Source: Oscillibacter sp. (GTDB taxonomy: Bacteria > Bacillota > Clostridia > Oscillospirales > Oscillospiraceae). Taken from it: a stretch of DNA of 64,000 nucleotides. A program made the position numbers and the translations under genes. The stretch is from the NCBI RefSeq assembly GCF_028693505.1, contig NZ_JAQUVF010000001.1, forward strand, positions 25,037 to 89,036, in the 5' to 3' direction. The notes beneath the pieces were generated by a model. The model was not told where the DNA came from. It searched no databases and saw only the letters and a program-made list of their open reading frames with translations. Of this stretch, positions 1-64,000 are shown piece after piece. Positions within the stretch are counted from its first letter, which is position 1, and every line of letters starts with the position of its first letter.

Positions 1-356
1 GGGTTCCCGCGCAAACGGAGTTTGCGTGGGAAAAGGAGGCGCAAGGGAGCGAGCGGAGCTTTTGCCGAAGGCGGAAGCGAAGAAGAGCGGACTTTGCACC
101 GACGCGGCGGATGCCCAGCGACGCAAAAATGGCGCTGTGGCAGGCGGAGCTGGAAGCGCTGAGCTGACAGGATACGAAAAGCCAGTCGCCCCAAAAGGGT
201 TCCCGCGCAAACGGAGTTTGCGTGGGAAAAGGAGGCGCAAGGGAGCGAGCGGAGCTTTTGCCGAAGGCGGAAGCGAAGAAGAGCGGACTTTGCACCGACG
301 CGGCGGATGCCCAGCGACGCAAAGATGGCGCTGTGGCAATCGGAGCTGGAAGCGCT
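1..356. repeat. Tandem duplication, two 160-bp copies 196 bp apart
   Basis: Positions 1-160 recur at 197-356 with three mismatches, separated by 36 bases. Each copy opens with an imperfect hairpin (TTCCCGCGCAAAC ... GTTTGCGTGGGAA). In one frame, copy 1 reads to a stop at 165-167 and copy 2 to a stop at 382-384, with related tails (MALWQAELEALS and MALWQSELEALEDAFAEKK). The copies may therefore derive from the 3' end of a gene that starts left of the window. The two copies are in different frames and neither has a convincing start, so no gene is called. Confidence 0.8.
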
Positions 357-403
357 GGAGGACGCCTTCGCCGAAAAGAAATAAAACAATTGAAAAGCAA
401 AAG

Positions 404-435
404 GACTCCCCCGGCACTGCCGGGGGAGTCTTTTT
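404..435 (+). terminator. Intrinsic terminator after the tandem duplication
   Basis: An 11-base GC-rich stem (GACTCCCCCGG pairing with CCGGGGGAGTC, short loop) is followed by five T. It closes whatever transcription enters from the left and lies just before the convergent gene that ends at 443. Confidence 0.85.
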
Positions 436-442
436 AAAAGGT

Positions 443-1933
443 TTATGCTTCCGAATTCTGAAGATACCTTGTGAGAATCACCGCGATCTGCGCCCGGGAG
501 GCCTGCGCCTGCGGCGTTAAGGCGGATGCGGAGGTTCCGCTCACGATCCCCTGCCCCACTGCCCACTGCATGGCAGGCACTGCGTAGGAGGAGACGGTTT
601 CAAAATCCGTGTATCCGCTCAAATCCAGTTTGGCGGCGGGGGAGCCGGCAAAGCGCCAGAGAAAGGTGACAAATTGCTCCCGAGTCACCGCATGGGTGGG
701 GTTGCGGCCGTCGCTCATGCCGCTTTCCACTGCCCAGACCCGGGCGTCTGCCATGCTGGGGGGCTGCTGTCCGGCCATGCGGGAAAGGACCATCCACAGC
801 TGTTCCCGGGTCATGGCGGCGGATGGGGAAAACGTCTTATCCGAGGTTCCGGAAAAAAGGCCGTTTCGGTATACATAGGCAACCGAAGGATAGTACCATG
901 CCGTTTCCGAAAGGTCCGTAAAGGGCAGCGTGCCTTGCGCGTAAATGGCTTGCAATACCGGCTCCATGGAAGGAATCCAAAGAGCGTTCTCCCGGTCGTA
1001 GAAATGGGTATCCGCGTTGACGGCAAAGGGAATCCCGGCATCCGTCAGCGCCTTTGTCATATAGGAAGCAAAAACCGTCTGCTCGGAAATCGTATAGGTG
1101 TTTCCGTCGTTGTAGTTGCCCGGCATCCATGCGCCCACCCACGTGGGAATGCCCGTATCCTTTTGCCACTGAAGCGCCGCGTTGATTTTATCCAAAATCA
1201 GCTGCTGTTCCTGCATCGTCCCGGTGGTCCAAAGCTTTCGCGGATTTTCCTTGGAGGGACCGGCGGCGTAAAAATGCCACTCCGCCATCAAATAGCCGTT
1301 TGCCGCCGAAGGAATGGTCAGGTCCTTCAAACAGGCGGCGTCGGAGCGCAGCCGGGGAGAAATCATCACAATGCGGCGGGGATTGCTCTCCCGCACGGCG
1401 GAGACAAGCTGCTCATAGAGTTCATTCAGGCGGTCCGGCTGATCGTTCAGCGCGTCGGTCACCTCAATGATGAGATCGAAGGACAGCAGATAGGATCGGT
1501 CCGCATACCGCTGGGCAACCGTTTTCCACCATGCCGTCACGCGATCTAAGTTTTTGGAAGAGGGGTCGTTTTTCAGCGCGTCCGCCTGATAGGCAATGAT
1601 GGGAATCAGGCCGTTTGCAAGACAGTCGTCAATTTGCTGATCCAACTGCTTCAAAAGCGCCTCGTCAGCATCCTCCTTGACGCGGAGGCGAACGTGAGAG
1701 ATTCCGGCGGCTTTAAAATCCTTGGGAGAGCGTTCGCTGTATGCCGCCATACCGGACGCGGTTTTGCACCAGTCCACGTCCATCCCCTTCCCCAGCAGGG
1801 ATTGATAGGTCCATGGGTCAATGGGCGCACTGCCCAAAGAGAGAGCAGTGGTCGCCTGCGCGAAGGAAGGGGATGCGGTGAGGAGAGAAAGTGCGCACAG
1901 GAGAGCGAAAAGCGGTAAAAAAATTCGTTTCAC
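443..1933 (-). CDS. Secreted GH5-like TIM-barrel protein with C-terminal SLH repeats
   Basis: The 496-aa product opens with a signal peptide (hydrophobic residues 4-20, cleavage near SFA-QA at about 25). Residues ~45-330 resemble glycoside hydrolase family 5, with the WHFY stretch near 219. About 160 C-terminal residues form three S-layer-homology repeats, expected to tether the protein to the cell wall. The start is a GTG with GGAGGG just upstream, overlapping the ATPase stop as GTGA, so translation is probably coupled. The acid/base Glu seems kept (E157), but the nucleophile position in the WVGEFG-type motif reads WVGAWMPG with Ala268. Catalysis is therefore doubtful, and it may be a binding or structural protein. 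Confidence 0.8.
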   Translation of the reverse strand: MKRIFLPLFALLCALSLLTASPSFAQATTALSLGSAPIDPWTYQSLLGKGMDVDWCKTASGMAAYSERSPKDFKAAGISHVRLRVKEDADEALLKQLDQQIDDCLANGLIPIIAYQADALKNDPSSKNLDRVTAWWKTVAQRYADRSYLLSFDLIIEVTDALNDQPDRLNELYEQLVSAVRESNPRRIVMISPRLRSDAACLKDLTIPSAANGYLMAEWHFYAAGPSKENPRKLWTTGTMQEQQLILDKINAALQWQKDTGIPTWVGAWMPGNYNDGNTYTISEQTVFASYMTKALTDAGIPFAVNADTHFYDRENALWIPSMEPVLQAIYAQGTLPFTDLSETAWYYPSVAYVYRNGLFSGTSDKTFSPSAAMTREQLWMVLSRMAGQQPPSMADARVWAVESGMSDGRNPTHAVTREQFVTFLWRFAGSPAAKLDLSGYTDFETVSSYAVPAMQWAVGQGIVSGTSASALTPQAQASRAQIAVILTRYLQNSEA

Positions 1934-3840
1934 GGTTCCCTCCGGAATTCCGCCACATGGAGACACCGGGTGGCGTTGAGAATTGCCAAAAATGCCACGC
2001 CCACATCCGCAAAGACCGCGGCCCACATGGACGCAAGGCCGAACGCACCCAGCGCCAGCACACCGAATTTTACAACCAGCGCCAGCGTGATGTTCTGGCG
2101 GACGATTCGCACCGTCTTGCGGGAAATCCGCATGGCGGTGGCAATTTTGGACGGCTTATCATCCATCAGCACAATGTCGGCGGCTTCAATGGCCGCGTCG
2201 CTGCCAAGCGCCCCCATGGCGATGCCGATGTCCGCCCGGGTCAGGACGGGGGCGTCGTTGATGCCGTCGCCTACAAAGGCCAGCTTCCCCTTGGGGGATT
2301 TGCCCGCGAGCAGCTTTTCCGTCCAGTCCACCTTGTCGGACGGCAGCAGCTCGGCGTGGTATTCGTCAATGCCCAGCTCCGCCGCAACCGCCTTGGCAAC
2401 GGCCTCCGCGTCACCGGTGAGCATCACGGTCCGATGGACGCCGCTGGCCTTCAAATCCGCGATGGCGGCCCGGGCGTCGTCCTTGGGAAGGTCGGAGATC
2501 ACAATGTGCCCGGCGTAGAAGCCGTCCACCGTCACATGGACCAACGTGCCCGGCAGCTCACAGGGCAGCCAGTTCACGTTTTGCCGCTCCATCAGGCGGC
2601 TGTTGCCAACGCACACCTTCCGTCCGTCCACAGCGGCGCAGACGCCGTGCCCGGCGATCTCCTCCACCCCGGATACCCGTCCCGGCTCCGGCACGACGGG
2701 GCAGGCGGAGCGAAGGGAGACGGAAATGGGGTGGTCGGAAAACTGCTCCGCCAGCGCGGCGTATTCCAGCAGCTGCTCCGGGGAAAAGGACCCCTCCGGA
2801 TGAATGGCGGTCACGGTAAAGGTGCCCTTTGTCAGGGTGCCGGTTTTGTCAAACACCACGGTTTCCGCCTTTGCAAGGGCTTCCAGATAGTTGCTGCCCT
2901 TGATAAGGATGCCGCACTTGCTGGCGCCGCCAATGCCGCCGAAAAAGCTGAGGGGGACGGAGATCACCAGCGCGCAGGGGCAGGAAATCACGAGAAAGAG
3001 CAGCGCGCGGTGCAGCCAGTCGGTCCAAACGGTCCCTGCCAGAAAGGCGGGCGTCTGGGGAAGAACGGTCAGCAGCGCGGAGGGGATCAGGAAGAGAGCC
3101 GCAGCGGCAACCACCACGCAGGGGGTATAGTACCGGGCAAAGCGGGTGATAAAGTTTTCGCTGGCGGCCTTTTTTTCACTGGCGTTTTCCACCAGATCCA
3201 AAATTTTAGAGACCGTGGACTCGCTGCATGGCCGGGTGACCCGGATGCGCAGAAGGCCCGACTGGTTTACGCAGCCGCTCAGGCACGTGTCGCCGGGGCC
3301 CACGTCCCGGGGGACGGATTCTCCGGTGAGGGCTGCGGTGTCCAGCGCGGAATGCCCCTCTAAAACCACGCCGTCCAGCGGGACGCGCTCGCCGGGCTTC
3401 ACAATGACAACGGCGCCCACAGCCACCTCCTCCGGGTCCACCGGGCGGAAGGAGCCGTCCGCCTGTTCCAGATTCGCACTGTCCGGACGAATGTCCATCA
3501 GCGAGGCGATGGACGCCCGGGATTTGCCCACGGCATAATCCTGAAACAGCTCCCCAATCTGATAGAACAGCATGACAAACACGGCCTCGGCATACTCGTT
3601 TGTGGAAAACGCGCCCACGGTGGCCAGCGCCATCAGAAAGTTTTCGTCAAATACCTGCCGGTTTGCGATGTTGCGAATGGCACGGAAAAGAACGTCCCAG
3701 CCGATGACGGCATAGGGAAGAAGATAAGAAAGTGGCGCCCAGACGCCCTGTAACGGCAGCAATTTTGCGGCAATCAGCGCCACCGCCGCAAAAACGATTC
3801 GATAAAGCATGGTCTGCTGCGCCTTGGAAAAGTGATGCAT
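1930..3840 (-). CDS. cadA: P1B-type Zn2+/Cd2+/Pb2+-translocating ATPase
   Basis: This 636-aa membrane ATPase exports divalent soft metals at the expense of ATP. Visible motifs in order are the actuator TGES (~172), the SCPCALVIS metal site in a membrane helix (~285), the phosphorylation site DKTGTLTKG (~335), the SDHP nucleotide-binding motif and GDGINDAP (~525). In the last two helices a Lys and an Asp (VVKFG ... FADVG) match the Zn/Cd subgroup rather than the Cu subgroup. There is no N-terminal metal-binding domain; that domain is a separate gene immediately upstream. It belongs to a minus-strand operon after the ArsR regulator and the HMA gene. GGAAGGGG lies 8 bases before the ATG. Confidence 0.95.
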   Translation of the reverse strand: MHHFSKAQQTMLYRIVFAAVALIAAKLLPLQGVWAPLSYLLPYAVIGWDVLFRAIRNIANRQVFDENFLMALATVGAFSTNEYAEAVFVMLFYQIGELFQDYAVGKSRASIASLMDIRPDSANLEQADGSFRPVDPEEVAVGAVVIVKPGERVPLDGVVLEGHSALDTAALTGESVPRDVGPGDTCLSGCVNQSGLLRIRVTRPCSESTVSKILDLVENASEKKAASENFITRFARYYTPCVVVAAAALFLIPSALLTVLPQTPAFLAGTVWTDWLHRALLFLVISCPCALVISVPLSFFGGIGGASKCGILIKGSNYLEALAKAETVVFDKTGTLTKGTFTVTAIHPEGSFSPEQLLEYAALAEQFSDHPISVSLRSACPVVPEPGRVSGVEEIAGHGVCAAVDGRKVCVGNSRLMERQNVNWLPCELPGTLVHVTVDGFYAGHIVISDLPKDDARAAIADLKASGVHRTVMLTGDAEAVAKAVAAELGIDEYHAELLPSDKVDWTEKLLAGKSPKGKLAFVGDGINDAPVLTRADIGIAMGALGSDAAIEAADIVLMDDKPSKIATAMRISRKTVRIVRQNITLALVVKFGVLALGAFGLASMWAAVFADVGVAFLAILNATRCLHVAEFRREP

Positions 3841-3875
3841 AGAAGTTTCCCCTTCCAGTAAAAATCAAAAAAGTA

Positions 3876-4094
3876 TTACAGATGCACGACGCAGTCCGGC
3901 TCGATTTTTTTGCAGATGCGAACCGCTTCCGCCATGATCTCGTCAAAACGGGCCTCGTCGGCCTCCACCGTCATTTTTTGCGTCAGAAAGCTGACGGTGG
4001 CGGACTGCACGCCGTCCAGCTTCCGAATGGCGGTCTCCATCTTCGCCGCGCAGTTCGCACAATCCAGATTGGTTAGTTGAAAACGTTTTTTCAT
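3876..4094 (-). CDS. Heavy-metal-associated (HMA) domain protein
   Basis: The 72-aa protein is a single ferredoxin-like HMA domain with the metal-binding loop LDCANCAAK (CxxC) near the N-terminus. It probably loads metal onto the neighbouring ATPase, which lacks its own HMA domain. This is a split form of the usual HMA-ATPase fusion. The ATG start has GGAAGGGG 8 bases upstream; an in-frame TTG one codon earlier is less well placed. It lies 28 bases after the regulator gene and 35 before the ATPase, in the same operon. Confidence 0.9.
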   Translation of the reverse strand: MKKRFQLTNLDCANCAAKMETAIRKLDGVQSATVSFLTQKMTVEADEARFDEIMAEAVRICKKIEPDCVVHL

Positions 4095-4122
4095 CAAAAG
4101 TACCCCTTCCAGTCAAATCAAA

Positions 4123-4485
4123 TTATTCCGCTACGTGTTCCAGCCCCTGATCGATGATGGTCTTTACGTGGTCGTCCGCCAGCGCGTAAAAAACGGTCTT
4201 GCCCTCCCGGCGGGATTTCACCAACCGAGCATTTTTCAGCGCCCGCAGCTGATGGGAGATGGCGGACTGGGTCATGCCCAGCAGCGCCGCCAGATCGCAC
4301 ACGCACATTTCCGCCTCGAAGAGCACATACAGAATCCGAACGCGGGTGGAGTCCCCAAAAATGCGGAACAGCTCCGTCAAATCGTAAAGCGTGTCCTCTT
4401 CCGGCAGCTCCCGCCGCACCCGCTCCACAACGTCCTCGTGGGCGTGGATAAAGTCACAGCAATCCAGGCCGCAGCGATCTTCCAT
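4123..4485 (-). CDS. ArsR/SmtB-family metal-sensing repressor (CadC-like)
   Basis: The 120-aa winged-helix repressor probably releases DNA when it binds Zn, Cd or Pb. The DNA-binding helix is around ALLGMTQSAISHQLRAL. The alpha-3 motif EMCVCDL and the N-terminal cysteines (CGLDCC) match the CadC-type thiolate site. The start was chosen because AAGGAGGG lies 7 bases upstream; an ATG six codons earlier has no such site. It is the first gene of the operon with the HMA protein and ATPase, and a TTCAT inverted repeat over the promoter suggests autoregulation. Confidence 0.92.
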   Translation of the reverse strand: MEDRCGLDCCDFIHAHEDVVERVRRELPEEDTLYDLTELFRIFGDSTRVRILYVLFEAEMCVCDLAALLGMTQSAISHQLRALKNARLVKSRREGKTVFYALADDHVKTIIDQGLEHVAE

Positions 4486-4503
4486 GCAGATCCCTCCTTT
4501 CAA

Positions 4504-4554
4504 ATGAATGATTGTTCATATGTTCATTATATGTAGCTAGAAAAAATTTGTCAA
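4504..4554 (-). promoter_or_regulatory. Consensus promoter with ArsR-type operator for the metal operon
   Basis: Reading the minus strand, TTGACA (4554-4549), a 17-base spacer and TATAAT (4531-4526) form a perfect sigma-A promoter. The inverted repeat ATGAA-N6-TTCAT at 4504-4519 covers the predicted transcription start, where a bound SmtB/CzrA-family repressor would block initiation. Confidence 0.85.
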
Positions 4555-4635
4555 CGTATTTTTAAAAAAAGTGGAAAACATACAGGGCGCGTGGTAAAAT
4601 AGCGTAAAATAACAACGGAAAAAGAGGAGCATCCC

Positions 4636-5073
4636 ATGGAAGAAAAGCTTTTGGAACATGTAAAACAGCGGGACAGCATGAATACATTCATGCATTATAA
4701 TTTTAATGAACGGGTGGCGATGGAGCCGGATTATGCGGTGTGCAAGCTGGAGGTCCGACCGGAGAGTTTAAATCCCTTCGGCATGATCCACGGCGGCGCC
4801 ATCTGCACGCTGGCGGACAACGCCGCCGGCGTGGCGGCCCATACCGACGGGCGGCTGTATGTGACGCAAAACAGCACCTTTTACTTCATGGGCAACCAGC
4901 GCAGCGGCACCATCTACGCCACGGCCCGGGTGCGGCACCGGGGCCGGTCCACCGTGCTGATTCAGGTGGATATCACCGGGGACAATGAGAAGCTGCTGGC
5001 AACGGCGGAATTTTCCATGTTCTGTGTGGGAAACGGCGTGCACGAGGAAGCGGCGGAAAAAGAGAAAAAATAA
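4636..5073 (+). CDS. PaaI-type hotdog-fold thioesterase
   Basis: The 145-aa protein has the hotdog signature HGGAICTLADNAAGVAA, where the central helix follows the active-site His-Gly-Gly. It likely hydrolyses an acyl- or aryl-CoA; the substrate cannot be told from sequence. The ATG is preceded by AAGAGGAG. It is a single gene divergent from the metal operon and closed by a bidirectional terminator shared with the histidine kinase gene on the other strand. Confidence 0.85.
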   Translation: MEEKLLEHVKQRDSMNTFMHYNFNERVAMEPDYAVCKLEVRPESLNPFGMIHGGAICTLADNAAGVAAHTDGRLYVTQNSTFYFMGNQRSGTIYATARVRHRGRSTVLIQVDITGDNEKLLATAEFSMFCVGNGVHEEAAEKEKK

Positions 5074-5075
5074 TA

Positions 5076-5111
5076 GAAACAGCCCGCCTGCATTCGCAGG
5101 CGGGCCGTTTC
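5076..5111. terminator. Bidirectional terminator between thioesterase and kinase genes
   Basis: The stem GAAAC..CCCGCCTG / CAGGCGGG..GTTTC ends the plus-strand thioesterase gene and the minus-strand kinase operon. A solo end of the terminator-associated repeat lies directly beside it. Confidence 0.8.
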
Positions 5112-5157
5112 AACAGGTCGAAAAAGTCTCACTTAAGTTCACCGCCGGGGCGGTTTC
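5112..5157 (-). repeat. Solo right end of the terminator-associated element
   Basis: On the minus strand this reads CCGCCCCGGCGG, then GTGAGACTTTTTCGAC, then the terminator hairpin. It matches the right ends of the complete elements at 26745-26944 and 54074-54273. The left part of the element and a second hairpin copy are missing. Confidence 0.65.
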
Positions 5158-6399
5158 CTAGTATTCGGCGCTGCGCTTGAGCGGCAGAGTAAAGAAGAAG
5201 CGGGTGCTCTCTAAGTCGCTTTCCACCCGGAGCGCTGTCTTGTGCTCTTTGGCAATGGCGGCGGCGATGGAAAGCCCCAGTCCAAAGCCGGACTGTTCCC
5301 CCCGGGAGGCGTCCGCCCGGTAAAAGCGCTCAAAAAGGTGGGGCAGCTGATCGCTTGGAATGGGCGTTCCGGTGTTGGAGACGGTCACCTTGGCCTGCCG
5401 GTCCGTTTTTTCAAGGGTCAGGCGGATAACGCCGCCGTCGGCGCCGTATTTGATGGCGTTGTCCAGCAAAATGGAGAGGACCTGGCGCAGCTTGTCCCGG
5501 TCGCCGCTGACGGTGACTGCCTCCGCAATCTCGTATTCCAGGGGTTTTCCCGCCTCAAAAGCCACCGGCTCAAAGGCCAGTGCGCAGTCCGCGGCCAGAT
5601 CGGAAAGGGAAAACGGCTCGCTGACAGCAGCGCGCGCCATGTTGTCCGCTCTGGCCAGCGTCAGCATTTCCTCCACAAGGGATTTCATCTGCCTTGCCTC
5701 GGAGTTGATGTTGTCCGCCCACCGGGCGGGCCGCTCCTCCAGCGTGGCAGTCTCCAAAAGTTCGGCGTTGGAAAGAATGACGGTGAGCGGCGTTTTCAGC
5801 TCATGGGAAGCGTCAGAGAGAAACTGGCGCTGCTGGCTCCACGCCTTTTCAACAGGGGCCGTGGCCCAGCGGGAGAGCAGAATAGACACGCCCAGCAGCA
5901 AAAGAAGCGCCGCGCACACAATGCCCAGATAGGAGCCGATGAGCTTGTGGAGCATGCTTAGCTCCATGGACATATCCACGAAGGCAATTTTTTGATAAAG
6001 ACCGTTGTCCTGACGCAGATACCGCAGCCGGTACGTTTTCACGGTGCCTTCCGTCTCCTGCTGGCCCAGACACTCCGTTAAAATTGCCTGCAATTCCTCC
6101 GTGTCCTCCAGATTGGCATAGGTGCCGCCGGTGATATAGGCCCGGTTTCCCCAGACCTCCACAGTAAAATACGGCAGCAGCACCCGGTCCCCGCCCACGG
6201 TGATGCCGATGTCCGGCCGGACGATCCCGGAACCGTCCATGTAGGCGGACTCCTGCGCCACCCGGTGCAAAACCTGTCGGCTCAGGGTCTCCACGTTTCG
6301 CTCCACAGAGAAAAAGACCAAAAGAAAGACCACAGCCAAAATCGCGGTGACCAACGCCATGCAGATGGCGACAAACTTTAACCGCAGCTTTCGGATCAT
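5158..6399 (-). CDS. OmpR-family sensor histidine kinase
   Basis: The 413-aa membrane sensor has two transmembrane segments (about residues 8-30 and 155-177) around an extracellular domain. The phospho-acceptor motif SDASHELKTPLTVI follows, then a HATPase domain with N box (LLDNAIKYG) and GFGLGLSIA. It should phosphorylate the response regulator encoded 69 bases upstream. The signal is unknown. It is the last gene of a three-gene minus-strand operon that begins with a DUF4340 membrane protein. Confidence 0.93.
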   Translation of the reverse strand: MIRKLRLKFVAICMALVTAILAVVFLLVFFSVERNVETLSRQVLHRVAQESAYMDGSGIVRPDIGITVGGDRVLLPYFTVEVWGNRAYITGGTYANLEDTEELQAILTECLGQQETEGTVKTYRLRYLRQDNGLYQKIAFVDMSMELSMLHKLIGSYLGIVCAALLLLLGVSILLSRWATAPVEKAWSQQRQFLSDASHELKTPLTVILSNAELLETATLEERPARWADNINSEARQMKSLVEEMLTLARADNMARAAVSEPFSLSDLAADCALAFEPVAFEAGKPLEYEIAEAVTVSGDRDKLRQVLSILLDNAIKYGADGGVIRLTLEKTDRQAKVTVSNTGTPIPSDQLPHLFERFYRADASRGEQSGFGLGLSIAAAIAKEHKTALRVESDLESTRFFFTLPLKRSAEY

Positions 6400-6468
6400 A
6401 AAAGGCCCTCCTCTCTGCCGAATGTCGAAAAATATGTGGAAAACGTGGAAAAAGACGTGGAAAAGTGG

Positions 6469-7149
6469 TTAAATGGCCGAAGCCTCCAGGCAATAGCCCA
6501 CCATGCGGATGGTTTTGATCTTCACGCCGGAGTGCAGATGCTCCAGTTTTTTGCGGAGAAAGGAGATATAGACCTCCACATTGTTGTCCTCCGCGTCGGA
6601 CTCGTAGCCCCAGATCTTCAAAAGCAGATTTTCCTTGGTGATGACAATGTCCCGGTTGCGCATCAAAAGCTCCAGCATGTCGAATTCCTTGCGGCTGAGG
6701 CGGACGGAGCGCTGGGCGCAGGAGAGGGCGAAGGTGTTTTTCTCCAGCTTCAAATCGCCGTATTCCAGCACGTCCGTGTTGCGCAGCTCCGGCTGGCGGC
6801 GGCTCAGCGCCCGGACGCAGGCCAGCAGCTCCTGGGGCTCAAAGGGCTTGGTAAGATAGTAGTCCGCGCCGCAATCCAGCCCCGTTACCTTGTCCGTCAC
6901 CTCGGAGCGGGCGGTGAGCATCAGTACCGGCGTGGCGTTTGCGGCGCTGCGCAGCTGGCGGAGCACGGAAAATCCGTCCAGCTTGGGCAGCATCACGTCC
7001 AGTAAGATCACGTCGTAAATGTCGCTCAGGGCGTTGTCCAGCCCGGCTTCCCCGTCGTGGCACACGTCCGCCGTATATCCATTCAGCTCCATCAGATCCT
7101 GCAGCGTGGCGGCCAGACGCACCTCGTCCTCCACAATCAAAACTCGCAT
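6469..7149 (-). CDS. OmpR/PhoB-family response regulator
   Basis: The 226-aa protein has an N-terminal receiver (MRVLIVEDE, phospho-acceptor in VILLDVMLPKLDG, switch Lys in LTKPFEP) and a C-terminal winged helix (VRLSRKEFDMLELLMRN ... VYISFLRKKL). It is the cognate partner of the downstream kinase and is co-transcribed with it. No operator can be assigned by eye. Confidence 0.95.
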   Translation of the reverse strand: MRVLIVEDEVRLAATLQDLMELNGYTADVCHDGEAGLDNALSDIYDVILLDVMLPKLDGFSVLRQLRSAANATPVLMLTARSEVTDKVTGLDCGADYYLTKPFEPQELLACVRALSRRQPELRNTDVLEYGDLKLEKNTFALSCAQRSVRLSRKEFDMLELLMRNRDIVITKENLLLKIWGYESDAEDNNVEVYISFLRKKLEHLHSGVKIKTIRMVGYCLEASAI

Positions 7150-7179
7150 CCAAGCGCCTCCTTCCCGTCGGTCACAATT

Positions 7180-8187
7180 TTAAAGACCGCTTGCGGCAAT
7201 CCGCATCAGCGGGTCCAGCGCCGCGGTTTCCAGCAGATAAATGGAGGGGTCCTCCCCCACCCGCACATAGCGCCCGGAGCCATCCGGCAGAGGGTTGCCC
7301 ACGGTGAGGCGCAGCGTCTCCTCCCCGCCGCCGGTTTGATAGACGATGGCTGCCTGTGCCGCCGGAGAATCCAGACCGCAGATGGAAGCGGCCTCGCCGG
7401 AGGGGCGGTAGTCCACGCACCGGGCAAGGGAAAGCCCCGTGAGATCCTCCAGTAGTGCCTGCACGGAAGCATTGTCAGTGACGTCCTTGGTGTCAAGAAG
7501 CCATGTGACGGCGCCGCCGTCTCCATCGGCGTGCTGCGACAAAAGAACGGTGAGGGGGCCGTCGCCCGCCTCCGACGCGGGGCCTTGCAGCGTGACGGAG
7601 ACAAGGCCCTCCTGCTTGAGAGCGGGCAGCTCCGGCAGGACCATCATGTCGTAAATGGGAACGTGCAAATAAGAAAACAGCGTATCGGCAAAGATGTAGA
7701 CGGTGGAACTGTCCCCGTTCATCATGGCGTAGTAGCTGGCGCCGTCGGTGGTGGCTTTGCCGAAGGAGACGGACACGGTGGACTGGTCCGCGGCGACGGT
7801 GGCGGTGAGGGTTGCGGTGGGCACGTCCAGTCCGTAGCTCTCCGGCGTGTCGGGATCGGAAATGGTCTGCTGCGGCGTCAGCGAGGAAAGCGTCTCCAGA
7901 ATGGAGGTGACGGTGGCGTCATTGAGCGGAAAGGCCGGGTCGTCGGTCCACACCCACACGCCGCCCTCCCGCAGGGAAAAGGAAAGCGCTGTGCTTGCGT
8001 TGCTGTAAGAAAGGGCGGAGTATTTGCTGTTCGCGGCGGCAGCGTTTTTCGCGGCCTGCGCCGCCGGATCGCTTTTCGCGGCCAGAGACTCCCGATACTT
8101 CATCCCAAGCACGATCAGCAGCGCGGCTAATAAAATTGCCAGAATGGTGCTCAGCACGGTAATGGTTCTTCTTTGCTTCCAAGTCAT
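7180..8187 (-). CDS. DUF4340-domain membrane-anchored protein
   Basis: The 335-aa protein has an N-terminal basic stretch and one membrane anchor (about residues 9-30), followed by an extracellular region with repeated SYGLD/ICGLDSPAA-type blocks typical of DUF4340. That family often accompanies gliding- or Gld-type ABC transporters, but none is present here. The start was set at MTWKQRR because GGAGG lies 6 bases upstream. The gene heads the operon with the response regulator and kinase, so it may be an accessory sensor or a target of that system; this is inference. Confidence 0.8.
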   Translation of the reverse strand: MTWKQRRTITVLSTILAILLAALLIVLGMKYRESLAAKSDPAAQAAKNAAAANSKYSALSYSNASTALSFSLREGGVWVWTDDPAFPLNDATVTSILETLSSLTPQQTISDPDTPESYGLDVPTATLTATVAADQSTVSVSFGKATTDGASYYAMMNGDSSTVYIFADTLFSYLHVPIYDMMVLPELPALKQEGLVSVTLQGPASEAGDGPLTVLLSQHADGDGGAVTWLLDTKDVTDNASVQALLEDLTGLSLARCVDYRPSGEAASICGLDSPAAQAAIVYQTGGGEETLRLTVGNPLPDGSGRYVRVGEDPSIYLLETAALDPLMRIAASGL

Positions 8188-8203
8188 AAGGGTCCTCCTG
8201 CTG

Positions 8204-8338
8204 TCATCGGGCGAATACCCGTTTAATCTCAATTGCACCGGGAACCTGCGGCGGTCCGCCGGAAACAGTGTTAGGATACCCCGTCCGCGCTGCGGACATG
8301 GTATCATTGGCCATTGAGCCGCTTGTCGGCTTGGCCAT
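8204..8338 (-). CDS. Possible 44-aa small protein upstream of the DUF4340 gene
   Basis: The reading frame starts at MAKPTSGSM and ends 16 bases before the DUF4340 start. It lacks a good ribosome site and a known family. It lies just below a perfect 13-bp stem-loop (8344-8372). It could be a leader ORF or chance. Confidence 0.2.
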   Translation of the reverse strand: MAKPTSGSMANDTMSAARTGYPNTVSGGPPQVPGAIEIKRVFAR

Positions 8339-8343
8339 AGAAA

Positions 8344-8372
8344 GTATAATACCTGCTTTGCAGGTATTATAC
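8344..8372. other. Perfect 13-bp stem-loop in the hydrogenase/DUF4340 intergenic region
   Basis: GTATAATACCTGC and its exact complement flank a TTT loop. The palindrome carries TATAAT on both strands, so it may be an operator or bidirectional promoter element rather than a terminator, since no T-run follows. The rest of the 8188-8614 gap holds only the hydrogenase promoter. Confidence 0.6.
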
Positions 8373-8514
8373 CACACCAAAATGCGCCCGAAAAGTGCGT
8401 CTCGTAAAAAGCTTTTTATAAAGAATACCCGCATGACCTGAAATTTGGCTGAAATACCCGGCATCAAGTCCCTGTAAAATTTATAAAGTTGCGCCAAACT
8501 TCCGCGCCGGACCT

Positions 8515-8565
8515 TGCAAAGCGGCGGAGAATTCTATATAATACAATTGTTAACTCAATCACAAA
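8515..8565 (+). promoter_or_regulatory. Promoter and Rex-like operator of the hydrogenase gene
   Basis: TTGCAA (8515-8520), a 17-base spacer and TATAAT (8538-8543) form a strong promoter. Starting at 8548, TTGTTAA-N4-ATCACAA matches the clostridial Rex consensus TTGTTAA-N4-TTAACAA at 12 of 14 positions and covers the expected start site. Rex represses fermentative and hydrogenase genes at low NADH/NAD+. Confidence 0.7.
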
Positions 8566-8614
8566 GTACCCGCGGCAGAATGCGACTGTCCGGAGAAACA
8601 TGGAGGAATTTACT

Positions 8615-10132
8615 ATGAGAGGCGTACACAGCGCGGTGGATGATATCCGCCGGAACGTATTTACGGAGGTTGCCCGTCTGGCGTATGAGGGCGGGGACCT
8701 GCACCGGGTGGACCTGATCCCCTACAAGATGATTCGGGGCGAGGTCGCGCACCACCGCCACGATGTGTTTTTGGAGCGCGCCATTGTCCGGGAGCGGGTC
8801 CGTCTGGCGCTGGGGATGAATTTGCAGTTCGCGGAGGACCAGATGCCCATTTCCGCCAGCATCAACGAAGCGGCCACGGACCAGAAGTATTTTGAAGAGC
8901 CGCTGGTCAACATCATTCCCTTTGCCTGCAACGCTTGCCCGCCCAAGCAGGTCCGGATCACGGACAGCTGTCAGGGCTGCATTTCCCACCCCTGTATGAA
9001 TGTTTGCCCGAAGGACGCCATCTATCTGGATAAGGAGAAGTTCTGCCACATCGATCAGGAAAAATGCGTCAAATGCGGCAAGTGCTTCAACCAGTGTCCC
9101 TACCGGGCCATCAGCAAGATCGAACGGCCCTGCGCCGCCGCCTGCGGCATGGACGCCATCGAATCCGATGAGCTTGGCCGGGCCAGAATCAATTACGACA
9201 AATGTGTTTCCTGCGGCATGTGCCTTGTGAACTGCCCGTTTGCCGCCATTGCGGATAAAAGCCAGATTTTTCAGGTCATCAACGCCATCCGGCGGGACGA
9301 AGAGGTGGTCGCCTGCGTGGCTCCCGCCTTTGTGGGCCAGTTCGGGAAGGACTCCACCCCCGCCAAGCTGACCGCCGCCATGCGGACGCTGGGCTTTGCG
9401 GATGTGGTGGAGGTCGCCATCGGCGCGGACCTTTGCACCGTGGAAGAGGCCCATGACTTTTTGGAAAACGTTCCGGCGAAGCAGCCGTTTATGGGCACCA
9501 GCTGCTGCCCGGCCTGGTCGGTCATGGCGAAAAAGCTGTTCCCCCAGTTTAAGGACTATATCTCCATGGCGCTGACGCCCATGGTCATCACGGCCCGCAT
9601 GGTGAAAAAGGACCGGCCCAACGCCCGGATCTGCTTTATCGGGCCGTGTGCCGCCAAGAAGCTGGAGGCCAACCGCGGCTCGGTTCGCTCCGATGTGGAT
9701 TTTGTGCTGACCTTCGAGGAGCTTCAGGGCATGTTTGACGCCAAGGAGATCGACTTTGCCGCCATCACCCCCGCCCCCGAGGACAATATGGACGAGGGAA
9801 GCGGCATGGGCCGGGGATTTGCCGTCGGCGGCGGCGTTGCGGCCGCCGTGGTGGAGGCCATCAGCCATATCGATCCCAGCCGCAAGGTGCCCATTGAGTA
9901 TGGCGACGGATTGAAGGAGTGCCGCAAGATGCTTGCCATGGCCAAGGCCGGTAAGCGGGACGGCTATTTGCTGGAGGGCATGGGCTGCCCCGGCGGCTGC
10001 GTGGCCGGCGCCGGCACCATCCGCCCCGTCCGGGAGACGGCGCTTTGCGTGGAGCAATTTAAGAAGGAAGCGCCGGAGATGAGCTCCACCACCAGTCCCC
10101 ATCTGGACCGGCTGGAAGAAGTGGAAGAATAA
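8615..10132 (+). CDS. [FeFe]-hydrogenase with N-terminal ferredoxin-type clusters
   Basis: The 505-aa protein has clustered cysteine motifs for 4Fe-4S clusters in its N-terminal half (CQGCISHPCMNVCP, CVKCGKCFNQCP, CVSCGMCLVNCP). The H-cluster domain follows, with TSCCPAW (L1), FIGPCAAKK (L2) and EGMGCPGGCVAGAG (L3). The Cys in TSCCPAW and the IGPCAAKK form of L2 resemble the group B monomeric hydrogenases of Clostridia. It would exchange electrons between ferredoxin and protons/H2 in the cytoplasm. The start is the ATG after GGAGGA; an ATG five codons earlier is possible. Monocistronic, with its own promoter and terminator. Confidence 0.93.
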   Translation: MRGVHSAVDDIRRNVFTEVARLAYEGGDLHRVDLIPYKMIRGEVAHHRHDVFLERAIVRERVRLALGMNLQFAEDQMPISASINEAATDQKYFEEPLVNIIPFACNACPPKQVRITDSCQGCISHPCMNVCPKDAIYLDKEKFCHIDQEKCVKCGKCFNQCPYRAISKIERPCAAACGMDAIESDELGRARINYDKCVSCGMCLVNCPFAAIADKSQIFQVINAIRRDEEVVACVAPAFVGQFGKDSTPAKLTAAMRTLGFADVVEVAIGADLCTVEEAHDFLENVPAKQPFMGTSCCPAWSVMAKKLFPQFKDYISMALTPMVITARMVKKDRPNARICFIGPCAAKKLEANRGSVRSDVDFVLTFEELQGMFDAKEIDFAAITPAPEDNMDEGSGMGRGFAVGGGVAAAVVEAISHIDPSRKVPIEYGDGLKECRKMLAMAKAGKRDGYLLEGMGCPGGCVAGAGTIRPVRETALCVEQFKKEAPEMSSTTSPHLDRLEEVEE

Positions 10133-10138
10133 GAAAAA

Positions 10139-10179
10139 GACCTCTGCCTGTTCACAGAACCGGGCGGAGGTCTTTTTTT
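10139..10179 (+). terminator. Terminator of the hydrogenase gene
   Basis: The stem GACCTCTGCC / GGGCGGAGGTC is followed by eight T, six bases after the stop codon. Confidence 0.9.
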
Positions 10180-10281
10180 GTGAAAAGAACCCCCTGGCGT
10201 CTTGCCCGGCGGGCTGCGGGGGCGTACAATCAGGGCAGAATCCCGGCCCGGCGGGCCGGAGGACCACAGGAGGCAGAGCGT

Positions 10282-11217
10282 ATGGAACTGAAAAATCCGG
10301 AGTATTTGGCGGAGATTGCCCGCCAGCAAAGCGTCACCCGGGCGGCGGAAAAACTGTTTGTCACCCAGTCCACCCTGAGCCAGTATCTTTTAAAAATGGA
10401 GGCGGAGCTGGGGACGCCCCTCTTCCTCCGGGACAAGTCCCGGCTGATCCCCACCGACGCGGGGTGCATCTGCATTCAGGCGGCGCGGGACATCCTGCGC
10501 ATTCAAAACGCCGCCGGAGACAGCGTTGCCGCCTTAAAAAATGAGGGGCACATCGATCTGGGCGTCACCTCGGCCTGGGGCACGGAGCTGCTGGCGGACA
10601 TTCTGCCTGTCTTTAAAAAGAACTTTCCCAACGTGACGCTGCGGCTGGAGGAAAACCGCTACTATTTGCAGATGAAGGCCCTGCTGCGCGCGGGAAAGAT
10701 CGACATGGCGGTGATGGCGGTGGCGCCGGACGACGACGTCCCCCCGCAGGGCTATACCCACCTGCGCCATGAGGAGATCGTGCTGGTGCTGGCGGAGGAC
10801 CATCCCTTCTGCGCCGCCCACGCTGGCGAGGAGACGATCACCGTACAGGCGCTCAAGGCGCTGCAAGGGGAGGATTTCCTCTACTCCGGAAAGGATTCCT
10901 CCATCCGCCGCATGGAAGAGCAGCTCTTTGACCAGCTCATGATCCGCCCAAACCCGGTTTGCGAGCTGAACAACAATATCGCGGCGCTGAAAATGACGGC
11001 GGGCGGCATTGGGGCCATGCTCTCCCCGCTGTCCTATGTGCATCAGGCGAAGGGGGTCCGGTCCTTCCGGTTTTCTCCGCCGCTGCTGCGGGAAAACGCG
11101 CTGGTGTTTCGCAGGGATGTGAAAAAAACGGAGGCAATGGCCTTTATGGAGGAGCTGATCGTGACCAATTCCCGGTTTCAGGAAGAGCCGCGACCTGTTT
11201 ACCAAAAAAGAAAGTAA
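10282..11217 (+). CDS. LysR-family transcriptional regulator
   Basis: The 311-aa protein has an N-terminal winged helix (SVTRAAEKLFVTQSTLSQYLLKME) and a C-terminal effector-binding domain of the periplasmic-binding fold. It begins at the ATG behind ACAGGAGG. It is closely related over its whole length to the regulator at 31841, with near-identical DNA-binding helices. It lies 183 bases upstream of mglB on the same strand, so a role in sugar uptake is possible, but LysR regulators more often act on divergent genes. Confidence 0.9.
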   Translation: MELKNPEYLAEIARQQSVTRAAEKLFVTQSTLSQYLLKMEAELGTPLFLRDKSRLIPTDAGCICIQAARDILRIQNAAGDSVAALKNEGHIDLGVTSAWGTELLADILPVFKKNFPNVTLRLEENRYYLQMKALLRAGKIDMAVMAVAPDDDVPPQGYTHLRHEEIVLVLAEDHPFCAAHAGEETITVQALKALQGEDFLYSGKDSSIRRMEEQLFDQLMIRPNPVCELNNNIAALKMTAGGIGAMLSPLSYVHQAKGVRSFRFSPPLLRENALVFRRDVKKTEAMAFMEELIVTNSRFQEEPRPVYQKRK

Positions 11218-11400
11218 ATCTTATAAAACCTTACAAAATTTTTGAAAAAATTTACGTCGCATGAAGAAAAGAACAAAGTTTTTTCCTACAAGAGCAAAGA
11301 TTTTTCTATCGTTTTTTACAAAGCGGGGCGGTACAATGAACATGATCCAAAGGGAGCGCTTTCTGCGCCCGTGGAATCAACTTACTACATAGGAGGAACC

Positions 11401-12537
11401 ATGATGAAGAAGTTTTTTGCACTTGCCCTCTCCGCTGTCATGATGCTTAGCCTGCTGGCCGGCTGCGGCAGCAAGAAAGAAGCCCCGCAGACCCAGGACC
11501 CCGGCAAGACGGAGCAGCCCGCCGCCAGCGAGCTGAATGTGGCCGTTTTCTATTACGACTACTCCGACGTGTACATCTCCAGCGTCCGCAACGCCATGGA
11601 CGGCATGTTCGCAGACAAGGGTATTAAGCCCAACAACTACGACGGCGCCGGCAACCAGGCCCAGCAGACCGACCAGATCAACACCGCCATCTCCAACGGC
11701 GCAAATCTGCTGATCGTCAACATTGTGGAGACCTCTTCTCCCGACGCCGCGCAAAACGCGGTGGAGGTTGCCAAGACGGCCGGTATCCCCATCGTGTTCT
11801 TCAACCGCGAAGTTTCCGACGACGTGGTGAATAGCTACGAGCAGTGCGCCTTTGTGGGCACCAACGCCCCCGAGGCCGGCCATATGCAGGGCCAGCTGGT
11901 CGGCCAGTATCTGGTGGACAACTATGAAACCGCCGATCTCAACGGCGACGGCACCATCTCCTACGTCATGTTCAAGGGCCAGGAGGGCAACGCCGAGGCC
12001 GAGGCCCGCACCCAGTTCGGCGTCGAGGATGCCAACACCATCCTGACCGGGGCCGGCAAGCCCGAGCTTGCTTACTACAATGCCTCCGCTGCCGATAAGT
12101 ATCTGGTGGACCAGGGCGGCAAGTGGTCCGCGCAGGCTGCCAACGACTACATGGCCACCATCCTCCCCGAGTATTCCGAAGCCAACGGCAACATGGTGGA
12201 GCTGATCATCTGCAACAACGACGGCATGGCCGAGGGCGCCGTCTCCGCGCTCCAGGGCGCCGGCTACAATCTGGGCAACGACAAGGACGGCAAGCCCACC
12301 TCCACCGTGATCCCCGTGTTCGGCGTGGACGCCACCGACTCCGCCAAGCAGCTCATCAACGAGGGCAAAATGACCGGTACCATCAAGCAGGACGCCGAGG
12401 GCATGGCCTCCACCATCCTGACGCTGGTCGGCAACATTAAGGACGGCGCCGCGCTCATGGACAACACCGCTTCCTTCAACGTGGATAAGGGCGTTGCCAA
12501 GATCCGTGTGCCTTACGGCACCTACACCGGCGAATAA
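11401..12537 (+). CDS. mglB: Galactose/glucose-binding lipoprotein of an ABC importer
   Basis: The 378-aa lipoprotein has a signal peptide ending in the lipobox LLAGCGS and would sit on the outer face of the membrane. The loop DLNGDGTISYVMFKGQEG followed by AEART is the calcium-binding signature of the MglB galactose/glucose-binding protein. VPVFGVDATDSAKQLI is also typical of the family. It feeds MglA and MglC encoded downstream. Two ATG codons are adjacent (11401 and 11404); AGGAGG favours the second by spacing. Two strong hairpins separate it from mglA, consistent with higher expression of the binding protein. Confidence 0.93.
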   Translation: MMKKFFALALSAVMMLSLLAGCGSKKEAPQTQDPGKTEQPAASELNVAVFYYDYSDVYISSVRNAMDGMFADKGIKPNNYDGAGNQAQQTDQINTAISNGANLLIVNIVETSSPDAAQNAVEVAKTAGIPIVFFNREVSDDVVNSYEQCAFVGTNAPEAGHMQGQLVGQYLVDNYETADLNGDGTISYVMFKGQEGNAEAEARTQFGVEDANTILTGAGKPELAYYNASAADKYLVDQGGKWSAQAANDYMATILPEYSEANGNMVELIICNNDGMAEGAVSALQGAGYNLGNDKDGKPTSTVIPVFGVDATDSAKQLINEGKMTGTIKQDAEGMASTILTLVGNIKDGAALMDNTASFNVDKGVAKIRVPYGTYTGE

Positions 12538-12581
12538 GCTGAGGACAAAAGCGCTCGCCGCAGCCTGAACCGTCAAAGGGA

Positions 12582-12699
12582 TGAGCGGGGCTGTCGAACT
12601 TCGACAGCCCCGCTTAAACCAAGCGGTGGCCGGAGCTTCCGGCAAACAGAGGGGCCTCTGCCTGAGATGTGCCTTGCGGCACGGCCGAGGCAGAAGCCC
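12582..12699 (+). promoter_or_regulatory. Two stem-loops between mglB and mglA
   Basis: The first stem, GAGCGGGGCTGTCGA with its complement, ends in CTTAAA without a true T-run. The second is a longer interrupted stem (GGGGCCTCTGCCT ... AGGCAGAAGCCCC). They resemble the intercistronic structures that stabilise binding-protein mRNA or partly terminate before the ATPase gene. Confidence 0.6.
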
Positions 12700-12733
12700 C
12701 GCATCACGCGACCAACGAAGGAGGAGAACGCAT

Positions 12734-14233
12734 ATGGAGCAGCCGGCATTGCTGGAGATGCAGAATATCAGCAAGGAATTTCCCGGTGTCAAGGCATTGG
12801 ACGGAGTGTCCCTCACCGTCCGTCCCGGAACGGTCCACGCCCTGATGGGGGAAAACGGCGCGGGCAAATCCACACTGATGAAGTGCCTTTTCGGCATTTA
12901 CAGTAAAGACAGCGGCACCATCCTGCTGGATGGGAAAGAGATCAACTTTAAAAGCTCCAAAGAAGCGCTGGAAAACGGCGTGGCCATGGTGCATCAGGAG
13001 CTGAATCAGGCCCTGACCCGCAGCGTAATGGACAACCTGTGGCTGGGCCGCTACCCCAAAACCGGCGGCATTATGGTGAGCGAGGCCACCATGCGCAAGC
13101 GTACCCGGGAGATTTTTGAAGAGCTGGACGTTCACGTGGACCCCAAGGCCATCATGTCCACCATGCCGGTGTCCCAGCGGCAGATGGTGGAAATCGCCAA
13201 GGCGGTCTCCTATAACGCCAAGGTCATCGTGTTTGACGAACCCACCTCCTCCCTCACGGAAGTGGAGGTGGAGCACCTGTTCCGCATCATCAATATGCTG
13301 CGCGAGAAGGGCTGCGGCATTATTTACATCTCTCATAAAATGGAGGAGATCCTTCGCATCAGCGATGAGGTCACCATCATGCGGGACGGCACGTGGGTCG
13401 CCACACGGCCCGCAAAGGACCTCACCATGGAAGAGATTATCCGCTTAATGGTGGGCCGGGAGCTGACCAACCGCTTCCCGCCCAAGGACAACACGCCGGG
13501 GGACGTGGTTTTGGAGGTGGAAAACCTCGCCGGAAAGTATACCCGCTTGAAAGAGGCCAGCTTCTCCCTGCGGCAAGGAGAAATCCTTGGCATCGCGGGG
13601 CTGGACGGCTCCGGTCGGACGGAGGTTTTGGAAAACCTCTTTGGCTCCATGACCCGCAGCAGCGGTACCATCCGCCTCCACGGCAAGGAGATTCGCAACA
13701 AAACGCCCCGGGAGTCCATCAAAAACGGCTTTGCGCTGTTGACGGAGGAGCGGCGGGCCACCGGCATTTTCGGCATCCGAAGCATTCTGGACAATACCGT
13801 CATCTCCAACCTGAAAAGCTATCTCACGGGCCGCATCTGCCTGAGCAACAAGAAAATGAAAGAGGATACCGCGTGGTCCATTGCAGCGATGCATATCAAG
13901 ACCCCCAGCCAGACCACCGAGATCCGCTCCCTTTCCGGCGGCAACCAGCAAAAGGTCATCATTGGCCGGTGGCTGCTCACAAGGCCCGAGGTGCTGCTGC
14001 TGGACGAGCCTACCCGCGGCATCGACGTGGGCGCGAAATACGAAATTTATCAACTGATTATTGACTTGGCCAAGGAGGGCAAGGGCGTCATCATGGTGTC
14101 CTCTGAAATGCCGGAGCTTTTGGGCGTGTGCGACCGGATTCTGGTGATGTCCGGCGGTCGTCTGGCCGGCGAAGTCCATGCGAAAACCACCAGTCAGGAA
14201 GAGATTTTGACCCTGGCTGCCAAATACGTGTAA
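12734..14233 (+). CDS. mglA: Galactose/methylgalactoside importer ATP-binding subunit
   Basis: The 499-aa protein carries two ABC ATPase domains. The first has Walker [10 protein letters not shown] near residue 40 and DEPTSSL. The second has a degenerate Walker A (GLDGSGRTE), signature LSGGNQQK and [13 protein letters not shown], as is usual for MglA/RbsA proteins. It energises import through MglC. The start lies 9 bases after AAGGAGG. It is followed after 16 bases by mglC. Confidence 0.95.
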
Positions 14234-14249
14234 GGAGAGGAGAACCACC

Positions 14250-15320
14250 ATGAGCAACGAATCCAAAACCTTGGAAAAAGAGGCCCAGGCCCAGGTTCGG
14301 CAGCCCTGGACGGCCAAACGAGTGGGTGATATGCTGTTGAATAACGCGCTGACCATCATCATGGCCATCGCCATCGTCTGCATTGCGGTCATCAACCAGA
14401 ACTTTATCAAGCCCGCCTCCATTATCAATATCGTCTCCCAGACCGCGGCGTATCTGCCTGCCGCCCTGGGCATCGCCGGATGCATCGTGCTGACCGGAAC
14501 GGACCTGTCCGCAGGCCGCGCCGTGGGTCTCACGGCCTGTATTTCCGCCTCCCTGCTGCAAAACGCCGCCAATGCCGCCAATAAGATGTGGCCGGGAATC
14601 GGCACGTTGCCAATCCCTGTCGTCATCCTGATCTCCATGGCCATCGGCGCGCTGATCGGCTGCTTCAACGGGTTTTTCGTGGCAAAATTCAAGCTGCACC
14701 CTTTCATCGTCACATTGGGCACCCAGCTGATTCTGTATACGGTTTTGCTGCTGTATGTTCAGATGGGCAACAACAAGGGCATGGCCATCTCCAATCTGGA
14801 CGCCTCTTATACCGGCGTCGTCAAGGGCAGCCTCTTTAAGGTCGGCGGCACCCCCATTCCCAACTACGTCCTCTTTGCCATTTTGCTGACGGCCATCATG
14901 TGGTTCGTGTGGAATAAGACCACCTTCGGCAAAAACATGTTTGCCCTCGGCTCCAACGAGGAAGCCGCCCGGGTCTCCGGCGTCAATGTGTTTGCCACCA
15001 CCATCGCCGTGTTTGCGCTGGCGGGCGCCATGTATGGCTTTACCGGCTTCATTGAGGGCGCGCGCATCGGCTCCAACACCGCCAACACGGGACTCAACTA
15101 CGAGCTGGACGCCATCGCGGCCTGCGTCATCGGCGGTGTCAGCTTTGTGGGCGGCATCGGCAAGATCCGGGGCATCGTCGTGGGCGTTTTGATGCTGCGG
15201 CTGATCTTCGTGGGCCTTACCATGGTGGGCGTGCCTCAGGATCTGCAATACCTCATCAAGGGCGCCATCATCCTCTTTGCCTGCGCGCTGGATATGCGTA
15301 AGTATCTGGTGAAGAAGTAA
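14250..15320 (+). CDS. mglC: Galactose/methylgalactoside importer permease
   Basis: The 356-aa polytopic membrane protein of the BPD_transp_2 family has about ten hydrophobic helices and the family signature around GSNEEAARVSGVNV, where the ATPase docks. It forms the channel with MglA and receives sugar from MglB. AAGGAGAGG precedes the ATG. It is the last gene of mglBAC, 133 bases before the two-component operon on the same strand. Confidence 0.95.
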   Translation: MSNESKTLEKEAQAQVRQPWTAKRVGDMLLNNALTIIMAIAIVCIAVINQNFIKPASIINIVSQTAAYLPAALGIAGCIVLTGTDLSAGRAVGLTACISASLLQNAANAANKMWPGIGTLPIPVVILISMAIGALIGCFNGFFVAKFKLHPFIVTLGTQLILYTVLLLYVQMGNNKGMAISNLDASYTGVVKGSLFKVGGTPIPNYVLFAILLTAIMWFVWNKTTFGKNMFALGSNEEAARVSGVNVFATTIAVFALAGAMYGFTGFIEGARIGSNTANTGLNYELDAIAACVIGGVSFVGGIGKIRGIVVGVLMLRLIFVGLTMVGVPQDLQYLIKGAIILFACALDMRKYLVKK

Positions 15321-15453
15321 GGCCCTTTCCCCTGTTTTTTGAACGGTTCTTCCGTCTGCGCGGAGGGCACGCACTTTGCGCGTGCCCTCCGCGCATTTTC
15401 GGTTTGCCGGTACCGAAAAGTGTGGTATACTGACGAAAAAGGGAGGGATCTTT

Positions 15454-17034
15454 GTGGAGCTTTACCGCGTGCTGCTGGTGGACGACGAGGAGGATATCCG
15501 GGTGGGCATTAGCCGGAAGATGGACTGGGCCAGCCTTGGCTTTGCGCTGGTGGGCGAGGCGGAAAACGGCCGGGACGCGCTGGAGCTTGCGGAGGCGCTG
15601 GAACCGGACGTGGTCCTCACAGACATTAAGATGCCCTTTATGGACGGGCTGGAGCTTTGCCGCATCCTGACGGAGCGGCTGCCGGCCTCCAAATTTGTGG
15701 TTTTTTCCGGCTTTGACGAGTTTGAGTATGCCAAGCAGGCCATTCGCATGAATGTGTCGGAGTACATTCTCAAGCCCATCAACGCCACGGAGCTTGGCAC
15801 CGTGCTGCAAAAGCTGAAAGAGCAGCTGGACCGGGAGCGGACACAGCGCCAGAACGTAGAGCTGCTGCGCACCCGGTATGAAGAGACGCTGCCGGTTTTG
15901 CGGGAGCTGTACTATACCCACCTTCTGGAGGGGCGCATTCCCCCCGGGCAGGAGGAAGAGCGGGCCGCCCGACTGGACATCGACCTCTCTGGCCAGGCTT
16001 GGGTGGCGGCGCTGGTCTATATGGACGCCTCCCCCACCCGGGAGCTGCGAACGCTTTCCGTGCAGCAGCTGCTGGAGGAAAATTTGAATCTGGACGGCTG
16101 CTGCAGTAAGGTGTTTCTCTACGGAGATTCGGTGGCGGTGCTCACCAGCTTCCAAAATCTTGCCTCCGTCTATGAATATATCGGGGTGATGAACCGGGTT
16201 TGCTCTCTGGCGGAGAGCTATCTGGGCCTTACGATTACCGTGGGCGTCGGGACGCCGTGCACGGAGCTTGCGGGGCTGCCCCAGTCGGCGGAGGGCGCCC
16301 GCAGCGCGCTGGATTACCGCCGCATGGTGGGCGCTGGCCGGGCCATTTATATCGGCGATCTGGAACCGGACACGGGCGCCCGGCTGACCTTTGATGAAAA
16401 CGACGAGCGGGAGCTGAGCGCCGCCGTGAAGCTGGGGGGCGAGGCAGAGGTCCGGGACGAGGTGGACCGTCTGATGGCCCGGCTCCACGCCTCGGGGCTG
16501 CCGCTGGCCCAGTGCGGGCTGTTTTTTCTGGAGCTGCTCACCTGCCTTTTGAAGCTGACGCGGGGTGCAAACCTTTCGCCGGAGGAGGTGTTCGGCATTG
16601 GCTTCACCGGTGCTGTGCAGGTAACGGATTTTGCCTCCCCGGAGGCGCTGGGGGCGTGGTGCTTAGAGCGATGCCTGCGCATTCAAAGCTCCATTCGCCG
16701 CCAGCACACGGACACGGCGGGCAAGACGGTGGAGCGCGCCAAGAGCTATATCAGCGAGCATTACGGACAAAGCGATCTTTCCGTGGAGCGGCTGTGCGGC
16801 TATCTGCATTTGAGCGCCGCCTATTTTTCCACCCTCTTCAAGCGGGAGACCGGCATGAGCTTCACCGCCTACGTGACCGTGGTGCGGATGGACGCGGCGG
16901 CGGAGCTGCTGCGCAACACGGAGGAAAAGACCTACCTCATCGCCCAGCGCTGCGGGTATGAGGACCCCAACTATTTCAGCTATGCTTTTAAGCGCCACTT
17001 CGGCATGACGCCCACCAAGTTCCGCGCCGGCTGA
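15454..17034 (+). CDS. YesN-type response regulator with AraC output domain
   Basis: The 526-aa protein has an N-terminal receiver (VLLVDDEEDIRVGI, Asp in VVLTDIKMPFMDG, Lys in ILKPIN), a middle region, and a C-terminal AraC domain with two helix-turn-helix units (VERLCGYLHLSAAYFSTLFK; GYEDPNYFSYAFKRHFG). The GTG start follows GGGAGGG. It pairs with the kinase 37 bases downstream, and the two sugar-binding proteins in the same operon point to control of sugar uptake, most simply of mglBAC; that link is inference. Confidence 0.93.
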   Translation: MELYRVLLVDDEEDIRVGISRKMDWASLGFALVGEAENGRDALELAEALEPDVVLTDIKMPFMDGLELCRILTERLPASKFVVFSGFDEFEYAKQAIRMNVSEYILKPINATELGTVLQKLKEQLDRERTQRQNVELLRTRYEETLPVLRELYYTHLLEGRIPPGQEEERAARLDIDLSGQAWVAALVYMDASPTRELRTLSVQQLLEENLNLDGCCSKVFLYGDSVAVLTSFQNLASVYEYIGVMNRVCSLAESYLGLTITVGVGTPCTELAGLPQSAEGARSALDYRRMVGAGRAIYIGDLEPDTGARLTFDENDERELSAAVKLGGEAEVRDEVDRLMARLHASGLPLAQCGLFFLELLTCLLKLTRGANLSPEEVFGIGFTGAVQVTDFASPEALGAWCLERCLRIQSSIRRQHTDTAGKTVERAKSYISEHYGQSDLSVERLCGYLHLSAAYFSTLFKRETGMSFTAYVTVVRMDAAAELLRNTEEKTYLIAQRCGYEDPNYFSYAFKRHFGMTPTKFRAG

Positions 17035-17071
17035 GCGCGGCAAAAAACTGCCTTGGAAAGGAGGGACGCGG

Positions 17072-18898
17072 ATGAAAGAGCGCATCCGTACCCTGCGCCG
17101 CCGGTGGCAGGCGCTGTATCACCGCTCCAGCATCCAGATGGTCCTCTCCCTCTCCTTTACGGCGGTGGCTGTGGTGGGGCTGGTGGCGCTGGGGCTGACG
17201 CTGTTTCTCCGCTTTTCCCACCTCACCAACACGCAGATGGCGGAAAACAGCCGCCGGGTGCTCTCCCAGGTGAATTTGAATCTGGACGGGTATCTCCGGG
17301 GGATGATGCGGATTTCCGATACCGTCTATTATCAGGTCATCAAGGATACCGACCTGGCTCAGGAATCGCTGGTGGAGCCGCTGGACCTTCTCTACGAGGG
17401 CAGTCGGGACTCGCTGGTGTCCATCGCCGTCTTTTCCCGGGAGGGCGGACTCATCGCCGCAACGCCCTTGGCCGCGCTGAAAAACAGCGTGGCCCCGGAA
17501 CGGGAGAGCTGGTTTGTCACCGCGCAGCAAAAAATCGAAAATCTGCACTTTTCAACGCCCCACGTGCAAAACCTCTTTGAGGACCCGGACTACCGCTATC
17601 GGTGGGTGGTTTCCCTGAGCCGTCAGGTGGAGCTGACGCGCTCCGGCGCCATCGAGGGCGGTGTGCTGCTGGTGGATATGAGCTTTGGCGGCATTGAGCA
17701 GATCTGCAAGGATGTGGATTTGGGCGGCCGGCAGGGCTATCTCTATCTCATCGACAGTGACGGGGAGATCATCTACCACCCCCGTCAGCAGCTGATCTAC
17801 GCGGGACTGCTGGAGGAAAACAATCTCGCCGCCTCTATCTATCGGGACGGCAGCTATACGGAAACCTTTCTGGGACAGCACCGTCAGGTCACCGTCAAGA
17901 CGGTGGGCTATACCGGCTGGAAGCTGGTGGCGGTGGTGCCGTCGGAGACCGTGTGGGACGATTACGGGCAGTTGATCGCATTCTTTTTCTTTGTGGTGCT
18001 GTTTTCCGTTTACCTGCTGGTGTTTGTGAATCTGCGGCTTTCCGGCTGGATCACCGCGCCGGTGAAAAAGCTGGACCGGGCGGTCAAGGAACTGGAGGCG
18101 GGAGAGGAGCAGGTGGACTTTGACGTGGGCGGGCCCTATGAGGTGGAGCACCTCAGCCACTCCATCCAGTCCATGGTGTCCACCCTGCGCCACCTGATGG
18201 ACGATATCATCCAGCAGGAGGAGCAAAAGCGCCGCAGTGAGCTGGACGTGCTGCAATCCCAAATCAATCCGCATTTCCTCTATAACACGCTGGATTCCGT
18301 GGTGTGGATGACGGAAAACGGAAAAACGGAGGACGCGGTGGTGATGCTCACCTCGCTTGCCCGCTTTTTCCGCATTTCCCTCAGCCGGGGCAGCAGCGTC
18401 ATCCCCATTGCCGACGAGCTGGAGCACGCCCGGAATTATCTCACCATCCAGAAAATGCGCTATAAAAACAAATTCTCCGCCGATATCACGGCGGAGGAGG
18501 GCGTGGAAGCGCTGTATACCGTGAAGCTGGTCATTCAGCCCGTGCTGGAAAATGCCATTTACCATGGCATGGCCTATGCCGACGGCGACGGGGAAATCCA
18601 TGTCCGGGCGTTTCGCAGCGGCGGCGACGTGATCATCGAGGTGGCGGACAACGGCCCCGGCATGCCGGAGAGCGTGGTGGCAAGTCTGCTGGACCAAAAC
18701 GGGCCGATTGCCGCGGCGGGGGCCAAGGGGTCGGGCATCGGCTTTCGGAATGTGGACCGGCGGCTTCGCTTGACGTTCGGGCCGTCCTACGGCCTCACCA
18801 TCCTCAGTGAGCCGGACGATGGCACCACCGTGCGCATCCGGCTGCCGGCGCTTTCCGCTGAGGCGGCTCAAAAATACCGGAAGGAGGACAGGCCATGA
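17072..18898 (+). CDS. YesM-type sensor histidine kinase
   Basis: The 608-aa membrane kinase has transmembrane helices near residues 27-47 and 300-322 bounding a large extracellular sensor domain. A HAMP linker, the His_kinase motif INPHFLYNTLDSVVWM and a HATPase domain (LENAIYHG, DNGPGMP, GSGIGFRNV) follow. It should phosphorylate the upstream YesN-type regulator. It overlaps the next gene by ATGA, so kinase and binding protein are translationally coupled. Confidence 0.94.
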   Translation: MKERIRTLRRRWQALYHRSSIQMVLSLSFTAVAVVGLVALGLTLFLRFSHLTNTQMAENSRRVLSQVNLNLDGYLRGMMRISDTVYYQVIKDTDLAQESLVEPLDLLYEGSRDSLVSIAVFSREGGLIAATPLAALKNSVAPERESWFVTAQQKIENLHFSTPHVQNLFEDPDYRYRWVVSLSRQVELTRSGAIEGGVLLVDMSFGGIEQICKDVDLGGRQGYLYLIDSDGEIIYHPRQQLIYAGLLEENNLAASIYRDGSYTETFLGQHRQVTVKTVGYTGWKLVAVVPSETVWDDYGQLIAFFFFVVLFSVYLLVFVNLRLSGWITAPVKKLDRAVKELEAGEEQVDFDVGGPYEVEHLSHSIQSMVSTLRHLMDDIIQQEEQKRRSELDVLQSQINPHFLYNTLDSVVWMTENGKTEDAVVMLTSLARFFRISLSRGSSVIPIADELEHARNYLTIQKMRYKNKFSADITAEEGVEALYTVKLVIQPVLENAIYHGMAYADGDGEIHVRAFRSGGDVIIEVADNGPGMPESVVASLLDQNGPIAAAGAKGSGIGFRNVDRRLRLTFGPSYGLTILSEPDDGTTVRIRLPALSAEAAQKYRKEDRP

Positions 18899-19836
18899 AA
18901 CGGAAGGTGCTGATCCAGCTGGCGGTGCCGCTGCTGGTGCTTTGCGCGCTGTTCTTCCTTCTGACCTATCCGGTGGGGCAATCTCACAGCCGCCCCGCGC
19001 CGTTGGAGCTGTCCGTCATTTTTCGGGAGCCGGACGGCGACCTCTGGTCCACCGCCCGGCAGGGAATGGAGCAGGCGGCGTCGGATTTGAATGTGGAGCT
19101 GCGATTCCTGCTGCCAACGAAGGCAAACGCCGCCGAGGAGCAGCGAACGCTGCTCTCGCGGGAGGTGGAGGGCGGCAGCGGCGCGATTTTGCTGATCCCG
19201 GCAGATCGGGCCGCGCTGGCGCAGGCCGTATCCGCGGCAGCGGAGAAGGTGCCCCTTGTAACACTGGAGACGGATATGACAGCTTACGGCGCCACCGCCT
19301 GTGTCAGCCCGGACAATGCCGCGCTGGGGAAAACATTGGGAAAAACGGTGCTCAACGGCGTGGCGGAAGGCGGCACGGTGCTGCTGCTTTGCAGCGTGCC
19401 GGGAGATAACGGCGTGGGGGAGCGGCTGGAAGCGGCGGCGGCGGTACTGAAGGCCGCCGGGCGAGAAGTGGTGTGGAGTACCTCCACCGACCCCGAGGCG
19501 CTGACGAGAGAGGGGCGGATCACGCAGGCAAAGGCGGTGATGGGCTTTGAGGCGTCCGCCCTGGAGATGGCGGCGTCCGTGGAGAATCAGCCGCTGCCGC
19601 TGGTGTATGGAATGGGGTCCACGGCGTCAATTGCCGCGGGACTGGAGCAAAGCCGCATTACCGCCATTGCCGCGCAAAACGAATTTTCCGCCGGGTATCT
19701 GGCCGTGGAGGCCGCCGTCACCGCCGCGCGGCACGAGACGCCCCGCTCCGTGGAAACATTGCCCTTTTCCCTGGTGCGGCAGGAAAATATGTACCAGTCC
19801 AAGAATCAAAAGCTGCTGTTCCCGGTGACACGGTGA
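18895..19836 (+). CDS. Membrane-anchored sugar-binding-like sensor protein
   Basis: The 313-aa protein has an N-terminal hydrophobic segment (residues 8-26) without a lipobox, so it probably stays membrane-anchored facing outward. The rest resembles a type-1 periplasmic sugar-binding fold (LSVIFREPDGDLWSTARQGMEQAASDL, ILLIPADR). The 4-base overlap with the kinase gene suggests that it presents ligand to the kinase rather than to a transporter. It is followed after 17 bases by a second binding protein. Confidence 0.78.
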   Translation: MKRKVLIQLAVPLLVLCALFFLLTYPVGQSHSRPAPLELSVIFREPDGDLWSTARQGMEQAASDLNVELRFLLPTKANAAEEQRTLLSREVEGGSGAILLIPADRAALAQAVSAAAEKVPLVTLETDMTAYGATACVSPDNAALGKTLGKTVLNGVAEGGTVLLLCSVPGDNGVGERLEAAAAVLKAAGREVVWSTSTDPEALTREGRITQAKAVMGFEASALEMAASVENQPLPLVYGMGSTASIAAGLEQSRITAIAAQNEFSAGYLAVEAAVTAARHETPRSVETLPFSLVRQENMYQSKNQKLLFPVTR

Positions 19837-19853
19837 GCAGAAGGAGGACCGCT

Positions 19854-20879
19854 ATGAAACGAATCTGCGCGCTCTTTTTTGCGCTGGTCCTGGCGGGGAC
19901 GCTGACCGCCTGCGGCGATACCGGCGTAACGCCCACCATCCGCATCGGCGTGGCGCTCTATCAGCAGGACGATACCTTCATCTCCACCGTGATGCAGGCG
20001 TTTCAGCAGCAGGCGATGGCCATGGAGCAGGAGCGCGGGGTGAAAATCAACCTGAATCTCGCGGACGGCCGCAGCAGCCAGACCATACAAAACGAGCAGG
20101 TGGACCGCTTTTTGGATCAAGACTATGATGTGATCTGCGTCAACATCGTGGATCGGACGGCGGCCGCCGTCCTCATCGATAAGGCGCAATCCGCAGGGGT
20201 CCCGGTGATCTTTTTTAACCGGGAGCCGGTGATGGAGGATTTGAGCCGCTGGGAACAGGCCTATTATATCGGCTCCCCCGGCGCCCGGGCCGGCGAGCTG
20301 CAAGGAGAGCTGGTTTTGCGCTCGTGGCAGAGCGACCCCTCCGCGCTGGACCGCAGTGGCGACGGAGTGCTGCAATACGTGATGCTGGAGGGGGAAGCCG
20401 GGCATCAGGACACCCTTTTGCGCACGGAGTACAGCGTCAAAACGCTGACCGGCGCGGGCATTGCCACGGAAAAGCTGGCAAACGAGACCGCCGATTGGCA
20501 GCGGGGTCAGGCGGGGACGCGGATGAAACAGTGGCTGGAGGAGTTTGGGGACGCCATTGAGGTGGTGTTTGCCAACAATGACGACATGGCCCTCGGCGCC
20601 ATTGACGCCTGCTTGAACAGCGGTATGGCCCCGGAAGACCTGCCCTTTATCGTGGGCGTGGATGCCACGCCTCCGGCGCTGGAGGCGGTGGCGGAGGGAA
20701 CGCTGAAGGGCACCGTGCAAAACGACGCCAAAGGGCAGGCGAAAAATATGCTGGCGCTCTCCTGCGCGCTGGCGGAGGGCACGGACCCCTCCCGGGCGGT
20801 GGAGCTGACGGACGGCAAGTACGTGTGGCTTCCCTATGTGAGCGTGACGAAAGAAAACCTGTCGGCGTTTCAACAGTGA
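19854..20879 (+). CDS. MglB-like galactose/glucose-binding lipoprotein
   Basis: The 341-aa lipoprotein has lipobox LTACGD. It retains an MglB-like loop (LDRSGDGVLQYVMLEGEAG) and the VGVDATPPALEAV segment, so it is a paralogue of the binding protein at 11401. Encoded last in the two-component operon, with no ATPase or permease gene behind it, it could act as a galactose sensor for the YesM kinase or as a second feeder for MglAC. AGAAGGAGG precedes the chosen ATG. Confidence 0.85.
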   Translation: MKRICALFFALVLAGTLTACGDTGVTPTIRIGVALYQQDDTFISTVMQAFQQQAMAMEQERGVKINLNLADGRSSQTIQNEQVDRFLDQDYDVICVNIVDRTAAAVLIDKAQSAGVPVIFFNREPVMEDLSRWEQAYYIGSPGARAGELQGELVLRSWQSDPSALDRSGDGVLQYVMLEGEAGHQDTLLRTEYSVKTLTGAGIATEKLANETADWQRGQAGTRMKQWLEEFGDAIEVVFANNDDMALGAIDACLNSGMAPEDLPFIVGVDATPPALEAVAEGTLKGTVQNDAKGQAKNMLALSCALAEGTDPSRAVELTDGKYVWLPYVSVTKENLSAFQQ

Positions 20880-20880
20880 A

Positions 20881-20918
20881 AAAGAGTTCCCGGTGAAGCT
20901 TCACCGGGAACTCTTTTT
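20881..20918. terminator. Bidirectional terminator, binding-protein operon / AEC gene
   Basis: The 16-bp stem AAAGAGTTCCCGGTGA with AGCT loop ends the plus-strand operon. Its A-run serves as the T-run for the minus-strand permease gene. Confidence 0.9.
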
Positions 20919-21840
20919 AAAGCTGATAGAGGGCGATCATGAGCGGCATGGAGACAATGCAAAGGAGCGTGGAAATCACATTGATGGCGCTGGCATACTC
21001 CTCGTCCCCGCCGTAGACCTGCGCCAGCTGGGTGACCATGGTGCCGGACGGCGCGCAGGCGGCCAGCAGACTGATGAGGAGGACGCCCTCCCCGTTTTCA
21101 ATCAGCCCGGCAAGGCCGGTGAATTTCAAAAGGCACAAAATGACCAGCGGAAAGCCGATCAGCCGCAGGAAAACCACCTTCCACACGCCGGGAATGCGCA
21201 CCAGCTTTTTTAGGTCCACCCCCGCCATCAGCATGCCGATGATGATCATGCTGATAGGGCCCAGCGTGCTGCCCACGGACTCCATGGCGCCCAGCAGCAG
21301 CGATGGCAGCGGAATGTCAAACACCAGCAGCGCAAGTCCCACCAGCATGGAAATGACGTTCAGATTGCCGAAAATGTTGCGAAAGGAAATGCGCTTTTCC
21401 CCGCTGAGCAGCATCCGGCAATGACTCCACAGCATCGTGACCTGCACGATCATGTACATGCTCACAAAGAGAATCATTTGCTTGCCGAGAATGGCCCCCA
21501 CCACCGGAATCAGGAGATTGACGCAGTTGGAGTAAATAATGGAGGCCTGCTCCACCGCGCTCAGGTGCAGCGGCCTACGCAGAAAAACCGTCATCAAAAC
21601 CATAATGGCGTGGATGGCAATGGCCACAGCAAAGGAAAAGGCCATGGAACGGAACATTTCCGGGGAACATTCGATCTGGTAGGCGGTGATGATGACGCAG
21701 GGATTGATGAGATAGAGACTGACGATGGAGAGCACCTTGCTGTCCTCCGGCTTTGCCCGGCCCAGACGCACCAGGAGCCACCCCATTGCCAGAGCAATAA
21801 ACAGCTGCGCGATCTGCCGCAGCAGCAGGAGACTTATCAA
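20917..21840 (-). CDS. AEC-family transporter (auxin efflux carrier type)
   Basis: The 307-aa protein has about ten transmembrane helices in two inverted halves (GWLLVRLGRAKPEDSKVLSIVSLYLINPCVII opening; CAPSGTMVTQLAQVYGGDEEYAS near the C-terminus). Bacterial members export or import small organic acids; the substrate here is unknown. It lies convergent to the sugar-sensing operon and has its own promoter. Confidence 0.88.
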   Translation of the reverse strand: MISLLLLRQIAQLFIALAMGWLLVRLGRAKPEDSKVLSIVSLYLINPCVIITAYQIECSPEMFRSMAFSFAVAIAIHAIMVLMTVFLRRPLHLSAVEQASIIYSNCVNLLIPVVGAILGKQMILFVSMYMIVQVTMLWSHCRMLLSGEKRISFRNIFGNLNVISMLVGLALLVFDIPLPSLLLGAMESVGSTLGPISMIIIGMLMAGVDLKKLVRIPGVWKVVFLRLIGFPLVILCLLKFTGLAGLIENGEGVLLISLLAACAPSGTMVTQLAQVYGGDEEYASAINVISTLLCIVSMPLMIALYQL

Positions 21841-21883
21841 AAAAACCGCCCCACATTCCTCGGATTATAAGACCAACCAAGCC

Positions 21884-21912
21884 ATCATACAGGATAAACC
21901 AAGGCAAGGCAA
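21884..21912 (-). promoter_or_regulatory. Promoter of the AEC transporter gene
   Basis: On the minus strand, TTGCCT (21912-21907), 17 bases and TATGAT (21889-21884) lie 44 bases upstream of the permease start. Confidence 0.6.
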
Positions 21913-21944
21913 TCCCTTTTCGCCTAAATACTGGGAGAATTCCG

Positions 21945-22769
21945 TCATTTTTTGCCGGATGCGCGGTAAACGGAGGGGCTGCACCCCACCTCCCGTCCAA
22001 AGGCCCGGGAGAAATAAAAGGGGTCCTCAAACCCGACGGACGCCGCCACAGCCCCCACGGGGAGCGTGCTGTGGCGCAGAAGCTCTCCGGCTCGCTGGAT
22101 GCGAAAGCGGGTGAGGTAGGCGCTGGGGGAGCAGCCGAATTCCGATTGAAAGGCGCGGTAAAGGCAGCTGCGGCTCACCCCCGCCTGCCGGGCGGCCTCC
22201 TCCACACCGATGGCGCGGGAGTAGTTTTGCTGGAGAAAGGCAGCGCCCTGCCGGGCGTACCGGGCCAAAGCGTCCTCCCCCCGCCGGGGGGCCTCCTCCA
22301 TCAAAAGGCCAAGGGCGGCCTGTAAATAGCCCGCCATGCGCACGGCCCCGGGGTAATCGGAGCTGCGGGCCTTGTAAATTTCCAAAAGGCCCTGACGCAG
22401 CGCGTCCCCGGCGGCGGGCCGCAGCACGGGACGCTCCGGCGTGAAGGGCGTCTGCGCCAGCAGCAGCGGCGCGGCGGGTCCGGAAAAGCCCACCCAGTAA
22501 TACTCCCACGGGTCCGTCTCGTCGGCCCGATAGTAGATGGGCGCGTCGGGCCTGGCCAAAAACGCGTTTCCGGCGTCGAGGACGAAAGTCCTGCCCTCCG
22601 TCTCGTAAATCCCCCGGCCGGAGACAATGTAGTGGAGCAGATAGTGATCCCGGACGCCGGGCCCCCAGCCGTAGCTTGGCGGGCACTTTTGAAAGCCCAC
22701 GTTGTAAACCACCAGAGAGAGTTCCGCCCGTCGGTCGGTCTTAAAGGAATGCTTGAAATCCCCTGCCAT
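21945..22769 (-). CDS. AraC-family regulator with cupin sensor domain
   Basis: The 274-aa protein has an N-terminal arabinose-binding-type cupin (residues ~15-140, YETEGRTFVLDAGNAFL) and a C-terminal AraC domain (GVEEAARQAGVSRSCLYRAFQSEFG; GFEDPFYFSRAFGREVG). It is divergent from galK. Two direct repeats in the shared intergenic region fit its expected binding mode, so it is probably the activator of galKTE. GGGGGAGG lies 7 bases before the ATG. Confidence 0.9.
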   Translation of the reverse strand: MAGDFKHSFKTDRRAELSLVVYNVGFQKCPPSYGWGPGVRDHYLLHYIVSGRGIYETEGRTFVLDAGNAFLARPDAPIYYRADETDPWEYYWVGFSGPAAPLLLAQTPFTPERPVLRPAAGDALRQGLLEIYKARSSDYPGAVRMAGYLQAALGLLMEEAPRRGEDALARYARQGAAFLQQNYSRAIGVEEAARQAGVSRSCLYRAFQSEFGCSPSAYLTRFRIQRAGELLRHSTLPVGAVAASVGFEDPFYFSRAFGREVGCSPSVYRASGKK

Positions 22770-22840
22770 GCACCCGCCTCCCCCGTCAATCGTGTCTGTC
22801 CCTTCAGCATATACCCACGCAACCGATTATGCAACAAAAA

Positions 22841-22872
22841 TCCATGGAAAGGGCGACGCAATCCCATGGAAA
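22841..22872. promoter_or_regulatory. Direct-repeat operator upstream of galK
   Basis: CCATGGAAA occurs at 22842 and again at 22864, in the same orientation and 22 bases apart. Two helical turns between direct half-sites is the layout bound by AraC-type dimers, and an AraC gene is divergent. Confidence 0.6.
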
Positions 22873-22926
22873 ACGGGGAGTGGTACTGGTACGGTAGAAC
22901 CAGAATGAATCGAGGAGGTATCCGTC

Positions 22927-24207
22927 ATGGAACGCACGAAACTGGAAGAGCGATTGAACCGGGGCGAGCTGGACACGGCACTTGCCCGCCTGTACGGCGA
23001 GACGGGGGTGGAGGAGGGTCGCCGCCGCTGCGCCGCGGTGCTATCCGGGTTTGAAAAAACCTTTGCCTGTTCGCCGGAAGCGCTTTTCAGCGCCCCCGGC
23101 CGCACGGAGCTTGGCGGAAACCACACGGACCACCAGCACGGCCGGGTGCTGGCCGCCGCCGTGGATTTGGACATTTTGGCCGCCGCCGCGCCAAACCAAA
23201 GCGGCATGCTCCGCCTGCAATCCCAGGGCTATCCGCTGCTGGTGGTGGATCTTGGCGAGCTTACCCCCAAAAAGGAGGAGGAAAACACCTCCGCCGCGCT
23301 GATTCGCGGCGTGGCCGCCCGGTTTTCTGCCATGGGCTGCGCCTTTGCGGGCCGGGGCGCGGATGTGTACATGACCTCCACCGTTCCCGGCGGCAGCGGA
23401 CTTTCCTCCTCCGCCGCCTTCGAGGTGCTCATGGGCGTCCTCTTCGACCAGCTGTTTTTTGACGGGCGGCGCACGCCGGTGGAGCTTGCCCAGATCGGGC
23501 AGTACGCGGAAAACGTGTTTTTTGGCAAGCCCTGCGGACTGATGGACCAGACCGCCTCCTCCGTGGGCGGCGTGGTGGCCATCGATTTTCGGGATACGGC
23601 CCACCCGGCGGTGGAGCAGATCGGGCTGGACCTCCGCGCTGCCGGGTACGCCTTGTGCATTCTGGATTCCGGCGCGGGCCACGCAGACCTCACCGGGGAG
23701 TATGCCGCCATCACCGATGAGCTTAAGGCCGTGTGCCGGTACTTTGGCAAGGAGGTTTTGCGGGAGGTGCCGGAGGAGGCCTTTCTCTCCGCCCTGCCGC
23801 AAGTCCGGGAAGCGGCGGGGGACCGGGCGGTGAACCGCGCCTTCCACTTTTACGCGGAAAACCGCCGGGCCGCCGAGGAGGCGCAGGCGCTGAAGGACGG
23901 GGCGTTCGACCGCTTTTTGGAGCTGGTGCGCGACTCCGGACACTCCTCCGCCCAGTATCTGCAAAACGTGATCCCCACCGGCGGGACCGTCCGGCAGGAG
24001 CTGATGGTGACGATTGCCCTGTGCGAGCGGATTCTGGCGGGACAGGGCGCCGTCCGGGTCCACGGCGGCGGCTTTGGCGGAACGGCGCAGGCCTTCGTGC
24101 CCCTTGCACTGCTGGCGGCGTTCAAGGCCCAAACGGAAGCGGTGCTGGGCGAGGGCGCCTGCCATGTGGTCACAATTCGCCCCGTGGGCGGCATCCGACT
24201 GGCGTAA
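22927..24207 (+). CDS. galK: Galactokinase
   Basis: The 426-aa GHMP kinase phosphorylates galactose with ATP to galactose-1-phosphate. Motifs are the galactokinase signature GRTELGGNHTDHQHG (~residues 60-75), the ATP loop PGGSGLSSSAAFEV (~155) and HGGGFGGTAQAF near the C-terminus. It starts behind GAGGAGG. It is the first gene of galKTE, and galT follows after 12 bases. Confidence 0.96.
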   Translation: MERTKLEERLNRGELDTALARLYGETGVEEGRRRCAAVLSGFEKTFACSPEALFSAPGRTELGGNHTDHQHGRVLAAAVDLDILAAAAPNQSGMLRLQSQGYPLLVVDLGELTPKKEEENTSAALIRGVAARFSAMGCAFAGRGADVYMTSTVPGGSGLSSSAAFEVLMGVLFDQLFFDGRRTPVELAQIGQYAENVFFGKPCGLMDQTASSVGGVVAIDFRDTAHPAVEQIGLDLRAAGYALCILDSGAGHADLTGEYAAITDELKAVCRYFGKEVLREVPEEAFLSALPQVREAAGDRAVNRAFHFYAENRRAAEEAQALKDGAFDRFLELVRDSGHSSAQYLQNVIPTGGTVRQELMVTIALCERILAGQGAVRVHGGGFGGTAQAFVPLALLAAFKAQTEAVLGEGACHVVTIRPVGGIRLA

Positions 24208-24219
24208 GGAGGCGGGGAG

Positions 24220-25704
24220 ATGATTTTTGGAGCTATCGCGGACCTGGTTTCTTATGCTGTTCGCACAAACCTCATTGAGGAGGCGGACCGGGTCTGGGCC
24301 GTGAATGTACTGCTGGAGGAGCTGGGCCTTCCCACTTGGGAGGAGACTGCGCCCCGGGAGCGGCCGCTGGAGCAGATTTTGCAGGAAATTCTGGACTGGG
24401 CTGTGGAAAACGGCCGCATTGCGGACGGAACTGCCAGCCGGGACCTCTTTGATACAAAGCTGATGGGCCGCCTGACGCCCCGGCCCGGCGAGGTGCGCCG
24501 GACCTTTTGGGAGAAGTATCGGCGCTCGCCGGAGGAGGCCACGGACTGGTACTATGCGTTCAGTCAAAATACGGACTACATCCGCCGCTACCGCGTCGCC
24601 CGGGACTGGAAGTGGGTGACGTCCACGCCCTACGGCGATCTGGATATCACCGTCAACCTCTCCAAGCCGGAAAAGGACCCCCGGGCCATTGCCGCCGCCA
24701 AAACCGCGCCACAAAGCGGCTATCCCAAGTGCCTGCTGTGCCGGGAAAACGAGGGCTTCGCCGGGGATTTGACTCGCCCCGCCCGGCAAAACCACCGGGT
24801 GGTGCCCGTCACCATCGATCAAACCGACTGGTTTTTCCAGTACTCCCCCTATGTCTACTATCCGGAGCACTGCATTGTCTTTAACGGACAGCACGTGCCT
24901 ATGCGGATCGACCGCTCCGCGTTTCGCAAGCTCTTGGATTTCGTAAAACAGTTTCCACACTATTTTGTGGGCTCCAACGCGGATTTGCCCATCGTGGGCG
25001 GCTCCATTTTAAGCCACGACCATTTTCAGGGCGGGCGCTATACCTTCGCCATGGAGCGCGCGCCGGTGGAGCGGGCGGTCTCCTTCCCCGGCTTTACCGA
25101 TGTGGAGGCGGGGATCGTGCAGTGGCCCATGTCCGTCCTGCGGCTGCGCTGCGAGGACGACGAGCGTTTGGTGGACTTGGCGGAGAAGGTTTTGAACCGC
25201 TGGCGAAACTATACCGACCCGGCGGCCATAATCTTTGCCGAGACCGACGGAGAGCCGCACAACACCATCACCCCCATTGCCCGGAAGCGGGACGGAAAAT
25301 TTGAGCTGGATCTGGTGCTGCGCAACAACCTCACCACCAAGGACTACCCGCTGGGGCTGTATCATCCCCACCCGGAGCTGCATCACATCAAAAAGGAAAA
25401 CATCGGACTCATCGAGGTGATGGGCCTTGCGGTGCTGCCCGCCCGGCTAAAGACGGAGCTTTCCGCGCTGGCCCGGGCGCTGACGGAGGGACGGGACATC
25501 CGGGGCGACGAGGCGCTCGCAAAGCACGCCGACTGGGCGGAGGAAGTGCAAACGCGGCACACCTTTACCCGGGAAAACGCCATGGAGATTTTGCAAAACG
25601 AGGTGGGCGCGGTCTTTGCCACCGTGCTGGAGCACGCGGGCGTTTACAAATGCACAAAGGAAGGCCGACGGGCGTTCCTGCGGTTTTTGAGAGATGTAAA
25701 ATAA
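24220..25704 (+). CDS. galT: UDP-glucose:hexose-1-phosphate uridylyltransferase, Firmicute type
   Basis: The 494-aa cytoplasmic enzyme exchanges UMP between UDP-glucose and galactose-1-phosphate. Its length and the segment NADLPIVGGSILSHDHFQGG mark the longer class-II GalT found in Firmicutes, not the ~350-aa E. coli type. AAGGAGGCGGGGAG precedes the ATG. galE follows after 13 bases. Confidence 0.95.
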   Translation: MIFGAIADLVSYAVRTNLIEEADRVWAVNVLLEELGLPTWEETAPRERPLEQILQEILDWAVENGRIADGTASRDLFDTKLMGRLTPRPGEVRRTFWEKYRRSPEEATDWYYAFSQNTDYIRRYRVARDWKWVTSTPYGDLDITVNLSKPEKDPRAIAAAKTAPQSGYPKCLLCRENEGFAGDLTRPARQNHRVVPVTIDQTDWFFQYSPYVYYPEHCIVFNGQHVPMRIDRSAFRKLLDFVKQFPHYFVGSNADLPIVGGSILSHDHFQGGRYTFAMERAPVERAVSFPGFTDVEAGIVQWPMSVLRLRCEDDERLVDLAEKVLNRWRNYTDPAAIIFAETDGEPHNTITPIARKRDGKFELDLVLRNNLTTKDYPLGLYHPHPELHHIKKENIGLIEVMGLAVLPARLKTELSALARALTEGRDIRGDEALAKHADWAEEVQTRHTFTRENAMEILQNEVGAVFATVLEHAGVYKCTKEGRRAFLRFLRDVK

Positions 25705-25717
25705 GGAGGAAATGCGT

Positions 25718-26707
25718 ATGAAAACCATTTTAGTCGCCGGCGGGGCCGGGTACATCGGCAGCCACATGGTGGCGCTGCTGGTGGAAAAGGGGTACGACGT
25801 GATCGTGGCGGACAACCTGCGCACCGGGCACTGGCAGGCGGTGAAGGGCGCGCGGCGGCTGTATGTGGGCGATTTGCGGGACAACGCCTTCATGAATCAG
25901 ATTTTTGAGGAGAATCGGGTGGATGGGGTCATCAACTTTGCCGCCTATTCTCTGGTGGGCGAGAGCGTCACAAACCCGCTGAAGTATTACGGCAACAACG
26001 TGGCCGGGTCCCAGTCCATGCTGACGGCCATGAAAGACCACGGCGTCACAAAGATCGTCTTTTCCTCCACCGCCGCCACCTACGGCGAACCGGAAAAACA
26101 GCCCATTGAAGAGTGCGACCGCACGGACCCCACCAATCCCTACGGCGCGACGAAGCTTGCCATCGAGGGCATGCTCAAATGGTGCGATGCGGCCTACGGC
26201 ATCCACTATGCCGCCCTGCGGTACTTCAACGCCGCCGGGTCCAACCCGGAGGTGGGCATCGGCGAGGACCATGACCCGGAGAGCCACCTCATCCCGCTGG
26301 TGATGAAAACCGCGCTGGGCCAGCGGGCCCATATCGGCATCTACGGAGACGACTACCCCACCGCGGACGGCACCTGCGTCCGGGATTACATCCACGTCCG
26401 GGACTTGGCCGAGGCCCATTTGCTGGCGCTGGAGCATCTGGAAAAGACCGGGAAGAGCGGCGTTTTCAATCTGGGCAGCGGCAGCGGCTATTCCGTCCGG
26501 GAAATCATTGACACCGCCCGCCGCATCACCGGGCGGGAGATTCCCGCCGTGGTGGAGCCTCGCCGGGCGGGGGACCCCTCCGTGCTGATCGCCTCCAACC
26601 AAAAGGCTGCCCAGATGCTGGGATGGACGCCCACCCGGGGCCTTGACCAGATCATTGCCGACGCGTGGGCGTGGCACTCCACCCACCCGGGCGGCTACGG
26701 AAAATAA
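25718..26707 (+). CDS. galE: UDP-glucose 4-epimerase
   Basis: The 329-aa extended SDR enzyme interconverts UDP-galactose and UDP-glucose, completing the Leloir pathway. The NAD-binding motif GGAGYIGSH is at the N-terminus, with catalytic Tyr-x3-Lys in NPYGATKLAIE. The second of two nearby ATGs was chosen because AAGGAGGA is 7 bases upstream. It is the last gene of galKTE; its terminator is split by a 200-bp repeat. Confidence 0.96.
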   Translation: MKTILVAGGAGYIGSHMVALLVEKGYDVIVADNLRTGHWQAVKGARRLYVGDLRDNAFMNQIFEENRVDGVINFAAYSLVGESVTNPLKYYGNNVAGSQSMLTAMKDHGVTKIVFSSTAATYGEPEKQPIEECDRTDPTNPYGATKLAIEGMLKWCDAAYGIHYAALRYFNAAGSNPEVGIGEDHDPESHLIPLVMKTALGQRAHIGIYGDDYPTADGTCVRDYIHVRDLAEAHLLALEHLEKTGKSGVFNLGSGSGYSVREIIDTARRITGREIPAVVEPRRAGDPSVLIASNQKAAQMLGWTPTRGLDQIIADAWAWHSTHPGGYGK

Positions 26708-26712
26708 AAAAA

Positions 26713-26744
26713 CAGCAGGTCCCGCATGTTTGCGGGGCCTGCTG
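26713..26744 (+). terminator. Left copy of the galE terminator hairpin
   Basis: The hairpin CAGCAGGTCCCGC ... GCGGGGCCTGCTG lacks a T-run because the repeat element begins immediately after it. An identical hairpin with a T-run follows the element. Confidence 0.85.
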
Positions 26745-26944
26745 AGACTGTCTAAAAAGCCGTCAGGCTTTTTAGACAAAAGGGTTCGCTGCGCTCTGCG
26801 CCTCATCTGTCCGCTTTCGGCGGACAATTCGACGCTCGCTTCGCGCAAAGTGTTTTCGTCCACGTACGCGCCGCGGCCGAAAACGAATTTTCATTTCTTT
26901 GCCGCCCCGGCGGCAAACGCTGTGAGACTTTTTTGGAGAGCTGT
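26745..26944 (+). mobile_element. 200-bp terminator-associated element, copy A
   Basis: The non-coding element begins TGAGACTGTCTAAAAAGCC, which folds with GGCTTTTTAGAC into a hairpin with its own T-run. It ends with a conserved block (GAAAACGAATTTT, GCCGCCCCGGCGGC, then TGTGAGACTTTTTT). The 30-base terminator stem of galE is present unchanged on each side (26715-26744 and 26945-26974). Copy B at 54074-54273 has the same length and ends but a different flanking hairpin. No ORF is credible inside. Confidence 0.75.
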
Positions 26945-26980
26945 GCAGGTCCCGCATGTTTGCGGGGCCTGCTGTTTTTT
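26945..26980 (+). terminator. Right copy of the galE terminator, with T-run
   Basis: It repeats the left hairpin exactly over 30 bases and carries the six-T tract that the left copy has lost. The original terminator is therefore split around the element. Confidence 0.9.
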
Positions 26981-26986
26981 ATACCG

Positions 26987-28003
26987 TTACGGCTGCAAGA
27001 GGTTCACGAGCCGCTGGAGATCGGCGGCGGAATCCAGATAGTCCCGGACGCTATCCCGGGGCGCAAGGTCTGCGCCGTTTGCGGCGTTATAGGCCGCCGT
27101 TTTCTCCCCGAGGGTGTCGTTGACCTCCGAGAGCGTGACGGTGCGGGACTGATCGTCGCCACCCTCCAGCGGATAGGTCCACGAGATCTCCCCCAGATTG
27201 CCCACCAGCGCGAAAAGCAGCGGCGCGGCTTCCTGCATCCGTCGGTCCAGATCAACGGCGGCGCGTGCCGTGCAGGGAATGTCGTAGACAAAGGTCCACT
27301 CGTAAGGCTCCTCGGCGGTTTGCAGCGCCATGGTGTAGCCGCCCGGAAGGCCCGGAACCAGCGCAGCGGTGATTCGCCCCAGCGCCGAGGCGTTGCCCAC
27401 ATAGGGTGTTTTGGCGTCGTACAGCGCCGCCGTGGAGGGGAAGATGGTCACGCCGTTTTGCCAGAGGAGCTTTCCGCCAAGATACACCTCCCGCACGCCG
27501 GAAAGGTCAAGGGTGGTCCGGTAGTCCCCGGAGGGATACAGCGGCGAGGAGAGGACCTTGCGCGCGGTGATCGTCACCACGCCGTCCGTCTCCTCCACCC
27601 GCCAGCGGCAGTAGGACGCGGCGGACTCCGCTGTGAAAACCCGCAGCTGCAAGTCTGTTTTTCCGTCGGAGAGGACGCTCCAGCTCAGGCCGCTTTTCCC
27701 GGCGGCCTCTCCGATGAGGAAAAGCTTTGCCCCAAGGGCGCACAAAAGAAGCGCCGCGGTGCAGAGAATGCCCAGCGCCACCTTGCGCCGTCCCCTGCGG
27801 CGCAGGGCCTTGAGATAGTCCACCTCCCGCTCCGCCCCGGCAGGGGCGGTTTCCGTCTGCCGCATGGCGGCAAGGCTTGCCGCGCAGTCCGGGCAGACGG
27901 ATAGATGCGCCTCCACCGCCGCGTTGGTCTCCGCCCCGGTGAGTCCCTCCGCAAAGCTTGGCAGCAGGTCCCGCACCACAGCGCAGGTCAAATCATTTTT
28001 CAT
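26987..28003 (-). CDS. Anti-sigma factor with zinc-finger domain
   Basis: The 338-aa protein has an N-terminal anti-sigma zinc finger (HLSVCPDC, HxxxCxxC), one transmembrane helix near residues 74-94 and an extracellular domain of unknown fold. It should hold the upstream ECF sigma factor at the membrane until an envelope signal releases it. Its start overlaps the sigma gene's end by 11 bases, typical of sigma/anti-sigma pairs. Confidence 0.88.
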   Translation of the reverse strand: MKNDLTCAVVRDLLPSFAEGLTGAETNAAVEAHLSVCPDCAASLAAMRQTETAPAGAEREVDYLKALRRRGRRKVALGILCTAALLLCALGAKLFLIGEAAGKSGLSWSVLSDGKTDLQLRVFTAESAASYCRWRVEETDGVVTITARKVLSSPLYPSGDYRTTLDLSGVREVYLGGKLLWQNGVTIFPSTAALYDAKTPYVGNASALGRITAALVPGLPGGYTMALQTAEEPYEWTFVYDIPCTARAAVDLDRRMQEAAPLLFALVGNLGEISWTYPLEGGDDQSRTVTLSEVNDTLGEKTAAYNAANGADLAPRDSVRDYLDSAADLQRLVNLLQP

Positions 28004-28475
28004 TTGGCGTCCCTCCGTTTCTCAGCCGTTCTTTTCCCCGATAAAAAGTAACCCGCGCCCAAGTCTCCGTTCGGCCCAGCACCGCGCCGATCTCCCGAAA
28101 GGTGAGATTGCCGAACACCCGCAGATAGACGGCTTCCCGGTAAGGCTCCGGGAGGTCGTGGACCTGCCGCAAAAGGGCCAGATGCCCCTCCCGGGAGAGA
28201 AGCGTCTCCTCGGCGGAGACGCTCGCGCCTTCCTCCTCCGGCGCGGGCGCTTCATGCTGACGCCTGCGCAGGTGCTGGTACCAAAGGTGCTTTGCGATCT
28301 GGCACAGCCAGACGGAGAGCTTGCACGTGCCGTCAAAGCGGGCGATGGAGCGCACCGCCTGATAAAAAGTCTCCTGGGTCAGCTCCTCCGCAAGGTCCGC
28401 ATCCCGGCATTGGGAGAGGAGAAATTTATAGACGGTTTGGGCGTGCTGACGGTAGATTTCACTCATGTCGTCCAC
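27993..28475 (-). CDS. ECF-type RNA polymerase sigma factor
   Basis: The 160-aa sigma-70-family protein has region 2 (DLAEELTQETFYQAVRSIARFDG) and region 4 (LPEPYREAVYLRVFGNLTFREIGAVLG). It starts at GTG with AAGGAGGGGG 6 bases upstream; an ATG three codons later is too far from that site. Coupled to the downstream anti-sigma factor, it likely controls an envelope-stress regulon. Confidence 0.92.
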   Translation of the reverse strand: MDDMSEIYRQHAQTVYKFLLSQCRDADLAEELTQETFYQAVRSIARFDGTCKLSVWLCQIAKHLWYQHLRRRQHEAPAPEEEGASVSAEETLLSREGHLALLRQVHDLPEPYREAVYLRVFGNLTFREIGAVLGRTETWARVTFYRGKERLRNGGTPNEK

Positions 28476-28540
28476 AGAGATCCCCCTCCTTTCTGTTCTT
28501 ATATCCCCGGGGACGGGAAAACGTTACAGCGGCGGAAAAA

Positions 28541-28567
28541 AACTTGACGGGGAAAGCCCGTCAAGTT
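28541..28567 (-). terminator. Terminator of the HAD hydrolase gene
   Basis: The stem AACTTGACGGG with its complement, followed on the minus strand by seven T, begins one base after the stop codon. Confidence 0.88.
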
Positions 28568-28568
28568 T

Positions 28569-29225
28569 TCAATCCGGCGCGTGGGTTTCAAACATCTCCT
28601 CAAATGAGGTGAGGTAGTAATCTGCCAATCGCCGGATTTCCGCTTGATCTTCCTCGGCGGAGGCGTCGTAGACGGCGCAGACCCGGAATCCGGCAGCCTT
28701 GGCGGTCTGGATGGCGTGGAGCGCGTCCTCAAAAACCACGGTGTCCTTTTTGTTGGACTGGAGCCGACGCATGGCCCGCTCATAAATTTCGGGAGAGCTT
28801 TTCCCGCTGCCCGCCTCGGCGCAGGTGATGATCCCGCGAAAATACCCGTCGATCCCGGCGTGGCGGAGGGCGGCTTCGGCCAAATGACGGTCCGTGGCGG
28901 TGGCCACATACATCCAAACGCCCTCCATTTTCAGCAGCGAGAGAAACTTTTCCACACCCGGCTTGGCCTGCACCTGGTTGTGGTAAAAATCGAAGATCTG
29001 CTCTTCGATGAGCGATACGATGTCCTCCACGCTCTGGGGCATGCCATAGGCCTCCTTGCAGTAGGCCGCGCCCTGGCGCAGCGTCATGGTTTTCAGCTTT
29101 TCGTGCAGGTCCGACGTCGGCGTGATGCCCTGCTTATAGAGCATACAGGGGCCCAGCTCGTGCCAGATGTGCATGGAGTCCAGCAGCGTCCCGTCCATAT
29201 CAAAAATTGCGCTTTGCAGTCTCAT
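28569..29225 (-). CDS. HAD-superfamily hydrolase
   Basis: The 218-aa protein has motif I FDMDGTLLDS, motif II VATATD, motif III Lys in GSGKSSPEIY and motif IV VFEDALHAI. The helical cap after motif I resembles the beta-phosphoglucomutase/phosphatase subfamily. The substrate is unknown. It is a single gene with its own terminator. Confidence 0.9.
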   Translation of the reverse strand: MRLQSAIFDMDGTLLDSMHIWHELGPCMLYKQGITPTSDLHEKLKTMTLRQGAAYCKEAYGMPQSVEDIVSLIEEQIFDFYHNQVQAKPGVEKFLSLLKMEGVWMYVATATDRHLAEAALRHAGIDGYFRGIITCAEAGSGKSSPEIYERAMRRLQSNKKDTVVFEDALHAIQTAKAAGFRVCAVYDASAEEDQAEIRRLADYYLTSFEEMFETHAPD

Positions 29226-29351
29226 GTGTGATGTTCCTTCCTTTTGCCGCCACGGTCGGCGCGTGAATCAATCGCGGCGGATACAGCAGATATGAATATA
29301 AGTATAGCACCAAACGAATAAAAAAACACAACGGCAAAGGTCTTGCCGAAA

Positions 29352-29386
29352 AAAAGGAGTCCGGGCCAGCGGCCCGGACTCCTTTT
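29352..29386 (-). terminator. Terminator of metG
   Basis: The stem AAAAGGAGTCCGGGCC with AGC loop and complement is followed on the minus strand by a run of T. Confidence 0.9.
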
Positions 29387-29417
29387 GCAGGTTGTGTGTG
29401 TCTTTGGAAAAAAACGC

Positions 29418-31397
29418 TCAGCAGAGCTTTGCGCCTGCGGGGATGGCGTCGTCCACCATGATGAGGTTCAGCTTTTCCTCGCCCTGCTCGGTGTGGACGG
29501 CGGAGAGCAGCATGCCGCAGGATTCCTGCCCCATCATCTTCCGGGGCGGCAGATTCACGATGGCCACCAGCGTCTTTCCCACCAGCTGCTCCGGCTCGTA
29601 GAACTTGTGGATGCCGGAGAGGATCTGCCGGTCGGTGCCGGTGCCGTCGTCCAGCGTGAAGCGCAGCAGCTTCTCGCTCTTTTTCACGGCCTCGCAGGCC
29701 TTCACCTTCACCGCCCGGAAATCGGACTTGCAGAAGGTGTCAAAGTCCACCTGCTCGGAAAGCTGCGGCTCCAGCTCCACGGCGGGGAGAGCGGCTTTCC
29801 GGGCTGCCTGCTCCGCCTCTTCCAGCGCGGCAAGGGCCTTCTCCGCATCGATGCGGGGGAAGAGGTTTTCGCCCTTGGTGGTGGCGGCGGTTTCAGGCAA
29901 AACGCCCCATTCGGCGGCGGATTCCCAGCTCTGGCAATTCGCCCCCGCGCCGATCTGGCGGAAGAGCGCCTCGCAGGAGGCGGGCATGAAGGGGCTGAGC
30001 AAAATGCCGCAGATGCGGGTGGCTTCCAGCAGGTTGTAGAGCACATGGGCAAGGCGGGGGCCGTTTGCCTCCATGTCCCGGGCCAGCGCCCAGGGGGCCG
30101 TTTCGTCGATATACTTGTTGGCCCGCTGAATGACCTTGAATACCTCGGAGAGCGCGTTGTGGGGGGCGTAGGCCTCCATCTGCGCCTCATAGGCGCTTCG
30201 CAGCGCGCGGGCCATGGACAAAAGCTCCTGATCGCACGTCTCGGGGGCGGTCCACGTCCCACAGCCCTCCGGCAGGCTTCCCCCGAAATACTTGCCCACC
30301 ATGGCGGTGGTGCGGGAGACGAGGTTGCCGAGGTCGTTGGCAAGGTCGGTGTTGATGGTCTGGATCAAAAGCTCGTTGGAGAAGTTGCCGTCGGAGCCGA
30401 AGGGGAAGGTCCGCATCAGGAAAAAGCGCAGGGCGTCCACGCCGAACTGCTCCGCCAGAATATAGGGGTCCACCACATTGCCCTTGGACTTACTCATCTT
30501 GCCGCCGTCCAGCAGCAGCCAGCCGTGGCCAAACACATGTTTCGGCAGGGGCATTTCCATGCTCATGAGCATGGCGGGCCAGATGATGGAGTGGAACCGG
30601 ACGATCTCCTTGCCCACAAAGTGGACGTCGGCAGGCCAGTACTTTTCATAGTCGTGGTACTGGTCATTCAAAAAGCCCAGGGCGGAGGTGTAGTTGAAGA
30701 GGGCGTCCACCCACACGTAGACCACATGGCCCGGGTCAAAATCCACGGGAATGCCCCAGGTGAAGCTGGTGCGGGAGACGCACAGATCCTCAAGGCCCGA
30801 GTCGATAAAGTTTTTCACCATCTCGTTGACGCGGCTGCGGGGCTGGAGGAAGTCCGTGTTTTCCAGCAGGTCCCGGACCCTGTCTGCGTATTTGCTCAGG
30901 CGGAAGAAGTAGGCCTCCTCCTCCGCGTCCACCACGCTGCGGCCGCAGTCGGGGCAGCATCCGTCCTTGAGCTGGCTCTCCGTCCAGAAGGACTCGCAGG
31001 GGGTGCAGTATTTTCCCCGGTAGGCGCCCTTATAAATGTCGCCGTTATCGTACATCTTGCGGAAAATCTTCTGCACGGCGGAGACGTGGTAATCGTCCGT
31101 GGTGCGGATGAAGCGGTCGTTGGAAATGTTCATCAGCTTCCACAGGTCCTTGACGCCCCGGGGACCTTCCACAATGCGGTCCACAAACTCCTTGGGGGTG
31201 ATGCCGCTCTCCTGCGCCTTGGTTTCGATCTTCTGACCGTGCTCATCGGTGCCGGTGAGGAAGCACACGTCGCAGCCGGTAAGCCGCTTGTAGCGGGCCA
31301 TGGCGTCGGTGGCCACCGTGCAGTAGGTGTGCCCGATGTGGAGCTTGTCCGAGGGGTAATAGATGGGGGTGGTGATATAGAACTTCTTCTTTTCCAT
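29418..31397 (-). CDS. metG: Methionyl-tRNA synthetase
   Basis: The 659-aa class I enzyme charges tRNA-Met. The HIGH-type motif HIGHTYC is near residue 20, the zinc knuckle CTPCESF ... CCPDC near 128-145, and KMSKSKG near 305. The C-terminal ~105 residues form an OB-fold tRNA-binding domain (FRAVKVKACEAV ... LIMVDDAIPAGAKLC) that dimerises the protein. The leader shows a plain promoter and no recognisable T-box. Confidence 0.97.
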   Translation of the reverse strand: MEKKKFYITTPIYYPSDKLHIGHTYCTVATDAMARYKRLTGCDVCFLTGTDEHGQKIETKAQESGITPKEFVDRIVEGPRGVKDLWKLMNISNDRFIRTTDDYHVSAVQKIFRKMYDNGDIYKGAYRGKYCTPCESFWTESQLKDGCCPDCGRSVVDAEEEAYFFRLSKYADRVRDLLENTDFLQPRSRVNEMVKNFIDSGLEDLCVSRTSFTWGIPVDFDPGHVVYVWVDALFNYTSALGFLNDQYHDYEKYWPADVHFVGKEIVRFHSIIWPAMLMSMEMPLPKHVFGHGWLLLDGGKMSKSKGNVVDPYILAEQFGVDALRFFLMRTFPFGSDGNFSNELLIQTINTDLANDLGNLVSRTTAMVGKYFGGSLPEGCGTWTAPETCDQELLSMARALRSAYEAQMEAYAPHNALSEVFKVIQRANKYIDETAPWALARDMEANGPRLAHVLYNLLEATRICGILLSPFMPASCEALFRQIGAGANCQSWESAAEWGVLPETAATTKGENLFPRIDAEKALAALEEAEQAARKAALPAVELEPQLSEQVDFDTFCKSDFRAVKVKACEAVKKSEKLLRFTLDDGTGTDRQILSGIHKFYEPEQLVGKTLVAIVNLPPRKMMGQESCGMLLSAVHTEQGEEKLNLIMVDDAIPAGAKLC

Positions 31398-31464
31398 GGG
31401 GGTTCTCCTTTTTAAGCGGCCGCTCCGAATGGAAGAGGGCCGGTATTTCCAAAACAGTTCTATT

Positions 31465-31493
31465 ATTATACCGGATACCTTCTGAAATTACAA
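31465..31493 (-). promoter_or_regulatory. Promoter of metG
   Basis: On the minus strand, TTGTAA (31493-31488), 17 bases and TATAAT (31470-31465) lie 68 bases upstream of the metG start. Confidence 0.7.
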
Positions 31494-31520
31494 CGTTTGT
31501 CGCCGATTTTCCCAAAGAAA

Positions 31521-31547
31521 AGACGCCGAAGCATCGCTTCGGCGCCG
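31521..31547 (-). terminator. Terminator between a small ORF and metG
   Basis: The stem GCGCCGAAGC / GCTTCGGCGTC is followed by TTTTCTTT on the minus strand. It implies a transcript upstream of metG and, with the promoter after it, insulates metG. Confidence 0.8.
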
Positions 31548-31604
31548 TTTCCTGGATATAGGAGGTATCCATCATATATCAAATGGCGAATGCTGGGCAA
31601 TCGC

Positions 31605-31676
31605 TCACTGAAGGCCGCCGAACTCCAGGAAAGCCTTCACGAGGTTGTAGAAACGAGTTTCTCTCAAGTTGATCAT
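31605..31676 (-). CDS. Possible 23-aa small protein
   Basis: The reading frame MINLRETRFYNLVKAFLEFGGLQ starts 5 bases after AGAAGGAACA and is followed by a clear terminator. The sequence could form an amphipathic helix. It is not matched to any known family. The transcript between the LysR regulator and the terminator needs some product, which is why this frame is listed. Confidence 0.4.
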   Translation of the reverse strand: MINLRETRFYNLVKAFLEFGGLQ

Positions 31677-31840
31677 GGTCTGTTCCTTCTTTCTGAAAAA
31701 TAAAGTTTGTAAGAAATTTCTTGTGGAAGGGGGCTCCCTTGCTGTAAGATAACAATAGTCCCGCAGGCGCGGAAAGTCAAAACGTTAAAAGTGATGCGAC
31801 GCATCGGAAAAAGTAATGAGAATGCAAAGGAGGGCGGAGC

Positions 31841-32767
31841 ATGGATATTAAAAACCCGGAGTACATTCTGGAAATTGCCCACCAGATGAGCGTCACCCGG
31901 GCGGCGGAGAAGCTGTTTATCACCCAGTCCACCCTGAGCCAGTACCTTTTGAAGCTGGAGGCGGAATTGGGAACGCCCCTGTTCCTGCGGGACAAAAACC
32001 GTCTGGTGCCCACCGACGCGGGTAGAATTTACCTGCAGGCGGCGGCGGATGTGGTGCGCATTCAGGACGCCGCCCGCGCCAGCATCGCGGCGCTGAAGAA
32101 CGAGGGCTGCATCCGCTTGGGCTGCTCCTCCTGGGGACTGGATCTGGTGGCCAACAGTCTGCCCGCCTTTAAGGAGGCGTTTCCCTCCATCACGCTCAAG
32201 CTCTTTGAAAACCGGTATTTGCAGCTCAAAGCGATGATGCAGGCGGGAAAGATCGATCTGGCGGTCATCGCCATCACGCCGGAGGACGATTTGCCCGCCC
32301 AGGGCTTTACGCCGCTGTGCCGGGAGGAGCTGGTGCTGGTGCTGCCAAAGGACCACCCGTTCTGCGTGTCCCATCCCCGCACCCGGAAGATCGCCCCCGG
32401 GGTTTTGGCGGAGGAGCTGCGGGACGTGAGCTTTGTGTTCTCCGACGAGGGGTCCACCATCCGCAAGCTGGAGGATCAGCTGTTCGCGGATTTGATGTTC
32501 CGGCCCAATGTGGTGTGCGAGCTGAATCGGGACGACTTCACCCAGAAGATGGTGGCAAACGGCGTGGGCGCGGCCATCGTGCCGGCGGCGGACATCCGGG
32601 GCTTTGCCACGGTCCGCTCGTTCCGCTTTGACCCGCCGCTGTGCCGGGAGGATATTCTGGTTTTCCGCAAGGGGGCGGAAAAGACGGAGGCGCTGGCCTG
32701 TTTGGAAAAATTGCTGGTGCGCAACTCCCAATCCAACCGACAGGTGGAGTTTTTGGCGGAGGGATAA
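31841..32767 (+). CDS. LysR-family transcriptional regulator
   Basis: The 308-aa regulator has N-terminal winged helix SVTRAAEKLFITQSTLSQYLLKLE and a C-terminal effector-binding domain. It is a close paralogue of the regulator at 10282, so the two probably arose by duplication and may bind similar sites. The gene to its left on the other strand is the small ORF at 31605; a terminator follows. The target is unknown. Confidence 0.9.
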   Translation: MDIKNPEYILEIAHQMSVTRAAEKLFITQSTLSQYLLKLEAELGTPLFLRDKNRLVPTDAGRIYLQAAADVVRIQDAARASIAALKNEGCIRLGCSSWGLDLVANSLPAFKEAFPSITLKLFENRYLQLKAMMQAGKIDLAVIAITPEDDLPAQGFTPLCREELVLVLPKDHPFCVSHPRTRKIAPGVLAEELRDVSFVFSDEGSTIRKLEDQLFADLMFRPNVVCELNRDDFTQKMVANGVGAAIVPAADIRGFATVRSFRFDPPLCREDILVFRKGAEKTEALACLEKLLVRNSQSNRQVEFLAEG

Positions 32768-32769
32768 AT

Positions 32770-32799
32770 AAAAAGGACGCCCGCAGGGCGTCCTTTTTT
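32770..32799 (+). terminator. Terminator of the LysR gene
   Basis: The stem AAAGGACGCCC with GCA loop is followed by seven T. Confidence 0.9.
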
Positions 32800-32822
32800 T
32801 GTGGCATTGGGAAAATCGCCGC

Positions 32823-34196
32823 TCAGGCGGAAGGGTCCGCCTGGTCCGCCAGACTGCCCCGGCGCTTCCAGCGGCCGGAGAGATAGTAGACAAGCGAGAT
32901 GGTAAAGCCCAGCACCCAGCCCACGCCGATGCCATAATACATGTAGTCTGGGCCGAAGCGGTCCGCAAACCAGTATACGGCGGGCACCCGCAGCAAGATC
33001 AGGGAAAAGAGCACGTTCACCATGGGAAAAACGCTCTCCCCTGCTCCCCGCATGGCATTGTTCAGGCAGAACATCACGGCGAAGAGCGCGTAAAAGGGCA
33101 TAATGCACCGGAGATAGACCGCGCCGGCGTGAATGACCGCGGGCGTGGGGGAGAAAAGGCCCACCAAAGCGCCGCCGAAGGGGATCAGCACCGCGGCCAT
33201 CAGCAGCGACCAGAGAGCGGAAACGAGCACTGTCACATGAATGCCCTGACGCGCCCGGTCCAGCCGGTGGGCGCCGATGTTCTGCCCCACAAAGGCGGTG
33301 ACGGCGGTGGAAAGGCTTTGCACCGGCAAAAAAGCCAGCTGGTCCAGCCGATAGCCCACGTTGTAGCCTGCCGCAAATTCCTTGCCGAAGGAGTTGATTT
33401 TGCTCATCACCACCATGGCCCCCAGCGCCACCAGCGACATCTGAATGCCCGCCGGCAGGCCGATGCCCATGATCTGGCCGAACAGCTCCCGGTCAAAGCG
33501 GCGGCAGAAGGGGCGGATGGAAAAGGCGGGGTATTTGCGGTTGATGTAAAAAATGCCGAACAGCCAGGAAAACGCCTGGGAAATGATGGTGCCGAGGGCC
33601 ACGCCCAGCACGCCCAGCGGAATCACCAGCACCAAAACCAGGTCCAGCACAATGTTCATCACGGCGGAAATGGCCAAAAACAGCAGTGTGGTGCGGCTGT
33701 TGCCAAGTCCGCTTAAAATGCCCGCGTTTAAGTTGTAGCCGATGGTCCCCGTAAGTCCGATGCACACCACCAGCAAATAGACGAACGCCTCGCGGTAAGC
33801 CCCGCTTTCCACCCGCAGCAATAAGAGGATGGGCTTTACTGCCGCCACGGCCAGCACCGTCACCGGGATGACCGAGAAGAGGAACGTGGTATAGATCGTG
33901 TCCACCGCGTCCCGGACCCGGTCCATGCGTCCGGCCCCAAAAAATTGGGCGATTACCACGGTCCCACCGTTGGAAAGGCCCATGAAAAGGGACGTGAACA
34001 TAAAAATGACCGGAAAGCCCACGCCCACGGCGGCCAGCGCCCCGTCGCCCACGTACCGGCCAACTACCCAGCTGTCCACCATGTTGTAGAGCTGCTGCAA
34101 AAAACTGCCCGCCAGCAGGGGCAGCGCGAAGGCGACGATATGTCCCGCGGGAGAGCCAACGGTCATATTTCTTGCGCCGGGAGCCGTCTGTTCCAT
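32823..34196 (-). CDS. MATE-family multidrug/toxin efflux transporter
   Basis: The 457-aa protein has twelve predicted helices in two six-helix halves (start PLLAGSFLQQLYNMVDSWVVGRYVG; second half around LSTAVTAFVGQNIGAHR). It is a Na+- or H+-driven exporter of cationic or organic compounds; the substrate cannot be inferred. It is a single gene convergent with the LysR regulator. Confidence 0.93.
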   Translation of the reverse strand: MEQTAPGARNMTVGSPAGHIVAFALPLLAGSFLQQLYNMVDSWVVGRYVGDGALAAVGVGFPVIFMFTSLFMGLSNGGTVVIAQFFGAGRMDRVRDAVDTIYTTFLFSVIPVTVLAVAAVKPILLLLRVESGAYREAFVYLLVVCIGLTGTIGYNLNAGILSGLGNSRTTLLFLAISAVMNIVLDLVLVLVIPLGVLGVALGTIISQAFSWLFGIFYINRKYPAFSIRPFCRRFDRELFGQIMGIGLPAGIQMSLVALGAMVVMSKINSFGKEFAAGYNVGYRLDQLAFLPVQSLSTAVTAFVGQNIGAHRLDRARQGIHVTVLVSALWSLLMAAVLIPFGGALVGLFSPTPAVIHAGAVYLRCIMPFYALFAVMFCLNNAMRGAGESVFPMVNVLFSLILLRVPAVYWFADRFGPDYMYYGIGVGWVLGFTISLVYYLSGRWKRRGSLADQADPSA

Positions 34197-34255
34197 AAAA
34201 ACACCTCATGCCGTCAATAAAGACACTCTACTCCCTTTCCGGCGCTGGAGCAAGA

Positions 34256-34284
34256 TTGTTTTTTGCGGGAAAATCGGATACAAT
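34256..34284 (+). promoter_or_regulatory. Promoter of the exonuclease III gene
   Basis: TTGTTT, 17 bases and TACAAT, ending 33 bases before the ATG. Confidence 0.55.
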
Positions 34285-34317
34285 GAAGAAAACAGGAAAA
34301 TAGATCGGAGAAGTGTT

Positions 34318-35073
34318 ATGAGACTGCTGTCCTGGAACGTCAACGGCCTGCGCGCCTGCCTTGGAAAGGGTTTTCTGGACCTGTGCGCCGTGGCCGACGC
34401 GGATGTAATTTGCTTACAGGAGACAAAAATGCGGCCGGAGCAGGCGGAATTTGACCTGCCCGGCTACCAGCGCTATTGGAACAGCGCCGATAAGGCCGGG
34501 TATTCCGGCACCGCCGTCTTTACCCGGCAAGCGCCCCTTTCCGTGACCTATGATTTTGGCGCGGACGAGCACCGCCACGAAGGGCGGGTCATTACGGCGG
34601 AGTTTGAAGAATTTTACCTCGTCTGCTGCTATACCCCCAACTCCAAGGACCAGCTCTCCCGGCTGGAGTACCGCATGGCGTGGGAGGACGATATCCGGGC
34701 GTATCTCCTGGAGCTGGACGCAAAAAAGCCGGTGGTGTACTGCGGCGATCTGAACGTGGCCCATGAGGAGATCGACATCAAAAACCCCAAGAGCAACCGC
34801 ATGAATCCGGGCTTTTCCGACGAGGAGCGGGGCAAGATGACGGAGCTTTTGCAAAGCGGGTTTGTGGATACCTTTCGGTATCTGTACCCGGATAAAACCG
34901 GGGCGTATTCTTGGTGGAGCTATCGCTTCAACGCCCGAAAGAACAACGCGGGCTGGCGCATCGACTATTTTATCGTCTCCGAGCGGCTGCGACAGAAAAT
35001 TCAAAGCGCCGACATCTGGAGCGAGGTCACCGGCAGCGACCACTGCCCCGTGGTGCTGGAAATCGGGGAGTGA
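34318..35073 (+). CDS. xth: Exodeoxyribonuclease III / AP endonuclease
   Basis: The 251-aa enzyme of the EEP nuclease superfamily repairs abasic sites and trims 3' ends. Visible signatures are LLSWNVNGLRA, CLQETKMRPEQ (metal-binding Glu), YCGDLNVAHEEIDIKNP, a YSWWSYRFNARKNN segment and the terminal GSDHCPVVLEI (catalytic Asp-His). It is a single gene. Confidence 0.95.
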   Translation: MRLLSWNVNGLRACLGKGFLDLCAVADADVICLQETKMRPEQAEFDLPGYQRYWNSADKAGYSGTAVFTRQAPLSVTYDFGADEHRHEGRVITAEFEEFYLVCCYTPNSKDQLSRLEYRMAWEDDIRAYLLELDAKKPVVYCGDLNVAHEEIDIKNPKSNRMNPGFSDEERGKMTELLQSGFVDTFRYLYPDKTGAYSWWSYRFNARKNNAGWRIDYFIVSERLRQKIQSADIWSEVTGSDHCPVVLEIGE

Positions 35074-35344
35074 ATCCCCCCGTCCCCGGGGAATGGGGGA
35101 TGAACCCCCCATTCTTTTTCACGCGGCGAAAAAGAACGGGCTGTTCACGGTGGAAGAAAAAGCCGTTTAGCCCCTGCCGCCACGGCAGGGGTTTACGGGG
35201 GTACTCCGAATCACTGCCCCGCAAGATTAAGCCCCCTGCCGGGCGCGTCTGTGCCAGTTCGGGAAACAGCCAACTTGCCCGCGCCGGAAGGCATGGAGCG
35301 AATCGGCAGGCAGACGTATGGACCAGCGACGATTTCCGCTGCCG
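35074..35344. other. Non-coding, GC-rich structured stretch
   Basis: It contains several stems, including CCCCTGCCG / CGGCAGGGG at 35171-35191. No RNA family could be matched: there is no RNase P, SRP, T-box or cobalamin riboswitch core. It is the 3' flank of the small cysteine-rich gene on the minus strand and of xth on the plus strand. Confidence 0.4.
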
Positions 35345-35518
35345 CTACCGCTTGCTTTGTGGCAAAGTCTGATACCGCTCGCAGGCGGGCGCGTTGGGCT
35401 TGCGGGGCTTCAATCTTGGGAAAACACAGTGACCGCAGTTTGCCAAATCGTACCGCTTGCCGAAGCGGATAAAGTGCTGTCTGAAAAATTTGCAGGTTTC
35501 GCAGCAGGACCCTTCCAT
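35345..35518 (-). CDS. Small cysteine-rich, zinc-ribbon-like protein
   Basis: The 57-aa basic protein has cysteines at 5, 6, 9, 28, 31 and 46 (CCETC, CGHC, ACERY), a pattern able to bind a structural zinc. The ATG has GAGGTG 6 bases upstream. It lies between xth and gpr and no family is recognised with confidence. Confidence 0.7.
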   Translation of the reverse strand: MEGSCCETCKFFRQHFIRFGKRYDLANCGHCVFPRLKPRKPNAPACERYQTLPQSKR

Positions 35519-35613
35519 AAAAATCACCTCAACGGACAGTATAGCAGCCATTTTTCCGCAAAATAGGGTGATCGGGACCTATTTTGCAAGGCTTGTGCCC
35601 GTTGGCGCTGCCC

Positions 35614-36510
35614 TCAGCTCAGCAGTGCGTTCATTTCCTCGATCTCCAGATCCTGCAGCGCCCAGTTGATGCCGTAGCCCACCACCTTGGAAAGGTCCCG
35701 CACCTGCTGGTCGATATCCCGGGGCGTCACCATCAGGTTTTGATGGCTCTTGCGCAAGGTCTCCTCGTCCACGGACTGGATGCCGCTGCCCTCCAGCAGG
35801 TCCGCCGCCAGCGTGGCGGCGTCCACCACGGTGGGGATGCCCACGGCAAACACTGGCACGCCCAGCGTCTCCTGATTCAGCGCCCAGCGGTGGTTTCCAA
35901 CGCCGGAGCCGGGGACGATGCCGGTGTCGGAGAGCTGCACCGTGGCGCACACCCGCTCACACCGACGGGAGGCCAGCGCGTCCACGGCGATGATGAGGGC
36001 GGGATGCACCTCCGCCACTAACCCCCGCACCGCCTCGGCGGACTCCACGCCGGTGGTGCCCAGCACTCCGGTGCGAAACGCCGCCACGGGGCGGAAGCCG
36101 GAAAAATGCTTGGGCATGGAGGCAATCAGGTGCCGAGTGATGAGGACGCTGTCCAGTGTCAGCGGGCCGACGGCGTCCGGCGTCATGGCGCTGTTGCCAA
36201 GGCCGATGACCAGCGCGGCCCCCTCCTGCGGGATCAGCGCCTTGAGCTGACTGCCCACGGCCCGGACGGCCCGCTCAAAAAAATCGGCCTTTCGCTGCCA
36301 GAAGGTGGAAAGGTCGATGGTGAGATAGGAGCCTTGGGGCTTGCCCAGCGCCTGCTCTCCCCGCTCGTCCAAAATGTCCACACGGGTGGTCGGATACCCC
36401 TCCTGTTTTTGCTTTGTGGCCTTCACGCCTTGCAGCCGCGTGGTCTTTTCCGCCGATTCCTGCCATAATTCCCGGGCCTCCAGGGCCAGATCCGTTCGCT
36501 TACTGAACAA
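35614..36510 (-). CDS. gpr: Spore germination protease GPR
   Basis: The 298-aa aspartic-type protease degrades small acid-soluble proteins at germination. It opens with the family signature FSKRTDLALEARELW, and GLGNSAMTPDAVGP, FRTGVLGTTGVESAE and IIAVDALASR are hallmark blocks. It is made as a zymogen cut after a short N-terminal pro-peptide. The start is a TTG 8 bases after GGGAGGG; upstream frame extension has no site. It is divergent from rpsT, as in other Firmicutes. Confidence 0.93.
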   Translation of the reverse strand: MFSKRTDLALEARELWQESAEKTTRLQGVKATKQKQEGYPTTRVDILDERGEQALGKPQGSYLTIDLSTFWQRKADFFERAVRAVGSQLKALIPQEGAALVIGLGNSAMTPDAVGPLTLDSVLITRHLIASMPKHFSGFRPVAAFRTGVLGTTGVESAEAVRGLVAEVHPALIIAVDALASRRCERVCATVQLSDTGIVPGSGVGNHRWALNQETLGVPVFAVGIPTVVDAATLAADLLEGSGIQSVDEETLRKSHQNLMVTPRDIDQQVRDLSKVVGYGINWALQDLEIEEMNALLS

Positions 36511-36609
36511 AAGCAGTTCCCTCCCAACACAAAATCTTGTGGTTCCTGCCCTAGGTTTTGCGATATTGCATACAATATACAAAAAAGAGCAGAAAATGTA
36601 AAAAAAGAC

Positions 36610-36638
36610 TTGATTTTTTGTTCGTTCCCTGCTAAAAT
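36610..36638 (+). promoter_or_regulatory. Promoter of rpsT
   Basis: TTGATT, 17 bases and TAAAAT, 56 bases upstream of the TTG start. Confidence 0.7.
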
Positions 36639-36694
36639 ATCATTCTGCACGGTGGAAAATCTACTGTGTGAATTTGCCGAAGGAGGTGTTTGGT

Positions 36695-36958
36695 TTGCCG
36701 AATATCAAGTCTGCCAAGAAGCGTGTGTTGATTGGTGAAGCGAAAAACGCACGGAATAAGGCTGCAAAGTCCGATCTGAAAACCGCCATCAAGAAGTTCG
36801 AGGTTGCTGCCGCAGATGGCAATCGCACCGAGGCCGATGGCGCTTACAAGGTTGCGGTGAAGAAAGTCGATCAGGCTGTTGCCAAGGGCGTTCTGCACAA
36901 GAACACGGCCGCTCACAAGAAGAGCGCTATGACCCTGAAGTTCAACCAGATTGGCTGA
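36695..36958 (+). CDS. rpsT: 30S ribosomal protein S20
   Basis: The 87-aa basic helical protein binds 16S rRNA early in 30S assembly. It begins PNIKSAKKRV after a TTG start with AAGGAGGTG 7 bases upstream. A UUG start is also known for E. coli rpsT, where it serves translational feedback. Monocistronic, with a strong terminator. Confidence 0.96.
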   Translation: MPNIKSAKKRVLIGEAKNARNKAAKSDLKTAIKKFEVAAADGNRTEADGAYKVAVKKVDQAVAKGVLHKNTAAHKKSAMTLKFNQIG

Positions 36959-36971
36959 TTGTGCTGAAATT

Positions 36972-37001
36972 GAAAGGACATCCTGTGGGATGTCCTTTTT
37001 A
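36972..37001 (+). terminator. Terminator of rpsT
   Basis: The stem AAAGGACATCC with TGT loop is followed by TTTTTATTTT. Confidence 0.9.
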
Positions 37002-37093
37002 TTTTATTCTGGCCCTTTCCACCGGTGCGGAGTGTGGTATACTAGAGCGGGAATCGTGTGATTTCGCTGAAAAAAGACAACAGGGGTGACGGA

Positions 37094-37861
37094 ATGCTTT
37101 TGTTTGATACCCATGCCCACTATGATGACGACGCCTTTGCCCCCGACCGGGCGGAGGTGCTCTCCGCCCTCCCCGCCGCGGGCGTTGCGCTGGTGGTGGA
37201 CCCGGGGTGCGACGCGGCTTCCTCCCGGGCGGCGGTGGCGCTGGCGGAGCAATTTCCCCACGTCTATGCCGCCGTCGGCCTCCACCCGGAAAACTGCCAT
37301 GGGGCCGGAGATGCGGAATTGGAGGAAATCCGCCGCCTGTGCGGGCATAAAAAAGTGGTGGCCATCGGCGAGATCGGGCTGGATTATTATTGGCAGGAAA
37401 ATCCGCCCCGGGACTTTCAGCGGGAGATTTTTCGCCGCCAGCTGGCGCTTGCGGGCGAGCTGCGCCTTCCGGTGATCGTCCACGACCGGGACGCCCATGG
37501 GGACGCGCTGGCCATCGTGGCGGACTATCTCGAGGTCCGGGGGGTGTTCCACTGCTTTTCCGGCAGTCCCGAGATGGCGGCAGAGCTTTTAAAGCGGGGA
37601 TGGTTCTTGGGTTTTGACGGACCTATTACCTATAAAAACGCCCGCCGCGCCCCGGAGGTGGCTGCCATCACGCCGCTGGAGCGGATGCTGGTGGAGACGG
37701 ACAGCCCCTATCTTGCCCCGGTCCCGTGCCGCGGCAAGCGGAACGACAGCCGGAATTTGCCGTATATTGTGGAGACGCTGGCCCGGTGGAAGGGCATCTC
37801 TCCGGAGGAGCTGGCCCGATGCACCTGTGAAAACGGAAAACGTCTTTTCGGATTGGAGTGA
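37094..37861 (+). CDS. tatD: TatD-family metal-dependent DNase
   Basis: The 255-aa amidohydrolase-fold enzyme has the metal ligands in DTHAHYDDD (residues ~5-13), IGEIGLDYYW (~95-104), VIVHDRDAHGD, FHCFSG and LVETDSPYLAPVP near the C-terminus. These fit TatD 3'-5' exonuclease/deoxyribonuclease activity. The ATG after GGGGTGACGGA was chosen. It is co-transcribed, after 6 bases, with a radical-SAM gene of the TatD-linked type. Confidence 0.94.
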   Translation: MLLFDTHAHYDDDAFAPDRAEVLSALPAAGVALVVDPGCDAASSRAAVALAEQFPHVYAAVGLHPENCHGAGDAELEEIRRLCGHKKVVAIGEIGLDYYWQENPPRDFQREIFRRQLALAGELRLPVIVHDRDAHGDALAIVADYLEVRGVFHCFSGSPEMAAELLKRGWFLGFDGPITYKNARRAPEVAAITPLERMLVETDSPYLAPVPCRGKRNDSRNLPYIVETLARWKGISPEELARCTCENGKRLFGLE

Positions 37862-37867
37862 AGGAAC

Positions 37868-38491
37868 ATGGAAAAAGGATTTACGATCACGTATGAATAC
37901 GGGGACAACCTGTATGTGAATACCACCAACCGCTGTGACTATGCCTGCACCTTCTGCCTGCGGCAAAACCAAAGCAGTCAGGGCAGCATTTATAACGACA
38001 ACCTGTGGCTTACGCGGGAGCCTACCCGGGAAGAAATTCTCGCCTCCATTGAGGGGAGAGACCTTGGCAAGTACCGCCAGCTCGTGTTTTGCGGCTTTGG
38101 CGAGCCCAGCTACCGCATGGACGATATCTGCTGGGTGATCGACCATCTGAAGGAGCACGGAAAGAAAATCTTTACCCGCATGGACACCAACGGCACCGGA
38201 AATCTCATCCACGGCCGGGATATCTGTCCGGAATTTGCGGGCCGGTTCGACATGGTCTCCATCTCCCTCAACACCGATACGGCGGAGAAATACGAGGCGC
38301 TGTGCCGCCCCCGGCTCCCCGGAAGCTACGAGGCCATGAAGGACTTCGCCAAGGAGCTTTTGCGGTATGTGCCCCACGTGATGATGACCGTGGTGGATAC
38401 GATCCCCGCAGAGGAGATCGAAAACTGCCGCAAGATCTGCGAAGAGGAGATCGGCGCCACCTATCGGGTGCGGGAATATATCAAGGACTGA
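37868..38491 (+). CDS. TatD-linked radical SAM protein
   Basis: The 207-aa protein has the 4Fe-4S motif CDYACTFC (CxxxCxxC) near residue 23 and GFGEPSYR downstream, the GGE-like strand. It belongs to a small radical-SAM family encoded next to tatD in anaerobes. Its reaction is not established. It is shorter than typical radical-SAM enzymes, with only the core partial barrel. Confidence 0.88.
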   Translation: MEKGFTITYEYGDNLYVNTTNRCDYACTFCLRQNQSSQGSIYNDNLWLTREPTREEILASIEGRDLGKYRQLVFCGFGEPSYRMDDICWVIDHLKEHGKKIFTRMDTNGTGNLIHGRDICPEFAGRFDMVSISLNTDTAEKYEALCRPRLPGSYEAMKDFAKELLRYVPHVMMTVVDTIPAEEIENCRKICEEEIGATYRVREYIKD

Positions 38492-38502
38492 GGGAGAAAA
38501 AC

Positions 38503-38733
38503 ATGATTGGTTCATTGATTATGGGCGCGCTGGTGGGCTGGATCGCGGGGCGGGTGATGCACGCGGAGGGCGGCCTTGTGCGCAGCATCGCCATCGGGAT
38601 GCTGGGTTCCTTCGTGGGCAGCGCCCTCTTCGGTCTGCTGGGCTTTTACGCTTACGGCCTGTTCGCCAATTTGCTGGTGGGCGTGGTGGGCGCGTGCCTG
38701 TCCATCTGGGCGGGGCGAAAGCTGTTTCATTAA
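38503..38733 (+). CDS. GlsB/YeaQ/YmgE-family small membrane protein
   Basis: The 76-aa protein is almost all membrane helices with the glycine pattern of this family (MIGSLIMGALVGWIAG, GMLGSFVGSALFGLLG). Family members are induced by stress; the biochemical role is unknown. GGGAGA precedes the ATG, 11 bases after the radical-SAM gene, so it may share that transcript. Confidence 0.85.
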   Translation: MIGSLIMGALVGWIAGRVMHAEGGLVRSIAIGMLGSFVGSALFGLLGFYAYGLFANLLVGVVGACLSIWAGRKLFH

Positions 38734-38734
38734 A

Positions 38735-38765
38735 AAAGAGACGCCAAAAGGCGTCTCTTCTCTTT
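38735..38765. terminator. Terminator between GlsB-type and VOC genes
   Basis: AGAGACGCC with AAAA loop and complement, flanked by A and T runs, serves the convergent genes. Confidence 0.8.
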
Positions 38766-39163
38766 TACAGCATTTTCAAAAGCTCAATCTGCTCGCCGGA
38801 GGGGCCGGTGAAAAACCAGTTTTCCAAACCGCCGAACAGGTGGGGCAGCACTTTCTTCTTCGGTGCAAGGAAGGTGTCCACCCCTGCGGCGCGGATGGCG
38901 GCGGCGGTGGCGTCCATGTCGTCCACATAGACGGCAAAATGGGGAATGCAGCCCTCCTCCATGGAAACGGGCGTGGGAGACTGGATCAGCTCCAGCGTGA
39001 CGCCGCCGAGGTCCACCAGCGCCAGATGCTTTTCGCCATTGGGCGTGGAAAGAGTCTCCCGTTTCAAAAGGGAAGCGCCGATCTTCTCATAAAAGGCAAT
39101 GCTCTCATCCATATCGGCGGTGTAGATCCCGATATGACCCAGGCCCCGGAAATGCTTGTTCAT
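38765..39163 (-). CDS. VOC-superfamily (glyoxalase/epimerase-like) protein
   Basis: The 132-aa single-domain protein has the paired beta-alpha-beta-beta-beta motifs of the vicinal-oxygen-chelate fold, starting LGHIGIYTADMDESIAFYEKIG with the metal-ligand His and ending with TGPSGEQIELLKML (ligand Glu). It resembles lactoylglutathione lyase and methylmalonyl-CoA epimerase; the substrate is undecided. Confidence 0.85.
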   Translation of the reverse strand: MNKHFRGLGHIGIYTADMDESIAFYEKIGASLLKRETLSTPNGEKHLALVDLGGVTLELIQSPTPVSMEEGCIPHFAVYVDDMDATAAAIRAAGVDTFLAPKKKVLPHLFGGLENWFFTGPSGEQIELLKML

Positions 39164-39285
39164 TTGAAAGTTCCTCCCTATTCATGATCCTCGCCGGCAA
39201 GCGGCGGTTTCTGGTACAGATATAGCACATTTTTTTGTAAAAGGGAACGCTTTTCTAAAAAGAAGCAAAGAATAAAAACTTTTTC

Positions 39286-39313
39286 TTGACATTTGCGCAA
39301 ATTCTTATATAAT
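39286..39313 (+). promoter_or_regulatory. Promoter of rpsF-ssb-rpsR
   Basis: TTGACA, 16 bases and TATAAT lie 78 bases before rpsF. The leader holds a short stem (CTCATCTGAAGATGAG), possibly the S6:S18 autoregulatory leader, but no consensus could be confirmed by eye. Confidence 0.75.
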
Positions 39314-39391
39314 AATAAGGCTCGCAGTCTGCGGGCATATCCTTGCTCTCATCTGAAGATGAGGGCCATTTGTCCAAAAGGAGGTGCAAAC

Positions 39392-39688
39392 ATGGCAAAG
39401 GTTTCTGCCAATTATGAGGTCGTCTACATTATCGACCCTGCACAGGGTGAGGAGAACACCGCCGCACTGGTGGCGAAGTTCAAGACACTGGCTGAGCAGA
39501 ATGGTTCCGCCGTTGAAGTGGAAGAGTGGGGCAGCCGCAAGCTGGCTTATCCCATCAACTTCAAGACCGATGGATACTACGTGCTGATGAGCTTCAGCAG
39601 CGAGCCCGCGTTCCCCAGAGAGCTGGACCGTATCCTCGGCATTACCGACGGCATCATGCGTTCTTTGATCGTCTGTAAGGGCGAGTAA
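39392..39688 (+). CDS. rpsF: 30S ribosomal protein S6
   Basis: The 98-aa protein has family blocks YEVVYIIDPAQGEEN, WGSRKLAYPINFKTDGYYVLM and LDRILGITDGIMRSLIV. It pairs with S18 in the 30S platform. It starts at the ATG behind AAAGGAGGTG. It is first in the conserved rpsF-ssb-rpsR operon, with 11 bases to ssb. Confidence 0.97.
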   Translation: MAKVSANYEVVYIIDPAQGEENTAALVAKFKTLAEQNGSAVEVEEWGSRKLAYPINFKTDGYYVLMSFSSEPAFPRELDRILGITDGIMRSLIVCKGE

Positions 39689-39699
39689 GGAGGCATAAC

Positions 39700-40149
39700 A
39701 TGCTGAACAAAATCATTCTCATGGGTCGTTTGACCCGTGACCCCGAGCTGCGCCGCACCGGAAGCGGTACGGCCGTCACCTCCTTCTCTTTGGCCGTGGA
39801 CCGGGACTTCAAGTCTCAGGGCGGCGAGAAGGAGACCGACTTTATCGATATCGTGGCATGGCGCGCCACCGCGGAATTCGTCAGCAAGTACTTCACCAAG
39901 GGCCGTATGGCCGTGGTAGAGGGCCGGCTGCAAATCCGCGACTGGACGGATAAGGAAGGCGGCAAGCGCAGAAGCGCGGAAGTCGTGGCCGACAACGTCT
40001 ACTTCGGGGATTCCAAGCGTGACGGCGCCGGTGAGTACGGTGCCGCTCCCGCATACAGTGCTCCTGCCGGACGGGCCAGCGCGGCTCCGATGGACGGGCA
40101 CTCCGACTTTGCCGAAATTGGTGAAGAGGACGGCGAACTGCCGTTCTGA
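39700..40149 (+). CDS. ssb: Single-stranded DNA-binding protein
   Basis: The 149-aa protein has an N-terminal OB fold ([19 protein letters not shown] ... [18 protein letters not shown]), a Gly/Ala-rich linker and an acidic C-terminal tip EEDGELPF that recruits repair and replication partners. It lies between the S6 and S18 genes, as in most bacteria. Confidence 0.97.
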
Positions 40150-40174
40150 TTTTGAAGTAAGGAGGAACCATATC

Positions 40175-40426
40175 ATGGCTTTCGATCGTGAAGCGAGACC
40201 CTCTCGTCCCATGCGCGGCAAGCGCCGTAAGGTTTGCCAGTTCTGCGCGGATAAGTGCGAGAGCATTGATTACAAGGACGCCGCCAAGCTGCGTCGATTT
40301 GTTTCTGAGCGTTCCAAGATTCTGCCCCGCAGAACCACCGGCACCTGCGCCATGCATCAGCGTCAGCTGACCGAGGCGATCAAGCGTGCCCGTCAGATCG
40401 CTCTGCTGCCCTACGTCACCGACTGA
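40175..40426 (+). CDS. rpsR: 30S ribosomal protein S18, zinc-type
   Basis: The 83-aa basic protein contains CQFCADKC and a later Cys before MHQRQL, a zinc-binding (C+) variant. It partners S6 in the 30S platform. Its ribosome site is TAAGGAGG. It is last in the operon, followed by a terminator. Confidence 0.96.
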
Positions 40427-40446
40427 CGGCAGTACGGACAGGTTCT

Positions 40447-40487
40447 GAAAAGAGACGCATCCTTTTGGATGCGTCTCTTTTTTTTAT
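40447..40487 (+). terminator. Terminator of rpsF-ssb-rpsR
   Basis: The stem AAAAGAGACGCATCC with TTTT loop is followed by a T tract. It overlaps the end of the convergent spoIIP. Confidence 0.9.
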
Positions 40488-41635
40488 TTGCTTCTGGCCT
40501 GCAAAACGTCCGCCGTACGCCGGGCAAAAAGCTTTCCGGCGAGAAGGGCCTCCTCCGGGGAGTTGCCCGCCGCGCCCACCTCCACCAAAAGGGACCCGGT
40601 GGTGGCGTGCTGGTTGTAACGGGAGTTGCGCAGCAAAATGGGCCGCATCAGCGAGGGGTATTCCGTCAGCGCGTCCTCCTGAATGGCAACGGCCAGACGC
40701 AGATTTTCCATCCAGTTGGGATGGGTCAGCCCGCTGCCGTCGCTGCCCACCACCAGCGTCAGCTGGGCGGCGGTCCCCTCCCCCTCCACGGCGGAGACCA
40801 CCTTGTACTGGTTGCCCTGGGCGTCCTCGATGGCGTCCCGGTGAACATCCAGAATAAAGCGGATGGAGGGGTACTGGGCAAGATAGCTCTGAATGGCCGC
40901 GAGAGACCGGTCGTAGGCCCCGGCGTAGGAGAGATAGTCGTAGAGCGTCCGGTCGTGGAGAACGGAGATCCCCTCCTCCCCAAAGACCTCCGCCATGGCG
41001 TCGCCCACCTGCACCACATTGTAGCGGGTGTCCGTGGTGCGGTGGTCGCCGGACCAGACGATCCCTTCGGCGTTTGCCGGGGTGTAGCTCTCACTGCCGT
41101 GGGTGTGGAGAATCAGGACCTGCGGCCCCTCCCCGGTCAGCACGGCGGAAAACGGCTCCTGCAAATCCGGAATGGAGAGGGCGTGGTCGGTGGAGTTGCT
41201 GATGTAGGAGCGTCCGCACACGGTGTAGCCGCTGGGGTCCGTGGGCACCAGCGTCCGGGCGGCCACGCCGTTGTCCGGCGCGCCCGGGGCGTCCAGCGGC
41301 GTTTCCTCCACGGGGACCGTGACGGTGTTGTCCTCCTGAGCGGGAGTGGAGGTTTCCGCCTGCTTCCATAGCTCCGCCACCGCAGGCCGGGCCGCCAGCA
41401 GCAGCGGGGCCTCCCCCAGAGCCAGAGCCGTCGCCGCCGAGAGGGTGTCCCGGGGCCACAGGTCCCCCAGCTCCCATTGCAAGGCCCGCAGGGGCGAGGC
41501 CTCCCGCAGAGCCGTAAATGCGGTCGCGGCGGTTGCGCTGCCCGCCGTGACCGATACCGTCCAGAGTGTGCCGGCGGCCAGCACGGCGGCTTCCATCCGC
41601 CGCAAAAACATGCCGGGAAGGCGTCCCTTTTTCAT
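40484..41635 (-). CDS. spoIIP: Stage II sporulation protein P (peptidoglycan hydrolase)
   Basis: The 383-aa protein has an N-terminal membrane anchor (residues ~14-35) and a C-terminal amidase/endopeptidase domain with LILHTHGSESYTP (zinc His and Glu), ILDVHRDAI and LLVEVGAAGNSPEEALLAGKLFA. With SpoIID and SpoIIM it thins septal peptidoglycan during forespore engulfment, so it indicates a spore former. The start follows GAGAGGTG. Usually next to gpr in Firmicutes; here about 4 kb away. Confidence 0.92.
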   Translation of the reverse strand: MKKGRLPGMFLRRMEAAVLAAGTLWTVSVTAGSATAATAFTALREASPLRALQWELGDLWPRDTLSAATALALGEAPLLLAARPAVAELWKQAETSTPAQEDNTVTVPVEETPLDAPGAPDNGVAARTLVPTDPSGYTVCGRSYISNSTDHALSIPDLQEPFSAVLTGEGPQVLILHTHGSESYTPANAEGIVWSGDHRTTDTRYNVVQVGDAMAEVFGEEGISVLHDRTLYDYLSYAGAYDRSLAAIQSYLAQYPSIRFILDVHRDAIEDAQGNQYKVVSAVEGEGTAAQLTLVVGSDGSGLTHPNWMENLRLAVAIQEDALTEYPSLMRPILLRNSRYNQHATTGSLLVEVGAAGNSPEEALLAGKLFARRTADVLQARSK

Positions 41636-41712
41636 TTCATTCACCTCTCGGACAACCTTATGCGAGGCCCGGGCGGGATATGCCGCCCGGGCGACCGCCA
41701 AGAAGAAAAAGC

Positions 41713-41742
41713 GGGGGCGCATCCGAATGGATGCGCCCCCGG
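41713..41742 (-). terminator. Terminator of thiW-thiM
   Basis: The 10-bp stem GGGGGCGCATCC / GGATGCGCCCCC runs on the minus strand into GCTTTTTC, just after thiM. Confidence 0.85.
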
Positions 41743-41768
41743 CGTGCCGGAAAATCTCAAAAGAAACC

Positions 41769-42578
41769 TCAGCGTTTCGTGAGACTCGCCGCGGCCTCTT
41801 TGGCGAAGTCTTGAGCGGTGAGGGCGTACGCCGCGTCAAAGAGCGCCGCGCGGAAGGACCCCGGTCCCCGGCTGTCGGCGGCAATCTCCGCCCGGCGGGA
41901 GCAGACCTTCCAAAAGGCGGCGGCAAGGACCGCAGCCTCCAGCGTCTTTGGCGTCACGGCGGCAAAGGCCCCGCACAGCACGGAGAGCATACATCCGGTG
42001 CCGGTGACATAGGCCATCAAATTGCTGCCGCCATCCACCTGCCAGACCGTCTCCCCATCGGTCACAACATCCTCCGGTCCGGAGAGCAAAACGGTGGTTT
42101 GGTACTGGCGGGCCAGCGTCACCGCCGCGCTTTGCCGCTCCTGCGCCGTGGCGGGGGCGGGACTGTCCACCCCCTGCCCGCAGCCGGTGGTTTGCACCAG
42201 CGCCTGCGCCTCCCCCAGATTTACCCGCAGGATGGAGGGCGTAAAGCATTGCAGCAGGGCCTGTACGTGCTGGAGACGCCAGAGATTGGCGCCCACGCCC
42301 ACCGGGTCCAGCACCACGGGCTGGGCGAGGGCGGCGGCTGCCTGAGAGCAAAGGAGACACACGCGGTACTTTTCCTCGTCCGGCGTGCCGGTGTTGAGCA
42401 CGGTGGCGCTGGACGCGGCGGTGACGGCGGCCATCTCCCCTTCGCCCTGGGCCATTATGGGGCTGGCGCCCACGGCCAGCGCCAGATTGGCGCAGTCGTT
42501 GGCGGAGACCAGATTGCTCACGCAGTGGAGCAGGGGCCGCCGCTGCCGTAGGGCGTCCAGACGGGTGAAATCCATCAT
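41769..42578 (-). CDS. thiM: Hydroxyethylthiazole kinase
   Basis: The 269-aa ribokinase-like enzyme phosphorylates 4-methyl-5-(2-hydroxyethyl)thiazole for thiamin salvage. Signatures are LLHCVSNLVSANDCANLALAVGASPIMA at the N-terminus, VVLDPVGVGA and VTGTGCMLSVLCGAFAAV (anion-hole and catalytic Cys region). It follows thiW by 23 bases on the same TPP-controlled transcript. Confidence 0.95.
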   Translation of the reverse strand: MMDFTRLDALRQRRPLLHCVSNLVSANDCANLALAVGASPIMAQGEGEMAAVTAASSATVLNTGTPDEEKYRVCLLCSQAAAALAQPVVLDPVGVGANLWRLQHVQALLQCFTPSILRVNLGEAQALVQTTGCGQGVDSPAPATAQERQSAAVTLARQYQTTVLLSGPEDVVTDGETVWQVDGGSNLMAYVTGTGCMLSVLCGAFAAVTPKTLEAAVLAAAFWKVCSRRAEIAADSRGPGSFRAALFDAAYALTAQDFAKEAAASLTKR

Positions 42579-42601
42579 GAAAAGACCTCTTCTTAAAAAG
42601 T

Positions 42602-43120
42602 TTACTGCTCCATGGCGGCGCGCATGGACTTCATCGCGCCGCTGCGCTCCAGCGCGTACACCAGCGCGCCCGCCAGCACGGAACCGCCCACGGTGGAGAC
42701 CAAAAACGGCGCCACATAGGCGTAAAAGGCGATGTCCCCGGCGCCCTTGCCCATGAAGGCGATGGCGATGGGATAAGAGAGCAGTCCGCCGAGAATGCCG
42801 GTGCCCAGCACCTCCGCGATCAGCGTCAGCGGCAGTTTTTTGGTTTTGTGATAGGCAATGCCGCACAGCGCCGCGCCGCACATGCTGCCCGGGAAGGCCA
42901 GTAGACTTCCAAGCCCAAAGAGGTTGCGCAAAAGGCTTGCCACAAAAGCCACGCCCACCCCGTACCAGGGACCCAAAAACACGGCGCATAAAATGTTCAC
43001 CATGTGCTGCACCGGGGCGCATTTGCTGGCGAACACGGGGAAGGAAAACGCGCTGCCCATCACGGCCACAGCGCACAAAAGGCCTGCCAGAGCAAGCTTT
43101 TTCGCAGAATACTTTTTCAT
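42602..43120 (-). CDS. thiW: ThiW, thiazole-specific ECF S component
   Basis: The 172-aa membrane protein has about five or six helices and the ThiW pattern (FPVFASKCAPVQHMVNILCAVFLGPWYG, SLLAFPGSMCGAALCG). With a shared ECF module encoded elsewhere it should import hydroxyethylthiazole, matching ThiM downstream. The start is the ATG behind AAAGGAG. The mRNA carries a TPP riboswitch, a terminator and a further ~270-base leader. Confidence 0.92.
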   Translation of the reverse strand: MKKYSAKKLALAGLLCAVAVMGSAFSFPVFASKCAPVQHMVNILCAVFLGPWYGVGVAFVASLLRNLFGLGSLLAFPGSMCGAALCGIAYHKTKKLPLTLIAEVLGTGILGGLLSYPIAIAFMGKGAGDIAFYAYVAPFLVSTVGGSVLAGALVYALERSGAMKSMRAAMEQ

Positions 43121-43394
43121 AAATAATAACTCCTTTGTATGAATTGAGATCGCAGGGAGAAAACGGTAAGGAAGCAGCGTTTCCCCCTTGCACGGCAAGG
43201 TGGCGAAGTGGGAGAGACCTCTCCCCTTCCGCGTGGAAAAATCGGTCGAGGCTTTCTGGCCTCCTCTCACGCCGGAACACGGCTTCCCATCGCTGCTCTG
43301 ATGGCTTGGGACCCAGGGCGCTCCCCCTTGGTCCGCTCCCGGAATGTCCGGGGCGCCTTCGTTTTCTCTCATCCCTCCCATGCAAAAAAGTAAG
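43121..43394 (-). other. Long leader between the riboswitch terminator and thiW
   Basis: About 270 bases separate the riboswitch terminator from the thiW start. They hold several stems and a frame continuous with thiW but no credible start, so no gene is called and its role is unknown. Confidence 0.5.
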
Positions 43395-43425
43395 AAACGG
43401 CGGGTCCTGAAAGGGCCCGCCGTTT
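43395..43425 (-). terminator. Terminator of the thiW TPP riboswitch
   Basis: The stem AAACGGCGGG.CCT / AGG.CCCGCCGTTT is followed on the minus strand by CTTACTTTTTT, 15 bases after the aptamer. Confidence 0.88.
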
Positions 43426-43439
43426 TCAATCCCATCATG

Positions 43440-43520
43440 ACTTCCTACGGTGGCATAACCCACATCAGGTAAAAGGGTCGAAGCAAACGCTTCCTCTCAG
43501 CCGAAACCGGCTCCCCCGTT
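43440..43520 (-). promoter_or_regulatory. TPP riboswitch controlling thiW-thiM
   Basis: The minus strand shows the thi-box: GGCTGAGAGGAAGC, CGACCC, ACCTGATGTGGGTTATGCCACCGTAGG. It is followed by a terminator, so TPP should shut off thiazole uptake and salvage by transcription termination. Its promoter (TTGACT-N17-CATAAT) is at 43560-43532. Confidence 0.93.
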
Positions 43521-43531
43521 TTTCGTAGCCC

Positions 43532-43597
43532 ATTATGCCATTGAACGCAAAAAAAGTCAAGGGGAGGGTTGCAAAGAGGCAAAAACGGGCGTATGAT
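43532..43597. promoter_or_regulatory. Divergent promoters of the two TPP-controlled operons
   Basis: Minus strand: TTGACT (43560-43555), 17 bases, CATAAT (43537-43532). Plus strand: TTGCAA (43569-43574), 17 bases, TATGAT (43592-43597). Only 8 bases lie between the two -35 elements. Confidence 0.75.
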
Positions 43598-43611
43598 GGG
43601 GAAAATGAAAA

Positions 43612-43697
43612 AAGGGGAGTCCGCTGGCGCGGGCTGAGAGGAAACCGCAAGGTTTCGACCCGGGACCTGATTTGGATCATGCCAACGTAGGGAGATA
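43612..43697 (+). promoter_or_regulatory. TPP riboswitch controlling thiE
   Basis: The plus strand reads GGGAGTCC, GGCTGAGAGGAAACC, CGACCC and ACCTGATTTGGATCATGCCAACGTAGGGA, a full thi-box. The expression platform is the terminator at 43711-43750, ahead of thiE. Confidence 0.95.
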
Positions 43698-43709
43698 AGC
43701 GATGATTTC

Positions 43710-43750
43710 CGCAGACAGGCCGAATTGGGCATGTCTGCGGTTTTATTTTG
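43710..43750 (+). terminator. Terminator of the thiE TPP riboswitch
   Basis: CCGCAGACA / TGTCTGCGG, with an internal pairing, is followed by TTTTATTTT; it ends 14 bases before the thiE start. Confidence 0.88.
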
Positions 43751-43763
43751 GAGGAGCGATTTT

Positions 43764-44408
43764 ATGAAACTTACATCGGAGCAAATGCGGCTGTATGCCG
43801 TGACGGACCGGGCGTGGGCGGCGGATGACGACGCCTTTTTCCGCCAGATCGAAGCGGCCATCGACGGCGGAGCGTCCATCGTCCAGCTGCGGGAAAAGCA
43901 GTTGGAGGACGCACACTTTCTGGAAGAAGCGACCCGGTTTGTGGCGCTGTGCCGCCAAAAGGGCGTGGTGAGCATTATCAACGACAATGTGGAGATCGCC
44001 GTGCAGACCGGGGCCGACGGCGTGCATGTGGGGCAGGAGGATCTGGAGGCCGGCCGCGCCCGGGCGCTGCTGGGACATGGCAAGCTCATCGGCGTCTCCG
44101 CCCACACGGTGGAGGAGGCGCGGCGGGCCGTGGCGGCGGGCTGCGATTATCTGGGCACCGGCGCGGCCTTCGTCTCCGACACAAAGTCCGAGGCAAAGCC
44201 CATCTCCCACGACACCATCCGGGCCATCACGGCGGCGGTGGAGGTTCCGGTGGTAGCCATCGGCGGGATTACCCGGGAAAATATCCGGGAGCTGGGCGGC
44301 TGCGGCCTTTCCGGCGTGGCGGTGGTCTCCGCCCTGTTCGGGCAAAGGGACGTGAGGGAAGCTGCGGCGGAGCTAAAGCATCTGTCGGAGGAGATCTGCC
44401 AAAAGTAA
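43764..44408 (+). CDS. thiE: Thiamin-phosphate synthase
   Basis: The 214-aa TIM-barrel enzyme joins HMP pyrophosphate and thiazole phosphate. Motifs are YAVTDRAW, IVQLREKQ, VSIINDNVEIA, GVHVGQEDL, GVSAHTVEEA, GTGAAFVSDTKSEA and VAIGGIT. TTGGAGGAG precedes the ATG. It is separated from thiD by a MITE-like element, although the two usually share a transcript. Confidence 0.96.
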   Translation: MKLTSEQMRLYAVTDRAWAADDDAFFRQIEAAIDGGASIVQLREKQLEDAHFLEEATRFVALCRQKGVVSIINDNVEIAVQTGADGVHVGQEDLEAGRARALLGHGKLIGVSAHTVEEARRAVAAGCDYLGTGAAFVSDTKSEAKPISHDTIRAITAAVEVPVVAIGGITRENIRELGGCGLSGVAVVSALFGQRDVREAAAELKHLSEEICQK

Positions 44409-44475
44409 ACGGGAAAAACGCGGCGTTTGCCGCTTTTTCGGCGGCGGCATTGGGGGCACCACCTTGCCGCCGCCT

Positions 44476-44653
44476 TAGGGCAACATCACACAAAGACCGC
44501 CTGACGGCTTTGCGCATGGCTTGCTTGCATATTTTCCGCCATCTTGCACAGAAATCTTTTGCCATACGTCAGTATGGCGGCAAAATTTCTGCATAATTTG
44601 ACGAAAAATCTGACTGCGCAATCCACGCACAATCTCTGTGCGGTATTGCCCTA
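44476..44653. mobile_element. TA-flanked MITE-like element between thiE and thiD
   Basis: The 178-bp sequence begins TAGGGCAACATCACACA and ends TGTGCGGTATTGCCCTA, terminal inverted repeats that pair at 8 of 8 outer and most inner positions. If the outer TA is a duplicated target, the layout is that of Tc1/mariner or IS630-type MITEs. The middle folds into a further stem (CAGAAATCTTTTGCC ... GGCAAAATTTCTG). There is no ORF and no transposase in the window. Confidence 0.75.
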
Positions 44654-44690
44654 GAAATGCATTGCTGTGAAACAAGAAAGGGGTATTTTT

Positions 44691-45500
44691 ATGAAAACAG
44701 CATTGACGATCGCCGGAAGCGATTCCAGCGGAGGCGCCGGTATGCAAGCGGACATCAAGACCATGACGGCAAACGGCGTATACGCCATGAGCGCCGTCAC
44801 GGCCCTGACCGCCCAGAACACGACCGGCGTCACAGACATTCTGGAGGCAACGCCCTCCTTCCTGAAAGCGCAGCTGGACGCTGTGTTCACCGATATCTTT
44901 CCCGACGCGGTGAAGCTTGGCATGGTCTCCTCCGGCGCGCTCATCGCGGTGATCGCGGACGCGCTGACGCGCTATGGCGCAAAGCACATCGTGGTGGACC
45001 CGGTGATGGTGGCGACCTCGGGAGCGGCGCTGCTGCGCCCGGACGCCATGGGTGTTTTGAAGGAACAGCTGCTGCCCTTGGCGGAGATTTTAACGCCCAA
45101 CATTCCCGAAGCGGAGCTGCTGACGGGCATGGAGATCCGCTGCCCGGCGGACATGGAGCGGGCGGCGCAGGCCATCAGCGAGGAGTATGGCTGCGCGGTC
45201 TTGTGCAAGGGCGGTCACGATTTGAACGACGCCAACGATTTGCTGTGGCAAAAGGGCACGGCCCGGTGGTTCCGGGGCCGCCGCATTAAAAATCCCAACA
45301 CCCACGGCACGGGCTGCACCCTCTCCAGCGCCATCGCCTCGAATCTCGCCAAGGGCTATGATTTGGCCTCCTCCGTGGAGCGGGCAAAGGCGTACATCTC
45401 CGGCGCGCTGGCGGCGCAGCTGGACCTTGGAAAGGGGCGGGGCCCCATGGACCATCTCTTTGACCTGCGCAGCCGCTTTATTGGGGAGGACCGGGCATGA
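44691..45500 (+). CDS. thiD: Hydroxymethylpyrimidine / HMP-phosphate kinase
   Basis: The 269-aa ribokinase-like enzyme phosphorylates HMP twice to HMP-PP, the partner of thiazole phosphate in ThiE. Signatures are TIAGSDSSGGAGMQADIKTM, VVDPVMVATSG, LLTGMEI and NTHGTGCTLSSAIA. AAAGGGG lies 8 bases before the ATG. It overlaps cytX by ATGA, so kinase and transporter are coupled. Confidence 0.96.
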   Translation: MKTALTIAGSDSSGGAGMQADIKTMTANGVYAMSAVTALTAQNTTGVTDILEATPSFLKAQLDAVFTDIFPDAVKLGMVSSGALIAVIADALTRYGAKHIVVDPVMVATSGAALLRPDAMGVLKEQLLPLAEILTPNIPEAELLTGMEIRCPADMERAAQAISEEYGCAVLCKGGHDLNDANDLLWQKGTARWFRGRRIKNPNTHGTGCTLSSAIASNLAKGYDLASSVERAKAYISGALAAQLDLGKGRGPMDHLFDLRSRFIGEDRA

Positions 45501-46657
45501 AAAAGACCTCTTCCTTTCAAAACGGACTGATCTGGTTCGGCGCGGGCGTGTCGCTGGCGGAAATTCTCACCGGTACGTATTTCGCCCCGCTGGGAATGGT
45601 CAAGGGCTTTGCCGCCATTTTGCTGGGCCACGTGATCGGCTGCGCCATGATGTATCTTGCGGGGCTCATCGGCGGGCGCACGGGCCTGAGCGCCATGGAG
45701 ACGGTGAAACGGAGCTTCGGGCAAAAGGGCGGCATCTTCTTTGCCTTTTTGAATGTGTTGCAGCTGGTGGGCTGGACCGCCATCATGATTTACGATGGCG
45801 CGCTGGCCATCGGCGGCATCTTCACCGTGGGCCACTGGGTGTGGTGTCTGGTGATTGGCGGACTCATCCTTTTGTGGATTCTGGTGGGCGTCACCAACCT
45901 GGGCTGGATCAATAAAATCGCCATGGCGGCGCTATTTCTCTTGACGCTGGTTTTATGCAAGGTCATTTTCTTTGACGGCAGCATGAGTGCCTCCGCCGGG
46001 GAGGCCATGAGCTTTGGCGCGGCGGTGGATCTGGCGGTGGCCATGCCTCTTTCCTGGCTGCCGCTGATCGGCGACTATACCCGGGAGGCGGAAAAGCCCG
46101 CCCAGGCGACGCTCGTGAGCGTGGTGGTCTACGGACTGGTGTCCTGCTGGATGTACGTCATCGGCATGGGAGCCGCCATCTATACCGGGGAATCCGACAT
46201 TGCCCAGATCATGGTGAAGGCGGGGCTGGGCATTGCCGCGCTGGTGATTTTGATTCTCTCCACCGTGACCACCACCTTCCTCGACGCGTGGTCCGCCGGC
46301 ATTTCCGCCGAATCTCTCAGCAAAGTGTTTTCCGGCAAGTGGACGGCGGCGGGCGTCACCGTGGTGGGCATCGCCGGGGCCATCCTCTTCCCCATAGACG
46401 ATATCACGAATTTCCTCTATCTCATCGGCTCCGTGTTCGCGCCCATGATCGCCATTCAGATTGCGGACTTTTTCCTGCTGCGGCGGGACCGGTTTGGAGC
46501 CGGGCTGGACGGGCGGAATCTGGTGATTTGGCTTCTGGGCTTTCTTGCCTACCGTCTGCTGATGAAAACGGACCTTCCGGTGGGCTATACCCTTGTGGAT
46601 ATGGCGCTGACCGTGGCGCTGTGCCTTGCGGCGGACAGGCTCGTCCCCAAAAAATAA
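45497..46657 (+). CDS. cytX: CytX-type hydroxymethylpyrimidine transporter (NCS1 family)
   Basis: The 386-aa membrane protein has about eleven or twelve helices and the NCS1 opening LIWFGAGVSLAEILTGTYFAPLG. CytX proteins are found with thi genes and are thought to import HMP. Translational coupling to thiD supports that substrate. A terminator follows. Confidence 0.92.
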   Translation: MKKTSSFQNGLIWFGAGVSLAEILTGTYFAPLGMVKGFAAILLGHVIGCAMMYLAGLIGGRTGLSAMETVKRSFGQKGGIFFAFLNVLQLVGWTAIMIYDGALAIGGIFTVGHWVWCLVIGGLILLWILVGVTNLGWINKIAMAALFLLTLVLCKVIFFDGSMSASAGEAMSFGAAVDLAVAMPLSWLPLIGDYTREAEKPAQATLVSVVVYGLVSCWMYVIGMGAAIYTGESDIAQIMVKAGLGIAALVILILSTVTTTFLDAWSAGISAESLSKVFSGKWTAAGVTVVGIAGAILFPIDDITNFLYLIGSVFAPMIAIQIADFFLLRRDRFGAGLDGRNLVIWLLGFLAYRLLMKTDLPVGYTLVDMALTVALCLAADRLVPKK

Positions 46658-46666
46658 GCCAAAAGA

Positions 46667-46700
46667 AGTGGGTGTGCCGGAAGGTATGCCCACTTTTTTT
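46667..46700 (+). terminator. Terminator of thiD-cytX
   Basis: AGTGGG..CC / GG..CCCACT is followed by seven T. The rest of the gap to 46869 shows nothing recognisable. Confidence 0.8.
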
Positions 46701-46869
46701 ACCGAAAAATGCATAAAGAAAAAAGACATTTCAAAAAAAGGATTTGGCGGTTTCACTGAATTTGCAGGGAAGCCCCCTGCTTTTGGAGGACCTTTCAGGT
46801 TAATTTTAACTTCCCCCCGTATGCTGTGGACACTATGAAAAGCAAACAGCGGAAAGGAACGGCGAAGCT

Positions 46870-48564
46870 ATGGAAGAAGTCGTAAGGGACGAAACGCGGG
46901 AGGCCGCCCCCAAAAAGAAATGGTTCAGGAGATGCAAAATCCGAAAGCGCTGGCTGGTTTTGCTGGTGCTGGTCCTTGCCATCGGCGGCGGCGTGATCGC
47001 GGCGCGGGGCATCGGCAGCAAAAAGACCGAGGCCGTCACCGTCTATCAGGAGACGGCGGCCGAGCGGAGGGATATCACCAACGCCCTCAGCTCCAGCGGC
47101 ACGCTGGAACCAGCGAACGCCTATACCGTGAGCACGCTGGTCTCCGGGGAAATTTTAAGCGACGCCTTTGAAGAAGGCGATCTGGTGGAAAAGGGGACGC
47201 TTCTCTATACGCTGGACGCCTCCGACGCCTCCTCCAGCCAGACCCAGGCGCAAAACAGCTATTCGCAGGCCCAAAGCAGCTATTCCAAGGCGGTGAAAAG
47301 CAAGTATCCCACCGCCGACATGAGCGGCACCGTCAGCGAGGTCTGTGTGAAAAACGGGGACAGCGTCAGCGCGGGGACGGAGCTTTTGCGCATTGTGGGC
47401 GACAACAACCTCTACTTCAACTTCCTCTTTACCTATGCCAATGATGGGGACTTTTCCGTGGGCCAGACCGCCACGGTATTCATCAACGGCATGGCGGGCA
47501 CCATCACCGGCACCGTGACGGCGGTCTCCAGCGGGTCCACCGCCTCGGACACCGGCAAGATGCTCACCACCGTCCGGGTCAAGGCTGCCAATCCCGGGCT
47601 GGTGACCTCCGGCTATACCGCCAGCGCGGTGATCGGAAGCTACTCCAGCTACGGCAGCGCGTCTATTGAACTCAGCGAAGAGAGCACCGTGACCGCCGGA
47701 GTGTCCGGAAAGGTCAGCGGGCTGAGCTGGCTTGCCGGCGACGCCATTAAAAACGGAGATCGGATCTGCACCATCACCGGCGACAGCGTGGACGATCAAA
47801 TCGAAAACGCCCAGACGAGCCTGAACAACGCCCAGACCTCCCTGCAAAACGCCAAGGAAAAGCTGGATGATTATCAGGTCACCGCGCCCATCTCCGGCAC
47901 GGTGGTCACCAAGACCGCCAAGGCCGGCGACAAGATCGAGGGCGGCTCCTCCGGCACCCTCTGCACGATCTACGACATGAGCTATCTGGAAATGACCATG
48001 AACATTGACGAGCTGGATATCGGCCAAGTGGCCGTTGGGCAGACGGTGGAGATCACCGCCGACGCCGTGGAGGGCAAAACCTATACCGGCACGGTCACTA
48101 AGGTCTCCGTGGCGGGCACCACCTCCGGCGGCATCACCACGTATCCCGTCACCGTCCGCATCGACGAGACCGACGGCTTGCTGCCGGGCATGAATGTGGA
48201 TGCGGAGATCGTGCTGGAGGAAGAGAGCGGCGTGCTGGCAATTCCCAGCGCTGCGGTCAACCGGGGCAACACCGTGCTCATCACCAAGGATTCCCCCAGC
48301 GCCTCGAACGCGCTGGAGCAGGAGGCTCCGGAGGGATACGTTTACGTGCAGGTGGAAACCGGCGTGAGCGACGAGAGCTATATTGCCGTTCTCTCCGGCT
48401 TGCAGGAGGGCGACACCGTGGCCTATCTCCAAACCTCGTCCGGCAGCGGCAATGCCATGATGATGCAGGGCGGCATGGCGATGAGCGGCATGGGCGGCGG
48501 TATGGCCATAAGCGGCGGAGGAGGCGGCGGACGTCCCAGCGGCGGGCCGGGGGGAGGCTTCTGA
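46870..48564 (+). CDS. MacA/YknX-type efflux membrane-fusion protein
   Basis: The 564-aa protein has an N-terminal membrane anchor (about residues 33-51), biotinyl-lipoyl-like halves and barrel domains, and a short coiled-coil segment (IENAQTSLNNAQTSLQNAKEKL) near 315. It would link the ABC exporter encoded downstream to its extracellular substrate, as YknX does for YknYZ. The C-terminal 40 residues are Gly/Met-rich (AMMMQGGMAMSGMGGG), unusual for the family. The ribosome site is weak (GGAAAGGAA). Confidence 0.88.
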   Translation: MEEVVRDETREAAPKKKWFRRCKIRKRWLVLLVLVLAIGGGVIAARGIGSKKTEAVTVYQETAAERRDITNALSSSGTLEPANAYTVSTLVSGEILSDAFEEGDLVEKGTLLYTLDASDASSSQTQAQNSYSQAQSSYSKAVKSKYPTADMSGTVSEVCVKNGDSVSAGTELLRIVGDNNLYFNFLFTYANDGDFSVGQTATVFINGMAGTITGTVTAVSSGSTASDTGKMLTTVRVKAANPGLVTSGYTASAVIGSYSSYGSASIELSEESTVTAGVSGKVSGLSWLAGDAIKNGDRICTITGDSVDDQIENAQTSLNNAQTSLQNAKEKLDDYQVTAPISGTVVTKTAKAGDKIEGGSSGTLCTIYDMSYLEMTMNIDELDIGQVAVGQTVEITADAVEGKTYTGTVTKVSVAGTTSGGITTYPVTVRIDETDGLLPGMNVDAEIVLEEESGVLAIPSAAVNRGNTVLITKDSPSASNALEQEAPEGYVYVQVETGVSDESYIAVLSGLQEGDTVAYLQTSSGSGNAMMMQGGMAMSGMGGGMAISGGGGGGRPSGGPGGGF

Positions 48565-49301
48565 TGAGCGCGCTGATCGAGTTTCAAGACGTCTGCAAGA
48601 CCTATCACATGGGCGATACCGTGGTCCGGGCGGCGGACCACATCTCCCTGCAAATCCAAAAGGGGGAGTTTGTGGCCATCGTGGGCCAGTCCGGCTCCGG
48701 CAAATCCACCTGCATGAACATCATCGGATGTCTGGATGTGCCCACCTCCGGGACGTATCTTCTGGGCGGGGAAGACGTGGGCAGGATGAATAAAAATCAG
48801 CTGGCGGAGATTCGCAATAGGATGCTGGGCTTCATTTTTCAGCAGTACAATCTGCTGCCCAAGCTCACGCTGCTGGAAAATGTGGAGGTCCCGCTGATGT
48901 ACGCCGGGATGCCCAAGGCAGAGCGGCGGGACCGGGCAAAGGTGGCGCTGGAGGTGGTGGGCCTTGGTGACAAGCTCAAAAACAAACCCACCCAGCTCTC
49001 CGGCGGCCAACAGCAGCGGGTCTCCATCGCCCGGGCGCTGGTGGGCGAACCTGCGGTCATCCTGGCTGACGAGCCAACCGGCGCGCTGGACTCCCACACC
49101 GGGCGGGAGGTCCTCTCCATGCTGCAAAAGCTTCACGACGCGGGCAATACCGTGGTGCTTATCACCCATGATAACTCCATCGCCGTGCAGGCCCAGCGAA
49201 TCATCCGGCTGGAGGACGGCCGTGTGGTCTATGACGGGGACGCCCACGCGCCAGAGGCGGTGGTCACGCCGGACCTTGCGGGAAAGGGAGGCGCATCATG
49301 A
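48564..49301 (+). CDS. MacB/LolD-type ABC transporter ATPase
   Basis: The 245-aa ATPase has Walker [10 protein letters not shown] (~residue 42), Q-loop [16 protein letters not shown], signature LSGGQQQR and Walker [13 protein letters not shown]. It drives the FtsX-like permease that follows. It overlaps the preceding stop by one base and the next start by four (ATGA), so the three genes form one tightly coupled operon. Confidence 0.95.
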
Positions 49302-50494
49302 GCTTTTTGGAGACCTTTCAGCTGGCGATCAAAAATATTTGCAGCAGCAAACTGCGCACCTTCCTCACCATGCTGGGCATCATCATCGGCGTTTGCGCCG
49401 TCATTGTCATCGTGGGTCTTGGCAACGGCATGCAGGGCTATATTGAGGACAGCTTTGCGGACCTTGGCACCGACTCCCTCACGGTGATGGTGATGGGGCG
49501 GGGGTCCTCCCGCAGCGTGTCCGAGGAGGATATGTACCAGATGGTGGCGGATCACCCGGAGGAATTTAAGCAGCTTTCCCCCAGCGTGTCCGTTTCCTCC
49601 TTTTTGAAAATCGGCAGCGACACCGTTTCTAGCTCCACCGTCTCCGGCGTCAGCGAGGAGTACTTCTCCATGAAGGGCTACGAGATTTCCGAGGGCCGTG
49701 GGCTTCAGTATACGGATATCTCCGGGCGGAAAAAGGTGTGCGTGGTGGGCCAGTATCTGAACATGGCCTATTTTGGCGGCAGCGCCGTGGGTCAGACGCT
49801 GAAGGTCGGCAACACCACCTTTGAAATCGTGGGCGTTATGGCGGCGGAGAGCGACGATCTGGAGGAGGGCGGCGCCGACGACTGCGTGTTCCTCCCCTAT
49901 TCCACCGCCGCCCGCATGAGCTATACCGGAAGCATCAACAGCTATACCGTCACGGTGCAGGATAAGGACCGGATTGCCGAGGCAAAAACGCTGGTGGAAA
50001 CCACGCTCTACAATATTTTTGAGGATGAGGACGCCTACACCGTCATCAGTATGTCGGAAATGCTGGACACCATGAATTCCATGGTGAATATGATCATCGG
50101 CGTGCTGGCGGCCATTGCCGCCATCTCTCTGGTGGTGGGCGGCATCGGCATCATGAATATCATGCTGGTCTCCGTCACGGAGCGGACTCGGGAGATCGGC
50201 ATTCGCAAAGCGCTGGGCGCCAAGGAAAGCGCCATCATGCGCCAATTCGTCATTGAGGCGGCCACCACCTCCGCGCTGGGGGGCGTACTGGGCATCGCGG
50301 TGGGGTATCTGCTCTCCTCCGTGGCGACGGTGGTCATCACCTCCGTGCTGGGGACCAGCCTTACCGTCAGCCCCAGTTTGCTTGCGGTGCTGGTGGCGTT
50401 TGGCGTGTCCACCGGCATCGGCGTGGTGTTCGGTTATCTCCCCGCCAAGAAGGCGGCAAACCTCAACCCCATCGATGCGCTGCGCTACGACTGA
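49298..50494 (+). CDS. MacB/FtsX-type ABC exporter permease
   Basis: The 398-aa protein has one N-terminal helix (LRTFLTMLGIIIGVCAVIVIVGLGNGMQ), a MacB periplasmic core domain and three C-terminal helices with the motif TERTREIGIRKALGA. With the ATPase and fusion protein it forms a mechanotransmission-type exporter for peptides or toxins; the substrate is unknown. Confidence 0.94.
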   Translation: MSFLETFQLAIKNICSSKLRTFLTMLGIIIGVCAVIVIVGLGNGMQGYIEDSFADLGTDSLTVMVMGRGSSRSVSEEDMYQMVADHPEEFKQLSPSVSVSSFLKIGSDTVSSSTVSGVSEEYFSMKGYEISEGRGLQYTDISGRKKVCVVGQYLNMAYFGGSAVGQTLKVGNTTFEIVGVMAAESDDLEEGGADDCVFLPYSTAARMSYTGSINSYTVTVQDKDRIAEAKTLVETTLYNIFEDEDAYTVISMSEMLDTMNSMVNMIIGVLAAIAAISLVVGGIGIMNIMLVSVTERTREIGIRKALGAKESAIMRQFVIEAATTSALGGVLGIAVGYLLSSVATVVITSVLGTSLTVSPSLLAVLVAFGVSTGIGVVFGYLPAKKAANLNPIDALRYD

Positions 50495-50502
50495 GAGAAA
50501 AT

Positions 50503-50541
50503 AAAGGAGCAAGGCCCCGGGTTCCGGGGCCTTGCTCCTTT
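50503..50541. terminator. Bidirectional terminator, exporter operon / nfo
   Basis: An 18-bp perfect stem (GGAGCAAGGCCCCGG with complement) with GTT loop lies between convergent genes. Confidence 0.88.
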
Positions 50542-50551
50542 GATGCGGGCG

Positions 50552-51382
50552 TTATTCGGATAGGCTGCGCAGCAGGGCGATTTCCTTTGCGTAGCCCGGC
50601 AGCTCGTTTGGCGTCTCCAGACAAAAGGGCAGGGCTTGCAGCGCAGGGTGGCGTACCACCCGGACAAGAGCCTCCAGTCCCAAGGTCCCCTCGCCGATGC
50701 ACGCGTGGCGGTCCTTGTGGCTCTCAAGGGGATTTTTGCTGTCGTTGAGATGGACGGCCTTCAGATGGGAAAGCCCCACCACCCGGTCAAACTCCGAGAG
50801 AACGCCGTCTAAATCGCCGGCAATGTCATACCCGGCGTCGGAGACGTGGCAGGTGTCCAGGCAGATCCCAACCTTTTCCCGCAGTGTCACCCGGCTTAGA
50901 ATCTCCCGCAGCTCCTCAAATCGGCCGCCCACCTCGCTGCCCTTGCCCGCCATGGTCTCCAGCAGGACGGTGGTGGACTGGTCCGGCGTCAGCAGCGCGT
51001 TCAGCGCCTCGGCAATGAAGGCGATGCCTGCCTCCATCCCCTGCCCCACGTGGCTGCCCGGGTGGAAGTTATAGTACTGCCCCGGCAGAAATTCCATGCG
51101 GCGCAGGTCGTCCGCCATGGTCTCCCGGGCAAAGGCCCGGGTTTGCGCCTCTGCGCTGCAAAGATTCAGCGTGTAGGGCGCGTGGGCAAGGATGGGAGCA
51201 AACTGATGCGCTTGCAGCAGCGCCGTCAGGGCGGCGGCGTCCGCCGTGTCCAGCTCCCTGGCCCGGCTCCCCCGGGGATTGCGGGTGAAAAACTGAAAGG
51301 TATCCGCCCCCAGCTCCAGCGCCTGCCGGCCCATGGCGGCAAAGCCTCTGGAGGAGGAGAGGTGGCATCCAATGTGCAGCAT
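50552..51382 (-). CDS. nfo: Endonuclease IV (AP endonuclease)
   Basis: The 276-aa TIM-barrel, three-zinc enzyme nicks DNA at abasic sites. Motifs are [79 protein letters not shown] and LETPNE. It is a second AP endonuclease in the window besides xth. Single gene. Confidence 0.95.
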
Positions 51383-51449
51383 GGCAGCCTCCTGTGTTTT
51401 TTTTCAGAATACCACACCGCTACGGCTGCTGTCTCCCGCAAATGCAACA

Positions 51450-51608
51450 CTAGTTTGCCGGCTCCTCTCCGTCCGCCGGCTCCTCCAGGAACATTTCCTC
51501 CGCTTGCCGCTGCGCGTCAATCAGCTGCTGACGTAAATGCTCCAGGTCTTTTTCCGTGTTGGTAATGGCATTGAAAAGAAAGAGGTACTCTTTTGAAATA
51601 CTGCCCAT
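51450..51608 (-). CDS. Small acidic helical protein, unknown function
   Basis: The 52-aa protein begins MGSISKEYLFLFNAI and has a long predicted helix or coiled coil (TEKDLEHLRQQLIDAQRQAEEMFL) with an acidic tail. AAAGGATG precedes the chosen ATG. No family is recognised. It could be a regulatory or structural small protein. Confidence 0.6.
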   Translation of the reverse strand: MGSISKEYLFLFNAITNTEKDLEHLRQQLIDAQRQAEEMFLEEPADGEEPAN

Positions 51609-51796
51609 AACAGTCATCCTTTCTGAAGTAAACACCAGATGTTGAAGAAACTGTCGTTATCATACACAAAATCAGGGACGTTTCCTGTCCAAATTTGTCG
51701 ACGGACAGTGAAAATTCAAAAATAATTAATAAACAGGGCGGAGCGGGGATAAAAAGGGAAAACCTTGAAAATTTCAAAGGTTTTTTGTCCCAGCCC

Positions 51797-51826
51797 TTGC
51801 CTGCCTGGCCGCCGGCGTGGTATGAT
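51797..51826 (+). promoter_or_regulatory. Promoter of the kinase-DUF3842 operon
   Basis: TTGCCT, 18 bases and TATGAT lie 47 bases before the kinase start. Confidence 0.65.
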
Positions 51827-51873
51827 AGCAAATACGGTATCGGAAAGCTATTGCGCAAAGAGCGAGGGGTTTC

Positions 51874-52947
51874 ATGAGTCAAAAACAAGCTACCATTGAT
51901 TTTTTGCGTCGGCAGTGTGCGCGCTATCCGGCTCTTTGCCCGCAGGACCTTTTGAAGGGACTGCACCAGAGCGTGTTTGGCTGCGGCCATTTTGTGAGCG
52001 ATGAGGAGCGCGGCATTTGCCGCATTCAAGAGGAGGCGGCGACCCTCCCCGGGGACGGGGACGCGTTGCCGGAGCTGCTGGATGGCGCTTTTTGCCGCCT
52101 GCCTTTGCAGTATCTGCAAGAGAAGGGCATGACGCCCCGGACCTTATTTCGCCTGTTCGCGCTCTCTGCCAAGGCGCCTGTGGGCACGGCGGAGCTGCTT
52201 TCGGAAAAGGTGGACATCCTGCTGGCGCTTGCACGAGACGGGCAGCTGCCCGTTTCCTATGCGGAAACGGCGCAGGCAGCGGAGACGTTTCGCCGTGAGG
52301 GCTTTCCCGCCTGCCACCACTCCGAGGCGTTCCGGAACGCCTATCACCCTGCCTACCGGGTGATTTCCCGGGAGTTTCTCTGGATTTTGCCGCTGCTGGC
52401 GGGCATCGACCGCAAGATGGCGGAACAGTCCCAAGTTCTGGTGGCGCTGGAGGGCTGCTGCGCCAGCGGAAAGACCACGCTGGCAGGTCTTTTGGAGCAG
52501 ATTTACGATTGCAACGTGTTTCATATGGACGACTTCTTCCTGCGCCCGGAGCAGCGTACGCCGGAGCGCTATGCGCAGCCCGGCGGCAATGTGGACCGGG
52601 AGCGCTTTTTGGAAGAGGTGCTGCGCCCGCTGGGGCAGGGACTTCCCGTCCGGTACCGCCGGTATGACTGCCAGACCCAGAGTCTGCTTGCACCGGCGGA
52701 AACGGCGCCCAAGGCGCTGACCGTTGTGGAGGGGGCATACAGTCTGCACCCGGACCTTGCCGACGCGTACGATCTTTCCGCCGTTTTGCGGATTTCTCCG
52801 GCGTTGCAGCGCGCCCGCATTGAAAAGCGCAACACGCCGGAGATGCAGGAGCGGTTTTTCTCCCGGTGGATTCCCCTGGAGCAGGCCTATTTCACGGAGA
52901 TGGACCCCGCGGGGCGCTGTGACATGATTCTGGAGGTGGAGGCATGA
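51874..52947 (+). CDS. Uridine-kinase-like P-loop protein with extra N-terminal domain
   Basis: In this 357-aa protein, residues ~185-357 resemble a uridine/phosphoribulokinase-type P-loop kinase: Walker A GCCASGKTT, FHMDDFFLRPEQRTPER, VVEGAYSLHPDL and a lid with RIEKRNTPEMQERFF. The first ~180 residues are a separate domain with no recognised family (GLHQSVFGCGHFVSDEE). The substrate is unknown; nucleoside or a related small molecule is likely. It overlaps the DUF3842 gene by ATGA. Confidence 0.78.
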   Translation: MSQKQATIDFLRRQCARYPALCPQDLLKGLHQSVFGCGHFVSDEERGICRIQEEAATLPGDGDALPELLDGAFCRLPLQYLQEKGMTPRTLFRLFALSAKAPVGTAELLSEKVDILLALARDGQLPVSYAETAQAAETFRREGFPACHHSEAFRNAYHPAYRVISREFLWILPLLAGIDRKMAEQSQVLVALEGCCASGKTTLAGLLEQIYDCNVFHMDDFFLRPEQRTPERYAQPGGNVDRERFLEEVLRPLGQGLPVRYRRYDCQTQSLLAPAETAPKALTVVEGAYSLHPDLADAYDLSAVLRISPALQRARIEKRNTPEMQERFFSRWIPLEQAYFTEMDPAGRCDMILEVEA

Positions 52948-53351
52948 GAGTCGTTGTGATCGACGGGCAAAGCGGCCGTATGGGGCAGCTTTTCATCGAG
53001 CGGGCCAAGGCTGCGGCGCTTCCCTGTGAGATCGTGGCCGTGGGCACCAACGGCATTGCCACGTCCGCCATGCTCAAGGCAGGGGCGGAGGCCGGCGCCA
53101 CGGGAGAAAACCCGGTGCTGGTGGCCTGCCGCACCGCAGACGTCATTGTGGGCCCCATCGGCATTCTCGCCGCAGATTCCCTCATGGGGGAAATTACGCC
53201 CGCCATGGCGGTGGCCATTGGACAAAGCGCGGCAAAAAAGCTGCTGCTGCCTGTGAACCACTGCAACAATCTGGTGGCCGGTATTCAGCCGCTCTCGCTC
53301 TCCCGATTGATGGAGGAGGCCGTGGAGCTGCTTGCCACCTTGTGTCCGTAA
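52944..53351 (+). CDS. DUF3842 family protein
   Basis: The 135-aa protein begins MRVVVIDGQSGRMGQ, a Rossmann-like nucleotide-binding opening, and ends with a stretch around LLPVNHCNNLVAGI typical of DUF3842. It has no established function. Translation is coupled to the upstream kinase. An ECF S component follows 114 bases later, suggesting a shared role in uptake of a coenzyme precursor; that is inference. Confidence 0.82.
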   Translation: MRVVVIDGQSGRMGQLFIERAKAAALPCEIVAVGTNGIATSAMLKAGAEAGATGENPVLVACRTADVIVGPIGILAADSLMGEITPAMAVAIGQSAAKKLLLPVNHCNNLVAGIQPLSLSRLMEEAVELLATLCP

Positions 53352-53465
53352 TGTTCCGGTCAAGCCGGTTTGATATTGATTTCTTGCGATTCCATCTGAA
53401 TCGCGCCAACGAAGGCGCGCCTCCCGTTCAAGACGGCAGATCATCTGAAAGGGAGAATTTTTAAA

Positions 53466-54032
53466 ATGAGTCATCCGATTGCAAACGAAGCCGCGGCAAA
53501 AGCGCCGCAATCTTTGGTCCGCCAGCTGGTTTCCGCCGGAATTTGTCTGGCGCTGTGCATGGTCCTGCCGTTTTTAACGGGCCAGATCCCCCAGATCGGC
53601 AGCGCGCTGAGCCCCATGCATATTCCGGTCCTTCTGGCAGGCTTTTTGTGCGGCCCGTGGTGGGCTGTAGCAGTGGGCGCTGTGGCCCCGGCCCTGCGCT
53701 TTGTCCTCTTTGGCATGCCCCCCATCTTCCCCACGGGACTTGCCATGAGCTTTGAACTGGCGGCATACGGTCTGGTCGCCGGGCTGCTGTATGCGCGTCT
53801 GCCCAAAAAGACCGTCAATATCTACGTCTCTTTGGTGGGCGCCATGCTGGTGGGCCGCATCGTCTGGGGAATCGTGCAGGTGGTGCTCTCCGGCGTCACC
53901 GGCGCCGCCTTCACGTGGGGTGCGTTTCTTGCCGGGGCATTTATCAACGCCGTGCCCGGGATCATCGTCCACATCCTGCTCATCCCCGTGCTGGTCATGG
54001 CCTTGCAGAAGGCCGGGTATATCCAAAAGTAA
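53466..54032 (+). CDS. ECF transporter S component
   Basis: The 188-aa membrane protein has about five or six helices and the pattern LPFLTGQIPQIGSALSPMHIPVLLAGFLCGPWWA followed by FGMPPIFPTGLAMSFELAAYGL, found in ECF S components of the pantothenate/unknown-substrate group. It needs the shared ECF ATPases and EcfT encoded elsewhere. AAAGGGAGA precedes the ATG. The 114-base leader has stems but no known riboswitch. Its terminator is split by a repeat element. Confidence 0.88.
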   Translation: MSHPIANEAAAKAPQSLVRQLVSAGICLALCMVLPFLTGQIPQIGSALSPMHIPVLLAGFLCGPWWAVAVGAVAPALRFVLFGMPPIFPTGLAMSFELAAYGLVAGLLYARLPKKTVNIYVSLVGAMLVGRIVWGIVQVVLSGVTGAAFTWGAFLAGAFINAVPGIIVHILLIPVLVMALQKAGYIQK

Positions 54033-54040
54033 ATGAAACG

Positions 54041-54073
54041 GCAAACGGAGCCTGCATTCAAAATGCAGGCTCC
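54041..54073 (+). terminator. Left copy of the ECF-gene terminator hairpin
   Basis: GGAGCCTGCATT / AATGCAGGCTCC without a T-run; the repeat element follows at once. A copy differing by one loop base lies at 54274-54306. Confidence 0.85.
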
Positions 54074-54273
54074 TTGAGACTGTCGAAAAAGCCCTTTGGG
54101 CTTTTTCGACAAGTGGCTGCGGCCTGCCGCGCGCAGGTTTTGGCCGCCGCAGGCGGTCAAAACCCACACTTGCAAGCCGAGAAGTGTTTTCCACGACGTA
54201 CACGCCGCCGTGAAAAACGGATTTGAATTTTTTTGCCGCGTCGGCGGCAAACTCTGTGAGACTTTTTCGACAT
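54074..54273 (+). mobile_element. 200-bp terminator-associated element, copy B
   Basis: The element begins TTGAGACTGTCGAAAAAGCC, folding with GGGCTTTTTCGAC into a perfect hairpin. It ends GTGAGACTTTTTCGACAT, which gives a GTCGAAAAAG terminal inverted repeat with the start. The right half closely matches copy A (ACGTAC.CGCCGC, GAAAAACGGATTT, GCCGCGTCGGCGGC) while the middle has diverged. It is exactly as long as copy A and is flanked by a different duplicated hairpin of 33 bases. Confidence 0.75.
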
Positions 54274-54312
54274 GCAAACGGAGCCTGCATTCAACATGCA
54301 GGCTCCGTTTTT
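54274..54312 (+). terminator. Right copy of the ECF-gene terminator, with T-run
   Basis: It matches the left hairpin at 32 of 33 positions and adds GTTTTTC. It also serves as the A-rich side for the convergent LysR gene. Confidence 0.88.
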
Positions 54313-54338
54313 CATAAAATTCCACCCCATGAAAATCG

Positions 54339-55223
54339 CTACAGCCGCGAGACAAAATGCCGCAGCGGCGGGGTCTCGTCCGCCTTTCGCCACACCGCGA
54401 GAATTTCCTCCGCCTCCTCCGCGCCCACCAGCGGCACAAAAACCAGATTGTCCGCGTTCGTCAGCTTCGCGGTGCAGTAGGCGGGCAGAATGGAAATGCC
54501 CTCCTCCGCCGCCACCATCATCAAAATGCTCTCCACATCGTTGGACCGCAGGAGGATGTTGGGCTGATACCCCGCCTGCCGATACAGCGCCAGAAAGTAG
54601 GAGTCGCCGTAGGAATCGCCGGTGGCGGAGGGCGACATGTAAAGGATGGTCTCGCTTTTGAGCTCCGTGCGGTGGAGGGCGGTGCGCTGGGCGAAGGGAT
54701 GGCTGCCGTAGAGGGCCACCACCAGCGGCACCCGTTCCACCAGTTGCACCTCCACGGCCTCCGTGCGGATGTTGGTGCTGTCCCAGGTGAAGATCACGTC
54801 GAATTCCCCGTTCAAAAGGCCCGCCGCCAAAACGTCCGTGTCGCAGCGGTAGCAGGTGATGAGCACGTTGGGATATTCCAGATGGAACGCGCGCAGCTTG
54901 TTGGAAAGGTCGCTGCGCTCATACCCCTTCGTGTACCCCACCCGCAAGGTGCCCACCAGTCCGGTGGAGGCGTCCCGCACCCGCTCCAGCGCGGTGTCCA
55001 TCCGGGAGAGGATGGTCTTGGCCTCCATAAAAAACACGCTGCCCGCCGGGGTCAGAGACACCGGGCGGCTGTCCCGGTCAAAGAGCTGGACGCCGATGGA
55101 CTCCTCCAGTGAGCGGACCTGCTGGGAGATGGCGGTCTGGGAGAGGTAGTACTGGTTGGCGGCCCGGGTAAAGCTCTGCTGCTCCGCCACCGCCACAAAA
55201 TATTTCAACTGATTGAGATTCAT
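54339..55223 (-). CDS. LysR-family transcriptional regulator
   Basis: The 294-aa protein has winged helix QQSFTRAANQYYLSQTAISQQVRSLE and a C-terminal substrate-binding domain. It is not closely related to the two other LysR proteins here. It faces away from the decayed dehydrogenase fragment at 55304, which may once have been its divergent target. Confidence 0.9.
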   Translation of the reverse strand: MNLNQLKYFVAVAEQQSFTRAANQYYLSQTAISQQVRSLEESIGVQLFDRDSRPVSLTPAGSVFFMEAKTILSRMDTALERVRDASTGLVGTLRVGYTKGYERSDLSNKLRAFHLEYPNVLITCYRCDTDVLAAGLLNGEFDVIFTWDSTNIRTEAVEVQLVERVPLVVALYGSHPFAQRTALHRTELKSETILYMSPSATGDSYGDSYFLALYRQAGYQPNILLRSNDVESILMMVAAEEGISILPAYCTAKLTNADNLVFVPLVGAEEAEEILAVWRKADETPPLRHFVSRL

Positions 55224-55303
55224 GGAGGCCCTCCCCGCTCATAACTTTTCCTTATTTTAGCATCAAAAACTACCGGTTGCAATCGAGAATATTTCCTTAT
55301 TGA

Positions 55304-55486
55304 ATGGCAAACAGTTATCAACAGGCAGAAAAAGGGAGCTTTTTAAAAATTATGGTCTATGAGGTCCGCCCCGATGAGCGGGAGGCGCTGCGAAACGGAG
55401 CTGACCGCCCAAACGGAACAGTAAGAAAGAGGGACGCCCGCTTTGGTGCTCCTCCAATAAAAATGTTTTTAAGGCATCCCTGTTAG
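55304..55486 (+). pseudogene. Fragment of a D-isomer 2-hydroxyacid dehydrogenase
   Basis: The frame contains LKIMVYEVRPDEREAL, which matches the usual N-terminus of D-lactate/2-hydroxyacid dehydrogenases, but stops after about 45 relevant residues, with no NAD-binding or catalytic domain downstream. A 14-bp hairpin (55471-55503) overlaps the end, and about 130 further bases hold only a start-less open frame. It looks like the remains of a deleted gene divergent from the LysR regulator. Confidence 0.5.
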
Positions 55487-55612
55487 CGAAACAGGGATGC
55501 CTTAGCTTTGCGTTATGCGCATAATCTGCCCGATAAACAGGAAGTTCGCACGTTTTTTGCCGCGATGGCGCGGCGGCTGTACGCCAATCTTGTTGGAACC
55601 CCTCCCGAACCC

Positions 55613-55660
55613 TCTAAAAGAGAAAGGCGGCAGCCATAAAAAATCGTCATGACTGCCGCC
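55613..55660 (-). terminator. Probable terminator of the kinase-dehydrogenase operon
   Basis: GGCGGCAG / CTGCCGCC with a 19-base loop runs on the minus strand into CTTTCTCTTTT. Confidence 0.6.
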
Positions 55661-55700
55661 GTTGAGAATATTTTTATGAGATTGGGGGTTTGGCGCGTGC

Positions 55701-57131
55701 TTATGCTTGCGTCAGAATCTCCACCGCCTGGCGCAGCGTCTCCACACCACCCACGTTTCCCGGAAAGATCACGTAGGGAATCTGGGGGAATTTGCTGGCC
55801 TCGTCGGTCTGCCACACGGGAATGCCGGGGCAGATCTGGCCCAGTACGTTGGCCTTTTTCACGTGGAGCGCCTGCGTGCCCACGGTGCTGGAGGTGATGC
55901 CGCCCTTGGCCACGATAAAGGCGGGGGTTACCTGCAGCTGCCCCACCAGCTTTTGCACGGCGTCGCTGATTTTGACGCTGCGCAGCAGGGCACTTTCCGG
56001 CGTGTCGTTGTCCACGTTTAAAAGCGTCCGCTCGGTAAAGCACACCGCGACCTTCCCCGCGCGGATGGCGGCCTCTTCCAGCGCCAAGCAGCGGGAAACC
56101 TCACCGTTTAGCGCCGCGTCGCCCTCCAGCACGAGACTGCTGCGAAACGCAATGGCCTCCACGCAGGGAAGCGCCAAGAGCGCTTCCAGCTGGGCGGTGG
56201 TTTTCTGGGTGTGACTGCCAACGACCACCACGCCGCCGGTGCGGGTGGGGCTTTTGACCATGTCCTCACGCCGCAGCAGCGGAATGTCGCTGATGCCGCC
56301 CACCACCTTGACAAGGCCCGCCGCCGTGCGGAAAAGGAACGTCTTTCCCCGGGCCATGGCCCGGTACAGCGCCACGGCAAAAACCTTCACGTCGCAGTAA
56401 TCCACCGCGTTCACGCAGACCTTGTTAAAGTTTTTCACCTGCTCCAGCTTGGCGGCAATGCCGTCGTAGTCCTGCCGCCGCAGTTCCTGCAGCGAAATGC
56501 AGACCACATCCTGCCCGGAAAACCGGCCGCCGGTCTTTTCCTCAATATAGCCGGGGAGATCGGAGTGGGTATAGCCGAAGGTGCGGTCTTTGGCAAATTC
56601 CGTCTGCGCGGCGGGGATCAGCTCGTCGCCGTAGCGCACGTAGTGGGTGTTGCCGATGGTAAACCGGCCGCCCTCTTTGAAAAACGGGCAGAGGATCTCG
56701 CCGTCCACCCGTCGCCCCGCCCGCTCCATGCCCTGGCGCAAAAGCTCCGTCTCCAGCGGAAAATGGCCCCGGAGGGTGGAGTCGCTGCGGCTCATGATGA
56801 GGTAGGACTGCCCCGTGGCCTTTGCCGCTGCGGCAATATTCGCGGCGATTTCCTCGTGGACGGCGGTGGTTTCCGCCGCCGTCAATCCCCGGCTGTTGGT
56901 GAGGATATAAAAAAGCTTCCCCTCCTCCCGCAGGCCGCTTTCCATGCTCTCCACAGACCAGTCCGTATACACGGAGACGTCGTGGACGGTCTGGACGCCG
57001 GTGGGATCGTCGTCCAGAACGATAAATTTCGTGGAGCTCGCCGCGATTTCCGAGCGCAAAAGGGCGTCCACCGCCGCCTCGTTCACGGCGGGAAAGGAGG
57101 AGAGAATGTCCGCGTGAAGGGTCTGTTCCAT
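55701..57131 (-). CDS. Four-carbon acid sugar kinase family protein (OtnK/DtnK-like)
   Basis: The 476-aa protein of the former DUF1537 family has the N-terminal signature FIVLDDDPTGVQTVHDVSVYTDWS, then SRSDSTLRGHFPLE and, near the C-terminus, FIVAKGGITSSTV for nucleotide binding. Characterised members phosphorylate 3-oxo-tetronates or related C4 sugar acids. The ATG at 57131 lies 18 bases after the dehydrogenase stop. No matching aldolase or isomerase gene is in the window. Confidence 0.87.
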   Translation of the reverse strand: MEQTLHADILSSFPAVNEAAVDALLRSEIAASSTKFIVLDDDPTGVQTVHDVSVYTDWSVESMESGLREEGKLFYILTNSRGLTAAETTAVHEEIAANIAAAAKATGQSYLIMSRSDSTLRGHFPLETELLRQGMERAGRRVDGEILCPFFKEGGRFTIGNTHYVRYGDELIPAAQTEFAKDRTFGYTHSDLPGYIEEKTGGRFSGQDVVCISLQELRRQDYDGIAAKLEQVKNFNKVCVNAVDYCDVKVFAVALYRAMARGKTFLFRTAAGLVKVVGGISDIPLLRREDMVKSPTRTGGVVVVGSHTQKTTAQLEALLALPCVEAIAFRSSLVLEGDAALNGEVSRCLALEEAAIRAGKVAVCFTERTLLNVDNDTPESALLRSVKISDAVQKLVGQLQVTPAFIVAKGGITSSTVGTQALHVKKANVLGQICPGIPVWQTDEASKFPQIPYVIFPGNVGGVETLRQAVEILTQA

Positions 57132-57149
57132 GGCTCCGCCTCCCCGCAC

Positions 57150-58043
57150 TCAGCGCTCGTCGGACCGGACGGTGACGCCGGCAAGCTGCTCGAAGTACTG
57201 CACATACCCGGCGTGGTCGTCGTCCATATGACCGCCCACCTTCAGCGCCTGCTGGATCTCAAAGAGCTGCGCGGTCAGCGGCAGGGGCACGTCGATCTCG
57301 TGGGCGGTGGCCAGCACGTTTTTGATGTCCTTGTGGTTTACCCGCACGGTGCCGCCGGGGGTAAAGTCCCGCCGGCACATCATGGGCGCCTTGGCGTCCA
57401 GCACGGTGCTGCCGGCAAGGCCGCCGCGAATAGCGTGATAGACCCTCATGGGGTCCACACCGGCCTTGGAGGCCAAAACCAGCGCCTCGGACACGGCGGC
57501 GATATTCAGGTTTACGATGATCTGGTTTGCAAGCTTCGTGACGCTGCCCGCGCCGGAAGTGCCGATCAGCAGCGCGCTGCTGCCCAGAACGTCGAACACG
57601 GGCTTCATCCGCGCAAAATCGGCCTCGTCGCCGCCGCACATGATGGCCAGCGTACCGGCAATGGCGCCCGGCTCCCCGCCGGAGACGGGGGCGTCCACAA
57701 AGCCGACGCCCAGCGCCTTCAGCCGCCGATAGCACTCCTGAGACTCCCCGGGCGTGACGCTGGACATGTCGCACACCACCTTGCCCGCCGTCAGCGCGGC
57801 AGAAATGCCGTTTTCGCCGAACAGGACCTCCCGGACGATAGCGCCGGTGGGCAGGATCGTGACAATGCGGTCGCACGCTGTGGCGATTTCCGCATAGGTG
57901 CCCGTGGATGCGCCCATGGCGCAAAGCTCCCGGACAATGTCGCCATTCAGGTCGCTGACCATCACGTCCAGCCCGGCCTTCACCAGATTCGTCGCCATGG
58001 GGCGACCCATAATGCCAAGACCAATAAAACCAACCTTACTCAT
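57150..58043 (-). CDS. garR: 3-hydroxyacid dehydrogenase, tartronate-semialdehyde reductase/threonate dehydrogenase type
   Basis: The 297-aa beta-hydroxyacid dehydrogenase has NAD(P)-binding VGFIGLGIMGRPMATNLVKAG, substrate motif DAPVSGGEPGA and catalytic Lys in GSVTKLANQ. Pairing with a C4 sugar-acid kinase favours a threonate or tetronate dehydrogenase; the garR name reflects the closest general family only. GCAGGAGGG precedes the ATG. It is first in the operon, divergent from a GntR/FCD regulator. Confidence 0.85.
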   Translation of the reverse strand: MSKVGFIGLGIMGRPMATNLVKAGLDVMVSDLNGDIVRELCAMGASTGTYAEIATACDRIVTILPTGAIVREVLFGENGISAALTAGKVVCDMSSVTPGESQECYRRLKALGVGFVDAPVSGGEPGAIAGTLAIMCGGDEADFARMKPVFDVLGSSALLIGTSGAGSVTKLANQIIVNLNIAAVSEALVLASKAGVDPMRVYHAIRGGLAGSTVLDAKAPMMCRRDFTPGGTVRVNHKDIKNVLATAHEIDVPLPLTAQLFEIQQALKVGGHMDDDHAGYVQYFEQLAGVTVRSDER

Positions 58044-58148
58044 TCTAGTACCCTCCTGCATCATTTGGGCAAACGGCCTTTGTGCCTGCGTAATTTGGCG
58101 CGTTGCGCAACGTTTGCCGACATTGCGTCTTTCTGCGGACAGTATATC

Positions 58149-58281
58149 GTATACCGGTATACCGGTCAAGAGAAAAAAGCGGACTCCCTATAAAATAGAA
58201 AGAAATCAGCGTATTTAACAAAAAAATGTTTCCTTTTCGGTAGATTTACCCTTGAACGGTATCCCGGTATTCTGGTAAGAT
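58149..58281. promoter_or_regulatory. Operator-like repeats and promoter between dehydrogenase and GntR regulator
   Basis: GTATACCGGTATACCGG (58149-58165) contains the palindrome GTATACCGGTATAC. A related CGGTATCCCGGTATTCTGG lies at 58257-58275, in the spacer of TTGAAC-N18-TAAGAT that leads to the regulator. The repeats are candidate binding sites for the divergent FCD-type repressor, acting on both genes. Confidence 0.6.
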
Positions 58282-58334
58282 AGCCCATAGACAGACCCTG
58301 GGGGGGTCAAAAAACAGGGCGAAGGAGGGTGCGT

Positions 58335-58997
58335 GTGGCGGGATATCGGTTTTTGCAGGAGGAAGCCTACGCCCACATCAAAGAGCAGATCGTCAGCGGG
58401 ACGCTGTGTGAGGATCAGATCTACTCCGAGACGAAGATGGCGGCTGCCATCGGAATTTCCCGGACGCCGGTGAAGGACGCGCTGGTGCGATTGAATCAGG
58501 AAAAGCTCATCGACATATTGCCCAGCAAGGGGTTTCGGCTTCATCGCATGTCGGCGGAGGATATCTGGGCGACCTACCAGCTGCGCACGGCGGTGGAGGG
58601 GTTTTGCGTGCTGCACCTTGCCCACAGCAAGGATTCTCCCGCGGGCCGCGCCCGGGTGGAGGCGCTGCGTGGGGGCGTGGAGCGGATGGAGTCGCTGCGC
58701 CGCAGTGCGTCCATTGACGACTATTGGGCGGCGGACCTGGACTTTCACCGCGTGGTGGTGGAGTCTGCGGAAAATCCGGAATTTCTCCAGCTGTTTGAAA
58801 GCTATCACTATCGCATGTCCGTGATCGCCAGGCAGAGCTTCCTGAGCCCCAACCGGCGGGAGGTGGCTCTTGCGGAGCACCGCCAGATTTTGGAGGCGGT
58901 GTGTGCCTGCGAAGGACGAGACGACATGTCGGCCTTTGCCGCTGTTCGCCGCCACATGGAAGCCTCCCGGGATATCGTGCTGGGGGAGCGGATATAG
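58335..58997 (+). CDS. GntR-family regulator with FCD domain
   Basis: The 220-aa protein has an N-terminal winged helix (YSETKMAAAIGISRTPVKDALVRLNQEKLI) and an all-helical FCD effector domain (DLDFHRVVVESAENPEFL, AEHRQILEAV) with metal-ligand histidines. FCD regulators usually bind sugar acids, which fits the divergent dehydrogenase and kinase genes. The GTG after GAAGGAG was chosen as start. Its terminator hairpin adjoins a solo left end of the repeat element. Confidence 0.9.
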   Translation: MAGYRFLQEEAYAHIKEQIVSGTLCEDQIYSETKMAAAIGISRTPVKDALVRLNQEKLIDILPSKGFRLHRMSAEDIWATYQLRTAVEGFCVLHLAHSKDSPAGRARVEALRGGVERMESLRRSASIDDYWAADLDFHRVVVESAENPEFLQLFESYHYRMSVIARQSFLSPNRREVALAEHRQILEAVCACEGRDDMSAFAAVRRHMEASRDIVLGERI

Positions 58998-58999
58998 AA

Positions 59000-59030
59000 A
59001 GGCGGAGCACCGTTTTGCGGTGCTCCGCCT
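59000..59030 (+). terminator. Terminator hairpin of the GntR gene
   Basis: AGGCGGAGCACCG / CGGTGCTCCGCCT, 3 bases after the stop, lacks its own T-run; repeat sequence follows directly. Confidence 0.8.
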
Positions 59031-59075
59031 GAGACTATCGAAAAAGGGTTTGCCGCGCGCGGCTCCGCGAAGGCC
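59031..59075 (+). repeat. Solo left end of the terminator-associated element
   Basis: TGAGACTATCGAAAAAG directly follows the hairpin, matching the left ends of the elements at 26745 and 54074. The rest of the element and the second hairpin are absent; cdd ends at 59076 on the other strand. Confidence 0.65.
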
Positions 59076-59483
59076 TCACGGCTTCCCTGCATCCGGCAAA
59101 AGAGAGCGGTCAAAGCCATAGGGCAGCAGCGCCTTGAGGGGCAGGGCCAGTTCCTCCCCGCTGCCATTGAGGCAAATGACCTCCATGTCCGGCGCAAATT
59201 CCTGCAGCACCTGACGGCAAACGCCGCAGGGGACGCAAAAATCCTCGCTGCGGCCCGCCACCGCAATGCGGACGAAATCCCGTCGCCCTTCGCTGACGGC
59301 CTTGGCAACGGCGGTCCGCTCGGCGCAGATGGTGGGGGAATATCCGGCGTTTTCAATGTTGCAGCCGGTGAACACGCTGCCGTCCGCGCACTCCAGCGCC
59401 GCGCCCACGGGAAAGTGGGAATAGGGGCAGTAAGCGCGCTCCAGCATGGATGTGGCCGCCGCCTTCAGTTCTTCACGGGTCAT
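59076..59483 (-). CDS. cdd: Cytidine deaminase
   Basis: The 135-aa zinc enzyme deaminates cytidine and deoxycytidine for pyrimidine salvage. Motifs are YSHFPVGAALE, the catalytic CAERTAVAKA (Cys-Ala-Glu) and PCGVCRQVL (two zinc cysteines). GGAGGGACC precedes the ATG. Single gene; its 3' end borders the solo repeat end. Confidence 0.95.
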   Translation of the reverse strand: MTREELKAAATSMLERAYCPYSHFPVGAALECADGSVFTGCNIENAGYSPTICAERTAVAKAVSEGRRDFVRIAVAGRSEDFCVPCGVCRQVLQEFAPDMEVICLNGSGEELALPLKALLPYGFDRSLLPDAGKP

Positions 59484-59648
59484 AAAAGGTCCCTCCTAAC
59501 GGACATGATCTTTACGGGTATAGATGGTTCTATCATATCCGCCCGACGGAAAAAATGCAAGGTCCGGCGGTGGCAACCGGGCAAAAGCGCCGGTGCGTTG
59601 TCTGAGCGTCTTAAGATACAACGGGTGGGGACGAACGGGCGAAAAACA

Positions 59649-59729
59649 TGCAAAATTTAGATATTTCTTACAAAGAATGTAAAAGCATTTCTGACATGTT
59701 TCAGCAAGGATACAAAGAAACGGCATAGA
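59649..59729 (+). CDS. Possible 26-aa peptide upstream of the ilv promoter
   Basis: MQNLDISYKECKSISDMFQQ begins an open frame that stops just before the ilv promoter. It has no good ribosome site and no known family, and may be chance. Nothing else is recognised between 59484 and 59741. Confidence 0.2.
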
Positions 59730-59741
59730 AACAGGTTTTCA

Positions 59742-59770
59742 TTGTATTTTGACGAACCGGCTTGTATAAT
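59742..59770 (+). promoter_or_regulatory. Promoter of the ilv operon
   Basis: TTGTAT, 17 bases and TATAAT lie 32 bases upstream of the leader-peptide start. Confidence 0.75.
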
Positions 59771-59802
59771 GAAACCCATCCAAGAAAACAAGAGGTTTTT
59801 CC

Positions 59803-59949
59803 ATGATGATGCTCTCTGCTCTCATTTCCATTATGACTCTGCACATTATTCTGGTCCTGGTACTTCTGGTACGGGAAGAGAATAGTGCGATTGGTCATAC
59901 CTGGAGCGGGGCGGAAGGCAATCGGTTTGAGGCTGCAAAGGCCGCATAA
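59803..59949 (+). CDS. Branched-chain-rich leader peptide of the ilv operon
   Basis: The 48-aa reading frame starts with three ATG codons after AGAGG and contains LSALISIM and LHIILVLVLLV, so 14 of residues 4-23 are Leu, Ile or Val. A terminator with a 16-bp stem follows 22 bases after the stop, just before the acetolactate synthase genes. This is the layout of ilv attenuator leaders in enterobacteria, where ribosome stalling at Leu/Val/Ile codons prevents termination. No T-box motif is visible, although T-boxes are the usual device in Firmicutes. Confidence 0.7.
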   Translation: MMMLSALISIMTLHIILVLVLLVREENSAIGHTWSGAEGNRFEAAKAA

Positions 59950-59971
59950 CCGGAGGATTGCAAAAACACCC

Positions 59972-60014
59972 AAAAGCCTGTGGTTCGACCAACGAACCAC
60001 AGGCTTTTTTCTTT
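59972..60014 (+). terminator. Attenuator terminator ahead of ilvB
   Basis: The stem AAAAGCCTGTGGTTCG / CGAACCACAGGCTTTT with ACCAA loop is followed by TTCTTTT. Upstream, GGTTTGAGGCT in the leader ORF could pair with the left arm as an antiterminator. Confidence 0.9.
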
Positions 60015-60083
60015 TCACTGCAAGAAAAAAACGGGCCGAATCCTTCCCCGGGGAGGGAAACATGCCAAAGGGGGCTGCAAAAA

Positions 60084-61712
60084 ATGGAGATGACTGGAGC
60101 ACAGATTTTGGTGGAAGGGCTGCGCCGGGAGGGCGTCAGTCAGATTTTCGGTTATGCCGGGGCCACCATCTGCCCGATTGTAGATGAACTGCGCGCTGCG
60201 CCGGAGATCGGCTATACGCTGGTGCGGACGGAGCAGAACGCGGGGCATATGGCCTCCGGCTATGCCCGGGTCACCGGAAAGGTCGGCGTGTGCCTTGTGA
60301 CCTCCGGACCCAGGGCCACAAACCTTATCACCGGCATCGCCACCGCTTATCTCGATTCCATCCCCATGGTGGCGATCACCGGGCAGGTGCCCTCCCATCT
60401 GCTGGGAAGAGATATCTTTCAGGAGGTGGACATCACCGGCGCCGTCTCCGCCTTTTCCAAGCACAGCTATCTGGTAAAGGACGCCGCCAGATTGCCCCGG
60501 ATTTTGAAGGAGGCCTTTTACATCGCGGCCTCGGGGCGGCCCGGCCCGGTCCTCATCGATATCCCCATCGACATGCAGGAGCAGATGGCGGATGTCTCCT
60601 TTCCAAGCGAGGTGGACATCCGGGGCTACCACCCCAGCGTCCGGGGAAACGACAAGCAGATCGCCCATGTGGTGGAGGCCATCTCCCGCGCAAAGCAGCC
60701 GGTGATCTGCGCGGGCGGCGGCGTGTTTCTGGCGGACGCGGCGGCGGAGCTTTTGTCGTTTGCCGAGCGCACCGGCATTCCGGTGGTCACCACCATGATG
60801 GGCCTTTCCCTGCTGCCCACCGATCATCCGCTGAACATGGGCATGATCGGCAGCCACGGCAATGTCTGCGCCAACAAGGCGCTGGCCAAGTCCGACCTGC
60901 TCATCATGATCGGGACCCGGGTGGCGGACCGGGCCATCCTCTCCCCCGACGAGATCAAGCGCCGGATGCCCTCCATCCACATCGACGTGGACCCGGCGGA
61001 GATCGGCAAGAACATCCAGCCGGAGCTGCCGCTGGTGGGAAATGCGAAGGTCATTTTAAACCAGCTGCTGGAGCGGGACCTTTCCGTGGACGCAAAGGAC
61101 TGGGTCGCCGCCCTTCGCAGCCGCCGCGAGGAGGAGCTTTCCCGGGAGGAGCCGCTTCAAAGCGGCAGCGTCACACCCCGGCTTCTGATGAAGTGTCTGG
61201 GGCAGCGTCTGCGGCCGGACGCGGCGGTGTGCACGGATGTGGGGCAAAACCAGATTTGGGCCTGCCGCCACCTGTGGCTGGGCGGGTGCCGCTTTCTCAC
61301 CAGCGGCGGCCTTGGCACCATGGGCTATGCGCTGCCGGCGGCCATCGGCGTCAAGACCGCGCAGCCGGAGCGGCAGACCGTGGTCATCTGCGGGGACGGC
61401 TCCTTCCAAATGGCCATGAACGAGCTGGCGGCTGTCCGCGCCGGGGGCATGGACCTCAAGATCGTGCTCATCCAAAACGGGGTGCTGGGCCTTGTGAATC
61501 AGATCCAAAGCACGCCCCCCTACCACGGTCCCTTTGGCGTGGAGCTGGATGGCAGCCCCGACTTTGCGGCCGTTGCGGCGGCCTATGGAATTCCCAGTAT
61601 GTACGTGGAGTCCGACGGCGATGTGGAGCGGACGCTGGATCGGTTTTTGGCTGCGCCGGGCGCGGGATTGCTGATCGCCCGGGTGGCGCCCACCGCTTCC
61701 ACCAACGATTGA
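60084..61712 (+). CDS. ilvB: Acetolactate synthase large subunit, first copy
   Basis: The 542-aa ThDP-dependent enzyme condenses pyruvate with pyruvate or 2-oxobutyrate. It has the catalytic Glu in RTEQNAGHMASGYARVTGKVG, FQEVDITGAVSAFSKHSYLVKD and the ThDP motif GDGSFQMAMNEL. It departs from typical AHAS at FGYAGATICP (normally FGYPGG) and SGPRATN (normally SGPGATN). It therefore differs from the copy at 62239 and may have altered specificity. Start behind AAGGGGG. It is first of the ilv genes after the attenuator. Confidence 0.9.
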   Translation: MEMTGAQILVEGLRREGVSQIFGYAGATICPIVDELRAAPEIGYTLVRTEQNAGHMASGYARVTGKVGVCLVTSGPRATNLITGIATAYLDSIPMVAITGQVPSHLLGRDIFQEVDITGAVSAFSKHSYLVKDAARLPRILKEAFYIAASGRPGPVLIDIPIDMQEQMADVSFPSEVDIRGYHPSVRGNDKQIAHVVEAISRAKQPVICAGGGVFLADAAAELLSFAERTGIPVVTTMMGLSLLPTDHPLNMGMIGSHGNVCANKALAKSDLLIMIGTRVADRAILSPDEIKRRMPSIHIDVDPAEIGKNIQPELPLVGNAKVILNQLLERDLSVDAKDWVAALRSRREEELSREEPLQSGSVTPRLLMKCLGQRLRPDAAVCTDVGQNQIWACRHLWLGGCRFLTSGGLGTMGYALPAAIGVKTAQPERQTVVICGDGSFQMAMNELAAVRAGGMDLKIVLIQNGVLGLVNQIQSTPPYHGPFGVELDGSPDFAAVAAAYGIPSMYVESDGDVERTLDRFLAAPGAGLLIARVAPTASTND

Positions 61713-61724
61713 GGAGGTTTGGTC

Positions 61725-62210
61725 ATGAAACAGACGATTTCCGTCCTGGTGGAGAATCAGGCGGGTGTTTTGAACCGCATCACCAGCCTCTTTTCCCGGC
61801 GGGCGTTCAACATCCACTCTCTGGCGGTGGGCGTGACCGACGACCCCGCCATCTCCCGCATCACCATTATTGTGGAAAGCGGCAACAGCGTGGTGGAGCA
61901 GGTGGAAAAGCAGCTGAACAAGCTGGTGGAGGTCATCAAGGTCCGCACGCTGGACGAGGGGACCTTCATTGGCCGGGAGCTGATGATTTTGAAGGTCAGC
62001 GCCAATGCCAAGACCCGTCCGGACATCATGACGCTTTGCGATATCTGCGGGGCCAAGGTGTCGGACGTTTCAACCACCTCCATGACGATGGAGGTCTCCG
62101 ATACGCCGGACCGGCTGGATACGTTTCAGGAGATGATGCGAAAGTTTAATATTCTGGAAGTGGTCCGCACCGGCGTGATCGCGCTGCAAAAGGGCGCGGG
62201 AAAAATTTGA
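61725..62210 (+). CDS. ilvN: Acetolactate synthase small (regulatory) subunit
   Basis: The 161-aa protein has an N-terminal ACT domain (ISVLVENQAGVLNRITSLFSRRAFNIHSLAVG) that binds valine for feedback inhibition, and a C-terminal AHAS-small-subunit domain (TGVIALQKG end). GAGGAGG precedes the ATG. It sits between two large-subunit genes. Confidence 0.95.
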   Translation: MKQTISVLVENQAGVLNRITSLFSRRAFNIHSLAVGVTDDPAISRITIIVESGNSVVEQVEKQLNKLVEVIKVRTLDEGTFIGRELMILKVSANAKTRPDIMTLCDICGAKVSDVSTTSMTMEVSDTPDRLDTFQEMMRKFNILEVVRTGVIALQKGAGKI

Positions 62211-62238
62211 GTGCTTGGGCAAAGAGGGGGAATTCATT

Positions 62239-63966
62239 TTGAAGATCCGCGCAACACAGGCCATCATGGAATGCCTGCTGGAACAGGAGGTAGACACCGT
62301 ATTCGGCTATCCCGGCGGAACGATTTTAAATGTCTACGACGAGCTGTACCGCTATCAGGGAAAAATCCGCCATGTGCTCACGGCCCACGAGCAGGGGGCT
62401 TCTCACGCGGCGGACGGCTACGCCCGGTCCACGGGGAAGGTGGGCGTGTGCTTCGCAACCTCCGGTCCCGGCGCTACAAACCTCACCACCGGCATCGCCA
62501 CCGCCTATCTGGACTCCTCCCCCGTGGTGTTCATCACCTGCAACGTGGGAGAAAATCTGCTGGGCCGGGACGCCTTTCAGGAGGTGGATTCCACCGGCAT
62601 TGCCATGCCCATCACCAAGGCGGCCTTTCTGGTCCGGGATGCCCGGCAGATCCCGGACGTCATGCGGCAGGCCTTCGCCGTGGCGGCCACCGGCAGACCC
62701 GGTCCTGTTTTGATCGACTTTTTGAAAAACGTGACTGCCCCCAGTCAGGAGATCGACTATACCTTCATCCCCTGGCGGGAAAACCGGGAAAACCGGGAAA
62801 GCAGCGGAATGCAGGCGTTGAACGAAAGCCGCCGGACCCAAAAACCGGAGCCGGATCGGCAGGACATCCGCATTTTGCTGGAGATGATCGCTAAGGCTAA
62901 GCGCCCGCTTTTGATTTGCGGCGGCGGCGTTGTCCGGGGCAGAGCCCACCGGGAATTCCGGGCGTTTGCCGAAAAGCTGGACGCGCCCGTGGCCATCACG
63001 CTGATGGGCGGCGGCGCCTTTCCCGGCGGGCACCCGCTCACCACCGGCATGATCGGAATGCATGGCTCCCGGGCCTCCAACGTGGCCTGCGACGAGTGCG
63101 ATCTGCTCATCGCCGTGGGCAGCAGGTTTTCCGACCGGGTGGCGCTGGACCCCGCCACCTTTGCCGCCCAGAGCAAGATCGTGCAAATCGACATCGACCG
63201 GGCCGAGATCGACAAAAACGTGGTGACGGACCACCACATCATCGGCTCCGCCCGTAGGGTGCTCTCCCTTTTAAACGAGGAGATGCCCCAGTATCACCAC
63301 GAGGAGTGGAAGACGCGGATTTTGCCCCTGCGCGCGCCCTCCGCCGCGCCGGAGAGCGAGCATTTGACGCCCCAGCAGATTCTGGAGATCATCCGCCAGC
63401 GCGCGCCGAAGGACGCCATCGTGGCAACGGACGTGGGCCAGCATCAGATGTGGGCCATCAAGTACCTGCATTTCGACTATCCCGGCCAGCTGCTCACCAG
63501 CGGCGGCTTTGGCACCATGGGCTTCGGCCTTGGGGCCGCCATCGGCGCGCAGATGGGAAATCCCGACAAGCGGGTGCTCCACATCACCGGCGACGGGTGC
63601 TTCCGCATGAACTGCCACGAGCTGTGCACGGTGGAGCATTACGGACTGCCCATCGTGTCCGTGGTGTTTAACAACGGGACGCTGGGCATGGTGCGCCAGT
63701 GGCAAAACCTCATTTACGACAAGCGCTTTTCCGAAACCACGCTGGACCGTGGCCCGGATTTTGTGAAGCTGGCGGAGGCTTACGGCCTCAGGGGCTTCCG
63801 CGTGACAAACCGGGCGGAGATGGAGGACGCGCTGGAACAGGCGCTTGCCGGGGGAAATGGCGCCGTCATCGACTGCGTGCTGGACGCAGACGAGATGGTG
63901 CGGCCCATGGTGGCGGCAGGGTCCCCCATCACCGACTTTTTACTCAATGAGGAGGGACGCGCATGA
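62239..63966 (+). CDS. ilvB: Acetolactate synthase large subunit, second copy
   Basis: The 575-aa enzyme is a standard AHAS catalytic subunit: VFGYPGGTILNVYDEL, HEQGASHAADGYARSTGKVG, SGPGATNLTTGIATAY, FQEVDSTGIAMPITK and the ThDP motif GDGCFRMNCHEL...NNGTLGMVRQWQ. The start is probably a TTG 8 bases after GAGGGGG; an in-frame TTG eight codons upstream has no site. It overlaps the next start by ATGA. Confidence 0.95.
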   Translation: MKIRATQAIMECLLEQEVDTVFGYPGGTILNVYDELYRYQGKIRHVLTAHEQGASHAADGYARSTGKVGVCFATSGPGATNLTTGIATAYLDSSPVVFITCNVGENLLGRDAFQEVDSTGIAMPITKAAFLVRDARQIPDVMRQAFAVAATGRPGPVLIDFLKNVTAPSQEIDYTFIPWRENRENRESSGMQALNESRRTQKPEPDRQDIRILLEMIAKAKRPLLICGGGVVRGRAHREFRAFAEKLDAPVAITLMGGGAFPGGHPLTTGMIGMHGSRASNVACDECDLLIAVGSRFSDRVALDPATFAAQSKIVQIDIDRAEIDKNVVTDHHIIGSARRVLSLLNEEMPQYHHEEWKTRILPLRAPSAAPESEHLTPQQILEIIRQRAPKDAIVATDVGQHQMWAIKYLHFDYPGQLLTSGGFGTMGFGLGAAIGAQMGNPDKRVLHITGDGCFRMNCHELCTVEHYGLPIVSVVFNNGTLGMVRQWQNLIYDKRFSETTLDRGPDFVKLAEAYGLRGFRVTNRAEMEDALEQALAGGNGAVIDCVLDADEMVRPMVAAGSPITDFLLNEEGRA

Positions 63967-64000
63967 AACGGCAGCTGGACACAAAGCGCAAGCTCTACAC
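63963..64000 (+). CDS. Start of a further ilv-operon gene, cut by the window edge
   Basis: An ATG overlaps the preceding stop as ATGA behind GAGGAGGGA; only 12 residues (MKRQLDTKRKLY...) are present. The product cannot be identified. Translational coupling places it in the ilv operon. Confidence 0.6.
   Translation, partial: MKRQLDTKRKLY

Follow-up and report, generated by a model that had tools for sequence, protein, structure and literature searches.

The window, the whole 64,000-nucleotide stretch of Oscillibacter DNA that was analysed, contains the same terminator hairpin twice behind one gene, and the question was how a complete hairpin came to stand on both sides of a short non-coding element. 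The 30-bp sequence GCAGGTCCCGCATGTTTGCGGGGCCTGCTG was found at positions 26715-26744 and 26945-26974 of the plus strand, with 100% identity and 200 bp apart. Only the left copy was preceded by an A-run, and it had no T-run downstream; only the right copy was followed by a T-run (TTTTTT). The initial annotation had claimed both the identical hairpins around a 200-bp non-coding element and the retention of the T-run by the right copy alone, and both claims were confirmed. The element, termed copy A, occupies 26745-26944 (plus strand). Its left terminal inverted repeat (26743-26759, plus strand) has its first two bases in common with the hairpin copy, and its right terminal inverted repeat (26925-26944, minus strand) is degenerate compared to the consensus. 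The target was the terminator of a galE-like open reading frame of 331 aa (25712-26707, plus strand); the name galE is the label of the initial annotation. As this reading frame converges with one of 338 aa on the minus strand (26987-28003), both taken from the ORF listing, the site looks like a shared bidirectional terminator.

On the plus strand the right hairpin copy folded with -26.2 kcal/mol (z -6.56) and was followed by UGUUUUUU, and on the minus strand the left copy folded with -24.4 kcal/mol, with one internal mismatch, and was followed by a U-run. From these two folds with their U- or T-runs, one complete-looking terminator per direction appears to survive at copy A, and both would be expected to function. 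A simple terminator scan called the right copy on the plus strand and did not call the left copy on the minus strand. It had also been proposed that the element supplies a hairpin with a T-run of its own at the left junction. A hairpin with a 13-bp stem was indeed present there (26749-26778, plus strand), but its five T form part of the stem, and it was not recognised as a terminator by the simple scan. The duplication alone would leave a hairpin with a T-run on each strand, so the element's own hairpin would not be needed for termination.

BLAST with the 200-bp element as query gave 20 places in the genome of the same strain. Fourteen loci were used as they are, L010 and L012 were the parts of one copy split across two contigs, and four short right-end fragments (L017-L020) were excluded, which left 15 testable copies. 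In 13 of these the flanks shared a direct repeat with a score of at least 14, and mismatched pairs of left and right flanks reached the same score in only 1 of 210 cases. Because the hairpin sequence changed from site to site, this layout of duplicated hairpins is beyond chance. Twelve of the 13 repeats were 21-39 bp long, included the palindrome and had at most two mismatches; in L005 just 14 bp matched, owing to unlike loops. In L006 and L013 one hairpin was missing, and no repeat was found at a score of at least 14. The initial annotation had asked whether further copies are flanked by identical hairpins and had named many copies away from terminators as the contrary pattern; among the 15 testable copies the flanking hairpins prevailed, and that pattern did not appear. 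Of the 13 sites examined, 11 had four or more T among the eight bases behind the hairpin, and relative to this T-rich side the element lay one way at five sites and the other way at six. With a length of 200 bp, no coding capacity, multiple copies, inverted repeats and a target duplication, the window element is a MITE with terminal inverted repeats of about 17 bp.

A second copy in the window (copy B, L015; 54074-54273, plus strand) was also found by BLAST; its flanking hairpins of 33 bp (54041-54073 and 54274-54306, plus strand) differed by one mismatch, and a T-run followed the right one. A right-end remnant of the element lies at 5107-5158 on the minus strand, just behind an ORF and beside a terminator-like hairpin read by eye (5082-5105, minus strand), and the stretch 5082-5158 is probably a third, truncated copy in the window. 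Of the short right-end fragments elsewhere in the genome, L017, L018 and L020 each lie directly beside one terminator hairpin and are read as truncated or decayed copies. In L007 (G000:C35:30558-30746) the right hairpin read as the reverse complement of its left counterpart (loop GTAA vs TTAC), which suggests a loop inversion at the hairpin. This reversed loop and the arm differences in L002 and L171 could be explained by errors of copying or repair at hairpins.

The body of the MITE (26745-26944) consists of successive hairpins in which the copies differ by compensatory changes. Three internal hairpins were located on the plus strand, one at 26808-26826 that is conserved in the alignment of copies, one at 26852-26884 (GTTTTCG..CGAAAAC), where both sides had changed in 4 of 11 pairs, and one at 26898-26917 (TTTGCCGC..GCGGCAAA), where this applied to 3 of 8 pairs. 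RNAalifold predicted 43 pairs for the 15 own copies, of which 13 had changes on both sides. These 13 pairs (30 cells) compared with shuffled means of 4.8 pairs and 6.5 cells and were reached by none of 500 shuffles, which do not keep the relatedness of the copies and were applied to a structure derived from the same alignment. Slid versions of the alignment gave at most four pairs changed on both sides. The body hairpins thus look conserved, as DNA or as RNA, and the case for this is good, if short of proof. An Rfam search of 26650-27050 up to an E value of 5 returned four matches, none of them to an intron family; all were below the gathering scores and were judged to be chance, and the identity with a group II intron or another known RNA was rejected. 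Class C group II introns insert behind terminator hairpins, and the terminator association is the one trait that would suit a remnant of such an intron; inverted repeats and target duplication are not traits of introns, which makes this origin exceedingly improbable.

The family of the element was indicated by its ends, which read, from the outside in, TGAGACTGTCGAAAAAG and TCAGCTTGTCGAAAAAG. The right end was identical in 14-16 of 17 bases to the ends of five loci from congeners (L071, L073, L076, L080 and L108), with a shuffled maximum of 11-12, and all five loci match NF033551, the IS1182 profile, and abut hairpins. Five named-plasmid IS agreed with it in 11-14 of 17 bases, and a search of genome contigs with the right-end pattern gave one record, L129 from an uncultured Eubacteriales bacterium. 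At its left end, where the hairpin with the 13-bp stem lies, the MITE is similar to the autonomous IS at their right end, in which a hairpin continues directly into the inverted repeat (L059, L076, L089). Matches to NF033551 were present in 39 of 86 congeneric genomes. The element itself contains no gene and hence encodes no IS1182-type transposase, and the draft genome of its own strain (97.65% complete) gave no match to NF033551 or PF13751. For these reasons the element is classed as an IS1182 derivative and not as an IS, and a helper transposase is hypothetical. It is very likely that the element is a non-autonomous (MITE) derivative within the IS1182 transposon family that targets hairpins and duplicates them whole.

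A search for RAYT/TnpA-REP transposases had been suggested with the initial annotation, and REP/RAYT-like or IS200/IS605-type mobility via single-stranded hairpins would suit an element that is rich in hairpins and located at hairpins. However, Y1_Tnp (PF01797) had no match in the own genome, and the ends are inverted repeats that match those of DDE-type IS1182 elements. A target duplication is also present, and IS200/IS605 elements are not known to make one. Mobility of this kind is therefore regarded as very improbable.

Autonomous IS1182 copies in congeners and on plasmids had the same layout as the MITE. The congener IS L059, which scored 447 bits against NF033551 (cut-off 270), lay between identical 25-bp palindromes. 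From the congener G082, an assembly of two contigs, 13 copies were fetched, and both ends were recognised in ten of them (L089, L099 and L100 were dropped). Seven of these ten copies were flanked by a duplicated hairpin, as compared with 0 of 90 mismatched pairs; L093, L094 and L096 failed the test. Transposase matches at an E value of 1e-5 were found in 1831 of 72,556 plasmid records. A palindromic repeat of 20-30 bp was present at 11 of 15 plasmid loci, a sample that is not random, as the loci were hand-picked for spread among the matches listed and many from Enterococcus were passed over. The 11 loci came from Sutcliffiella, Lactococcus, Peribacillus, Acetoanaerobium, Cetobacterium, Alkalihalophilus (ISBspe1), Rhizobium (four loci) and Macrococcoides and span Bacillota, Fusobacteriota and Alphaproteobacteria. 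At L203 and L220 the palindromes differed between the two sides, which would fit a later exchange between copies, and L217 and L219 had no palindromic repeat.

Other groups of MITEs were detected in the congeners with the strict end pattern TCAGNCTGTCGAAAAAGTC, which occurred in 18 of 86 genomes and, as a reversed control, in none. It gave 81 matches in G060 (a 1.8-Mb congener), 32 in G032, no exact match in the own genome, and 41 in G073, where one element can give two matches through its end hairpin. A stem of at least 7 bp ending no more than 2 nt from the repeat was found at 25 of the 28 loci evaluated (30 fetched), compared with 196 of 1800 random positions. Duplicated hairpins flanked 11 of 14 evaluable MITE copies in G060 (mismatched pairs 1/182; 20 regions fetched) and 7 of 9 in G073 (0/72; 20 fetched). 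Among more divergent MITE relatives in congeners, 8 of 19 loci passed (28 fetched; mismatched pairs 2/342); the BLAST ends were often not the true ends here, which makes the test a weak one. A supposed 43-bp mini-element in G073 turned out to be the end hairpin of a MITE of 222-280 bp. The copies L161 and L178 (G060:C2 and G060:C27) have the same left flank and different right flanks, owing either to recombination between copies or to an assembly error. In a tandem pair (L033/L051; G055:C66:48721-49139) 187 of 191 bases were identical and the hairpin was present in three copies, which would be explained either by unequal exchange or by a second insertion into a hairpin already duplicated.

The two hairpins could also be older than the insertion, if the element had landed between pre-existing tandem terminators, or younger, if recombination or repair had produced the second hairpin afterwards. 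That hairpins are altered after insertion is seen from L006, L013, L093, L094, L096, L203 and L220, where one is missing or exchanged, and the three hairpin copies of the tandem pair L033/L051 would also be compatible with such a history. Sites without the element bear directly on this explanation. At the Lactococcus plasmid locus L201 an IS lies between two copies of AAAGAACCTCTTGGTTCTTT. With this locus as query, 35 other plasmid records matched, all of them from Lactococcus, and six were fetched. In five of these six the site without the IS was intact and had one hairpin where the filled L201 has two. The junction expected without the IS and one of the hairpins, 194 bp long, was matched in 194, 193, 192, 192 and 192 bases. 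As judged from these records, the empty sites show that insertion of the Lactococcus IS duplicates the whole hairpin. Two hairpins without an element, which had been named as contrary evidence in the initial annotation, were not seen at these five sites. An origin from tandem terminators or later repair is already disfavoured for the Lactococcus IS and, as the pattern recurs at unrelated hairpins in many species, improbable altogether. The original view that the element was inserted into a terminator, whose whole hairpin was duplicated, is therefore supported by 13 of 15 own copies together with the single-hairpin sites of Lactococcus.

At the sixth site (L210; NZ_CP087605.1, 2779-4750) the same terminator hairpin contained a different insertion, which is about 0.7 kb long and has inverted repeats of its own. 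This insertion has an apparent 10-bp duplication, read by eye, and the hairpin of L201 and L210 may be a hotspot. Empty sites for the window's own copies, proposed as a check in the initial annotation, were not found: the right flank of copy A was searched in 86 genomes of the genus, and with identities of only about 66-76%, none of the longer matches could be used to assess the terminator itself. For the IS of Cetobacterium, Peribacillus and Sutcliffiella, no record with the flanks only was found among the matches listed (1 record, 20 of 36 and 10 of 29), where only the query's own record holds most of the query.

For 43 pooled repeats (one version per repeat pair, with L005 and the later plasmid loci left out) the midpoint of the duplication lay no more than 1 bp from the palindrome centre in 35 cases and no more than 2 bp in 40, with a median length of 27 bp. 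The target-site duplication is a complete hairpin of 14-39 bp and, as had been stated at the outset, unlike the usual short ones. No common sequence was evident among the targets. As the midpoints are centred while the lengths vary and the targets have no evident common sequence, the cut points track the feet of the palindrome. A transposase that measures a wide stagger on an ordinary twofold-symmetric duplex, with no need for an extruded hairpin, could generate the same element, as a symmetric protein on a symmetric duplex would also cut symmetrically about the palindrome centre, as observed. Against this, a single bound dimer should produce a stagger of almost constant width, whereas the spacing follows the palindrome from 14 to 39 bp, again at targets without an evident common sequence. 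We consider such a duplex mechanism conceivable and rather unlikely.

Most simply, structure would be recognised, strands would be transferred at both feet of the hairpin and the gaps would then be filled; this course corresponds to the alternative route in the model drawn in PMC5678879 (legend to Fig 13). The transposase, of the IS1182 type and produced elsewhere, would bind the terminal repeats of the element and mobilise it in trans. Its targets would be palindromes able to form a hairpin, mostly intrinsic terminators, chosen for their structure and not for their sequence, with an extruded hairpin or cruciform as the putative substrate. The two ends of the element would be joined at the feet of the hairpin, one to either strand, presumably by attack at the 5' feet, and each single-strand gap would span the whole hairpin, so that gap filling would yield one complete hairpin on either side. 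The duplication takes in the stem and little of the flanking A- and T-runs. As a result, the plus strand keeps a hairpin with a T-run to the right of the element and the minus strand one to the left, and termination would probably be retained.

This structural rule may extend well beyond the window. We regard it as somewhat more probable than the contrary that a large IS1182 lineage, spread over Bacillota, Fusobacteriota and Alphaproteobacteria, as a rule duplicates the whole hairpin, that its transposase reads structure, not sequence, and cuts at both feet, and that its MITEs use terminators as self-repairing safe havens, lengthening the 3' ends of many transcripts and leaving a terminator for both strands. 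The findings provide natural evidence, including an empty site, for duplication, a branch of the model that was no more than a proposal in the drawing by Wan et al., and they suggest that one transposase family may either erase or copy a hairpin. The data also yield a target rule that is independent of sequence, the two feet of a palindrome, and directly testable. They account for a class of terminator-flanked repeats in this genus and show how a terminator can receive an insertion and not obviously be destroyed by it.

For IS1182, repeats with lengths of up to about 60 bp are on record, so curators may be aware of the trait. In the open-access literature, the scope of our search, to which ISfinder and Siguier's review did not belong, whole-hairpin duplication was not found as an observed product. 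According to the reports on IS1272 and TnSha1 (PMC5678879, PMC4923244), these elements take the place of the hairpin or remove part of it, and the target is not duplicated; in the legend to Fig 13 of PMC5678879 duplication is drawn only as an alternative path of the proposed model. As described there, they resemble the window element in belonging to the IS1182 family, in their inverted repeats and in inserting into hairpins without sequence preference, with terminators among the targets and in both orientations. They differ in that the hairpin is replaced or deleted, whereas that of the window element is duplicated whole. Hairpin replacement of the IS1272 type was rejected for the window element, as both hairpin copies are present at 13 of 15 own sites. 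Nor is whole-hairpin duplication family-wide, because ISPse1, also of the IS1182 family, is tabulated with a 4-bp repeat in PMC3281130. Palindromic targets were ascribed to some IS1182 members by Siguier et al., as far as cited in PMC5678879 and PMC4923244, and were found here for 13 of 15 own copies and 11 of 15 plasmid IS loci. Other IS1182 elements, such as ISBspe1 of Alkalihalophilus pseudofirmus (L212) and the plasmid IS whose transposases are annotated as IS1182, have similar end repeats and duplicated whole palindromes at 11 of 15 loci; they encode a transposase, in contrast to the window element, a 200-bp derivative whose body consists of conserved hairpins. Bacterial MITEs in general are likewise short, non-coding and multi-copy, with IS-type inverted repeats and a target duplication, but the duplication made by the MITE of the window is a complete hairpin of variable length.
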